Below, piece by piece: positions 1 through 37,049 of a stretch of DNA of 37,049 nucleotides. Source of the stretch: an uncultured beta proteobacterium (GTDB lineage Bacteria > Pseudomonadota > Gammaproteobacteria > Burkholderiales > Burkholderiaceae_C); contig CAIWPS010000147.1 of the NCBI GenBank assembly GCA_903914615.1, positions 1 through 37,049 on the forward strand, written 5' to 3'. Position 1 is the stretch's first letter; every line of letters starts with the position of its first letter. The notes below the pieces were generated by a model. That model ran no database searches. It was not told where the DNA came from and saw nothing but the letters and a program-made list of their open reading frames with translations. Made by a program: the position numbers and the translations under genes.

Positions 1-141
1 CGACCTCGCCCTGCATGTTCCGCCACTGGTGATCGTTGATTTTCCCGGCCGCGCGATCGGCCGTGATCTGGTCCAGGCGCGACTGAGCTTCGGAGGCGCC
101 ACCTTGGAAGCGGGTGCCATGGCCCGCCTCGCCGGCAAAGC
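1..141. repeat. Terminal 141-bp direct repeat, left copy (circular-assembly overlap)
   Basis: Bases 1-141 are identical to 36909-37049. Both copies lie inside the scaffold gene, and joining them restores one uninterrupted reading frame. A length of exactly 141 equals a common maximum assembler k-mer, so this most simply marks a circular or circularly permuted molecule rather than a physical terminal repeat. Confidence 0.93.
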
Positions 142-922
142 GGCCCTCCGCGTTGGCGGAGCCCAGCGCGTGCATCATCTTGAGGTAGGCGGTGGTGCCG
201 ATCGCCGTCTCGAGTGCGCGCTGGCTCTCTGGCGTGATGCCAAACTGTTTGGTGGCAAGCTCCCAGCCGCGCGCGGCCAGTGTCGAATTCTCCTGGAACT
301 TGGGGCCCCACTCGCGTTCGAGGTCGAGCACGCCCGCCTCGCTGGCCGCGTCCTCGCGTGCGCGCAGGCTCGCCTCGGCCGCCTGGATGGCAGACTCGTA
401 GCCCTTGACGAGCGCGCTGGCCATGCGCGGTGGCACGCCGTTGGCGTGGAACATCTTCTGAACCTCGGCCGTGAACTCCGGATAGGGGTTGTTCTCCGGC
501 ACCGGCAGCTGGTAGCCGTCCGGCGACTCCGGCACGCCCATGGCCTTGTTCCACGCGGCGCGGCCCACGTCGTCGGGCTTGACCAGGTTGCCCTGCGGGT
601 CGTACTCGTCGCGCGGGATCGGCACGACGTTATGGCCCCGCGTGCGCTCGAGCTCGCGGTAGGACTTGGCGAGCTCGTAGGGGTCCGCGTAGTTCTTGTT
701 CGCTACGAAGTCGCGGACCTCCTTCTGCTCTGGCTTGTCCCAGCCGTTCCAGAACGCGTTGGCGCGGTCCTGAGCGGATCCGGAGCCGGCGGGCGGAGCT
801 CCGCCGGCAGGGACTGCGGGGGCACCAGGCGGCGGAGCTCCGCCCGCGCCTGCGGCCCCAGGTGCTCCGGCGGCAGGGGCAGCGGCAGCGCCACTAAGGA
901 CGTCCGAGGCGGTTCGGCTCAT
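1..922 (-). CDS. Head scaffolding protein (N-terminal 307 codons; gene continues at 36908-36868)
   Basis: The gene reads leftward from ATG at 922, preceded by a GGAGAGAG Shine-Dalgarno. It leaves the window at base 1 and, across the circular junction, ends at TAA 36868-36870, giving 963 nt and 320 aa. The N-terminus is a long Ala/Gly/Pro-rich tail. The middle carries a typical podovirus scaffold region (GVPESPDGYQLPVPE, about residues 127-141), followed by helical, charged sequence and a basic C-terminal helix. Scaffolds of this type assemble with the portal and capsid to form the procapsid and are then lost. It sits between a Bbp19-like gene, which it overlaps by 29 nt, and the capsid gene. 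The assignment rests on the SPDGY-LPVP signature, composition and position. The track ORFs on the other strand here are shadows. Confidence 0.85.
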   Translation of the reverse strand, partial: MSRTASDVLSGAAAAPAAGAPGAAGAGGAPPPGAPAVPAGGAPPAGSGSAQDRANAFWNGWDKPEQKEVRDFVANKNYADPYELAKSYRELERTRGHNVVPIPRDEYDPQGNLVKPDDVGRAAWNKAMGVPESPDGYQLPVPENNPYPEFTAEVQKMFHANGVPPRMASALVKGYESAIQAAEASLRAREDAASEAGVLDLEREWGPKFQENSTLAARGWELATKQFGITPESQRALETAIGTTAYLKMMHALGSANAEGRFAGEAGHGTRFQGGASEAQSRLDQITADRAAGKINDHQWRNMQGEV

Positions 923-1214
923 GGGTCTCTCTCCAGCTGATGGCATCGTTGATGATTTCGAGCATGTCGCGCTGCCCGAGCTTGCGGAACGTCCGCGCTA
1001 TGTCCGTGGCCCCCGCGTCGGTCGTCTCGCACTTGGGCAGCCCACGGCCGGCGAACGTCTCCAGGTAGTGCAGCATGACGTTGCCTTGTGGCGTGCGGGC
1101 CTCCGGAGTGCCAAAGGCCTCGGTAAAGGCCTGGCGGACCTCGCGGCGGTACGCATTGCGCTGCGCCTGCGCGAGCAGGTTGTCAGCTTCAACGGGGCGG
1201 TCCTGGTCAGTCAC
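894..1214 (-). CDS. Bbp19-like small phage protein
   Basis: This is a 106-aa protein. The start is GTG at 1214, with no strong ribosome site and no better alternative before the conserved part. The central stretch GNVMLHYLETFAGRG followed by RKLGQRDMLEIINDAI has the pattern of the Bbp19-like phage domain, a short segment named from Bordetella phage BPP-1 and usually found near portal and scaffold genes. Its function is unknown and a virion or assembly role is inferred from position. The 3' end overlaps the scaffold start by 29 nt, which suggests translational coupling. Confidence 0.7.
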   Translation of the reverse strand: MTDQDRPVEADNLLAQAQRNAYRREVRQAFTEAFGTPEARTPQGNVMLHYLETFAGRGLPKCETTDAGATDIARTFRKLGQRDMLEIINDAISWRETHEPNRLGRP

Positions 1215-1232
1215 AGACCGCAGAGGTTATGT

Positions 1233-1703
1233 CTAGACCCGCGGGGTTGCAAGGGCCATGCGGTGCGCGCGCAGTTCCTCGACGAGTGCGAGCAGGGCCT
1301 TGGCGACGGCGCGGTCCGCCTCGACGTCGGCCGCCTGGTTGGCCAGCACCTTCTGGAGCTCACGCTCCATGGATCCGTGCAGGGCATGCATGGCACCGGT
1401 GACGAGGCCTGACACGTGGGCCGGGTTCTGGCCCTCCTCGAGCGCGGCAAGCCTGCGCTCGTGCTCGTCGATGCGGAAGTGCGCGTCCTCGATGCCGCCA
1501 GCCTTGAGTCCGGGCCGCGGCCGCGGCGCGCGCGCGGGTGGTGGCGGCGGTTCCATGCCGCCACCCATGGCGGCGGGATCGGCTGGCGCGCTGGCGGTGG
1601 GGTTGGGGCCTGGCGCGCCGCCGGCGAGGGTGAGCGGGTTGTTGCCGCCGAGGGTGAGCTCACCGGAGTTAGGGCCCGAATCGAGGGGGGGCATGCGGCT
1701 CAT
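1233..1703 (-). CDS. Hypothetical protein, Pro-rich N-terminus with helical C-terminus
   Basis: This is a 156-aa protein between the FN3-like gene (2 nt upstream) and the Bbp19-like gene. Residues 1-70 are Pro/Gly/Ala-rich with a PPPPPAR stretch and look disordered. From about residue 72 the protein is helical and charged (DEHERRLAALEEG and onward), consistent with a short coiled coil. It is not recognised as a family. Co-transcription with portal and scaffold suggests a head-assembly or virion accessory role. A second in-frame ATG three codons in is an equally possible start. Confidence 0.7.
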   Translation of the reverse strand: MSRMPPLDSGPNSGELTLGGNNPLTLAGGAPGPNPTASAPADPAAMGGGMEPPPPPARAPRPRPGLKAGGIEDAHFRIDEHERRLAALEEGQNPAHVSGLVTGAMHALHGSMERELQKVLANQAADVEADRAVAKALLALVEELRAHRMALATPRV

Positions 1704-1705
1704 GG

Positions 1706-2065
1706 TCAGCTGTCCACGTTGGGGAAGGGGAAGGGGCGGCGCATGGGGGTCACGAGCATGACGGAGTTGGGGGACATCGTGACCGTCGCCGGCAGGGAGC
1801 TTGCGATTTCCACGCCGGCCAGGACCGCCGTCACGTTGAGCGTGTAGGTGCCTGGCGCGGTCTTAACGCCCGTGCTCGAGTTGTAGCTGGCCTCGGTCAG
1901 TCCGGTGACGGTCGCCCGGCGGCCACTGGCCACGTTCTGGTTGAGCGCGCCGTTGACGTAGACGTTGTAGCTGGTCGGGACCGAGGCCGGGAACTCCTGC
2001 CAGGCGAGTTGCAGCGCGCCGTTGCCCGCGTCGTAGACGTCCAGCTTGCGTGACGCGTAGGTCAT
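1706..2065 (-). CDS. Fibronectin type III-like small protein
   Basis: This is a 119-aa protein whose ATG at 2065 overlaps the portal stop (ATGA). The sequence follows an FN3-type beta sandwich: a strand with an LAWQ core, SYNVYVNG, the turn RRATVTGL, then PGTYTLNVTAV. FN3-like modules are common on phage virion surfaces, where they are thought to aid weak binding to carbohydrates. Here the domain is a stand-alone gene between portal and scaffold genes, so a head or neck decoration role is inferred. The longer same-frame track ORF upstream is a shadow of the portal gene. Confidence 0.68.
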   Translation of the reverse strand: MTYASRKLDVYDAGNGALQLAWQEFPASVPTSYNVYVNGALNQNVASGRRATVTGLTEASYNSSTGVKTAPGTYTLNVTAVLAGVEIASSLPATVTMSPNSVMLVTPMRRPFPFPNVDS

Positions 2066-3726
2066 GCCGCATTGGGCACGGACGGCGCGCCGGGTGAGCC
2101 GCCAGCCTGGCTCGCCAGTTGCGCGGCGCTGGCGAGTTTCTGGACACCGGCGGCCACCTGCGGCGCCTGCGCGGCGGCGGCGGACTGCTGCTGTTGCTGC
2201 GCGGCCTGCTCGAGCAGGTCCTGCACCTGCTCCTCGGAGCGCAGGAGCTTCGCGGGGCAGCCGCGGATGTTGGCCATTTCGCGGGCCGCGTCGTGGAAGT
2301 CCAGCGTAAAGAGCACGGTCTTGTCGAGGTTGGCCATCTGCGCGAGGTCGGCCACGGTGTTCATGATGGCAGTGCCCTCCTCGGCGCGCATCGCGCGGGC
2401 CAGGGGGCTTGTGTAGATCACGCACAGGCCGCGGCCGGAGCGCTTGAGTGGGTCCGGCACGGGGGGCAGCTGGCCCGCATCCATGAGCAGCTGGAATTCC
2501 CGGTGAACGATGGGGCCCAGGAATTCGGACTGCTGCCGGCCCATGGCGGGTGCGATGAGCTCGCCCTTTTCCTGAGCGCGCAGCAGCGCCTCGGTGGCGG
2601 TCATGTTGGGGTTGTCGACGAGAATCTGAAACAGCGTATTGAGGAAGGTGTCGCGGATGGTCGCGCGGGTATCGCCCTGGATTTCCTTGCCGACATCGAA
2701 CCGGCCCTTGCTCTCGAACGCGATCGCGAGCGGCTTGCCGTCCTGGCTGACCATGCCGTAATTCGCGGCACCCGCGCGCTGGTTGAACGGCGATATGACG
2801 CTGTCCTCGGCGAGCAGTACGGGCGGGTCCAGCGCCTTCTGGCCCGCGCGGAGCACGGTCTTGACGAGCTCGTTGGCGGTGCGGATGTCCGCGAGCGCGG
2901 ACTGGCCAGGGCCACGCCCGTAATGCTCGCGGGGTGCTACGCGGTAGCGGCCGATGCCGATGGGCCAGGACCTGTAGCCGGCGCGCTCGAGCACCGACTT
3001 GTCGCCCAGGTAGACGTACCAGCACTCGAAGCGCATGCCACGTGGCCCCATGGCGCCAGGCTCGTGCTCCGGGTTGGTCTTGGTGACGTGCAGGAACTCG
3101 AACTCCTGGTAGGGGTCGCCGGAAGCGAACGCGCGCGCGATCGGCGCCGGCACGTGCTCCACGCCGCCCCAATGGTCGATGGCTTGCTTTGCGGTGTAGC
3201 GGAATTTCCGGTCGACGCGGTCGATGACGCCGCAGTGATTCGGGGCCCAGCAGATTTCGGACAGCGGCAGCGCGCGGTAGCGCAGGTTACGGCCAGGGAC
3301 CTCGTCGACGAACAGGGCATCGTTGCCGAACGCGCCGAGCGACATGTAGCACTCATCGGTCTGGCTCGCGAAGTTGGCTTCGGGATGGTAGCGGCAGGCG
3401 AACATTATCTTGGTGCACTGGTCGAGCCACCGCGCGATCGCCGGTGACTCGTCGAGCTCCGGATCGCCGGTCGAGAGCTTGTGCCACAGGCCACTGCGTG
3501 GCGTGAGCATGGCTTCCATCGCGGCGGCGAAGCGCTCGTTTGCGGTGATGGCGGTGGAGTCGAAAACGCGGGTATTGCGGTTCACGCCCTGCGCGTACTC
3601 GCCAATGAAGTTGTCCCAGGCGGGCATGATGTATTGCGCCGAGACGTTCCACAGGCTGCGGAAGTTTGCCTGTTTCTGCCACAGGGCCTCGTGCTCGCGG
3701 GCCAGCTGCGCGCCTTCTTCGCTCAT
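2062..3726 (-). CDS. Portal protein (head-to-tail connector)
   Basis: This is a 554-aa protein with the hallmarks of the podovirus head-to-tail connecting family (T7 gp8 type): an N-terminal helical segment with YIMPAWDNF, then TRVFDSTAITANERFAAAM and LTPRSGLWHKL, and a Gln/Ala-rich C-terminal helical tail (QQQQSAAAAQA) of the kind that forms the portal barrel. It forms the dodecameric vertex through which terminase packages DNA. Length is normal for the family. The ATG at 3726 overlaps the upstream gene's TAA (TAATG), and the stop overlaps the FN3-like gene. Antisense ORFs across this gene are high-GC shadows. Confidence 0.93.
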   Translation of the reverse strand: MSEEGAQLAREHEALWQKQANFRSLWNVSAQYIMPAWDNFIGEYAQGVNRNTRVFDSTAITANERFAAAMEAMLTPRSGLWHKLSTGDPELDESPAIARWLDQCTKIMFACRYHPEANFASQTDECYMSLGAFGNDALFVDEVPGRNLRYRALPLSEICWAPNHCGVIDRVDRKFRYTAKQAIDHWGGVEHVPAPIARAFASGDPYQEFEFLHVTKTNPEHEPGAMGPRGMRFECWYVYLGDKSVLERAGYRSWPIGIGRYRVAPREHYGRGPGQSALADIRTANELVKTVLRAGQKALDPPVLLAEDSVISPFNQRAGAANYGMVSQDGKPLAIAFESKGRFDVGKEIQGDTRATIRDTFLNTLFQILVDNPNMTATEALLRAQEKGELIAPAMGRQQSEFLGPIVHREFQLLMDAGQLPPVPDPLKRSGRGLCVIYTSPLARAMRAEEGTAIMNTVADLAQMANLDKTVLFTLDFHDAAREMANIRGCPAKLLRSEEQVQDLLEQAAQQQQQSAAAAQAPQVAAGVQKLASAAQLASQAGGSPGAPSVPNAA

Positions 3727-4001
3727 TAGTGCAATGCCTTGATGGGGGCCATCGCCAGCCCGTAGACGTGGAAGGCCTCGAGCACGGGCCAGGGGTTGCC
3801 GCGTTTGCGGGCCTCGTGGCAGTCCGCGATGAGGAGCTCGTGGTTGGCGACGATGCCAAAGCCGCCGGCTTCAATGTAGTCCAGGACCTCCAGCGCCTCG
3901 GCCTCCGAGAGCGTGACGGCAAAGGTGCTCAGCTGGTAGCCGGTGCGCACCGCGTAGTCGCGCAGTACCTGCGCTTTCTCGAGCGCGGCGGGGGCCTGCA
4001 T
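3726..4001 (-). CDS. Hypothetical protein between terminase and portal genes
   Basis: This is a 91-aa protein. The ATG at 4001 is used because it forms a TGATG overlap with the upstream gene; a GTG one codon earlier is possible. The sequence looks globular alpha/beta and contains AVTLSEAEALEVLDYIEAGG and LIADCHEARKRGNPWPVLEA. No family is recognised and no membrane segment or signal is seen. Its position between terL and portal suggests a packaging or head-assembly accessory. Confidence 0.72.
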   Translation of the reverse strand: MQAPAALEKAQVLRDYAVRTGYQLSTFAVTLSEAEALEVLDYIEAGGFGIVANHELLIADCHEARKRGNPWPVLEAFHVYGLAMAPIKALH

Positions 4002-4288
4002 CACGTGCCCAGCTGCGTGCGGCCGGTGACGCTGGCGCCGTTGGAGGAGTTGGACGCGCCGGCGAAGATGGTGGAGAGCACGCCGCGCCTGGCGCGCAGC
4101 TGGTCGGCCGTGGTCTGGGAGGCGTTGAGGGCCGCGTTGGGGTCCACGGTCGGGGGCGGTGGGACGTTCTGCGCGGGTGAAAACCCGAACGTCGAGCGCA
4201 GGTTATCGCGTTCGCTATCCCAGTTCCGGCCCGGCTTCCAGGGCTGGAAGGAGTTACCGACGTCCTGCTTTACGCGGTTGAAAGACAC
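4001..4288 (-). CDS. Small conserved-type phage protein downstream of terL
   Basis: This is a 95-aa protein with a GTG start at 4288 preceded by GGAGG eight bases upstream. It has a Pro-rich linker (PPPPTVDPNAA) followed by a helix ending RARRGVLSTIFAG. That C-terminal pattern (short helix, double Arg, hydrophobic patch) recurs in small proteins next to portal genes of podoviruses, whose function is generally unknown. The 52 bp upstream, to the terL stop, contain short GC-rich inverted repeats but no clear terminator. Confidence 0.7.
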   Translation of the reverse strand: MSFNRVKQDVGNSFQPWKPGRNWDSERDNLRSTFGFSPAQNVPPPPTVDPNAALNASQTTADQLRARRGVLSTIFAGASNSSNGASVTGRTQLGT

Positions 4289-4340
4289 GAGGGGGCCCTC
4301 CCGGATGGTGCCCGGAGGGTCGCGCAGCCGGCCGGCACAA

Positions 4341-5879
4341 TCAAGTCAGGGTGTAGGCGGGGCGGGTGCGGCCACGGGCGGACAGGGGGCCATTGATGAC
4401 GACGCGGCCCTCGCCGGTGCCGAGCATGCGGTACTGGTCTGCCTCGCACACGTGCGATACCTGGTTTTTCTCCGGTGTGGAGTGGTAGCGCTCGTCGCCC
4501 AGGACCTGGATGCGCTTGAAGCGGTATTGCCCGGACATCCCGCGGCGCAGGGTGGGCACGGCCGTGGGGTGTATCTGGTAGCCCGCCTCGCCGTCGATCA
4601 GCCGGGCCATGGCCTGCTTGTGGGCCTCCTGGCGCACGGTCGTGGAGTTGGTCTGCGCGGGCCGGGCATTGATGCCGTTGGCCTGGAGGATCTTGAAGCA
4701 CGTGATTTCATCGTCGGCCTGCGCGGCCGCGGAGCCGGCGGGGTCGCCGGTGATGGTGCCTATGTCGAATTGCGAGCAGTACTGGTTGAGGAAGCCCTTG
4801 AGCACGTCCGCGAACTGTTTGGCGCCCATGTGCTCCGTGACGACTTCCCAGCGCACGCGGTGGATGCCGGTAAACGAGCGCTGGCCAATGGTGGCAGCAG
4901 GGGTGAGCCCGAAGTCGATGCCGATGTCGATGGGCAGGCGGGTATTGAGCTCGAACTCACGCACGTGCAGGTACTCGCGGAACTCCGGATAGACGGGGCG
5001 GCCATCCTGCACAAACCCGTATTCGCCGCGGATGTAGACCTTGCGCCATTCGTCGGACTTGCCGGCCGAGAGCTTGGCGTAGTAGTCGCGGGGCAGGTTC
5101 GGGAGGTTCTCGGCGTCGGGGCTGTTGGCGTCGGGCTGCGCGAAGAACTCGAACAGCGGCTGCCGCTTGCCGAGCAGGCCCGCGTCGCGCATTTCGGCCT
5201 CGGCGCGCTTCACCGAGCCGACCATTTCCGCATTGCGCTGGGTGCTGGTGTCCTGCTCTGCGAGCACGTACCACCAGTGATCGACCTCCGGCGGGTTGGT
5301 GTCCATGATGATCTGCGGATTGACGCAGCCGCCATCGCGCACGGGTGGGAACCGGCCGACGCGGCCGGTGAGGCCGTCGATGACCTCCTTGGCGATTTCG
5401 CGGGCCTCGTTGATCCACGCGGCGGTGATTTCGAGCGAGAGCACCTTCTTGACGTCCGCCGGCCGATCGAGCGCGAGGAAGATGACCTCCATGTCGAGGC
5501 CCGGCGCGGCCCTGGTGCCAGCGATGCGGATGTGGTGCGTGGGTGGCCCCTGGCTGACCCAATGGCCGAGCGTGTCTGGAATCCACTGGTGCCAGGTCTT
5601 GATGGTCGTCGTCTTGAGCTCGCTGTAGGTGTTGCGCACGACGAGGAAGCGCGAGCGGCGCACGTGGTCTTTCTGGACCGGCTGCTCGAGGGCCTTGAGG
5701 AGCAGTTTCATGACGCAGCCCGTTGACTTGCCGGAGCCGAGGGGTCCCCGGATGCCGGTCACGAAGGATTCCGAGCGCAGCAGCTTGTCGACGGTGGGGC
5801 CGGGGCTCACGTAGTTGAACGTGGGGGCCAGCGCGTTTTTCTGCTCGTCAGCCACGGTGCGTGAGCCTGCGGTGCGCAT
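4341..5879 (-). CDS. terL: Terminase large subunit (packaging ATPase and nuclease)
   Basis: This is a 512-aa protein. The N-terminal ATPase has a Walker A at residues 45-52 (GPLGSGKS), and a Walker B-like strand with the catalytic acid lies in ITAAWINEAREI. The C-terminal RNase H-like nuclease is marked by DIGIDFGLTPAATIGQ and TGDPAGSA, which supply the metal-binding aspartates. It drives DNA translocation into the procapsid and cuts the concatemer. ATG at 5879 gives a 32-nt overlap with the preceding small gene. A GTG at 5855, near that gene's stop, is a credible alternative start. The neighbouring terS and portal support the call. Confidence 0.95.
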   Translation of the reverse strand: MRTAGSRTVADEQKNALAPTFNYVSPGPTVDKLLRSESFVTGIRGPLGSGKSTGCVMKLLLKALEQPVQKDHVRRSRFLVVRNTYSELKTTTIKTWHQWIPDTLGHWVSQGPPTHHIRIAGTRAAPGLDMEVIFLALDRPADVKKVLSLEITAAWINEAREIAKEVIDGLTGRVGRFPPVRDGGCVNPQIIMDTNPPEVDHWWYVLAEQDTSTQRNAEMVGSVKRAEAEMRDAGLLGKRQPLFEFFAQPDANSPDAENLPNLPRDYYAKLSAGKSDEWRKVYIRGEYGFVQDGRPVYPEFREYLHVREFELNTRLPIDIGIDFGLTPAATIGQRSFTGIHRVRWEVVTEHMGAKQFADVLKGFLNQYCSQFDIGTITGDPAGSAAAQADDEITCFKILQANGINARPAQTNSTTVRQEAHKQAMARLIDGEAGYQIHPTAVPTLRRGMSGQYRFKRIQVLGDERYHSTPEKNQVSHVCEADQYRMLGTGEGRVVINGPLSARGRTRPAYTLT

Positions 5880-6045
5880 CGACGCGCGCAGCGCGGTAGG
5901 CCCAGCCGGCGCGCACGAGCTCGCGCTCCGCCTCGATAAAGGCGGGACTGGTCATGTCCGTGCGGGCATCGAGCCAGGTGTCCAGTCGCTCGACGACGTC
6001 GCGCAGCAGCGCTATCTCGTGGCGCATGGGGCCTGGCTGTCTCAT
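5848..6045 (-). CDS. Small hypothetical protein between terS and terL
   Basis: This is a 65-aa predicted helical, Arg-rich protein (LRDVVERLDTWLDAR, FIEAERELVRAGW). It fills the gap between the terminase subunits, 7 nt after terS and overlapping terL. Its internal ATG at codon 7 is an alternative start. It is not recognised as a family. Location suggests a packaging accessory. Confidence 0.62.
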   Translation of the reverse strand: MRQPGPMRHEIALLRDVVERLDTWLDARTDMTSPAFIEAERELVRAGWAYRAARVDAHRRLTHRG

Positions 6046-6052
6046 GTGACGG

Positions 6053-6604
6053 TCACCGGATGGCCTTGCCGTCAGAGGCGGCGATGTTGATCGTCAGGGT
6101 GCCCCCCTGGCCGGGGTCTATCTGCTTGCGCAGGCCCAGCAGGTCGGAGGCGAGCGTGAGCGCGGCCACCTTGGAGTAGCGCTTCATCTTGGACACGGTG
6201 CCGATGGCGACGCCGTCGACGCGTGTCTCGTCCATCTCAAGGCTCGCAATCAGGGCCCGCTGGTCGCGCGTGAGCTCGTGGGGCCGCTTGAGCGCGCCAC
6301 TGGCGTCATACAGGTCGCCCAGGTCGCCGAACGCCAGGAGCGCGACCTCGCGGGTGACGTTCTCGGCGGTGAGCGACAGCCGATCGAGCATGCGCGCCTG
6401 CCGGCTCGCAATATCGGCCGCGACGCTAGGGATAGCCAGCAGGCGGCTTCCCGTGACGCCCAGGGCCTTTGGCGTGCCCGTGTAGCCGGCGCGCTTTGCG
6501 GCGCCCGTGGCGTTGAGGTCGATCACGTACTCCGCGGCGAATAATTTCCGCCGGGATTCGGATTTGGTTTCCACCTTGCGCTTAGGGTGCGGCTTCTTGG
6601 CCAT
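6053..6604 (-). CDS. terS: Terminase small subunit
   Basis: This is a 183-aa protein of the Terminase_2 type. A basic N-terminus is followed by RRKLFAAEYVIDLNATGAAKRAGY, the helix-turn-helix that recognises the packaging site, then a central oligomerisation helix (ASRQARMLDRLSLTAENVTREVALLAFGDL) and a C-terminal beta hairpin (GTLTINIAA). It selects the phage genome and hands it to TerL. The ATG at 6604 lies only 24 nt after the integrase stop, and the ribosome site is weak. Confidence 0.9.
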   Translation of the reverse strand: MAKKPHPKRKVETKSESRRKLFAAEYVIDLNATGAAKRAGYTGTPKALGVTGSRLLAIPSVAADIASRQARMLDRLSLTAENVTREVALLAFGDLGDLYDASGALKRPHELTRDQRALIASLEMDETRVDGVAIGTVSKMKRYSKVAALTLASDLLGLRKQIDPGQGGTLTINIAASDGKAIR

Positions 6605-6628
6605 CTGTTAGTCCGTATGTTTGCAACG

Positions 6629-7822
6629 TCAGTTAGCGGGAGAGCCGGTAGATGCAGGCCCGGAAATTATCGCGTCCCCGCAAACCCGCGCTTTCGCGGA
6701 GGGGATTAATTCCCCGGCAATTCGCACTCCCTGCTGCTTGAGGTCCTGGTTGGTGTGGGCATAGACCATGGTCTGGCGCAGGGTGGAGTGGCGCAGGATC
6801 GCCTGGACGGTGGGGGCACCGACGCCGGCGGCAAATAATCGGGTGGCGAGTCCGTGGCGAAAGGCATGGAAGCCGGCGCGGGGGATGCCCAGCGCCTTGA
6901 GGAGCGGGTGCAGGGTGTACTGGCGGATGTAGTCCGCCTCCCACGGGCGGCCGTTGCGGTGGCGGAAGATGAGCTCTCCCACGAGGGTGCCGTCATCGTG
7001 CGCCGCGAGGTACCCGGCGAGGCCGATGGCGAGGTCTGGGGCCATGGGTACGGCACTGACGGAGGCGGCGGTCTTGCAGGCATGGAGCTCGCCGCGGGTG
7101 GCGCTGCGCCGGACGTGCAGGAGGTTTTGCTCGTGGTCGATGTCAGCCCAGCGCAGGCCCAGGGCCTCGCCGATCCGCAGGCCCGCGTAGGCCAGAACGG
7201 CGAACAGCAGGCGCGGCAGGCCCTGCGAGTGCTCGAGGATGCGTGCGACGTCCTCCGGGCTGAAACAGCGGTAGGCGACGAGCTCGCGGTTCTGGCGCGG
7301 GTAGAGCAGGACGCCGACGGGGATGGGCCGGCAGGCGAGGCCCTCGCTGGTGGCGCGCTTGAGCATGAGGCGCAGGAGCGCGATGTTGCTGCGCACGGTG
7401 GAGGGTGCCAGGCCCTCGCGGCCGAGCGTGGTGATGAGGTCCTGCACGAGCCGCGTGCTGAAGTCATCGAGCCAGGTGTCGCGCAGGTGGGGGAGCAGGT
7501 GCGAGTTGAGCCGGCTGCGGACAGTTACGGCGGTCTGGGGGCGCACGAGGCCCTCGACGTAGCGGTTGAGGTATTCGGCGGCGTAGCGGCCAAAGGTCAC
7601 GCGTGAGCCGATGGGGCGGGTGCCGGCGCCGGTGTTGGCGAGCAGGCGGTCCGCCTCGGCACGGGCGGCCTGGCGGGTGCGCAGTTCCGAGCGGGGCCCG
7701 ACGCGCAGGCGGACGGAGGGACGAGCGCCACCCGTCGCGTCAGGCTCCCCCCGGAGGGTCAGGACCCACTGGCGCCCTTCCAGGCGGAGGGCTCCGCGCT
7801 GGCGCCGGCGCCGGGGTTCCAT
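6629..7822 (-). CDS. int: Tyrosine site-specific integrase
   Basis: This is a 397-aa protein with a complete tyrosine-recombinase active site: R216 (GLRIGEALGLRW), K250 (HACKTAAS), H319 and R322 (HAFRHG), H345 (RHSTLRQTM) and nucleophile Y354 (MVYAHT). Upstream lies a SAM-like core-binding domain (about residues 75-165, TFGRYAAEYLNRY onward) and a basic N-terminal arm-type region. It would insert the phage chromosome at a host attachment site. Oddly, it sits in the same leftward operon as the terminase genes, one base after the preceding gene and 24 bp before terS, with no promoter or excisionase of its own visible. Confidence 0.95.
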   Translation of the reverse strand: MEPRRRRQRGALRLEGRQWVLTLRGEPDATGGARPSVRLRVGPRSELRTRQAARAEADRLLANTGAGTRPIGSRVTFGRYAAEYLNRYVEGLVRPQTAVTVRSRLNSHLLPHLRDTWLDDFSTRLVQDLITTLGREGLAPSTVRSNIALLRLMLKRATSEGLACRPIPVGVLLYPRQNRELVAYRCFSPEDVARILEHSQGLPRLLFAVLAYAGLRIGEALGLRWADIDHEQNLLHVRRSATRGELHACKTAASVSAVPMAPDLAIGLAGYLAAHDDGTLVGELIFRHRNGRPWEADYIRQYTLHPLLKALGIPRAGFHAFRHGLATRLFAAGVGAPTVQAILRHSTLRQTMVYAHTNQDLKQQGVRIAGELIPSAKARVCGDAIISGPASTGSPAN

Positions 7823-7823
7823 G

Positions 7824-8129
7824 TCAGGTGTCGTCGTCCTGGTAGGCCTTCATGCCGACGACTTCGGCCGCGGTGCGGCGGCGTTTCTCGGCGGGCTTCT
7901 CGCCCAGGCGCGTGCCGCGCTCCTTCATCGGCGAGCGGTCTGCCGGCATGCGTGCCTTCTCGTGCCGCTCGCGGCCTTTGGTGGCCATGCTGGCCATGCG
8001 CTTGTCGCCATACTTGCGGCGGCCGATGTAGGCTGCGAGCGCGCCGGGATTGGTCACGCCCGGTCGGTGCGAGAGCTTGCCCTCCATGGCCTTGAACCGG
8101 CCGCCGCCGCCGGGCTTCATGCTGTCCAT
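7824..8129 (-). CDS. Conserved-type small basic phage protein
   Basis: This is a 101-aa highly basic protein. The N-terminal pattern GGRFKAMEGKLSHRPGVTNP then ALAAYIGRRKYG matches a motif (G-R-F, PGV-NP-AL-A-IGR-KYG) seen in many small uncharacterised phage proteins. The C-terminal half is Lys/Arg-rich and probably disordered. Function is unknown; nucleic-acid binding is plausible from charge only. It ends one base before the integrase start. Confidence 0.7.
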   Translation of the reverse strand: MDSMKPGGGGRFKAMEGKLSHRPGVTNPGALAAYIGRRKYGDKRMASMATKGRERHEKARMPADRSPMKERGTRLGEKPAEKRRRTAAEVVGMKAYQDDDT

Positions 8130-8130
8130 G

Positions 8131-8460
8131 TCACGCCTCCAGGTTGGTCAGGTTGGTATCGCCGGCACGGTTGCCGATGATCGGGTGCCGGCGCCAGTTC
8201 TGGCCGGATACCTGACTGTAAGCGTTGAGCGCGGCGACCGCCATCGCGCGCAGTTCCTGCGGGCTGACGGGGCGGCCCTGGTCGTGATCCCATTCCGCGT
8301 TGGCGACGAGCTCCAGGCCCGTGCGCAGGGCATCGACGGCGAGGCTGAGCTTGCGGTTGCCCTCCGCGAAGTTGTGGGCCGCCTCGCGGGCCGCCTCGAG
8401 CGGGTCTGGCAGGCCCAGGGAGGGTTTTTCGCCGGGAGCGGTTTTCTTGCGGGTGGCCAT
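8131..8460 (-). CDS. Hypothetical protein
   Basis: This is a 109-aa protein with a basic N-terminal tail followed by amphipathic helices (AAREAAHNFAEGNRKLSLAV). Its ATG shares a base with the upstream stop (TGATG). It is not recognised as a family. Position within the early leftward block between replication and integrase genes is the only functional hint. Confidence 0.7.
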   Translation of the reverse strand: MATRKKTAPGEKPSLGLPDPLEAAREAAHNFAEGNRKLSLAVDALRTGLELVANAEWDHDQGRPVSPQELRAMAVAALNAYSQVSGQNWRRHPIIGNRAGDTNLTNLEA

Positions 8461-8783
8461 CAGGGGCCCTCGGTCTTGCGGGGACGGCCGGGGCCGCGCT
8501 TTTCAGGCTGCGGCTCCGGTTCGGATTCGGCAGGGGCGAGCTTCGCCAGGCCCCGGCGGGTGCGATCGAAGCGCGGGTCTGCGGCGCTGACGTCATGCCC
8601 GAGCCGCTCGAGGATGAGGTTGGTCACGTCGGTGGCGTTGTCGAGCCAGGCATCGCCGCCGAGTGCCTCGAGCGCGCCGGGCTCGAGCTCAGGCAGGCAG
8701 CTCACGTAGGACCGCAGTCGCTGGAACAGTTCCGCGACGCCACGCATGGTGCGCTCGCGGATGAGTACCGGCTGCTTTAGCAC
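8460..8783 (-). CDS. Hypothetical protein with AT-hook-like C-terminus
   Basis: The start is placed at GTG 8783, which overlaps the preceding stop (GTGCTAA), giving 107 aa. The longer track ORF reads through the neighbouring gene in another frame. The body is helical (AELFQRLRSYVSCLPELEPG). The C-terminus is acidic/Pro-rich and ends GPGRPRKTEG, an AT-hook-like GRPRK motif that can bind the minor groove of DNA. DNA binding is inferred from that motif only. Confidence 0.65.
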   Translation of the reverse strand: MLKQPVLIRERTMRGVAELFQRLRSYVSCLPELEPGALEALGGDAWLDNATDVTNLILERLGHDVSAADPRFDRTRRGLAKLAPAESEPEPQPEKRGPGRPRKTEGP

Positions 8784-8989
8784 GGCACCCCCGGTGGGGC
8801 AAACTCCCCGCACCCGTCCGTGGGGTCGATCGGCGGCCACAGGCCGGCGAGGCCGATCGCGCCCGGCTGCTTGCCCGGCAGCAGGTGGAGCACGGCCGGG
8901 TGGCGGGTGCAGATGAGGCCCGTGGCGCCCAGCTGTTGGGCCATGCGGCTATGGCGGCACTCGGCGCAGGTGGGTCGGACGTCGGTCAT
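8777..8989 (-). CDS. Small Cys-rich, possible zinc-ribbon protein
   Basis: This is a 70-aa protein from ATG 8989, overlapping the upstream stop as ATGA. It has CAECRHSR near the N-terminus and ICTRHP about 15 residues later, a layout typical of small zinc-binding phage proteins. Further cysteines lie near the C-terminus. Function is unknown. The upstream in-frame ATG at 9004 would extend it by five residues. Confidence 0.66.
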   Translation of the reverse strand: MTDVRPTCAECRHSRMAQQLGATGLICTRHPAVLHLLPGKQPGAIGLAGLWPPIDPTDGCGEFAPPGVPC

Positions 8990-9249
8990 GCCATGCGCTC
9001 GCACAGCAGGTAGGCCTCGCGGCTCTGGATTTCGCTGAGCGCGTTGTCCCTGGCGATCGCCTTGCCGACGACCGCGTCAAAATTCGCGGGTGTGACGCAC
9101 GCGGAGTACCCCACGCCCGAGTACCCGTTGCGCACGGTCAGGCAGCAGACCGTGACCTGCGTGCCGGGGAATACGTGGTACTGCTCCGTGACGATGAGCG
9201 ACTCGCAGTGTGCGCGGCTCACGGTCGCGCTGCCGGTGGGCTGGGTCAT
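8986..9249 (-). CDS. Gp49-family phage protein
   Basis: This is an 87-aa protein matching the phage Gp49 family. A variable N-terminus precedes VTVCCLTVRNGYSGVGYSAC, then VTPANFDAVVGKAIARDNAL and a C-terminal helix. The family pattern is 'LRNGF-V-G-SACV-P-NFD-EIG-KIA-E-A'. It is a widespread small early protein of unknown biochemical role. Its ATG overlaps the preceding stop (ATGA). Confidence 0.82.
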   Translation of the reverse strand: MTQPTGSATVSRAHCESLIVTEQYHVFPGTQVTVCCLTVRNGYSGVGYSACVTPANFDAVVGKAIARDNALSEIQSREAYLLCERMA

Positions 9250-9617
9250 GGCTTGCCTCGCGTGAGGGATTCAACGGCGGTTTGCAGGTTGCCGATAGGC
9301 CCGAGAAACTTGCCGAGCATGCGGTGCTGTTCACGAAGCGCCTCGACGATCGGGGTCTGTGCGGCCACGGTCTGGGCCATGAGGTCCGTCAGCCGATCGA
9401 GCCTGCGCGCCTGCTTGTCGACCTTGCCGTGCAGCGCTTCCACGCGGATCGGCAGCGGCGCCAGGTAGGTGTTTTGCGCGTGCACGTTGAGCTCGACGCC
9501 CCCGTACCGCTCCGCGTTGGCCTTCTCGAGCTCCTCCAGGCGCGCCGCGAGCTCGCGCAGTGCGCCCGGTACCGAGCGGGGCCGCTTCGCCGGCGCGCGT
9601 GGCGTTCGCGGCTTCAC
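9246..9617 (-). CDS. Coiled-coil hypothetical protein
   Basis: This is a 123-aa protein with a GTG start at 9617 forming a GTGA overlap with the upstream stop. A basic N-terminus is followed by long amphipathic helices (LRELAARLEELEKANAERY; VEALHGKVDKQARRLDRL) that suggest a coiled-coil oligomer. There is no membrane segment. Not recognised. Confidence 0.7.
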   Translation of the reverse strand: MKPRTPRAPAKRPRSVPGALRELAARLEELEKANAERYGGVELNVHAQNTYLAPLPIRVEALHGKVDKQARRLDRLTDLMAQTVAAQTPIVEALREQHRMLGKFLGPIGNLQTAVESLTRGKP

Positions 9618-10027
9618 CGGCTAACGTCCGCGCGGCGCAGGATGGTCACGCGCACGCCGTAGGTTTTCTCGACGACGGCGATCTTCACCCGGCTGGTCTG
9701 CGTCATAACGCCCTTCGTGTCCTCGATGGTGACGACGTCGTCGGCTGAACCGCTGCGGTTCCACACGACGAGAAAGTCCGCACGGTAGACCACACGGGGC
9801 GCGACGTCAAACGGCACTTGCCGCAGGAAGTACCGGACCTGGCCCCACTGCACCAGCTGCACGAGCTCGCGGTAGCGGTCCGCCTCGAGCTTGGAATCGA
9901 AGCGGATGCCGTTGCAGACCGTCGCCCGGTTCGCGAATTTCCCGCCGACGCGCTCGCTGAGCACGGGTGGCAAGTCCGCCGCACCGCCGCGCCGGCGCGC
10001 GTAGGCGGTCCAGGCGCTACGCGTCAC
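9614..10027 (-). CDS. DUF1064-type nuclease (PD-(D/E)XK fold)
   Basis: The start is placed at GTG 10027 (137 aa) because GGAGGG lies five bases upstream; ATGs at 10048 and 10054 lack a good ribosome site. The sequence fits DUF1064: IRFDSKLEADRYRELVQL with the first acidic residue, then RADFLVVW and IEDTKG as the D...(D/E)xK metal site. The family is thought to act as an endonuclease or resolvase in phage recombination, replication or packaging. The neighbouring origin and initiator gene support a DNA-metabolism role. Confidence 0.8.
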   Translation of the reverse strand: MTRSAWTAYARRRGGAADLPPVLSERVGGKFANRATVCNGIRFDSKLEADRYRELVQLVQWGQVRYFLRQVPFDVAPRVVYRADFLVVWNRSGSADDVVTIEDTKGVMTQTSRVKIAVVEKTYGVRVTILRRADVSR

Positions 10028-10226
10028 GGGCACCCTCCGCACGGTCATAGCCACAGGCGTTTTTGGCCGCGGCCAGGGACAGGAACGTCCCGAGCGGGTG
10101 CAGCCGGGTCCCGCCCATGAGCCGCTCGACGCGGTAGGCCCTCCAGCACTCCGGGCGGATGTACGTCACCCGGTAGCCCTCCGCGTGGTGGGTCCCGAAA
10201 TTTCCGAGCTCCTCGGTCCAGTCCAT
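10017..10226 (-). CDS. Small hypothetical protein
   Basis: This is a 69-aa alpha/beta-looking protein (GYRVTYIRPECWRAYRVE). Its ATG at 10226 has a good ribosome site (GGGGGAG, seven bases upstream). The stop lies 8 nt inside the next gene's GTG start, typical of this operon. Not recognised. Confidence 0.68.
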   Translation of the reverse strand: MDWTEELGNFGTHHAEGYRVTYIRPECWRAYRVERLMGGTRLHPLGTFLSLAAAKNACGYDRAEGARDA

Positions 10227-10277
10227 GGCCTTCTCCCCCTTGCCAAACTTCTCGGCTCCGCGGTCGCTGCCGCAAAG

Positions 10278-10286
10278 TTATCCACA
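10278..10286 (+). promoter_or_regulatory. Perfect DnaA box (TTATCCACA)
   Basis: TTATCCACA matches the DnaA box consensus exactly. It lies between the initiator gene stop and the next gene, beside an AT-rich patch. It is in the same orientation as the repeat array at 10568-10611. Confidence 0.7.
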
Positions 10287-10296
10287 GGGCTCTAGA

Positions 10297-10327
10297 TTCT
10301 TAGGATTTGTTCTTAGTTCTAGTTCTG
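10297..10327. promoter_or_regulatory. AT-rich repeat patch, candidate DNA-unwinding element
   Basis: TTCTTAG at 10297 and 10310 (13 bp apart), followed by TTCTAG at 10317 and TTCTGG at 10323, form an AT-rich block unusual for this GC-rich genome. It sits between the DnaA box at 10278 and the iterons at 10328. Origins commonly place a melting element beside such repeats. The role is inferred. Confidence 0.5.
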
Positions 10328-10791
10328 GTCCGCATTTTGTCCGCAATGTGTCCGCATTGCGTCCGCACCGCGTCCGCTCGCGTGGTACGCTTGCGGTCGG
10401 CGTCGACTGCCCGACGCTTCGCTAAGGTGCCGTTATGATTGTGGAAATTCGGGAGCGTTACCTGGCCGTCGACGACTTGAAGCCACTCCGGCGGGAGGAG
10501 GTCGCAGATGCCCTTAATGCCGGTGAATTGGTCTACGTCGTCCGGAGTGAACGGAGTACGGTCGAAATCATCCACAGCCTGCTCACAGGTTATCCACAGG
10601 ATACTCACAGCCCCGATGGCCATGGCGACAAACGCATTATGGTCAATCGGGGTTTGAGTTCCGCCGGTGACGCGGCCCCGATCGCGGGCGGCTAACTCGC
10701 GCGCGATTCGGTGGATCCGTGCATCCAGGTAAAGGCTCTTTTCGAGCTTGACCCAGGGGCCCTGGTGGGCTGGCCGTGGGGGCCTCGTCAT
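10300..10791 (-). CDS. Replication initiator, RepO/DnaD-like N-terminal type
   Basis: This is a 163-aa protein. The start WVKLEKSLYLDARIHRI, the middle IKGICDLLPPEWLQV and the signature LPNFHNHNGTLAKRRAVDAD resemble the N-terminal winged-helix part of phage replication proteins of the lambda-O/replisome-organiser type, where 'F-HNG-AKRRA--A-R-KR' is common. No C-terminal helicase-loader domain follows; the tail is Arg/Lys/Thr-rich. The ATG overlaps the HTH gene stop (ATGA). The coding region contains two 11-bp-phased repeat arrays and is flanked by a DnaA box, so the gene probably contains the origin, as lambda O does. The assignment is by pattern, not search. Confidence 0.7.
   Translation of the reverse strand: MTRPPRPAHQGPWVKLEKSLYLDARIHRIARELAARDRGRVTGGTQTPIDHNAFVAMAIGAVSILWITCEQAVDDFDRTPFTPDDVDQFTGIKGICDLLPPEWLQVVDGQVTLPNFHNHNGTLAKRRAVDADRKRTTRADAVRTQCGHIADKMRTRTRTKNKS
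10328..10382 (+). repeat. Five 11-bp iterons (core GTCCGC)
   Basis: Units start at 10328, 10339, 10350, 10361 and 10372: GTCCGCATTTT, GTCCGCAATGT, GTCCGCATTGC, GTCCGCACCGC, GTCCGCTCGCG. The first six bases are invariant and the period is exactly 11, about one helical turn. Because 11 is not a multiple of three, the repeat cannot come from a repeated peptide, although it lies inside the coding 3' end of the initiator gene. It probably binds the initiator protein. Confidence 0.85.
10568..10611 (+). repeat. Four 11-bp DnaA-box-like repeats inside the initiator gene
   Basis: Units are TCATCCACAGC (10568), CTGCTCACAGG (10579), TTATCCACAGG (10590) and ATACTCACAGC (10601). All share CACAG with an exact 11-bp period. 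The third contains a perfect DnaA box and the first differs by one base. The period does not match codons. This looks like a helically phased DnaA-binding array forming part of the origin. Confidence 0.82.
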
Positions 10792-10988
10792 GGCGCCGGC
10801 GGCGTGCGCACGCGCCGATAGGACTCGTAGGCCTCGAGCCCGAGGTAGGCCAGCAGCCGGGGTCCTGGCAGCTTGCGGCCATTGAGGACCTTGCCGACAA
10901 AGGCGCCAGAGACGCCCGCCTCACGGCCGACGTCCCGCAGGGTGCGGCCGCGACAGCGGGCGGCCAGTTCGCGTTGTGCTAGGTTCAT
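10788..10988 (-). CDS. Cro/XRE-like helix-turn-helix regulator
   Basis: This is a 66-aa protein, about the size of Cro. The HTH spans RTLRDVGREAGVSGAFVGKV followed by LNGRK: helix 2, turn (AGVS) and recognition helix. It is the first leftward gene, and its ATG at 10988 overlaps no other gene. The candidate leftward promoter would start RNA only about 8 nt upstream and no Shine-Dalgarno is visible, resembling the leaderless lambda cI message. The two ACCGCARCGGT palindromes just upstream are its likely operators. Whether it acts as a Cro or as the lysogenic repressor cannot be decided. It is the only obvious repressor-type gene in the genome. Confidence 0.78.
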   Translation of the reverse strand: MNLAQRELAARCRGRTLRDVGREAGVSGAFVGKVLNGRKLPGPRLLAYLGLEAYESYRRVRTPPAP

Positions 10989-11002
10989 GGCGCAAGGTTA
11001 GT

Positions 11003-11031
11003 GCGATACCCGCTAGACCGCAACGGTTAAA
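11003..11031 (-). promoter_or_regulatory. Candidate leftward promoter
   Basis: On the minus strand TTTAAC (11031-11026) and TATCGC (11008-11003) are separated by exactly 17 bp. Each matches three of six consensus bases, so it is weak alone. Supporting points are the correct spacing, the position in front of the first leftward gene and the palindrome 11017-11027 in the spacer. Confidence 0.4.
11017..11027. promoter_or_regulatory. Operator O1 (ACCGCAACGGT)
   Basis: This 11-bp interrupted palindrome has ACCG/CGGT arms. It differs by one base from O2 at 11058-11068, and the centres are 41 bp apart, about four helical turns. It lies in the spacer of the candidate leftward promoter. It is probably bound by the adjacent HTH protein. 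Confidence 0.62.
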
Positions 11032-11046
11032 CTGTGCGCTGCGTCG

Positions 11047-11075
11047 TTGACGGCGATACCGCAGCGGTCTACCCT
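11047..11075 (+). promoter_or_regulatory. Candidate rightward promoter
   Basis: The -35 TTGACG (11047-11052, five of six) and -10 TACCCT (11070-11075, three of six) are 17 bp apart. Transcription would start near 11082, and GAGGGAG (11094-11100) precedes the ATG at 11105. Operator O2 lies wholly between the two boxes. Confidence 0.6.
11058..11068. promoter_or_regulatory. Operator O2 (ACCGCAGCGGT)
   Basis: This perfect palindrome has five-base arms around a central A. It lies inside the 17-bp spacer of the rightward promoter, so a bound repressor would block RNA polymerase. It pairs with O1 at 11017-11027. Flanking 8-bp repeats are also present: GCGATACC at 11003 and 11053, and TAGACCGC/GCGGTCTA at 11014 and 11064. 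Confidence 0.65.
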
Positions 11076-11104
11076 ACGAGACGTCACAGTCACGAGGGAG
11101 TCGC

Positions 11105-11584
11105 ATGCAATATCCCAGAATCGTCGCGCAGACCGGCCGGACCCACATTTACCGGGTCGAATGGTCGCCCAGCGCTTTCACCTTCCATGACACGCACGCG
11201 CAGTGCGTGGCTGCCATTCTCACGCGCGGGATGGTCCCGCCTATCGAGGAGTTTCCCTATGCGTCGCCTGCCGCCGTTTCATTGGACGGAGCTCCTGGCA
11301 CCGGGCCTGCTGCTGGTGTTCCTGCTCCTGGTGCTGCTGGTCGTGATCCGCGGCCTGCTCGCGCAGCCGAGCCTGACGTTGTGAGCGGGGCAGGACTGGC
11401 CGCGGTGCGGCTGCTGCCCACGATGACGCTCGAGCAGGCGGATGCGTGGTGCCAGGCTAACCGCATGGCACTGGTGATCGGCTACCGCCGCACGGCGCCT
11501 GGCGAGCGCGTGCCGACGTTTACGGCGGTGCCGATCGACGGGCCGCAGAACCTGCCGGCGCTGCTGCGCGAGCAGGCCCTTTGA
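11105..11584 (+). CDS. First rightward gene; as read, a 159-aa apparent fusion
   Basis: ATG at 11105 has a strong ribosome site (GAGGGAG). Residues 1-51 (MQYPRIVAQTGRTHIYRVEW and onward, to IEEFP) look like a genuine small beta-rich protein. From about 11259 to 11380 this frame becomes Ala/Pro/Gly-rich with mostly T at third positions, unlike every neighbour, while the +1 frame there has almost pure GC third positions and encodes a TM peptide. The frame then rejoins the good-looking 3' gene at 11381. The sequence at the junction is CCCTATGCG; one extra A would give CCCTAATGCG, a TAATG stop/start overlap as used elsewhere here. So the original gene was probably 51 aa. Function unknown. Confidence 0.5.
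   Translation: MQYPRIVAQTGRTHIYRVEWSPSAFTFHDTHAQCVAAILTRGMVPPIEEFPYASPAAVSLDGAPGTGPAAGVPAPGAAGRDPRPARAAEPDVVSGAGLAAVRLLPTMTLEQADAWCQANRMALVIGYRRTAPGERVPTFTAVPIDGPQNLPALLREQAL
11259..11384 (+). CDS. 41-aa single-TM peptide nested in +1 frame
   Basis: ATG at 11259 has GAGGAG seven bases upstream. The peptide has a short basic/aromatic N-terminus (MRRLPPFHW) and one strong membrane segment of about 20 Leu/Val residues (LLAPGLLLVFLLLVLLVVI), ending RGLLAQPSLTL. Nearly every codon ends in G or C, matching real genes in this genome, whereas the overlapping long frame does not. Its TGA overlaps the GTG of the next gene (GTGA). Expressed first after the rightward promoter, it could be a small membrane effector; function unknown. 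Confidence 0.68.
   Translation: MRRLPPFHWTELLAPGLLLVFLLLVLLVVIRGLLAQPSLTL
11381..11584 (+). CDS. 67-aa hypothetical protein (3' part of the 159-aa frame)
   Basis: GTG at 11381 overlaps the TM peptide stop as GTGA, the coupling style used repeatedly in this genome, so this is probably a separate gene. The sequence LPTMTLEQADAWCQANRMAL then VIGYRRTAPGERVPTFTAVP looks like a compact alpha/beta domain. Not recognised. It shares its frame with the ORF starting at 11105, so the two interpretations are mutually exclusive unless the fusion is real. Confidence 0.55.
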   Translation: MSGAGLAAVRLLPTMTLEQADAWCQANRMALVIGYRRTAPGERVPTFTAVPIDGPQNLPALLREQAL

Positions 11585-11868
11585 GCGCGGCGGAGCGGGC
11601 CATCATGGCAGCGAGCACCTACGCGCTTCGCGAGCGCGGGGTGCCGCTCTTTTTCCGCATGCTCACGCCGGAGGACCAGGCCATATGGGACCGCCTGGCG
11701 CCGACGGGCACGCCGCGTGCGCAGCTGTTTTATCAGTCGCTGTCCACCGATTGGGAGGACCTGACGACGTGCCTGGTGGCATCGCACTTCGCCGCCAACG
11801 CGGCGCCAGGCTGGCATGCGCGCAAACACGCCCTTTCGGACTTCGCCGTCCGAGCGCTGCTGCCATGA
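11581..11868 (+). CDS. Hypothetical protein
   Basis: Up to 95 aa. A TTG at 11581 gives a TTGA overlap with the preceding stop, but ATG at 11605 with GGAG eight bases upstream is at least as likely (87 aa). The content is helical (RERGVPLFFRMLTPEDQAIW; DWEDLTTCLVASHFAA). Not recognised. The next gene starts within its stop (ATGA). Confidence 0.65.
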   Translation: MSAAERAIMAASTYALRERGVPLFFRMLTPEDQAIWDRLAPTGTPRAQLFYQSLSTDWEDLTTCLVASHFAANAAPGWHARKHALSDFAVRALLP

Positions 11869-12335
11869 AGGCGGGAATACGGCGGCTCCAGGGGGCGTGG
11901 GAGGTTGTCGTTGGCGTGCTGCTGATGCGCCTGGCACGTGGCGAGGCCATCGTCACGCGCCAGGACCTGGCAGCGCTGCCGATGGATCGGGTGCTGTTGG
12001 CAACCGAGTCCGAGGACGGCGAGGCGCTGGCGCTGATTTTCTGCACGCCGGAGGCGGCGCAGGAAATCAAGCAGGTACGCGGCGCGGACGTGACGACGTT
12101 GCAGTCGATGTACCAGAAACTCGCCGCGGTGCTGCTTTGGAAGTACGCGAAGGATGGCACGGTCATCACGCAGGCGGACCGGCGCGCGCTGCCCGTTGAC
12201 CGCGTGCTGCTCGTGCACGGCCACGCGGATGACCTCGAGTTGCGCTACGTGCCGCTCGAGGAGGCCCGCGCGGTCGCCAGGCGCGAGCGCGATAACGAGG
12301 GCCGGATCATTCTGCCGGGCCTGGAACCGAAGTAA
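11865..12335 (+). CDS. Tandem two-copy module protein (module A x2)
   Basis: 156 aa from ATG 11865, which overlaps the previous stop (ATGA); the longer track ORF upstream is a shadow. The protein is an internal duplication. Residues about 8-77 (W-VVVGVLLMRLARGEAIVT, ALPMDRVLL) and 79-146 (Y-KLAAVLLWKYAKDGTVIT, ALPVDRVLL) align along their length with the pattern [W/Y]..V..LL.[KR].A..G..[IV]T..D..ALP.DRVLL.....D..L.....EEA. A third copy is the separate gene at 13970-14224. No known family was recognised. The repeated use suggests an interaction module that works as a dimer or pseudo-dimer. Confidence 0.75.
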   Translation: MKAGIRRLQGAWEVVVGVLLMRLARGEAIVTRQDLAALPMDRVLLATESEDGEALALIFCTPEAAQEIKQVRGADVTTLQSMYQKLAAVLLWKYAKDGTVITQADRRALPVDRVLLVHGHADDLELRYVPLEEARAVARRERDNEGRIILPGLEPK

Positions 12336-12349
12336 CGAGGGAGAGGGAC

Positions 12350-12565
12350 ATGCCCAACGGATCGACGAACGCCCTACAGGTGCAGGCTGACGCGCACACG
12401 CGGCTGGTCTGCTCGCGTGACGATGGCCAGGACGCGACGTGGTGGAACCCGGCGACGGGTTCGCTGTTTTGCGCCGACTGCGCCTGCCGCATCCATTTCC
12501 TGGCGGAGCGACTCGAGCAGCCGCCGCCGCTGGTGCCCGTGCAGGTGCGGCAGGTGATGGCATGA
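12350..12565 (+). CDS. Small Cys-motif protein, possible zinc binder
   Basis: This is a 71-aa protein. ATG at 12350 follows a strong purine-rich ribosome site (GAGGGAGAGGGA). It carries LVCSRDDGQDATWWNP and LFCADCACRIHF, that is C-x(n)-C-x2-C-x-C with a nearby His, a plausible zinc knuckle. The C-terminus is Pro/Val-rich. Function unknown. Confidence 0.72.
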   Translation: MPNGSTNALQVQADAHTRLVCSRDDGQDATWWNPATGSLFCADCACRIHFLAERLEQPPPLVPVQVRQVMA

Positions 12566-13023
12566 AGCACTACAAGGTGCCCGGTTTTTTCCTGGGAGTG
12601 CGGCCGTGGCTCGCACGCTTTCCGGTCGTGCTGGCCTCGGAGCACGCGATCGCCATGGATGCGACCAAGACGGCCGCGCGCGCGTGGGTGGAGCACACGC
12701 GCCAGCTGGTCGCGCAGAACGTCGACGCCACCGCAGGCTTTGCCACGGAGGTCGGCCGGCGGCATGCCGTCTCGAGCCAGGCGGCCGAGTTGCGCCGGCA
12801 GCGCGACGACCTGGCGCGGATCCACGCGGACGACGCGACGCGCATCGCCGAGCTCGTGAACGAGCGCAATCATTTCCGGGACCAGTTGGCGACGATCGCC
12901 CGCCGGCAGGTCCAGGATCCCGCGGCCCTGGCCGCACTGACGCTGCGCGAATGGGAGGGCAAGCGCACGCAGCGCCGCCTCGGCCCCCAGACGCCCAGCA
13001 AACCGAGAGGGACCAAGACATGA
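12562..13023 (+). CDS. Helical/coiled-coil hypothetical protein
   Basis: 153 aa from ATG 12562, in ATGA overlap with the preceding stop. The N-terminal part (MKHYKVPGFFLGVRPWLARF) is hydrophobic and aromatic. From residue about 60 it is an Arg/Glu/Ala-rich long helix (SSQAAELRRQRDDLARIHAD; IAELVNERNHFRDQL) typical of a coiled coil, with a basic C-terminal tail. Not recognised. Confidence 0.7.
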   Translation: MKHYKVPGFFLGVRPWLARFPVVLASEHAIAMDATKTAARAWVEHTRQLVAQNVDATAGFATEVGRRHAVSSQAAELRRQRDDLARIHADDATRIAELVNERNHFRDQLATIARRQVQDPAALAALTLREWEGKRTQRRLGPQTPSKPRGTKT

Positions 13024-13340
13024 CACTCAACCACAACCTGAGCGTCGCGACGCTCCTCGCGACCGCGCACGCCCTCGTGCGCCGCGGATTCGAGACGGAC
13101 CTCCTGCGGCAAGGGCCGCTGGCCGCGAAGGAACGCCCGCGGTCGCGGGGCTTCCGGTTCTCGCAGGTGCGCTCGCCGTATTTTTTGTCGCCGACGGTCA
13201 CGACGTATGACCGGCGCGGCCCGGACACGCTCATGGCCGCGCAGGACAAGCGCGTCCGCAAGGCCCTCAAGAGGGTGCGCGACCAGAACCGATGCGCGCA
13301 CGGGCAGCTGGCGCGGCAACCGCTGCGGGGGCTGCTGTGA
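13020..13340 (+). CDS. Basic hypothetical protein
   Basis: 106 aa from ATG 13020 (ATGA overlap). It is strongly basic (RRGFETDLLRQGPLAAKERP; RVRKALKRVRDQNRCAHG) with an aromatic middle (RFSQVRSPYFLSPTVTTYD). Charge suggests nucleic-acid binding but no motif is recognised. Its stop overlaps the next ATG (TGATG). Confidence 0.68.
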   Translation: MTLNHNLSVATLLATAHALVRRGFETDLLRQGPLAAKERPRSRGFRFSQVRSPYFLSPTVTTYDRRGPDTLMAAQDKRVRKALKRVRDQNRCAHGQLARQPLRGLL

Positions 13341-13597
13341 TGGGCACCGTATCGGTCAACGTCCAAGCGCAGGTGTTCGTCGACGAGGAGGTCGACGTCG
13401 AGCTCCGCGAGCTCGTCGAGGACCTTACCGACGACCAGGCGCAGGAACTCCGCGAGCTTCTCGAGCGCAGGCTTGCCCTGGCCGGCAATGGCCGCGGCGA
13501 CTTGCTCGAGGCGGCGTACCTCGCCATGCGCGGCCGCGCGGACTGCCCGGACGTGCTGCGCGAGTATTTTTGGAAGGTGCTGGGGAGGGTGTTATGA
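13340..13597 (+). CDS. Acidic helical hypothetical protein
   Basis: 85 aa from ATG 13340. It is rich in Asp/Glu/Leu (EEVDVELRELVEDLTDDQAQ, ELRELLERR), probably a helical bundle or short coiled coil. Its acidity contrasts with the very basic product of the preceding, overlapping gene, so a partner pair is possible but unproven. Not recognised. Confidence 0.68.
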   Translation: MGTVSVNVQAQVFVDEEVDVELRELVEDLTDDQAQELRELLERRLALAGNGRGDLLEAAYLAMRGRADCPDVLREYFWKVLGRVL

Positions 13598-13941
13598 CGG
13601 ATCAGTTGCAGGAGCCCGCCACGTTCGTGTGGAAGCCCATGGGCATGATGCTCGAGCGCGTGCATGGCACGTTGGTTGACGAGGCGGCGCCGCGGTTCGT
13701 GCTGCTGCTGGACTACCGGCGCGACATCCGCCAGGCGCGGCCGAAGTCGCCCGCCGCCGATGCCGTGTCGTTCGTGGCCATGCGCGAGTGCGAGCGCCTG
13801 CAAGGGTTTCCCGACGACTACACGGCGATCCCGTATCGCGGCAAGCCGGCCAGCGACGGCCCGCGCTACAAGGCGCTGGGGAACTCGATGGCCGTTCCGG
13901 TCATGCGCTGGATCGGCGAGCGGATAGGTCAGGTCAAGTGA
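13594..13941 (+). CDS. C-terminal-only cytosine-5 DNA methyltransferase-like protein
   Basis: 115 aa from ATG 13594 (ATGA overlap); upstream track sequence is a shadow. Residues about 64-73 (RECERLQGFP) followed by DDYTAIP match motif IX, and residues about 92-103 (YKALGNSMAVPV) match motif X of C5 methyltransferases, in the form usual for phage Dcm proteins. Motif I (DLFSG-like), the catalytic PC motif IV and ENV motif VI are absent here and nothing in the window supplies them. So it cannot methylate alone. It may be a degraded remnant, a domesticated DNA-reading stub, or a subunit of a split enzyme. Residues 1-50 are not recognised. Confidence 0.78.
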   Translation: MTDQLQEPATFVWKPMGMMLERVHGTLVDEAAPRFVLLLDYRRDIRQARPKSPAADAVSFVAMRECERLQGFPDDYTAIPYRGKPASDGPRYKALGNSMAVPVMRWIGERIGQVK

Positions 13942-13969
13942 AAATCCTGGATGCGGAGGGGGGTTAGAC

Positions 13970-14224
13970 ATGGTCGAACTAAACGATGCGGCGGTGCTGG
14001 ATCAGGTCCGCGAGCACTGGCAATCGGTCGCCGCGCTGCTCGTGTGGAAGCTCGCACCGAACGGGGTGCTTCTCACGGCCGACGATTTTGTGCAGTTCAT
14101 GGCTCAGGATAAGGTTCTGCTCACGCACGGGCACCGTGAGTCGTTTGAATTGCGAATTGTCACGCACGCCGAGGCGCAGCTGATTGCGGCGCACGACCGG
14201 GCGACGAACCGCGGGCGCGCATGA
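13970..14224 (+). CDS. Single-copy module A protein
   Basis: 84 aa. ATG at 13970 follows an exceptionally strong ribosome site (GGAGGGGGG). Residues about 13-75 (HWQSVAALLVWKLAPNGVLL, QDKVLLTHGH, FELRIV) align with both halves of the 156-aa protein at 11865-12335, especially the second (LLWK, DRVLLVHGH, LELR.V). It is a stand-alone copy, with a short basic tail. Function unknown. Confidence 0.75.
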   Translation: MVELNDAAVLDQVREHWQSVAALLVWKLAPNGVLLTADDFVQFMAQDKVLLTHGHRESFELRIVTHAEAQLIAAHDRATNRGRA

Positions 14225-14292
14225 AGGAAGGCGCCGGCAAACCGCGTTGGCGGTATAGCCCGAAGCTTTTCCGATGGCAACGCAAACAGTGA
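14221..14292 (+). CDS. Possible 23-aa basic micropeptide
   Basis: ATG at 14221 overlaps the preceding stop (ATGA, as in neighbouring genes). It encodes MKEGAGKPRWRYSPKLFRWQ plus three residues and TGA at 14290. It is short and very basic. The coupling supports translation, but nothing else does. Confidence 0.35.
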   Translation: MKEGAGKPRWRYSPKLFRWQRKQ

Positions 14293-14360
14293 GCGAGGGG
14301 GTGAGTACGTTGGCGATTTTCAATCATCCGTGGTTCTTGTGGCTGACTGGTGGCCCGTAA
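14274..14360 (+). CDS. Possible 28-aa hydrophobic micropeptide
   Basis: This frame from ATG 14274 (or GTG 14301) ends at TAA 14358. It contains LAIFNHPWFLWLTGG, weakly membrane-like, and overlaps the GTG of the next gene by 11 nt. No convincing ribosome site. It is listed because the interval 14293-14349 has no other content. Confidence 0.22.
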   Translation: MATQTVSEGVSTLAIFNHPWFLWLTGGP

Positions 14361-14628
14361 GCACTACGCCACGTCGGTGCACCGCTGGCAGATGGGTCGG
14401 TTCTACCGGGCTTACCTGTCAGCGGTGCTCGATGACCATTACGGCCGCGTCGCGTGCGCCGCGCGCCACGCGCAGGTGAGCACGGCGACTTTCTACAAGC
14501 TCTGCCGCCAATATGGCGTGCACGTCACCCACGACACCGGCACGCACCGGCAGCTAATCCGGGCGGCCCGGATCCTTAACCTGCAACGTCGTTGCCGCGC
14601 GCGCCTGGAGGGCCCGCGCCAGCGCTAG
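14350..14628 (+). CDS. Fis-type HTH DNA-binding protein
   Basis: 92 aa from GTG 14350. The central part FYRAYLSAVLDDHYGRVACA then ARHAQVSTATFYKLCRQYGV follows the Fis/NtrC C-terminal HTH pattern (Y-...LL..H.G.V..AA...G.S..T.Y...++YG). It probably binds DNA as a dimer. As the last rightward gene, and the only other HTH protein, it is a candidate activator or modulator of the long leftward operon. Its last 75 nt overlap the 3' end of the convergent spanin gene. Confidence 0.7.
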   Translation: MARKHYATSVHRWQMGRFYRAYLSAVLDDHYGRVACAARHAQVSTATFYKLCRQYGVHVTHDTGTHRQLIRAARILNLQRRCRARLEGPRQR

Positions 14629-15084
14629 GGTGATGTCCGCAGATTCCGCAAGGTCGCGCAGGCCGGGCCCGATGTCTGGCCCTGGCTGAGCTCCTCCAGG
14701 CAGGCCTGGAAGGCACCCGCTGGCGGTAGTGGCGCCAGGAGCTCCGGAGCCGCCGGTGGCGGCGCTGGACACGGCAGAGCGACCAGGCGCGGGGAGGTAC
14801 ACCCGGATAACAGCAGCAGGCTCAGCGGCAGCAGCAGCGGCTGCGGCGCGCGCCTGGTCGCGCTCGAGTTCATACGCATGCAGTTGTTCCTCGTAATGGC
14901 GGGTGAGCCCCGCGATGGCGGTGGCCCGCTCCGCTGCCGATGTGGCTGCGGCCGCAGCCAGGGCTTTCTCCAGGGCCGCGCGCCCGGCGACGCGCTCATG
15001 CTCCGCGAAGATGGCCAGGGCTGACAGCGCAGCCACGATGAGCCCCACGACGGCGGCAAGGCGGATTTCAGACACGGTCCACAT
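14554..15084 (-). CDS. Rz: Rz-like i-spanin
   Basis: 176 aa from ATG 15084, chosen for the perfect GGAGGT five bases upstream; the longer ORF start lacks this. One N-terminal membrane anchor (IRLAAVVGLIVAALSALAIF) is followed by a periplasmic Ala/Glu/Arg-rich coiled coil (AALEKALAAAAATSAAERAT onward). That is the architecture of lambda Rz, which joins the o-spanin to fuse inner and outer membranes at lysis. A lipoprotein gene is embedded in another frame, completing the pair. It is the last gene of the leftward operon. Confidence 0.85.
   Translation of the reverse strand: MWTVSEIRLAAVVGLIVAALSALAIFAEHERVAGRAALEKALAAAAATSAAERATAIAGLTRHYEEQLHAYELERDQARAAAAAAAAEPAAVIRVYLPAPGRSAVSSAATGGSGAPGATTASGCLPGLPGGAQPGPDIGPGLRDLAESADITLALARALQARAATTLQVKDPGRPD
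14625..14879 (-). CDS. Rz1: Rz1-like o-spanin lipoprotein, embedded in Rz
   Basis: 84 aa, wholly inside Rz in an alternative frame. ATG at 14879 has GAGGA eight bases upstream; a second ATG at 14873 is possible. A signal peptide (PLLLPLSLLLLSGC) ends in a lipobox with Cys27, and the mature protein is short and Pro-rich (PAPPPAAPELLAPLPPAG), as in lambda Rz1. It would be anchored in the outer membrane and pair with Rz. The track's longer ORF start is not used. Confidence 0.85.
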   Translation of the reverse strand: MRMNSSATRRAPQPLLLPLSLLLLSGCTSPRLVALPCPAPPPAAPELLAPLPPAGAFQACLEELSQGQTSGPACATLRNLRTSP

Positions 15085-15086
15085 GC

Positions 15087-15218
15087 TTACCTCCACGCCG
15101 CCCAGGCGACTAGCGCCCCCAAGGCTGCGGCCAGTGCGGCCCACAGCCAGGGGGAGGGGGACGACGCTAGGCCACCGTTAAACCCGTCGGCGCTGCCGGC
15201 GCGGCGATCGGCTGCCAC
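15087..15218 (-). CDS. Possible 43-aa single-TM lysis-cassette protein
   Basis: This short frame from GTG 15218 to TAA 15087 overlaps the FN3-like gene's 3' end and stops 2 nt before the Rz ATG; its final codons supply the Rz ribosome site (AGG TAA). It contains WLWAALAAALGALVAWAAWR, a clear membrane segment, and fills an otherwise empty interval. Start choice and expression are uncertain because GGAG lies 11 bases from the GTG. Confidence 0.42.
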   Translation of the reverse strand: MAADRRAGSADGFNGGLASSPSPWLWAALAAALGALVAWAAWR

Positions 15219-15535
15219 GTGAACTGGTACTCCGCCGACCAGGCGGACGGGCCCGGTGGCGTGGCGGCCAGTGTCTTGACGGCGACGGCGTAGTCATGGC
15301 CGGCGACCATGGCACCCGAGGTATAGAGCAGGGACAGCGCCTCCGCGACCGTGGTCGCGTTGGTGCTGGCGGTGTTGGGGTAGGTGCCCACGGCGCTGCC
15401 GGTGGCAGCCAGGTCGCGGATGCCCACCATGTAGCCGCTGATTTCGCCGGCGGGCACGAGGTTGCCATTGATGTCGAGGTTGTCCGCGTTCCAGCTGGCG
15501 ACCGGGGCGGGGTTGGTGACGATCGGTAGTGTCAT
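15167..15535 (-). CDS. Fibronectin type III-like protein
   Basis: 122 aa from ATG 15535, with GGAG seven bases upstream. Features of an FN3 fold are VASWNADNLDINGN, ISGYMVGIRDLA, the YAVAVKTLAATPPGPSAWS strand-turn and a C-terminal APAAPTGLTVA that reads like the start of a following FN3 repeat. It is the second such stand-alone domain in the genome (the other at 1706-2065). Its place in the lysis/tail end of the operon suggests a virion surface accessory, but this is inferred. Confidence 0.66.
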   Translation of the reverse strand: MTLPIVTNPAPVASWNADNLDINGNLVPAGEISGYMVGIRDLAATGSAVGTYPNTASTNATTVAEALSLLYTSGAMVAGHDYAVAVKTLAATPPGPSAWSAEYQFTWQPIAAPAAPTGLTVA

Positions 15536-15537
15536 GG

Positions 15538-15924
15538 TCAGACTCCAAGTTTGAAGGTAACGCGCTCCGGCGCGCCCCAATGCGCGGCGAAGTCCGGAAA
15601 CTTCCACGCGACCGCGGCCCGGAGCAGGTCATAGACGACGGGGCAGGCGATGCCCCAGCCGGCCGTGACCCACTCCTCGAGCCCGGCGCTGGTGTGGTCC
15701 AGCTGGTTATGCCACAGGCCCAGGCTGAATAGCCACGTCAGCAGTGCCGACAGGGCCCGTATCGAGAACGTGAAGCGCGGCTCCGTGACTTTCTCGGTGC
15801 TGCCAAAGGCGAGCCAGCCTTTCTTGACGAACTGCGTGGCCGACAGCCCGAACAGCATGCCCCCACCGAGCACCCACAGGACGGGCAGGCGGACGAACGT
15901 CTCGAGGAGCTCGTGCAGGTCCAT
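15538..15924 (-). CDS. Multi-TM membrane protein, candidate holin
   Basis: 128 aa from ATG 15924. Predicted membrane segments lie at about residues 12-34 (RLPVLWVLGGGMLFGLSATQ), 52-72 (FSIRALSALLTWLFSLGLW) and, weaker, 86-105 (VTAGWGIACPVVYDLLRAA). The position directly after the endolysin gene and before the spanins fits a holin-type lysis protein that releases the signal-less endolysin. Not matched to a named holin family. Confidence 0.6.
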   Translation of the reverse strand: MDLHELLETFVRLPVLWVLGGGMLFGLSATQFVKKGWLAFGSTEKVTEPRFTFSIRALSALLTWLFSLGLWHNQLDHTSAGLEEWVTAGWGIACPVVYDLLRAAVAWKFPDFAAHWGAPERVTFKLGV

Positions 15925-15926
15925 GG

Positions 15927-16325
15927 CTATATGCCCGCCAGGGTGCGCCACCCTGGCATCTGAAAGTGCGGGAGCTCGTGGAACGGGAAGCCCGGCGCGC
16001 CGGCCCACTCCAGGCCCGCCGCCTGGCCCAGCGCCCCCAGCTGCTGCCACACGGGATGCGAGCCCTGCCAGTCACACTTGCCGTTGACCAGCGGGACGAC
16101 ATCGAGCGCGAGCCCGTAGTTGTGGGCTGACTCGCCTGGCGGCGCGTCGGTGACGATCGCGCCTGGCGCGGTGCGGCCCTGCGCGTACAGCGCCGCCTGC
16201 TCCTCGTTAGAGCGCTGCGTGCACGTCACGAGCATGTCGATGCCGGACGCGGACACCGCGTCGACAAAGGCCTGCGCCAGAGGCTGGAAGTCGGGCCTAA
16301 GGTCGCTGAGCAGTCGGCTGGCCAT
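15927..16325 (-). CDS. Endolysin, peptidase M15 family
   Basis: 132 aa from ATG 16325 (GGGAG upstream; TGATG overlap with the previous gene). It has the M15/VanY-type zinc peptidase site: SAHNYGLALDVVP supplies H68 and D75, and FHELPHFQ supplies E117 and H120. An upstream conserved CTQRSNEEQAALYAQGR is typical of phage L-Ala-D-Glu peptidases. It would cut peptide cross-links of peptidoglycan. No signal peptide is seen, so it depends on the holin. Confidence 0.92.
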   Translation of the reverse strand: MASRLLSDLRPDFQPLAQAFVDAVSASGIDMLVTCTQRSNEEQAALYAQGRTAPGAIVTDAPPGESAHNYGLALDVVPLVNGKCDWQGSHPVWQQLGALGQAAGLEWAGAPGFPFHELPHFQMPGWRTLAGI

Positions 16326-16549
16326 CAGTGCGCTCCCAGGCGGGACAGGACGAGCGTGATTGCGTTGGACAGGAACAGGATGCCCCCGGCGAGCCACACG
16401 GCACCCTTGCCCTGGTGGAAGGCGGCCTCAAGCCGCTCCGCCGTGGCCGTCAGGCTCACAACGGCCGCGTCGATGTGCTTGTCGCGCTCGACGTCGGCCG
16501 CAGACTTGATCTCAAGCGCGCGCAAGCGCTCCTCCAGGTCCGGGGGCAT
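16325..16549 (-). CDS. XhlA-like lysis membrane protein
   Basis: 74 aa from ATG 16549. An N-terminal amphipathic coiled coil (LEERLRALEIKSAADVERDK) precedes one C-terminal membrane segment (AVWLAGGILFLSNAITLVLS). This is the layout of haemolysin XhlA-type proteins that accompany phage endolysins and holins. Location immediately before the endolysin supports the call; sequence identity was not tested. Confidence 0.62.
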   Translation of the reverse strand: MPPDLEERLRALEIKSAADVERDKHIDAAVVSLTATAERLEAAFHQGKGAVWLAGGILFLSNAITLVLSRLGAH

Positions 16550-16553
16550 GGGA

Positions 16554-16727
16554 CTAACCCTTCTTGATGGCGTTGGCAGCTTCGGTCGCCGCCTGGCCGA
16601 TGGTCTGTCCGGCGGCCTTGACGGCCGCGATGTCAGCAGCCACGCGGCTGCCCCACTTGTAGCCCGCATAGAGCACGGCGCCGGTGTAGACGAGTCCGGC
16701 GACGATATACGGCAGATAATTTCCCAT
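16554..16727 (-). CDS. Small single-TM protein, possible holin
   Basis: 57 aa from ATG 16727, which has a perfect AAGGAG seven bases upstream. One membrane segment (YLPYIVAGLVYTGAVLYAGY) is followed by a charged, Ala-rich helix ending in Lys-Lys-Gly. It is the first gene of the lysis block after the tail spike, so a class III-like holin or accessory is plausible. Confidence 0.6.
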   Translation of the reverse strand: MGNYLPYIVAGLVYTGAVLYAGYKWGSRVAADIAAVKAAGQTIGQAATEAANAIKKG

Positions 16728-16738
16728 TCTCTCGCTCC

Positions 16739-18772
16739 TTACATTTGGGCCCAGGCGCCCGTGTTGCCATTGAAAGACAGCTTGTACGCACTGCCCGCGG
16801 CGAGCAGCTGGTTTCCGCCGCTGGTCCATTTCACCGCACCGCCGCTGGTGCCATAGCTCATGGTCGTGAAGCCGTCGCCGTAGAGGGTGAGCTCCATGCC
16901 CTGCACGCCACCGGTGATGCCGGCGACGGTCGTCGCGCCGACGTTCGCGGCGTACAGCTGATTGACCCATCCCCCCTGGCCCAAGGTCGTGCCTTGCAGG
17001 TAGACGGTGCAGTTGGCGGTCGACGTGAAGGTCTTGGAGCCGGGCACCGCCGGCGACGGCGATGCGTTTTGGTCCCAGCGCTGCAACGGCGTGGCGGTCG
17101 CCACCTGCACGCCATTGCTCACTACCCAGGGGATGGTGTTGTAGCAGAGCGGGTGATTGTCGATGATGGCGCGGATGTTGGCCGTGCCGAAGAAGTTATA
17201 GAACGCGGTCGTGCCCACGGTCGTGGCCCACGAGTTGCGCGCCGCGTAGAACGCCTGCGTCTGCTCGAGAAACAGCGCCTGGCTGACCACGGTGGCGCCG
17301 GACAGGTAGCCCGAGCAGCCCTGCACGTTGAGCCCGTTGACGTAGACGGTGCCCGTCAGGCCCTGGCCGCAGGCAATGTAGGCGGTGATGGTCGTGCCCG
17401 AGGAAATGGTGTCCTCGAAGTCCGAGTTGATGATGTCCACCTGCGAGCAGCCGACGGTGGCCGCCTTGGAGCTCACCTGCACGCCGATGCCGCCGGACTC
17501 AAAGGCGCAGTTCTGGATGAGCGTGTTGTTGGCGCGGTCGACGTTGAGGCTGGCCGGACAGTTGGCGTTGGCCCCCTGGATCCAGACGTGGTCAAAAGTG
17601 GTGTTCGTCGACAGCCCGCTCGCGAAGTTGGTGGCATCGAGCTCCACCTGGCCATAAGCGGCCGAGCCGCAGGCGGTGATGTAGGAGTCGGACACCCGCG
17701 TGACGAGGGTGTTGTTGAGGTAGATGCCGCGGCCGGGCACGCCACGCACGACGACGTCGCGGATGATCCCCATTTCGGTCTGGTTGAGGAGGATGCCATT
17801 CACGATGCCGGCGGTCTGGCCGCCATTGATCTGGAGGTCGCGGATGGTGCCCGCCACCTTCCAGGTACCGGCGACGCCAGCGCTGTTCACGTTGATGACG
17901 TTCGTCACGCCCGTGGTCGGCGCGATGATGGTCTGTGCCTTGCCGTCACCCACGAGGTTGACCGCGAACGGGCCTGAGCCACCCTGGAGCCACTGCGAGC
18001 CAAAGGGGACGATGATGTCCGCGTTGGTCGCGTAGGTGCCGGCGGGCATGCGGAACTCGCCGACGTTGCCGCGGCCCGCGGCATTGAGGCCTGCGTTGAG
18101 GGCCGCGGTGGTCGCGGCCGCGTTGACGCCCAGGTTGTTCGCGCCATAGCGCAGCGCGTTACCGTAGGGCCAGTAGGGCAGCGCGACCGTGGCGCCGGCG
18201 GCGGTCTCGGCCGCGGACGTGGGATAGAGAAAGCCACCGATCGAATTCGCGGACAGCGAGCCCGAGGGCAGCGTCTGCGCGAGCGACACGTTGCCATTGC
18301 CATCGAACGTGAGCACGGTGTTCTCGCGCGCCAGCGCCGACGGAAGATTGAAGTTGAGCGGGTTGGTGTCCGCGTCCGGCGCCTTGACGCACCGATTCAT
18401 CTGGTCCTGGAGGGCCAGGACCATTTGCACGGCGCGGTCGAGCGCGGTCTGGATGGCCGCCGTCGGGAAGGCCTGGCCCTGCACCAGCTGCGTCGGCTGG
18501 GTCTGTGCGGGCCTGAGGATGACTTGCAGCGTATCGCCGGCGGGCCAGGCGGTGCCGGCGAGCGTGGTCATGGTCCAGGCCGGCGGGCTCAGGGAGCCGG
18601 AGCTCACGAGCGAATAATCGCTATTGAGCGTGAACGTGGTCTCCAGGCCTGCGGCGGTCGTGTGCGTGACGACAAAATCGACGTTGTAGTATGCCTGGAT
18701 CGGCACCGGAAAGACGGTGGTGACGCCATCGCAGTTGAAGGCGACGCGGGTCGTGGCGGATGCGATGGTCAT
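16739..18772 (-). CDS. Tail spike / tail fibre with right-handed beta-helix
   Basis: 677 aa. The N-terminal ~130 residues (NCDGVTTVFPVPIQAYYNVD, IQTALDRAVQMVLALQDQMN) are the virion-attachment domain common on podovirus tail fibres. Residues about 190-530 have pectate-lyase-like beta-helix rungs (GIIRDVVVRGVPGRGIYLNN, NNTLIQNCAFESGGIGVQV, SQVDIINSDFEDT) containing repeated short N/I/V turns. A beta-rich C-terminal domain follows, ending GAWAQM. It probably binds and may degrade a host surface polysaccharide. Catalytic residues cannot be assigned. The ATG overlaps the giant gene's stop (TAATG). Confidence 0.88.
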   Translation of the reverse strand: MTIASATTRVAFNCDGVTTVFPVPIQAYYNVDFVVTHTTAAGLETTFTLNSDYSLVSSGSLSPPAWTMTTLAGTAWPAGDTLQVILRPAQTQPTQLVQGQAFPTAAIQTALDRAVQMVLALQDQMNRCVKAPDADTNPLNFNLPSALARENTVLTFDGNGNVSLAQTLPSGSLSANSIGGFLYPTSAAETAAGATVALPYWPYGNALRYGANNLGVNAAATTAALNAGLNAAGRGNVGEFRMPAGTYATNADIIVPFGSQWLQGGSGPFAVNLVGDGKAQTIIAPTTGVTNVINVNSAGVAGTWKVAGTIRDLQINGGQTAGIVNGILLNQTEMGIIRDVVVRGVPGRGIYLNNTLVTRVSDSYITACGSAAYGQVELDATNFASGLSTNTTFDHVWIQGANANCPASLNVDRANNTLIQNCAFESGGIGVQVSSKAATVGCSQVDIINSDFEDTISSGTTITAYIACGQGLTGTVYVNGLNVQGCSGYLSGATVVSQALFLEQTQAFYAARNSWATTVGTTAFYNFFGTANIRAIIDNHPLCYNTIPWVVSNGVQVATATPLQRWDQNASPSPAVPGSKTFTSTANCTVYLQGTTLGQGGWVNQLYAANVGATTVAGITGGVQGMELTLYGDGFTTMSYGTSGGAVKWTSGGNQLLAAGSAYKLSFNGNTGAWAQM

Positions 18773-21700
18773 TAATCTTCCCTCCGCGGCGCGTCAGGGG
18801 GCAATCCCATGGCGTCGCCGAGTTTTTGCTCCAGGTGGTTCACGCCACGCCGCAGGTACCATATTTGATTTCCGGGCAGCATGCGACGGATACGGTGGAT
18901 GTCGCCCCGGCTGAAATGCGCGTCCTGCGGGTTGTGAGTGATTTGGCCGCGGATCTTTGCGGGGATTCTTAAATCCCACGCGTCGACAGCGGTGCCGGCG
19001 ACCGGGCCGCCGAGCGTCTCCCAGGTCTGGCGATCGCCCCAGCGGCTGAAGTTGCCCATGCCGAACTGCCACAGCACGGGGTAGAAGAATTCCCCTACCC
19101 AACCGAGCAGGTTGGATTTATCCAGGACCTCCAGCGCGAAGCGGTCCGGGTGCTTCTCGATCGGCTGCCCGGAGGCCAGCTGCTTGAGCACGTAGGTGGC
19201 GGTACCGGCGCCGATCAGGGTGGCCAGTGCGGAGGCGCTGCGCAGGTCGCCGCGCGCGACACCTTGGGCCAGGGGGATGACGAGCTTGCGGATGGCGACG
19301 GCGCCAAAGGTCTTGAACTGGAATATGCACTTGCCGACTTCCGAGCTCGTCCACAGCGGGGTATCGCCCACGCCCGGTGAGAGCGTGGAGCTCTCGCCGG
19401 CGCGCATCGTCAGATTGTCCACCGCCTGCGCGGCCGCGTGGTCCGTCCACTTGTAGGTGCTGCCCATGCGCAGGCCATTGACGGTGCGGCCGTAGCTCTG
19501 GAACTGGTCCGCGATGCGATGGAGCATGCCCTGGTCGATGCCGTTGTTGTTGAGGCGCGTGCGGTCACTGACGGACAGCGCTTCACCGGCGCGCGCGCGG
19601 GCGGCCAGGTCGAGTATCTCGTCATGCGCGGCCGCGGCACTCCAGGCCTTGGTGCTCGCAATCCATGGCGTCTCGAGGGTGGCGATGGTGAACGCGCGCG
19701 TACCGCGGTTCAGTGCTTTCTGGAAGGCATAGGCGGACTCGACGCCATACTCGCCCAGCTGCGCGGCGGTGGAGTTGTGCACCATGTCCATCGCCGTGCC
19801 CATGCGCTGCATTTCCCGGCGGGTGAGCTTGAGCGCTTCCATCGAGGAGGCGAGCTTCATGGCCGTGGCGAACGTGCGGGTGAGCCCATTGCGCAGGACC
19901 GCGTTGCCGAGGTCTGGGATATGCGAGGCGGTGGCGGTGCCGAGGAAGCGGAACGCGTTAACGCTGCGGATGCCGCGTGCGATGCGCTGGAACCATCCCG
20001 TGGGATCGGACGGCGTGCCGAAGATGCCGTAGAGCCGGTCGCGCAGGGCCTTGAGGTCGCGGACGTCCGTGTTTTCGCGGCGGTTGAGGGCATTGGCGGT
20101 GGTCTGGTCGCCCTGCGCGAGCGCGCGCTGCTTCAGAAGCGCGTACTCGTCCTGGACCCGCTGGAAGGCATCGATCATGTCCTTGTCGCCAAAGGCGCGG
20201 GTGATTTCCACTTGCGGCGCGAGCGACTTGATGTACGCGTGGCTCAGGACGTCGATGTCATTGGTCAGGTACTTCTCGAGCAGCACGTCGGGCATCAGGA
20301 GCTCACGCGCCTTGAGCCGCCCCGACGTGGGGGCCAGGTCCTTGAAGATTGACGGGTTGTGATCTAGGAACCCGAGCTCACTGCCGAGGATGTTGGCCGT
20401 TACGCGGTGCGCGACGTTGTCGGCCTCCGCGCGCTCAAGGCCCTGCTTCTCGAAGTGATCGGCCAGGATCTGGTGCCAGTTGACGCGGTCAGCGCGGATC
20501 GCGGCGCGGTCGTACTGGCGCATGAGGTAGGACTCGGCCGTCCCGCCGAGGAGCTCCTGCTGCTTAGGGAGCAGCCCGAGCTCCTCCGCCTCGGCCTTGA
20601 GCGGATCGAACGCGATCGAGCGCGTCGCGCGCGCGGCCTCCTGCACTTCCGGCACGACGTGGCGATCGCCGCGGCGCATGGCGGCGGACACTTCCTGATT
20701 GAACTGGTGACGGTCCAGGCGCACCGGCTCCGTGGGCCCGAGGTCGCGCAGCTTGTACTGGCGATACAAGTCATCGCGCGCGCGCCACGCTTCGTTCCAC
20801 TTGCCTTCCCAGGCCTTGAGCAGCGTCTCCACCGATTTCGGGGTCGGCACGCCATTCGGCCGCTCTTTGGTCGGGACGTTCATCTCGAGCATTTCGGGCA
20901 TTTCGGTCAGATGCACGAGCACGCGGCGCACCGCGAGCGACGGCGAGCGCAGGGTGCGCAGCGACGGGTAGAACCATCCCAGCGCCTTGCCGAGCGCGCG
21001 GCCACCGCGGGCCAGGCGCAGGTCCCCAAGGGTGTACTCGTTGGCGGCCTGGAACGCACCGACGGTGCTGCCCTCCGGCGCGGCGGTGGGAGTGCCGTGG
21101 TCCAGGTCGCGCAGGCGCTGCTCGAATTCCCCGCGCTCCTCGAGCGGGAGGCGGCCGAGCATGTCGACCAGGTCATTCTGGCGCACCGCCTGGCTGAACA
21201 GGTCCGACGGGTCGCCCGTCTCGGCCGACTCCTGGCCGCCGTTCCTCAGTCCGTCGCGGCGGCGGATCTCGTCGGCGAGGGCCTGGGTGCTGGTGGGCCG
21301 CTCTCCAAAGAGGTCTGTTTCAGCGCGAGCTCGCCCGCCGGACTCGGCCCCTCCTGTTTCGTCGGCTGTACGGGCTCCGGTGGCAGGTTCGTCCCCGCCG
21401 CCGCCTGCCTCGCGAGCAGGTCCTCCGGCGGCAGGCCCGTCGGTAAATCTCCCAGCCGGCTCCGATTCTTCTGGGCCACTTGCAGCAAGCTTTGCGTCCG
21501 TGTCGTGCGCATCGAGGGCCTCCTTTACGTGCCGCATGAAGGCGGTGTCATCGTTCTCGAACCGGCGCGCCAGCGTCTCGACGAGGCCCTCGTCGATCGA
21601 CGCCAGGCGCGACACCATGGCCACCTGCCAGACGTCGTTGGGATTCTCGGCCGATAGGTGCTCGACGCCCTCGAAGTCAGACGGGTGGGCCAGGAAGGGC

Positions 21701-24700
21701 TCCGAGCTCGTGCGCTGGTCTGCGACGCTGACCATGTAATCGAGCAGCATGCGCTGGCGTTCGCCGAGCCCGTCACCGCGCAGGGCCTTTTCCACGGCGT
21801 TCTGCACTTCCGGCACGGTGAAGCCGGACTCCGACTTCTCCGACCGGCGCGGCATGCCCGGCCACCAGTGCGAGTTGGGCAGCCACTTGGTGCGGCCGAC
21901 GATGACGTTGTAGTCGATATGGCTGGGGTCCTCGGTCTTGCGAATGATCGAGCCGCCGATTTCCTGCCATCCCCCTTGCTCGTAGGCCATCTGCCGCAGC
22001 GTCTCGCGCAGCACGTCGTCGCCAGCCAGGCGCCGCAGGCCCTCGTCGGGCGCGGCCGCGACGCGTGCGGCCCTGGCCGCGTCGATGTCCGCCTGGGTGG
22101 CGAGCATGCGGTCCATGACCTCACGCACCGCCTGCGGCGCACGGCCGAGCGCGGTGGTGTCCAGTCGCGTGAGGGCCTGGTAAATCTGCGTGAGCCACTT
22201 GCGGAACTGGTCGAAAACCGCTTGCAGGCGCGTACTGGGGGCCACGCCCTCGGCCGCGTAGCGCTCAAAGGCCTGCGCAAAGGCCTCGTGATAGCGGCGC
22301 TGCTCGTCCAGCGGCATTGCGTGCCAGGCATCGACGTCCTTGACGCGGAACCAATCCATGAGGGTCTGGACGTCCTGGCGGATCGACAGCGGGGCATCGG
22401 CGTAGGCGCCTATCTCGGTATACAGGTCCAGGAAGTGGTGCCCCGCCTCGTGCACGAACGTCGACAGGTCACGCGCGGCGGTGATCGACATGGTGTGTGT
22501 CGAGGGGTCATACGCGCCGCGGCCGCCGCCCTGGAACAGCGGCTGCCCGGCGAGCGCGGCGTCGCGCATCGCGGGCGGTATGTCCATCGAGTGCACGGTC
22601 ACGGCCGGCGGGGTTTCTGGCGGCGGCGTGGTCAGGTTCGCGGCGCGTCGCTCGAGGTCGCGGTAGTGCAGAGTCTCCTGGGGTGTCAGGTCGTCCTGGT
22701 AGAGTCGGCCCGCCTCGTAGATCGCCTCGAGCTCGCGGATGCGCTCACGGTCGCGCTCGTTGAGCTCCTCGAGGTTGTCAGTCGAATACAGGTGATTGAG
22801 CTCTGAGCTCTGCTCCGGGTTGAGCCCTGAGCGGCGCTCGTGCTCCTCAAGCGCGGCGCGCTCCTCCTCGGTCAGCGGCGTGTGCTCGAGCCGCTGGAGC
22901 AGGTCTCCGCGGCGAATCTGCTCCTCCGCGGTGAGGCTATGGCCCTCGATGGGTCCGTCCGCGTTGCGGCGCGCGTCGCGCTCGTTGAGGCGCTCGAGCT
23001 CTCCGCGCTCCTTCGGATTGAGCGGGGCGGTGTGATCGCCGATCTGTGCGCCATGCTGGCGCAGCCGCCGCTCGAGGTCGTCCAGGCGCGCGCCTTCCGC
23101 CACGTCAAAATTCCGCAGCGGATCCATGCTGTGAACGCGCAGCCGCGTGAGCTCGTGCTGCTCCGCTGGCGTGAGCCCGCGAGACTCGCCGAGCGCGCGG
23201 TCCAGGTGCTGGGTGTCGCGCATTTCGTTGCCGTCGGACGCGGCCACCCGCGCCTCGCGCTCGCTGCTGTAGACGCGGCCCGTGATGCCGCCATCGTCGA
23301 GCAGTTCCCACTGGTTCGGGCCAGTCTCGTGCACGGTGTAGACCGCCGGGCCGCCGTTCCCGTCCGGCTCCTGGCCATGTGGGACGACCTCGATGGCGGC
23401 GTCCGGGTGCAGCGCGCGGTAATGGTCGACGGTCGCGCGCAGGTTGGCGCGGTGCACGCCCTCCTCGGCGAGCTCGTTGCGCACGTGCACGTCAAAGTGC
23501 GTTTGAGAGTGCTCGCCACCGCGGCCATCGCCGCCGAGCTCCTTCTCCCCGACGGTGGCGCCATACTTCTTGCCGAGCTTCTTGGCGAACGCGGGCAGCA
23601 TCTTGTCGTAGAAGCCCTGCATGCCCGAGCCGCCGACGGTGAGGTCCTTGCCCGCGAGCTCGCCGCGCGGCTCGCCGCCGAGTACCTTCTGGGCCGCGTC
23701 CTGGCCAATGACTTCGGCCAGGGTCTTACCCTTCGCGTCGGCTGCCGATGAGTCTTTAATCGTGCCCTTGTTGATGTCGACGTCCGCGGTAAATACCGGG
23801 CGGCCCGCCTTGTGCGCGCTGACGACGACGGTGCTGTTGCGGAATAGATCGGTACCGATGTCCGCCGCCGGCGGAGCCCATCGGATGCTGTCGACGGCCT
23901 GGCGCAGTTCGTGGGTGTAGCGCTCCGCCTGGGTGGCGCCGCGCGTCCAGGTGATGCGCTCGAAGCCATTCTCCGCGGCGTGGCGGACCATGGCCTTGAA
24001 CGCGAGCTCCGGCCAGGACTTCTTGAACGGCGCATCCGGGAGCAGGTCGGTGGTGCCGCCACCCTGCACCTGCTCCTCGGCGGCAGCCCAGCGGCGTCGC
24101 TCGTTGAGCGCGCGGGCGATCGGCCCGCGGTGCTCCTCCGGGACGTTGTAATGCTGCCACCACAGCGGGTCCTTGAGGAATTCGTTGTACATGTCGCGCG
24201 CGTTGGGGAAGCCTGCCTTGTCGATCGCGTCGACGGAGGGCTTGGCTGCGTCGACGGCGTCGTTGTGGTTTTTCCTGATGAGGTCGAGCGCGGTGGCGCT
24301 AAAGCCGCGCGGGTTCTGGTACAGCCAATTTCGCTCGCGCTGGAGCGCACCGATGTCCTTGCCGGCTTTCTCGCGCTCCGTGATGAACTTGTAGGCCTCG
24401 CGGCGCTGCTCTGGCGTGCGCGCCTCGTCGTGCAGCGCTTCGTGGAGGTCCGTCTCCGGGGGATACCCGTGCTTGTCGAGCCACTCGCGCACGCGCCGGT
24501 CATACCCCTGGCCGAAGTACTTGTCATGCGCCTCGTCGATTTGGCGGTTGAGCTCCTGGATGCGCGCCTCGCGGCGGATCGGGTCGAGGATGTCGTAGCC
24601 GCTTTCGCGGCCCGCCTGGTGCCAATCGGACTGGATTTCCTCGATGTGGAGCTCGCGCTTGCCATCCGCGCCGATGCGCTCGTTGGTGCGCACGTGCGCC

Positions 24701-27681
24701 AGGATGTTTGGCTGGCTCCAGTGCCCGGAGTTATAGGCGCGGGGCTGGTTGGCCTTGGTGTCGGTGGGCTCGCCGTGCTTGGCGAGCTCCTCGTCACGCT
24801 CGCGCTCGAGCTCCCGGATGCGGTCCCGGCTGTCCATCATGGCGTCATGGTCGCGGATCGCCCCCTGGCGCCGGGACTCGGCGCGGATCTTCTCCTCGTA
24901 CTCGGCCGCGATGCGCCGGCGCGCGGCGTAGTCGACGCCCGGATCGAGCTTGCTGAGCTCGTGGTCCATGAGGTCCTGGTCGATGTCGCGCAGCTTTTTC
25001 GTCCCGGCGAGCTCGTCGCGCCACTGCTGGAGCTTCACCGGCTCGTACTTTTCGCCGTACTCGGCGACCGAGCGGCGGATCATGTTCTCGAGGGTCTGGA
25101 TTTGCGCGTGGTGCTTGTTCTCCTGCGACGCCCAATAGGCCTTGCGCTCATGCAGGACGTTCGTCGGCCGATCGAGCGTGAGGAGGTGCTCCTTGTTATT
25201 GGAGCCGCCGGGCAGGTTGTATTGGTCGTAACGGACCGACTCGGCCAGGTTGTCCAGGTCCATGACGATGTGCGCGGCATCGGCCGGCAGGTCGCCGAGG
25301 TCGCGCTCCTCGCCGGTCGCGCGGTCCGTGACCACGGGACTCTCGCCGGGATAGTCGCCGGGGGTGATGTCATAGCCCATGGCGCCCAGGCGGTCGACGA
25401 GCTCGCGCTCACGCGCGACGTCGTAGCCGTTGCGGATTTCCTTCACCGCTACCTGGTTGGCGCGCATGTGCTCAAGCAGCTGCTCACGCGTGACGGTGCC
25501 CGTGCGCGATTCGAGCCAGGGGCGCACGCCCATCCACTCGAGTTCCTCCTTGGTCACGCCCTTGGTCGTGAGGTTCTCCAGCGTCTTGAGCCACTGCTCC
25601 GGCGAGGCCTTGGTCATCGGCAGCGACTCGACGCCCCGGATGGCCGCCGAGTAGAACGGATCGGCCAGCGCTTGTGCCAGGCCACCGGGCAGCGCTTCGC
25701 CGGTGATGTGCAGCGGGGCCATGTCAAACAGCGCGTCGGGGGTGATCCCCAGCCGATCGGCGAGCGTGTGGTAGCCCTCGCCGATCAGCGCGGCGTAGGC
25801 CTGCGCTTCCTTTGGCGTATAGCGGTCGGTCGAGGCCAGCGCATCAAGCACGTGATGCTCGACGTTCGGCGCGCCGCTGACGGGCCGCCACCCGCTGCGG
25901 TGGCCGCCACCGCGGGTGGTGGGCAGCACCTGCTCGTGCTGGAACGGGATGTAGTAGGTCGGCCCGCCGGCGTGGCTCGCGTCGATGACCAGGCCATCAT
26001 GCCCGGCGGCGATTTGCTCGTTGCGCCAGGCGGTCGCCTCGGCGTTGCTCGCGAAGTTGGGGAGCTCGTCGTGGCGCAGTTCCAGCGGGTGCTCGATGTT
26101 GAGGTGATGCTCCGTGACGGGGCCCATGGCCGCCGCGTCAGCCGCCGTGCCCGTGAATACGGGCCCCAGCGCGGAGGTTGGCCGCCCGGTCTCGGCCGTC
26201 AGCCGGGCAGGCTCGAAGTCGCGCTTGCTGAGCCGCCGGCCGCCGCGATAGACGGGGAGAGGTTCGCCGCTCCGGCTGCCTGCTCCTTCAACGCCGCGTG
26301 CGTTGCGGCCAGCTGGTCCGCCAGGAACTGGCTCGCCGGATTCTCCTGGAGCAGCTGCTCCAGCGCCTTCGGTGGGTGATACGTCGGATCGTAGGCCCTG
26401 GAATTCGTGGCTAAGCTCATAGGGGGGCTCCGGGACGGGTTCGGGGTTATGTTCTGCGTGGAACCGCTCTAACTGCTCGCGGGCCTCGAGGGCCGCCTGG
26501 GCCCGTGCCTGGTCCTCGAGCGCGGCGGCGTGCTCTGTCTGGAGCCCGAGCCCGGCCCTGGTCTCCTCCCATAAGGCCCACAGCCGGCCCACGGCGCGCT
26601 CACGGAGCACGTGGGGCAGATCCTCGCCGTAGGTCGCCTCGAGCCGCTCACGCACGGACTCCGGCTGCTGGAGTCGCTCGACTTCCTGCGCAATGGCCGC
26701 CTCGCGCGCCTCCGGCGGGGGCTCCGCATGGGCATCCAGGGCCGCCTGGGCCGCCTGTAGCCGGTCCTGAGCCGCCTGGGGGTCTATGCCCTGCGCGGCG
26801 GCGTGGGCCTCGGCGGCGGCCTGCTGGAGCCGCTGGGAGTGCTCCGCGAGCCGCTGGCGCACGTCGGCGGCGATCCGTTCGGCGGTATCGCCCTCCGGCG
26901 CGACGTAGGTGGGTATGCGCTCCGCGAGGTCGCGCTTGAGGGTCTCCTGGATCCGCGCAATGTCGGCCGCGGTCTGGTGGGTATCCCCGCCATGGTGCAG
27001 GACACCGCCGAGGATGCCGGCGAGCAGGGTGCCCTCGCCGAGATTCAGGGCATTTTCGTACAGGCCCTGCGGCGCGTTGGGGTCAATCTGGCGCATGGCG
27101 ATCTGCTGCGCCGCGCTGGTGGCGCCGCCGGTGATCGCAAAGCGCACGGCGTTGGCCAGGCGGGTCGGGGCTGCGGGGGTGAGCATGGCCGCTGCGCCGA
27201 TGACATCCAGATTGCCGGCTGCAAAGCCGATGAGGCCCTGGTGCTTGGAGGCCATGAGGGCCTGCGCGTCGCGGTCCTGGGACTGGAGCTCCTCATAGCG
27301 CTGCTGGATTTCCTCCGGGGTGAACAGCCCGCCGTATTTGGACGCGCGCCATTCCTCCCCCGGTGGGATGGCGACGTTGGGGTCCGCCTTGCGGGGATCC
27401 GAGCCCGCGCCGAGATACCGCCAGTTGATGTCATCCGGTGGGCCCTGGTGCGAGCCGGCGATGACGAGGTCATCGAACGCGCGGCCCTGCACGGTGTTGC
27501 GCAGCGCGGCGGCGGTGATGTCCAGCGCCGAGTATTTCGGCGAGTTGGCGCCCGTGCCGCCATTGGCGTCGGGGTCGGGCAGGTTGCCGAGCGGGCGGTT
27601 GTAGACCGGCCCCTGCGGCATGAAGTTGGTCTGATCCGCAGCCGGATCCGGCGCGCCAGCGGTGGGGTTGGTCAGCGGCAT
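18772..27681 (-). CDS. Giant polyvalent internal virion protein (2,969 aa)
   Basis: A single frame covering 24% of the genome. Visible regions: a hydrophobic Gly/Ala segment near 170-240; coiled coil about 250-440; an ADP-ribosyltransferase-like stretch about 478-585 (VYRGG; GHDGLVIDASHAGG; HEQVLP), tentative; a block typical of phage large polyvalent proteins about 1000-1380 (IEEIQSDWHQAGRESGYD; KSWPELAFKAMVRHAAENGF; GMQGFYDKMLPAFAKKLG); seven degenerate Leu/Glu repeats about 1503-1680; a zincin site HEAGHH at 1744-1749; and a C-terminal ~400 residues (NAFRFLGTATASHIPDLGN onward) like the conserved polyvalent tail domain. It probably enters the host with the DNA, taking the place of T7 gp16-like ejection proteins. 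Antisense ORFs here are shadows. Confidence 0.9.
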   Translation of the reverse strand: MPLTNPTAGAPDPAADQTNFMPQGPVYNRPLGNLPDPDANGGTGANSPKYSALDITAAALRNTVQGRAFDDLVIAGSHQGPPDDINWRYLGAGSDPRKADPNVAIPPGEEWRASKYGGLFTPEEIQQRYEELQSQDRDAQALMASKHQGLIGFAAGNLDVIGAAAMLTPAAPTRLANAVRFAITGGATSAAQQIAMRQIDPNAPQGLYENALNLGEGTLLAGILGGVLHHGGDTHQTAADIARIQETLKRDLAERIPTYVAPEGDTAERIAADVRQRLAEHSQRLQQAAAEAHAAAQGIDPQAAQDRLQAAQAALDAHAEPPPEAREAAIAQEVERLQQPESVRERLEATYGEDLPHVLRERAVGRLWALWEETRAGLGLQTEHAAALEDQARAQAALEAREQLERFHAEHNPEPVPEPPYELSHEFQGLRSDVSPTEGAGAAAPGESGEPVPGGPAGRNARGVEGAGSRSGEPLPVYRGGRRLSKRDFEPARLTAETGRPTSALGPVFTGTAADAAAMGPVTEHHLNIEHPLELRHDELPNFASNAEATAWRNEQIAAGHDGLVIDASHAGGPTYYIPFQHEQVLPTTRGGGHRSGWRPVSGAPNVEHHVLDALASTDRYTPKEAQAYAALIGEGYHTLADRLGITPDALFDMAPLHITGEALPGGLAQALADPFYSAAIRGVESLPMTKASPEQWLKTLENLTTKGVTKEELEWMGVRPWLESRTGTVTREQLLEHMRANQVAVKEIRNGYDVARERELVDRLGAMGYDITPGDYPGESPVVTDRATGEERDLGDLPADAAHIVMDLDNLAESVRYDQYNLPGGSNNKEHLLTLDRPTNVLHERKAYWASQENKHHAQIQTLENMIRRSVAEYGEKYEPVKLQQWRDELAGTKKLRDIDQDLMDHELSKLDPGVDYAARRRIAAEYEEKIRAESRRQGAIRDHDAMMDSRDRIRELERERDEELAKHGEPTDTKANQPRAYNSGHWSQPNILAHVRTNERIGADGKRELHIEEIQSDWHQAGRESGYDILDPIRREARIQELNRQIDEAHDKYFGQGYDRRVREWLDKHGYPPETDLHEALHDEARTPEQRREAYKFITEREKAGKDIGALQRERNWLYQNPRGFSATALDLIRKNHNDAVDAAKPSVDAIDKAGFPNARDMYNEFLKDPLWWQHYNVPEEHRGPIARALNERRRWAAAEEQVQGGGTTDLLPDAPFKKSWPELAFKAMVRHAAENGFERITWTRGATQAERYTHELRQAVDSIRWAPPAADIGTDLFRNSTVVVSAHKAGRPVFTADVDINKGTIKDSSAADAKGKTLAEVIGQDAAQKVLGGEPRGELAGKDLTVGGSGMQGFYDKMLPAFAKKLGKKYGATVGEKELGGDGRGGEHSQTHFDVHVRNELAEEGVHRANLRATVDHYRALHPDAAIEVVPHGQEPDGNGGPAVYTVHETGPNQWELLDDGGITGRVYSSEREARVAASDGNEMRDTQHLDRALGESRGLTPAEQHELTRLRVHSMDPLRNFDVAEGARLDDLERRLRQHGAQIGDHTAPLNPKERGELERLNERDARRNADGPIEGHSLTAEEQIRRGDLLQRLEHTPLTEEERAALEEHERRSGLNPEQSSELNHLYSTDNLEELNERDRERIRELEAIYEAGRLYQDDLTPQETLHYRDLERRAANLTTPPPETPPAVTVHSMDIPPAMRDAALAGQPLFQGGGRGAYDPSTHTMSITAARDLSTFVHEAGHHFLDLYTEIGAYADAPLSIRQDVQTLMDWFRVKDVDAWHAMPLDEQRRYHEAFAQAFERYAAEGVAPSTRLQAVFDQFRKWLTQIYQALTRLDTTALGRAPQAVREVMDRMLATQADIDAARAARVAAAPDEGLRRLAGDDVLRETLRQMAYEQGGWQEIGGSIIRKTEDPSHIDYNVIVGRTKWLPNSHWWPGMPRRSEKSESGFTVPEVQNAVEKALRGDGLGERQRMLLDYMVSVADQRTSSEPFLAHPSDFEGVEHLSAENPNDVWQVAMVSRLASIDEGLVETLARRFENDDTAFMRHVKEALDAHDTDAKLAASGPEESEPAGRFTDGPAAGGPAREAGGGGDEPATGARTADETGGAESGGRARAETDLFGERPTSTQALADEIRRRDGLRNGGQESAETGDPSDLFSQAVRQNDLVDMLGRLPLEERGEFEQRLRDLDHGTPTAAPEGSTVGAFQAANEYTLGDLRLARGGRALGKALGWFYPSLRTLRSPSLAVRRVLVHLTEMPEMLEMNVPTKERPNGVPTPKSVETLLKAWEGKWNEAWRARDDLYRQYKLRDLGPTEPVRLDRHQFNQEVSAAMRRGDRHVVPEVQEAARATRSIAFDPLKAEAEELGLLPKQQELLGGTAESYLMRQYDRAAIRADRVNWHQILADHFEKQGLERAEADNVAHRVTANILGSELGFLDHNPSIFKDLAPTSGRLKARELLMPDVLLEKYLTNDIDVLSHAYIKSLAPQVEITRAFGDKDMIDAFQRVQDEYALLKQRALAQGDQTTANALNRRENTDVRDLKALRDRLYGIFGTPSDPTGWFQRIARGIRSVNAFRFLGTATASHIPDLGNAVLRNGLTRTFATAMKLASSMEALKLTRREMQRMGTAMDMVHNSTAAQLGEYGVESAYAFQKALNRGTRAFTIATLETPWIASTKAWSAAAAHDEILDLAARARAGEALSVSDRTRLNNNGIDQGMLHRIADQFQSYGRTVNGLRMGSTYKWTDHAAAQAVDNLTMRAGESSTLSPGVGDTPLWTSSEVGKCIFQFKTFGAVAIRKLVIPLAQGVARGDLRSASALATLIGAGTATYVLKQLASGQPIEKHPDRFALEVLDKSNLLGWVGEFFYPVLWQFGMGNFSRWGDRQTWETLGGPVAGTAVDAWDLRIPAKIRGQITHNPQDAHFSRGDIHRIRRMLPGNQIWYLRRGVNHLEQKLGDAMGLPPDAPRRED

Positions 27682-29966
27682 TACCTGACGGGCCTCGCGC
27701 CGCTGGAGAGTGCCGCCTCGCGGTTCGCCGTCTCGATGGCCTCACGGTTCGCCTGGCTGCGGCTCGCGGCCTCGGCGTCATCGTGTTCGGACACCAGCGC
27801 GTTGCGGACCTTCCTGTAGTCGGCCGAGCGGACGGGCAGGTCATACTCGAGGGGCTTGCCGGTGCGCGGGTCGATGATGGCCTCCGCGTGGTCGGTGTGC
27901 TCGTCGCGGTAGGTCATGGCGTAGGTGATGCCACCGCTGGGGGCGGTTTTCTCGTTTGGGGTGAGCACGATGCGCGACGGGTCCGGCTTGAACGTGACCG
28001 CCTTGCCGGCGATGGGATCCCAGCGCGTGAACGCGTCCGGATGCTGGGACAGCGTATCGGTGAGGTCGCGCTGCACGAGCTCGTGCGTGAGGATCGGGTG
28101 GCCCTTGTCGTCCTGGAACATCCGCTCCGGTGGGGTCGCGGAGTATTCCGGGAACCCGTTGAGCATGGTGACGCCCCACGTGCGGCCGATGTCGGCGGCC
28201 GCGTTGCGGCGCGCGGCCTCGAAGTCCTGGCCGTTGTTCTCCCAGCGGGCCCTGGCGTTTGCCTTGAACGCGGCGACCATGTCGACGGGTATCGTGGTCG
28301 GGTCCGGATGGCTGCCCTGCCACCAATGCTCGCGGTCGGCGATGAAGCGCGGGTCATCGCCGATCGCATCGGTGAGCGCGCGCAAGAGGGCCGAGTCGGA
28401 CCGGCCAAAGCTGCGGTTTGAATTCCACTGCTCCTCGAGGAGCTTCGCGTTGGGCTTCACGCGCGCCGCCTCGCCGCGGGCAATGTCCACCGCCTGGCCG
28501 GCGGGCATGCCGCCCTTCATCAGTTCCGTGACGCGGTCGGCCATGGTCGCGAGCCGCTTGTCGTCGTCCGCGTACTGCCAGGCCCACGGGGCGGAGTTGC
28601 GCAGGCGCACGACGGCGTCGGCGGCGGCCGCGACCTTGTTGGGGTCCGTCTCGCCGGTCAGGGTGGGTCGCACCCACTGGAGGGCCGACTCCGGAATCAT
28701 GCCCAGCCGGCGCGTCGCCTCGGCGGCCATGTTGGTGAACAGCGGCGTACCGGGGTCGGCGTGATTGGCGGCGGTAAACTCGTCAAACCATTGCTCGAGG
28801 GCCTTTTTCTGGTCCGGGTTCTTGGGGTCGAGCTTGTCGAGCCGGTCATAGGCGGCCTGCACGTCACCCACGCCAAAGACGCTGGGGTCCGGCTGGCGGG
28901 CGCGCAGGGTGCGATCGTACTCGCCGAGCAGGGTGCCCTTCGCGGCCGCGTCGATCGCGTTGGCGTCATACAGGGTGTTGACGTAGTCCGGCACGCGCGC
29001 GGAGGGGTTGCCGCTGGCGATTTCCCGGTGCAGGGCTGCGATCGTGTCCGCGTGGGTCTGCTGCGCCTCGGCGCGAATCTCGCCGAGCTTTTGCGTGGTG
29101 GCCTGGCGGATCTTGTCCTTGAGGTCATCGTCGAGCGGCAGCTTGTCGATGGCGCCGTAGGCGGTCTGTCCGGCTTCCGGTCCGCCGTCGCGGTAGCTCG
29201 AGGCGATGCCCTGCGCGAACAGGTCGACGGATTTGGCGGTGGCGTGCGTGAGCACGTCCGCGCGGCTCTGCGGGTCCGTGAGCTCCTGGAGGTACTTGGT
29301 CGTGACGGTCCCGCCGGGGCGGAGCTCGTCATAGACGCCCAGGGGGTCCTTGTCCGCCAGCCCGAGGGCTGCGTTGTGGCTGAGCGTGGTGACGGCCGCG
29401 CGCGCGCGGGCGAGTCGCTCCGCGGGGCTGCCACCCATGCCGTCGTTCTGCTGGAGCAGGGTGCCGGTGATCGACTCCTTGAGGTCCGGATTCGAGCGCA
29501 CCAGCGGCGCCTGCGTGCCGAGCGCGGTGTTGAAACTGTCGGTTCGAAACGCGCGCTTCTGCTCCGCCTCGTATTGCAGGGCCTGCGACTGGTAGGTGTA
29601 GTGCGACTGCTCGAGCGACTGGCGCACCATGGCCTGCGCGACGCCATTGCCCTTGGTGGCGTCGAGCAGTTCCTGCTCGCGCGCGGCGATCTTGGCCATG
29701 AGCGCGGGGGTGTAGCCGGACGGATCCCCCTGGAGCGAGTCCTGGACGTCCTGCTGGTCCTGCTGCACGCGCAGATGGAACGCGGCCAGCTGGTTGCCTG
29801 CGTAGGTCGCGGAGTCGGCCACCTGCTGCTTTTGCAGGGCATCGCCGAGGCCTTCCACGTTCTGGCCGATGCTGATGCCCGAGGCGGTCGGGACGGTCTT
29901 GCGCGGCAGGTCCGCCGGTGCGACCTCCGGGGTATAGATTTCCTCGCCGGGCATCCCGCGGGCCAT
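27681..29966 (-). CDS. Internal virion protein (gp15-like position)
   Basis: 761 aa from ATG 29966 (TGATG overlap); a GTG/ATG four codons upstream is possible. It is soluble, largely helical and Gln/Ala/Asp-rich, with no catalytic motif recognised (GISIGQNVEGLGDALQKQQV near the N-terminus; LRNSAPWAWQYADDDKRLAT centrally). Its place between the gp14-like gene and the giant protein matches the ejection-protein trio of T7-like podoviruses, where the middle protein helps form the trans-envelope channel. The assignment is mainly positional. Confidence 0.75.
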   Translation of the reverse strand: MARGMPGEEIYTPEVAPADLPRKTVPTASGISIGQNVEGLGDALQKQQVADSATYAGNQLAAFHLRVQQDQQDVQDSLQGDPSGYTPALMAKIAAREQELLDATKGNGVAQAMVRQSLEQSHYTYQSQALQYEAEQKRAFRTDSFNTALGTQAPLVRSNPDLKESITGTLLQQNDGMGGSPAERLARARAAVTTLSHNAALGLADKDPLGVYDELRPGGTVTTKYLQELTDPQSRADVLTHATAKSVDLFAQGIASSYRDGGPEAGQTAYGAIDKLPLDDDLKDKIRQATTQKLGEIRAEAQQTHADTIAALHREIASGNPSARVPDYVNTLYDANAIDAAAKGTLLGEYDRTLRARQPDPSVFGVGDVQAAYDRLDKLDPKNPDQKKALEQWFDEFTAANHADPGTPLFTNMAAEATRRLGMIPESALQWVRPTLTGETDPNKVAAAADAVVRLRNSAPWAWQYADDDKRLATMADRVTELMKGGMPAGQAVDIARGEAARVKPNAKLLEEQWNSNRSFGRSDSALLRALTDAIGDDPRFIADREHWWQGSHPDPTTIPVDMVAAFKANARARWENNGQDFEAARRNAAADIGRTWGVTMLNGFPEYSATPPERMFQDDKGHPILTHELVQRDLTDTLSQHPDAFTRWDPIAGKAVTFKPDPSRIVLTPNEKTAPSGGITYAMTYRDEHTDHAEAIIDPRTGKPLEYDLPVRSADYRKVRNALVSEHDDAEAASRSQANREAIETANREAALSSGARPVR

Positions 29967-30445
29967 CAGTTGCCCCAAGCGTAGGGGCTACCGCCACCGC
30001 CGCCAAACGGGTTGAGGCTCGAGTACGCGCCATTGGGCGCCGCGAGCAGGCGGCCAGCGGCGGTCATGTATCCCTGGTCGGCCTGCGTGCGCCCGGTCTG
30101 CGCGTCGATGCCGGCCTGCACGCCATAGCCGTAGCCGGCGAGCGCGCCCTTGTACCGGGTATTGAGGGCATCGAGCTCCTGGTTCTGCGCCGACTCGTCG
30201 AGCGCGCCGCCTGAGCTTCCGCCGTAGCCGGCGCCGGCGGCACCGAAGGCTGCGTACTGCCGGGCCAGGGCCTCGCGCGAATTGCGCCGCACCTGGACCT
30301 CGGACTGGTTCGCGTTGTCGATCGAGGCGGTCTGCTCGTTCTTCTGGAACTGCGCGTTTTCAGCGCTCGCGACGGCGCTGTCGTGGCCCTGCTTGACCGC
30401 GCCATAGGCGGCAATGATCGCGGAGGCAGCGGGTGCAAAGGCCAT
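29966..30445 (-). CDS. Internal virion protein, T7 gp14-like
   Basis: 159 aa. A hydrophobic N-terminal helix (ASAIIAAYGAVKQGHDSAVA) is followed by a Gln/Asn/Ala-rich helix (NEQTASIDNANQSEVQVRRN) and a Gly/Tyr-rich C-terminus (AAGAGYGGSSGGA; FGGGGGSPYAWGN). This is the usual composition of podovirus gp14-type internal virion proteins, which insert in the host outer membrane during DNA ejection. Gene order agrees. Confidence 0.75.
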   Translation of the reverse strand: MAFAPAASAIIAAYGAVKQGHDSAVASAENAQFQKNEQTASIDNANQSEVQVRRNSREALARQYAAFGAAGAGYGGSSGGALDESAQNQELDALNTRYKGALAGYGYGVQAGIDAQTGRTQADQGYMTAAGRLLAAPNGAYSSLNPFGGGGGSPYAWGN

Positions 30446-30448
30446 GCG

Positions 30449-30880
30449 TCACGTCCTCGCGTAGCGGTGATGCGTCTCACCCTGCGGACCGTAGCGGCGC
30501 GCGGGGCCCTCGTACTCGAAGCCGAGCAGGTTAAGCCACCGGCAGCCGGGGCCGAAGCCCTCGACGACGGTGGCCTCGATGCGCTGGTAGGGCTGCATGG
30601 CCAGGAAGCGGCGCAGGCCGCGGGTGATGGCCAGCATGTGCGGGCCGGCGCGATCGGACACCAGGCCCCAGAATTCCCCGTGCATTGGCGTCCGGCTCAC
30701 GATGCCCCCCACGATAATCACGCGCTCCGCGTCATCCCAGGCGGTCAGCGCGGGCCCTGGCGGCCGCGGAAGGCTGGCATAACTGCCGGGCACAAGCGAC
30801 ACCTCCGCGCGCTGCGCGGGCTGGACGCCCTGCGCGATGAGGAGGTCGACATGCCAGGGCTCGAACGGCGTGACGCGCAC
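30449..30880 (-). CDS. GNAT-fold, T7 gp13-like (DUF2833-type) protein
   Basis: 143 aa from GTG 30880 (TAGTG overlap; GGAG eight bases upstream). It reads as an acetyltransferase-like fold: ALTAWDDAERVIIVGGIVSR, HMLAITRGLRRFLAM, then RWLNLLGFEYEGPARRYGPQ, the 'G-...LGF' ending of GNAT proteins. Podoviruses encode such a protein between tail tube and internal virion genes (T7 gp13 position). Acetyltransferase activity is not implied. Confidence 0.75.
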   Translation of the reverse strand: MRVTPFEPWHVDLLIAQGVQPAQRAEVSLVPGSYASLPRPPGPALTAWDDAERVIIVGGIVSRTPMHGEFWGLVSDRAGPHMLAITRGLRRFLAMQPYQRIEATVVEGFGPGCRWLNLLGFEYEGPARRYGPQGETHHRYART

Positions 30881-33627
30881 TAGCGGGGCTCCTCGACTTC
30901 GTAGTTGGGGTAGAGGCCCACGACGGTCATCGGGAGCGGGTCATTCTGCTGGATGAGGATGTAGAAGTCCGTGGCGTCCTGGTCGGTCACGGGCGCGTGC
31001 GCGAAGTCGACGGGGAAGTCCCCGGACATGATCGGCGGCGGGCCGCCGAGCGCGGTGGCGGTGTCGTTGTAGCGGATGTAGTCCATGTAGGTCGGGGCCA
31101 GGGTCAGCTGCCCGAGCTCGTTGTAGTAGCCGCCGAGATTGACGAGGCCTGAGCTCAGCTGGCCAATCTGCCCGGAGCTCGAGTCCACGAGCCGGACGGT
31201 GACGACGCTGCCCTGCTTGCGCTTGCCCATGGCGGTGCCGACGTCGGCGCCACCCTCGAGGCGCATGGGCACCAGGTTGCCCTGGTAGGGGAGTCCGACG
31301 GTCACGGTCGTAAAGGCGCCGGTCAGGGTGATGATGCCACTGGCGGGGACGACCTGCTGCGGCTGGACGCCGCCATCGGCGAGGATGCCGACGGTGTAGC
31401 CGGCCAGGTAGCTCAAGCCCGTGATGGTCGTCGTGGTGGCACCCGCGGCTGGCGTGGCCACTGACTGCGCGGCGCAGTCCAGGTACCAGGCGGAGCTCTG
31501 GAGGTCGCCGCCATAGCCGGCCTGCGGGCCCTCGTAGTGCTTGGCCATGTACTCGACGGTGCGGGTGGTCACGCCATTGAGCGTGCGGCGCACGATGCAC
31601 CACAGTTCATCGCGCAGGCCATCGGGGCTGGGGACGACGGCGATGGATTCCACCGCGCCGTTGCCGCCGAGGTTGTGGCGGTTCCAGGCGGTGACGTTGT
31701 CCTCGCGGTTGAAGGTGTAGGACAGCAGCGTCCCGTCATTGCGCACGGCCCAGACCAGGGAGAACGGCTCCTGCTGGTAGGCCATGGCGATCACGCCGCC
31801 GAGCGTGATGTGGTAGGCATACTTTGACTGGTCGGTGCTGTCATAGCGGTTGAGGTAGAAGTTGTAGTCCATCGCCTGGAGCTTGCGCCCGGCGCGCTGC
31901 CAGTAGAGCACGGAGGTCCCGGCGAGCACGGGCTGGATGGCCCTGGACCGCCACTTGCTTTGCTGGAGGATGGCGATGTTGGCAGGCCCGAGCGGTGCGG
32001 TGGAGTAGGCCGCGGCATCCAGTCCGTACTCGCCACCCTGCGTGCCGATCAGGAGAATGATCGCCGGGCTGAGCCAGTTGATGCCTGAGGCATCCGAGCC
32101 GGACACGAGGTTATTGGTCGCGCTCGAGGTCACTACCTGGCCGAACTGGTCCGGCGCGTGGCTGGTGTACTGGCCCGGCACGGAACCCCAGACGTAGAGC
32201 TTGCCGGCCCAGAAAAGCCGATCCTTGAAGAACGCGCACGAGCGTGGCCACTCGGTGGTGTTCGACCACGCGCCCAACTGCCACTCATAGCTCGCGTTAC
32301 TGATGACCGTGCCGCCACTGGTGTAGGCGGTGAAGCTGGTGGAGTCGACACCGACGAGGGTCACGTTGGCCGCGCTGGTCGTCTGGTTCGTGTACGCGTT
32401 GTTGTTGAGCTGGGTCATGCCAACCACGCCGGTGACGAACAGCGGCTGCCCGGCGAGCGCGGTGTTGGCGCAGGTGATGACACAGGGGTTGGCCTGCGTG
32501 ATGTTGGTGATCGTCGCTTGTGAGCCCACGACGCCCGCGGGGAAGCGGCGCAGGACGTTGACGACGACCTGCGAGCTTGAGGTCACGCTCGTGATCTGGC
32601 CGACACCATAGGTCGAGTCGGTGTATAGCCAGATGATGTTGGTCGACAGCGGGCCATCCGGCGCGGAGCCCGCGGTATGCACGGGTGGCGTGGATCCGGT
32701 CGTACCGGAATTCAGGGCCAGGTAGTTGTTGCCCCCATTGCTGACGTACTGGCCAGCGGTGATGGCAATGTTCGTGTTCCAGCCGGGCACGTTGAAATTC
32801 TGCTGAGCGATGCGCAGCAGCCGGCCGACGTCGGTGGCCGCGAACGGCGTGCCGCCGAACGCGGTGACGGTCACGGCGGTTCCCTGCACGGCCGAGCAGG
32901 TGAGCGCGATGTTGCCATTGGGCATGACGGGCAGGCCTGGCGAGAACGGGCCATCCGTGGGTGCGTAGCGTGCGAGTTGCCAGTTCGGCGGGTTGTTCGC
33001 GTAGCGCGTCAGGGTGTAGGGCGGGTAGCCGGTGGCGGTGGTCGCGAACGCGGCGCCGCCGGCGATGTAGAGCACGTCACCGGACTGCACGAACTGGAGC
33101 GCGAACTGGCCATTGGCGTCGGTCAGGTCGCCGGCGATCCACGGCGAGGGGATCTCATAAATCGCCGTGGTCGCGCTGCCGTTGTAGGGCTGCATGGCGT
33201 ACCAGTACAGCGGCGAGACGTCCGGCTCGTGGTTGGTGTGGGCCAGGATGCAGTAATAGGTAATGCCCGCATACGTGACCTGGCTGCCGACGACGTAGGC
33301 GGTGCCCGAATTCCAGGCGGGGTTGCCCGTGGTGAGCAGCGGCCCGTGGTTGGTGTAGAAGCGCAGGTACTGGCTGCCGAATTCGATGATGAACGCTTGA
33401 GTCTGGGAGAACTCGAACGAGCGCAGCCACCCGCGCGTGCTCGAGGCCCTGGTCGGCTGCACGTAGGCAAAGCCGGGCCGGAACATCGCCGGGCCCTGCT
33501 TGAGACTGATGAAATTCTGCGAGACGTGGCACGCGTTGGCGTACTTCTCGACGTCGGTGCGGCCCTCGGTCTGGGGTGCCCATTCGCCTGCGTTGAAGGC
33601 AGCGACAGCCGGACTTGCGCGGCCCAT
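30880..33627 (-). CDS. Tail tubular protein B / nozzle (stabilisation protein)
   Basis: 915 aa. The start AAFNAGEWAPQTEGRTDVEK, then NACHVSQNFISLKQGPAMFR and SFEFSQTQAFIIEFGSQYLR, is the conserved N-terminal signature of podovirus nozzle proteins (T7 gp12-like family; 'G..S..L.GR.D..KY..G...L.N......G...RPG'). The rest is beta-rich. It builds the distal tail tube to which the spikes attach. ATG overlaps the upstream TAA (TAATG). Confidence 0.88.
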   Translation of the reverse strand: MGRASPAVAAFNAGEWAPQTEGRTDVEKYANACHVSQNFISLKQGPAMFRPGFAYVQPTRASSTRGWLRSFEFSQTQAFIIEFGSQYLRFYTNHGPLLTTGNPAWNSGTAYVVGSQVTYAGITYYCILAHTNHEPDVSPLYWYAMQPYNGSATTAIYEIPSPWIAGDLTDANGQFALQFVQSGDVLYIAGGAAFATTATGYPPYTLTRYANNPPNWQLARYAPTDGPFSPGLPVMPNGNIALTCSAVQGTAVTVTAFGGTPFAATDVGRLLRIAQQNFNVPGWNTNIAITAGQYVSNGGNNYLALNSGTTGSTPPVHTAGSAPDGPLSTNIIWLYTDSTYGVGQITSVTSSSQVVVNVLRRFPAGVVGSQATITNITQANPCVITCANTALAGQPLFVTGVVGMTQLNNNAYTNQTTSAANVTLVGVDSTSFTAYTSGGTVISNASYEWQLGAWSNTTEWPRSCAFFKDRLFWAGKLYVWGSVPGQYTSHAPDQFGQVVTSSATNNLVSGSDASGINWLSPAIILLIGTQGGEYGLDAAAYSTAPLGPANIAILQQSKWRSRAIQPVLAGTSVLYWQRAGRKLQAMDYNFYLNRYDSTDQSKYAYHITLGGVIAMAYQQEPFSLVWAVRNDGTLLSYTFNREDNVTAWNRHNLGGNGAVESIAVVPSPDGLRDELWCIVRRTLNGVTTRTVEYMAKHYEGPQAGYGGDLQSSAWYLDCAAQSVATPAAGATTTTITGLSYLAGYTVGILADGGVQPQQVVPASGIITLTGAFTTVTVGLPYQGNLVPMRLEGGADVGTAMGKRKQGSVVTVRLVDSSSGQIGQLSSGLVNLGGYYNELGQLTLAPTYMDYIRYNDTATALGGPPPIMSGDFPVDFAHAPVTDQDATDFYILIQQNDPLPMTVVGLYPNYEVEEPR

Positions 33628-34238
33628 TATTGGAGCCTTGACAGGATGAAGGTGTCATCCGCGAACGCGTCCGGCGGATTCTCGAGCGCGTTGGCGGCGG
33701 TGGCCTGGCTCATGGCCTCCTCGCGCCGGGCTTTGGCCAGCTGCTGTTTCGAGTCCGAGCCGGTGATCCGCTCGCACGCGGTGTAGGCGAGCTCGCACGC
33801 GAAGTAGACGACAAAGCGCGGATCGAACTGCGTGGGGTCCTGGCAGTCATAGACGTACTTCAACGCAAGCGGGCTGCCGTAGTCGCACAGGATGTTGCGG
33901 CCCTCGATGGAGTAGCCGGCATCGGTGGGGCCCATGCGGTAATCCGAGAGGTCCAGGCCTGGCCAGGTGTTGCCGGCCAGCAGCACCCGCAGGCAATCGG
34001 TGGGCATCGCGTACTGCGTGGTGAACGGGCCCGAGGTCGGTACCGTGGTCAGCGAGGGGAGCGATGCGCGCTTGACCGAGAACCGCCAGATGGCGCGCCC
34101 GGTCAGCAGCGATCGGCGGATGAGGTCGTACTCGACATTGAGCACGCGCGCCGCGTTTGAGTTGTCGGCCAGCGAGGCGATCGTGGGCTTTCCCAGGATT
34201 GACAGCGCCAGGTTGCAGACATCGACTTGACTGGCCAA
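33627..34238 (-). CDS. Tail tubular protein A / head-tail adaptor
   Basis: 203 aa starting at TTG 34238, justified by AGGAG five bases upstream and the conserved start (ASQVDVCNLALSILGKPTIA). The pattern 'IC..AL..LG...I.SL.D.S..A......Y...R..LL....W.FA..RA.L' is typical of podovirus tubular protein A/adaptor. RFVVYFACELAYTACERITG and a C-terminal helix KQQLAKARREEAMSQATAAN complete it. It joins portal to tail tube. Confidence 0.86.
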   Translation of the reverse strand: MASQVDVCNLALSILGKPTIASLADNSNAARVLNVEYDLIRRSLLTGRAIWRFSVKRASLPSLTTVPTSGPFTTQYAMPTDCLRVLLAGNTWPGLDLSDYRMGPTDAGYSIEGRNILCDYGSPLALKYVYDCQDPTQFDPRFVVYFACELAYTACERITGSDSKQQLAKARREEAMSQATAANALENPPDAFADDTFILSRLQ

Positions 34239-34271
34239 AGGAGCTCCTGGGCCCGTTGCCCTGGGGGCACT

Positions 34272-34619
34272 TTACGGCGGACCGATATAGGCCTTGAGGA
34301 ATACCCAGATCTTACCGGCTACCGATGGCGTGAACGTCCATGGCGCCAGCCAATTCAGGATCGGCGCCGGCGGCATCCAGAAATAATCGGCGGTCGTGCT
34401 GCCGGTTACGATCATGGTCTGCGCCGTGCCGGTGTTGTCGAACTGGCCGCCGATGGTCAGCGTCGGCGGACCTGCGGCGAACTGGATGTAGACGCCAAAC
34501 AGGCTGGTGTCTTGCGCGACGCCCGCGCTGGCGCCGATGACACCTGCCTTGCAATTCAGGAGCACGGTGCCCTGGAGCAGTGTGCCCTGGACGTTGTCGA
34601 TTGAGGTAAAGCCAGCCAT
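34272..34619 (-). CDS. Hypothetical virion-type beta-rich protein
   Basis: 115 aa, Gly/Thr/Val-rich and beta-like (TLLQGTVLLNCKAGVIGASA; PPTLTIGGQFDNTGTAQTMI), ending WVFLKAYIGPP. No family is recognised. It lies between head and tail genes, so a decoration or neck role is likely. No strong ribosome site precedes the ATG. Confidence 0.68.
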   Translation of the reverse strand: MAGFTSIDNVQGTLLQGTVLLNCKAGVIGASAGVAQDTSLFGVYIQFAAGPPTLTIGGQFDNTGTAQTMIVTGSTTADYFWMPPAPILNWLAPWTFTPSVAGKIWVFLKAYIGPP

Positions 34620-34622
34620 GGC

Positions 34623-34880
34623 TTACGGCTGCGGGATGTCGGACTGGCGGAGCAGGTACTGCTCGAGGATGCGCAGGCACTGGTGGATCTCGGCCGTTTT
34701 CTGCGCACGCTGGTTGCTGGGGTAGTTCACGTCGTAGACGCCCGTGGGGGGGCTTGCGACGTAGACCGCCGTGGTGTCATAGGTGAGCTCCACGGTGCCC
34801 GTGACGCAGGCGAGGCCCGCGGCTTCCGTGACCTGCTCGAGAGACTGGCCCGGACTGATGCTAAGGCGGATGGTCGACAT
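34623..34880 (-). CDS. Hypothetical protein in the head-tail region
   Basis: 85 aa. ATG at 34880 has AGGAG seven bases upstream. The N-terminal half is beta-like (TGTVELTYDTTAVYVA) and the C-terminal half is helical (QKTAEIHQCLRILEQYLLRQ). Not recognised. Confidence 0.7.
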   Translation of the reverse strand: MSTIRLSISPGQSLEQVTEAAGLACVTGTVELTYDTTAVYVASPPTGVYDVNYPSNQRAQKTAEIHQCLRILEQYLLRQSDIPQP

Positions 34881-34899
34881 TCACGAGCTCCTAAGGTCC

Positions 34900-34918
34900 G
34901 GGGGCCGCAGGCGCCCCC
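34900..34918 (-). terminator. GC-rich hairpin between head genes (attenuator or processing site)
   Basis: GGGGGC and GCCCCC form a perfect 6-bp stem with a 7-nt loop in the 54-bp gap after the 173-aa head protein gene. There is no U-run on either strand, so it is not a classical terminator. It may attenuate or stabilise the abundant capsid/decoration mRNA. Confidence 0.4.
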
Positions 34919-34934
34919 ATCCCTCCCCGGCTGA

Positions 34935-35456
34935 TTATTTGACGTAGGTGTACTGCGTCGCGATGTTGCCACCGGCGGTGCCGGGAGTGACCGCGGTCCA
35001 CACCAGGTGGTACTCCTTGAACGGATCGGCCGCGAGCCCGAGCAGTTCCCACACGCGCAGGTTGGTGTTGGCCGGCAGGCCACCCGCGGCGAGGATGCTG
35101 GGGTTATAGATGCTGGTCCAGACGTTGCGCGCCGTGGCGAAGGTCACGGCGTTGGCGAAGATCTGCGCCGCACCCGCGACCGGCACCGCGCCGCCGTCGA
35201 CGGTCTGGTAGTACACGCCCAGCTGGTAGCTCGTGCCGGCGGTGTTCGCATCGTTCTGGACCTGGATGTCCTCGATGCGCGCACCGCTGGGGATGAAGCC
35301 CACGCGATACGTCGAGTTTGCCGAGTCCGTCGCGCCCGTGGTGACGATGCCGTTGGCGACGATGTCGTTGGCTCCGGCGAAGTAGCCGGACGACAGCACG
35401 CGCGGCTGCGCCTCGTAGTTCGTGACGGTGACTGATTTTACGTTGACGACTGCCAT
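34935..35456 (-). CDS. Probable head decoration or accessory structural protein
   Basis: 173 aa directly downstream of the capsid gene. It is beta-rich with Thr/Asn/Ala-heavy sequence (SVTVTNYEAQPRVLSSGYFA; RVGFIPSGARIEDIQVQNDA; GTSYQLGVYYQTVDGGA), as in small virion proteins of related podoviruses. No catalytic motif. AGGA lies eight bases before the ATG. The specific role is inferred from position. Confidence 0.68.
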   Translation of the reverse strand: MAVVNVKSVTVTNYEAQPRVLSSGYFAGANDIVANGIVTTGATDSANSTYRVGFIPSGARIEDIQVQNDANTAGTSYQLGVYYQTVDGGAVPVAGAAQIFANAVTFATARNVWTSIYNPSILAAGGLPANTNLRVWELLGLAADPFKEYHLVWTAVTPGTAGGNIATQYTYVK

Positions 35457-35494
35457 GGTCGGTTTCCTTTAGTGGGGGCCGTTGGGCCGTCGCC

Positions 35495-36412
35495 TTACCG
35501 GGCCCAGATCTGCATGACACGGGCTTCCTCGAGCCGCGTGGCGCCTGCCGTCATGTAGACGTAGGCCTGCCACGGTTCGCTCTGGAGGTCGTGCCGCTGC
35601 GAGATGTTGGTCGTGATGTCGTTCCAGATGCCGAGGTGCATGCCTTCCTTCTGCCAGACAAACACCTTGGTCGACGTGCCGGACTGGTCATCCGTGCCGG
35701 TCTGGAGCCGCTCCGAACGCACGAACTCGATGCCGAGGAAGCGCTTGACGCGGCCCTCCTCGAGCACGGGCTGGTCGTTGAAGTCCTTGGAGACGACCTG
35801 CGCCTCGGCCATCAGGTTATCCAGCTGGCGGGCACCGGCGACGCACACGAGGCCCGTCGACGGGTCGCCTGGGTCCTCCTCCTCGTCCGAGTAGGCCTCG
35901 TTCTGCATGAGTACCAGCTTGGCCTGGCGGAGCTTGGCGACCGTGAGGCCCGTGGGGGCGGTGGCGCCCTGCTGCACGGACACGACGGCGCTGGCGGGCA
36001 GGTTCACGGCCGTGGCACCCGAGACACCAGTCTGCGCGGTACCGCCGAGCGCGTTGATGATGAGGTCGTCGTACTGACGCTTCGCGGCGTTGTGCGCGTT
36101 GCTGACGAACCGGCTCTTGGGGTCGATCAGCAGGCGCAGCTTGTCGAAGTTGTCGAACAGCTGCGGCAGGTCGTAGTCCGACGGATAGACCCAGCGGCGG
36201 TTGGTCGGTGCGTCGACGCGCTGCATCGGGCCATAGCGCTGCGTGACGGGCTGCATGGCGATCGCGCCGACCTGCTCAACGGGTGAGCCGGCCTGGCCGA
36301 CGTACTTGTCCTCGGTGACGAACTTGCGCAGGCGCGAGCTTTTCTGCTGGACGAGCTCGTTGAGAACCTTGGCGTACTGCTGGACGTAGAAGGTGACGAT
36401 ATTGGTTGACAC
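35495..36412 (-). CDS. Major capsid protein
   Basis: 305 aa starting at GTG 36412, with GGAGG five bases upstream. The layout is that of the Phage_capsid_2-type HK97-fold proteins of BPP-1-like podoviruses: an N-terminal helix (FYVQQYAKVLNELVQQKSSR), VGAIAMQPVTQRYGPMQRVD, NRRWVYPSDYDLPQLFDNFD, ANAAKRQYDDLII-type P-domain helix, and the C-terminal GIWNDITTNISQRHDL. It follows scaffold and a small gene and precedes decoration and tail genes. Confidence 0.9.
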   Translation of the reverse strand: MSTNIVTFYVQQYAKVLNELVQQKSSRLRKFVTEDKYVGQAGSPVEQVGAIAMQPVTQRYGPMQRVDAPTNRRWVYPSDYDLPQLFDNFDKLRLLIDPKSRFVSNAHNAAKRQYDDLIINALGGTAQTGVSGATAVNLPASAVVSVQQGATAPTGLTVAKLRQAKLVLMQNEAYSDEEEDPGDPSTGLVCVAGARQLDNLMAEAQVVSKDFNDQPVLEEGRVKRFLGIEFVRSERLQTGTDDQSGTSTKVFVWQKEGMHLGIWNDITTNISQRHDLQSEPWQAYVYMTAGATRLEEARVMQIWAR

Positions 36413-36612
36413 GGATGCCTCCGAAAAATTGGGCCGGGCGCAAGCGCGCTACGGGGAACTTTTCGAGGGCCGTGTCCTTTCGGGGGCCTTCTAAGCCGGG
36501 ACGCCGGCTCTATGCGGTGACTTTGCCACCTTCAGCGGGGGAGGGTCCCTCCGTGTCCGCGATCGGCGGGCAAGGCCCGCGACCCGGACGCTAGCGAAGG
36601 GACCGGGCACAA
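36413..36612 (-). promoter_or_regulatory. Hairpin-rich leader of the capsid gene
   Basis: This is the longest gene-free stretch (200 bp). It contains a perfect 6-bp stem with 3-nt loop (GCGGGC/GCCCGC, 36566-36580), a second 6-bp stem (AGCCGG/CCGGCT, 36494-36509), GGAGGGTCCCTCC at about 36540-36552, and a small GCGC element near 36437-36448. No run of T follows any stem, and no convincing sigma-70 promoter was found. It may separate capsid expression from upstream genes by processing, attenuation or an unrecognised promoter. Confidence 0.4.
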
Positions 36613-36852
36613 TCAAGGGGTGTTATCCGCCTCCGTGTGGCTGCGCGGGAGGGTCTCGGCCAGCGCCGCCGGGGCAGCGACCTCGGTGCCATCGGCGAAC
36701 GCGTAGAACCGGCCGACCTCATACGGGTGCGTGGCGTCCAGGGGCAGGCGGATTTCCAGGTGGCCACCGGGCAGGCCCGCCTGGTCAAGGCGGATGGTCT
36801 GGTGTTCCTGGTACTGGCTGATGACGGTGCACTCGGCTTGCGATAGGGACAT
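36613..36852 (-). CDS. Small hypothetical protein between scaffold and capsid
   Basis: 79 aa. ATG at 36852 follows GGAGAG, the same ribosome-site context (GGAGAGACCCATG) as the scaffold gene. Content is beta-like (EIRLPLDATHPYEVGRFYAF) with an acidic tail. Not recognised. It is probably a head-assembly accessory. Confidence 0.66.
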   Translation of the reverse strand: MSLSQAECTVISQYQEHQTIRLDQAGLPGGHLEIRLPLDATHPYEVGRFYAFADGTEVAAPAALAETLPRSHTEADNTP

Positions 36853-36867
36853 GGGTCTCTCCGTGGG

Positions 36868-37049
36868 TTAGTTGGGCATGCCACCGACGATGCGGTCGCG
36901 CAGGGCATCGACCTCGCCCTGCATGTTCCGCCACTGGTGATCGTTGATTTTCCCGGCCGCGCGATCGGCCGTGATCTGGTCCAGGCGCGACTGAGCTTCG
37001 GAGGCGCCACCTTGGAAGCGGGTGCCATGGCCCGCCTCGCCGGCAAAGC
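36868..37049 (-). CDS. Scaffolding protein, C-terminal end (completes the gene at 1-922)
   Basis: From 37049 to 36909 the sequence repeats bases 141-1 of the window. From 36908 to the TAA at 36868-36870 lie the missing last codons (DALRDRIVGGMPN). Joined across the circle this completes the 320-aa scaffold protein. The track ORF covering the region is in the wrong frame. Confidence 0.88.
   Translation of the reverse strand, partial: FAGEAGHGTRFQGGASEAQSRLDQITADRAAGKINDHQWRNMQGEVDALRDRIVGGMPN
36909..37049. repeat. Terminal 141-bp direct repeat, right copy
   Basis: This is an exact copy of bases 1-141. It indicates that the assembly closed on itself, and that the unique genome is 36,908 bp. 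Confidence 0.93.

Follow-up and report, generated by a model that had tools for sequence, protein, structure and literature searches.

The window, by which we mean the whole stretch of 37,049 nucleotides that was analysed, carries the same 141 bp at both of its ends (1-141 and 36909-37049), which indicates a circular phage genome of 36,908 bp rather than an integrated prophage in this assembly. The contig encodes an integrase as well as a terminase, a head-tail adaptor, a major head protein and internal virion proteins, a gene content that identifies the phage as a temperate podovirus. A single reading frame of 2969 aa on the minus strand (18772-27681) matches in its C-terminal part an internal virion protein with an endolysin domain (phrog_342, phrog_16310), and a plus-strand ORF (13207-13938), with a match to C-5 cytosine methylases limited to their last ~50 aa, might be a remnant or a fusion.

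The initiator gene and its neighbours

The minus strand at 10300-10791 contains a replication-initiator gene of 492 bp, assigned through the match of its 163-aa product to the profile phrog_2509 ('replication initiation protein', E 7.7e-18). The match is confined to profile positions 31-135 of 277 and corresponds to the N-terminal domain of the family; the C-terminal half of the profile is unmatched, so that the initiator of the window, like those of the whole five-member clade described below, is a short form in which the C-terminal half present in the other relatives is missing. No Pfam family was found for the protein at E-values up to 0.1, including Rep_3 (PF01051) and RepA_N (PF06970). 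An AlphaFold2 model with a mean pLDDT of 89.5 predicts helices, a short beta hairpin and a long C-terminal helix. Foldseek returned no significant match for this model, and a structure comparison gave weak winged-helix-like matches, to CRP (Z about 5) and to 4pql/4pt7 (Z 4.3), among many unrelated entries of equal Z. The latter two are presumably entries of RepA_N initiators. Because the Foldseek search yielded nothing significant and the winged-helix-like matches are middling, we claim no fold for the initiator; the model is compatible with a winged-helix initiator or with none and neither proves nor excludes it. The sole match of the protein in a sequence search of solved structures, to a ferritin, was rejected as spurious.

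Downstream of the initiator gene, the minus strand encodes a DUF1064 or Holliday-junction-resolvase-like protein (9614-10054, profile matches), and in C511, in the viral contig L106 (both introduced below) and in Klebsiella phage BUCT711 a DUF1064-type gene likewise follows the initiator at a short distance. Upstream, in the same leftward gene row, follows a small helix-turn-helix protein (10788-10988, minus strand) with weak HTH matches in PHROGs and Pfam. An ORF of 86 aa in the opposite orientation (10435-10695) has no PHROGs match and was taken as spurious. The HTH gene and the rightward genes diverge, and the DNA separating them holds an imperfect inverted repeat, TAGACCGCAACGGT / ACCGCAGCGGTCTA (11014-11027 / 11058-11071), a candidate operator.

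Phased repeats within the initiator coding sequence

Four tandem 11-mers on the plus strand, TCATCCACAGC, CTGCTCACAGG, TTATCCACAGG and ATACTCACAGC, fill positions 10568-10611 without a gap and with a period of exactly 11 bp, precisely as the initial annotation had described them. Each consists of a DnaA-box-like 9-mer followed by 2 bp, namely TCATCCACA (10568), CTGCTCACA (10579), TTATCCACA (10590) and ATACTCACA (10601). The perfect DnaA box that had been noted in one of the repeats is TTATCCACA at 10590-10598; TCATCCACA has a single mismatch, the remaining two 9-mers are weak with two and three mismatches, and the 3' CACA is kept in all four. By their single orientation, their 2-bp separation and the inclusion of a high-affinity site, the repeats would qualify as an oriC-type DnaA array. 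The low-affinity arrays of E. coli oriC consist of four weak DnaA sites each, likewise at 2-bp separation (PMC6070618, PMC6727663). An 11-bp period is the sum of a DnaA 9-mer and a 2-bp spacer, and the geometry thus matches that of the published arrays; the period, which had been put down to helical phasing, is real and is more than helical phasing alone.

The array lies about 180 nt into the initiator gene and wholly within the conserved coding stretch GAVSILWIT, a location that would suit a chance product of the encoded protein and the codon usage, without any function of the DNA. Against this stands the outcome of recoding the initiator gene with the amino-acid sequence fixed and the codon usage of the phage itself, as in none of 20,000 synonymous resamples did any 5-mer occur four times in phase within the array region, and in eight of the 20,000 one occurred three times. 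Two further observations set out below, the occurrence of the same 17-mer in other viral contigs lacking a related gene and the presence of a second box outside the gene, also speak against coincidence, which we regard as barely credible. The box TTATCCACA taken by itself is expected in the initiator gene in 2.2% of the synonymous resamples, and the array uses codons that are rare in the phage (AGT 4.4%, ATA 4.5%, TGT 6.7%). The array is conserved at the same codons in four relatives of the same clade (C511, L106, L257 and L260); when the window, C511 and L106 are compared, however, codon identity at the array does not clearly exceed that in the rest of these genes and is indecisive as evidence.

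The 17-mer AGTATCCTGTGGATAAC was found in 22 viral contigs, and besides L136, which is the L106 contig, no clear initiator relative is encoded at these sites. Its occurrence in contigs without a related gene indicates a DNA motif used by phages outside this protein and not a protein motif alone. Of the 21 distinct sites listed, 18 have a unit directly upstream of AGTATCCTGTGGATAAC that also starts with NTGT[GT], and in seven contigs (L120, L122, L124, L127, L134, L137 and L140) the sites are part of longer CTGTGGATAAC arrays. Scores of at least 8/11 against the CTGTGGATAAC consensus are reached by 21% of the 11-mers at phased and 2% at unphased positions, counts that are inflated by near-copy contigs. 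Tandem 11-bp DnaA arrays of the CTGTGGATAAC type are thus also seen in viral contigs without this rep gene (L120-L141, for example L134, L127, L137 and L140).

The initial annotation had placed a second 11-bp array in the same 492-bp gene, and it is indeed present about 190 bp away. This iteron array, to which we refer as array 2, comprises five GTCCGC cores on the plus strand at 10328, 10339, 10350, 10361 and 10372 (10328-10377), again with an 11-bp period, and its position is taken in relatives by GTCCGC, GTAACG or GTCAC iterons. It adjoins a putative DNA unwinding element at 10273-10338, an A+T-rich segment with short CCAGAACTAGAACTAAGAAC-type repeats that is predicted to have the lowest duplex stability anywhere in the genome, with a 60-step nearest-neighbour energy of -76.3 compared to a genome mean of -98.2 (SD 4.5) and a next separate minimum of -82.1. 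Tandem phased repeats at an initiator gene next to an unstable A+T-rich element are the hallmark by which an iteron-type origin is recognised. At the far edge of the element, a second perfect DnaA box TTATCCACA is found by exact motif match on the plus strand (10278-10286). Both arrays lie within the initiator coding sequence, and this second box lies just 3' of the gene; it is present in C511 and L106 and has one mismatch in L257 and L260.

Exact matches to TTWTNCACA occur twice in the window, at 10278 and 10590, where 0.21 are expected. Boxes with at most one mismatch amount to three in the whole window compared to 4.8 under a Markov null, so that there is no genome-wide enrichment, and all three are clustered within 330 bp. 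The dnaA-proximal region of the host itself contains two perfect TTATCCACA boxes and one TCATCCACA, and the host DnaA would be expected to recognise the TTATCCACA-type boxes of the phage. The GC-skew profile along the window, proposed earlier as a check on the origin, was computed and displays no clear switch; it is uninformative on the origin.

The phrog_2509 family and its short-protein clade

Searched directly at the nucleotide and protein levels, the window itself retrieved nothing from phages and plasmids or in the first viral scan, two scans of genome contigs gave no relative, and among 81 genomes of the host's genus the initiator gene occurs in its own genome only. Relatives of the initiator include epsilon15 rep, Rac ydaU and the corresponding genes of Klebsiella BUCT711, phiPSA1, Xanthomonas CP2/Olaya, PAN70 and VW-6S. 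When the genes of these relatives were written in 11-bp rows, two 11-bp-phased clusters were visible inside the gene in most of them, and a set of 68 non-redundant relatives showed this to be a family trait, which the window gene shares. The presence of two such arrays in one gene, which the initial annotation had considered unusual, is therefore the rule in this family. In the relatives the second cluster is followed by a purine-rich AGAGAAGAGAAG or CCAGACCAAGACC tract. Across the 68 members, matches of 5-mers at lag 11 number 392 compared to 70 (SD 9) in synonymous shuffles, with more peaks at lags 22 and 33; the peaks at lags 5, 10 and 15 stem from the purine tract. Paired same-core iteron clusters together with a purine-rich tract of 5-6-bp repeats are seen across the rep genes of L090-L105, L006-L008, L107-L119 and L158-L237.

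The iteron cores are of three types, GTCCGC, GTAACG and GTCAC. Array 1, as we call the first cluster, and array 2 have the same core in 52 of the 55 typable members, an agreement that exceeds the permutations (mean 24, maximum 37) and is inflated by shared ancestry. On a tree of 36 members the core has switched at least eight times, and this concerted change between the clusters provides material for the study of how initiator specificity changes. The sharing of one core by both clusters and its switching between lineages point to one protein reading both, in the simplest reading most likely the initiator itself. A requirement of the whole family for a DnaA box was rejected, as an exact box is found in only seven of the 68 relatives.

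The relatives closest to the window form a clade of short proteins. C511 (39,081 bp, L003), another contig of this assembly, encodes a sister initiator of 133 aa, a further member is found in the viral contig L106, and two more, L257 (134 aa) and L260 (about 130 aa), came from a later, separate scan. In the window, C511 and L106, the first cluster is a DnaA-type array with AGTATCCTGTGGATAAC at the same codons, and the second box lies beyond the A+T-rich element. The array is also present in both of the later-found members, and the long-Rep relatives L259, L262, L266 and L269 from the same step have no box. At L260:2612-2655, the four phased units CTGTGCATAAC, CTGTGTAGGAG, CTGTGTGTATC and CTGTGGATAAC include two perfect DnaA boxes and make up the strongest array of the clade.

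Array 2 has the core GTCCGC in the window, GTCAC in C511 and GTAACG in L106, and mixed cores also occur in the clade. A DnaA-type array that stays constant while the iteron core changes is what would be expected if a host factor reads the one and a phage protein the other. The repeats at 10568-10611 could instead be a decayed first iteron cluster that is still bound by Rep, ATCCACA resembling GTCCGCA, with the likeness to DnaA boxes being secondary. They do stand where the first cluster of the family stands, and TTGTCCGCA and TTATCCACA are only two transitions apart. Nevertheless, the array is DnaA-like in C511, L106, L257 and L260 despite array-2 cores of GTCAC, GTAACG or mixed type, and decay would not lead iterons to the DnaA consensus in every one of them, let alone to two perfect boxes as in L260, which makes decay very unlikely.

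The five members are monophyletic (support 100/99) and nested among long-Rep relatives, and their proteins, of 127-163 aa, are the only short ones seen, compared to 211-344 aa in the other relatives. The nesting of a clade with both traits among long Reps implies that the array was gained on the same branch on which the C-terminal half was lost; given the shared ancestry of the five members, the two changes count as one event. A causal link between them would accord with this pattern, which is only suggestive of it.

A candidate hybrid origin and its known counterparts

Taking the locus and its relatives together, we consider it probable that 10273-10611, within the 3' two-thirds of the initiator gene and just past its stop codon, is the origin of this temperate podovirus and is of a hybrid iteron/DnaA type. 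The phage Rep would bind the five phased GTCCGC iterons, and host DnaA would bind the strong box at 10590, spread from there onto the weak 2-bp-spaced flanking sites as at oriC, and also occupy the box at 10278. Jointly, Rep and DnaA would open the A+T-rich element that lies between the 10278 box and the iterons, and the DnaA array would recruit host DnaB/DnaC. This last step is proposed because the short Rep lacks the C-terminal half and because searches of this contig for the DnaB_C and IstB/DnaC families, which would miss a very divergent loader, gave no match. An origin served by host DnaA and a phage initiator had already been suggested by the initial annotation, and this reading is well supported by sequence and comparison, that is, by the initiator gene, the weakest duplex, the second perfect box, the boxes in the dnaA region of the host and the relatives. 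Which protein binds which site, that replication starts here and that DnaA stands in for the lost helicase-recruiting part are points that we infer.

DnaA is also a transcription regulator, and clusters of its boxes can titrate it. It is hence conceivable that iterons and origin are real, and that DnaA bound at 10568-10611 controls how the initiator operon is transcribed or is titrated there, with Rep and host proteins loading the helicase as in the long-Rep relatives, of which epsilon15 and Rac ydaU manage without a DnaA array. However, the array lies about 180 nt inside the gene, which is no promoter position, in the half of the gene that holds the first iteron cluster of the relatives, and throughout the clade a second box is directly adjacent to the melting element; we therefore judge regulation or titration to be unlikely, albeit the most serious of the alternatives.

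Compared with the hybrid origin, the evolutionary scenario we put forward is more tentative and somewhat less likely than not. The clade initiator may have shed a helicase-recruiting C-terminal part while an oriC-type DnaA array written within its codons replaced the first iteron cluster and helicase loading passed to host DnaA, alongside family-wide paired in-gene iteron clusters whose cores switch in concert. A self-sufficient phage origin would in this way have turned, within coding DNA, into one driven by host DnaA. If true, this would be a natural case of host DnaA replacing the helicase-loading role of an initiator.

Hybrid origins of plasmids such as P1, F, RK2, pSC101 and R6K combine phased iterons, an A+T-rich element and adjoining DnaA sites, with Rep and host DnaA cooperating (PMC5043065). 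The window combines the same elements, but its sites are embedded in the coding region of a phage initiator gene, the initiator belongs to phrog_2509 without a Rep_3 match, and its DnaA array is of the four-site oriC type. Phage lambda has iterons and an A+T-rich element inside the initiator gene O (PMC7466680, PMC5043065). Similarly, the iterons of the window lie within the initiator gene with an A+T-rich element alongside. The lambda iterons are about 19 bp long, whereas the cores in the window are 6 bp at an 11-bp phase and are accompanied by a DnaA array; we know of no such array in the lambda origin. Like the low-affinity arrays of E. coli oriC, the window has four DnaA sites at 2-bp separation together with a strong site, but here the array is written in the codons of a phage gene and the strong site lies inside the array. 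In RepA_N initiators of the pSK41 type, the boxes are central in rep, and an N-terminal DNA-binding domain is joined by a separate C-terminal replisome domain (PMC5703833). The window resembles these in its putative initiator boxes inside the gene, and the structure comparison gave the weak match of the model to 4pql/4pt7 noted above (Z 4.3, a value also reached by many unrelated entries). It differs in that its protein has neither a Pfam match nor a C-terminal domain and belongs to a phage of a Gram-negative-type host. The epsilon15 rep and Rac YdaU, of the same family, share the two in-gene 11-bp-phased clusters and the downstream purine-rich tract; unlike the window protein, they are long, with a C-terminal DnaT-like part according to the record note, and their first cluster consists of the iteron core and not of DnaA boxes.

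Each component is thus known, and the window combines the mixed origin of plasmids, the in-gene origin of lambda and the in-rep boxes of pSK41. In the open-access literature searched, we found no description of their joint occurrence within codons, of the exchange, in one clade, of an iteron cluster for an oriC-type DnaA array, or of the family-wide paired clusters. The paired in-gene clusters can readily serve to predict origins in epsilon15, in Rac and in Xanthomonas and Pseudomonas phages and, if the reading is true, would amount to a family-wide testable map of phage origins (including Rac ydaU) in which the DNA serves both as code and as initiator sites. Within the assembly studied here, the iteron core of the sister initiator gene on C511 differs from that of the window, and the two phages of the clade may share one host.
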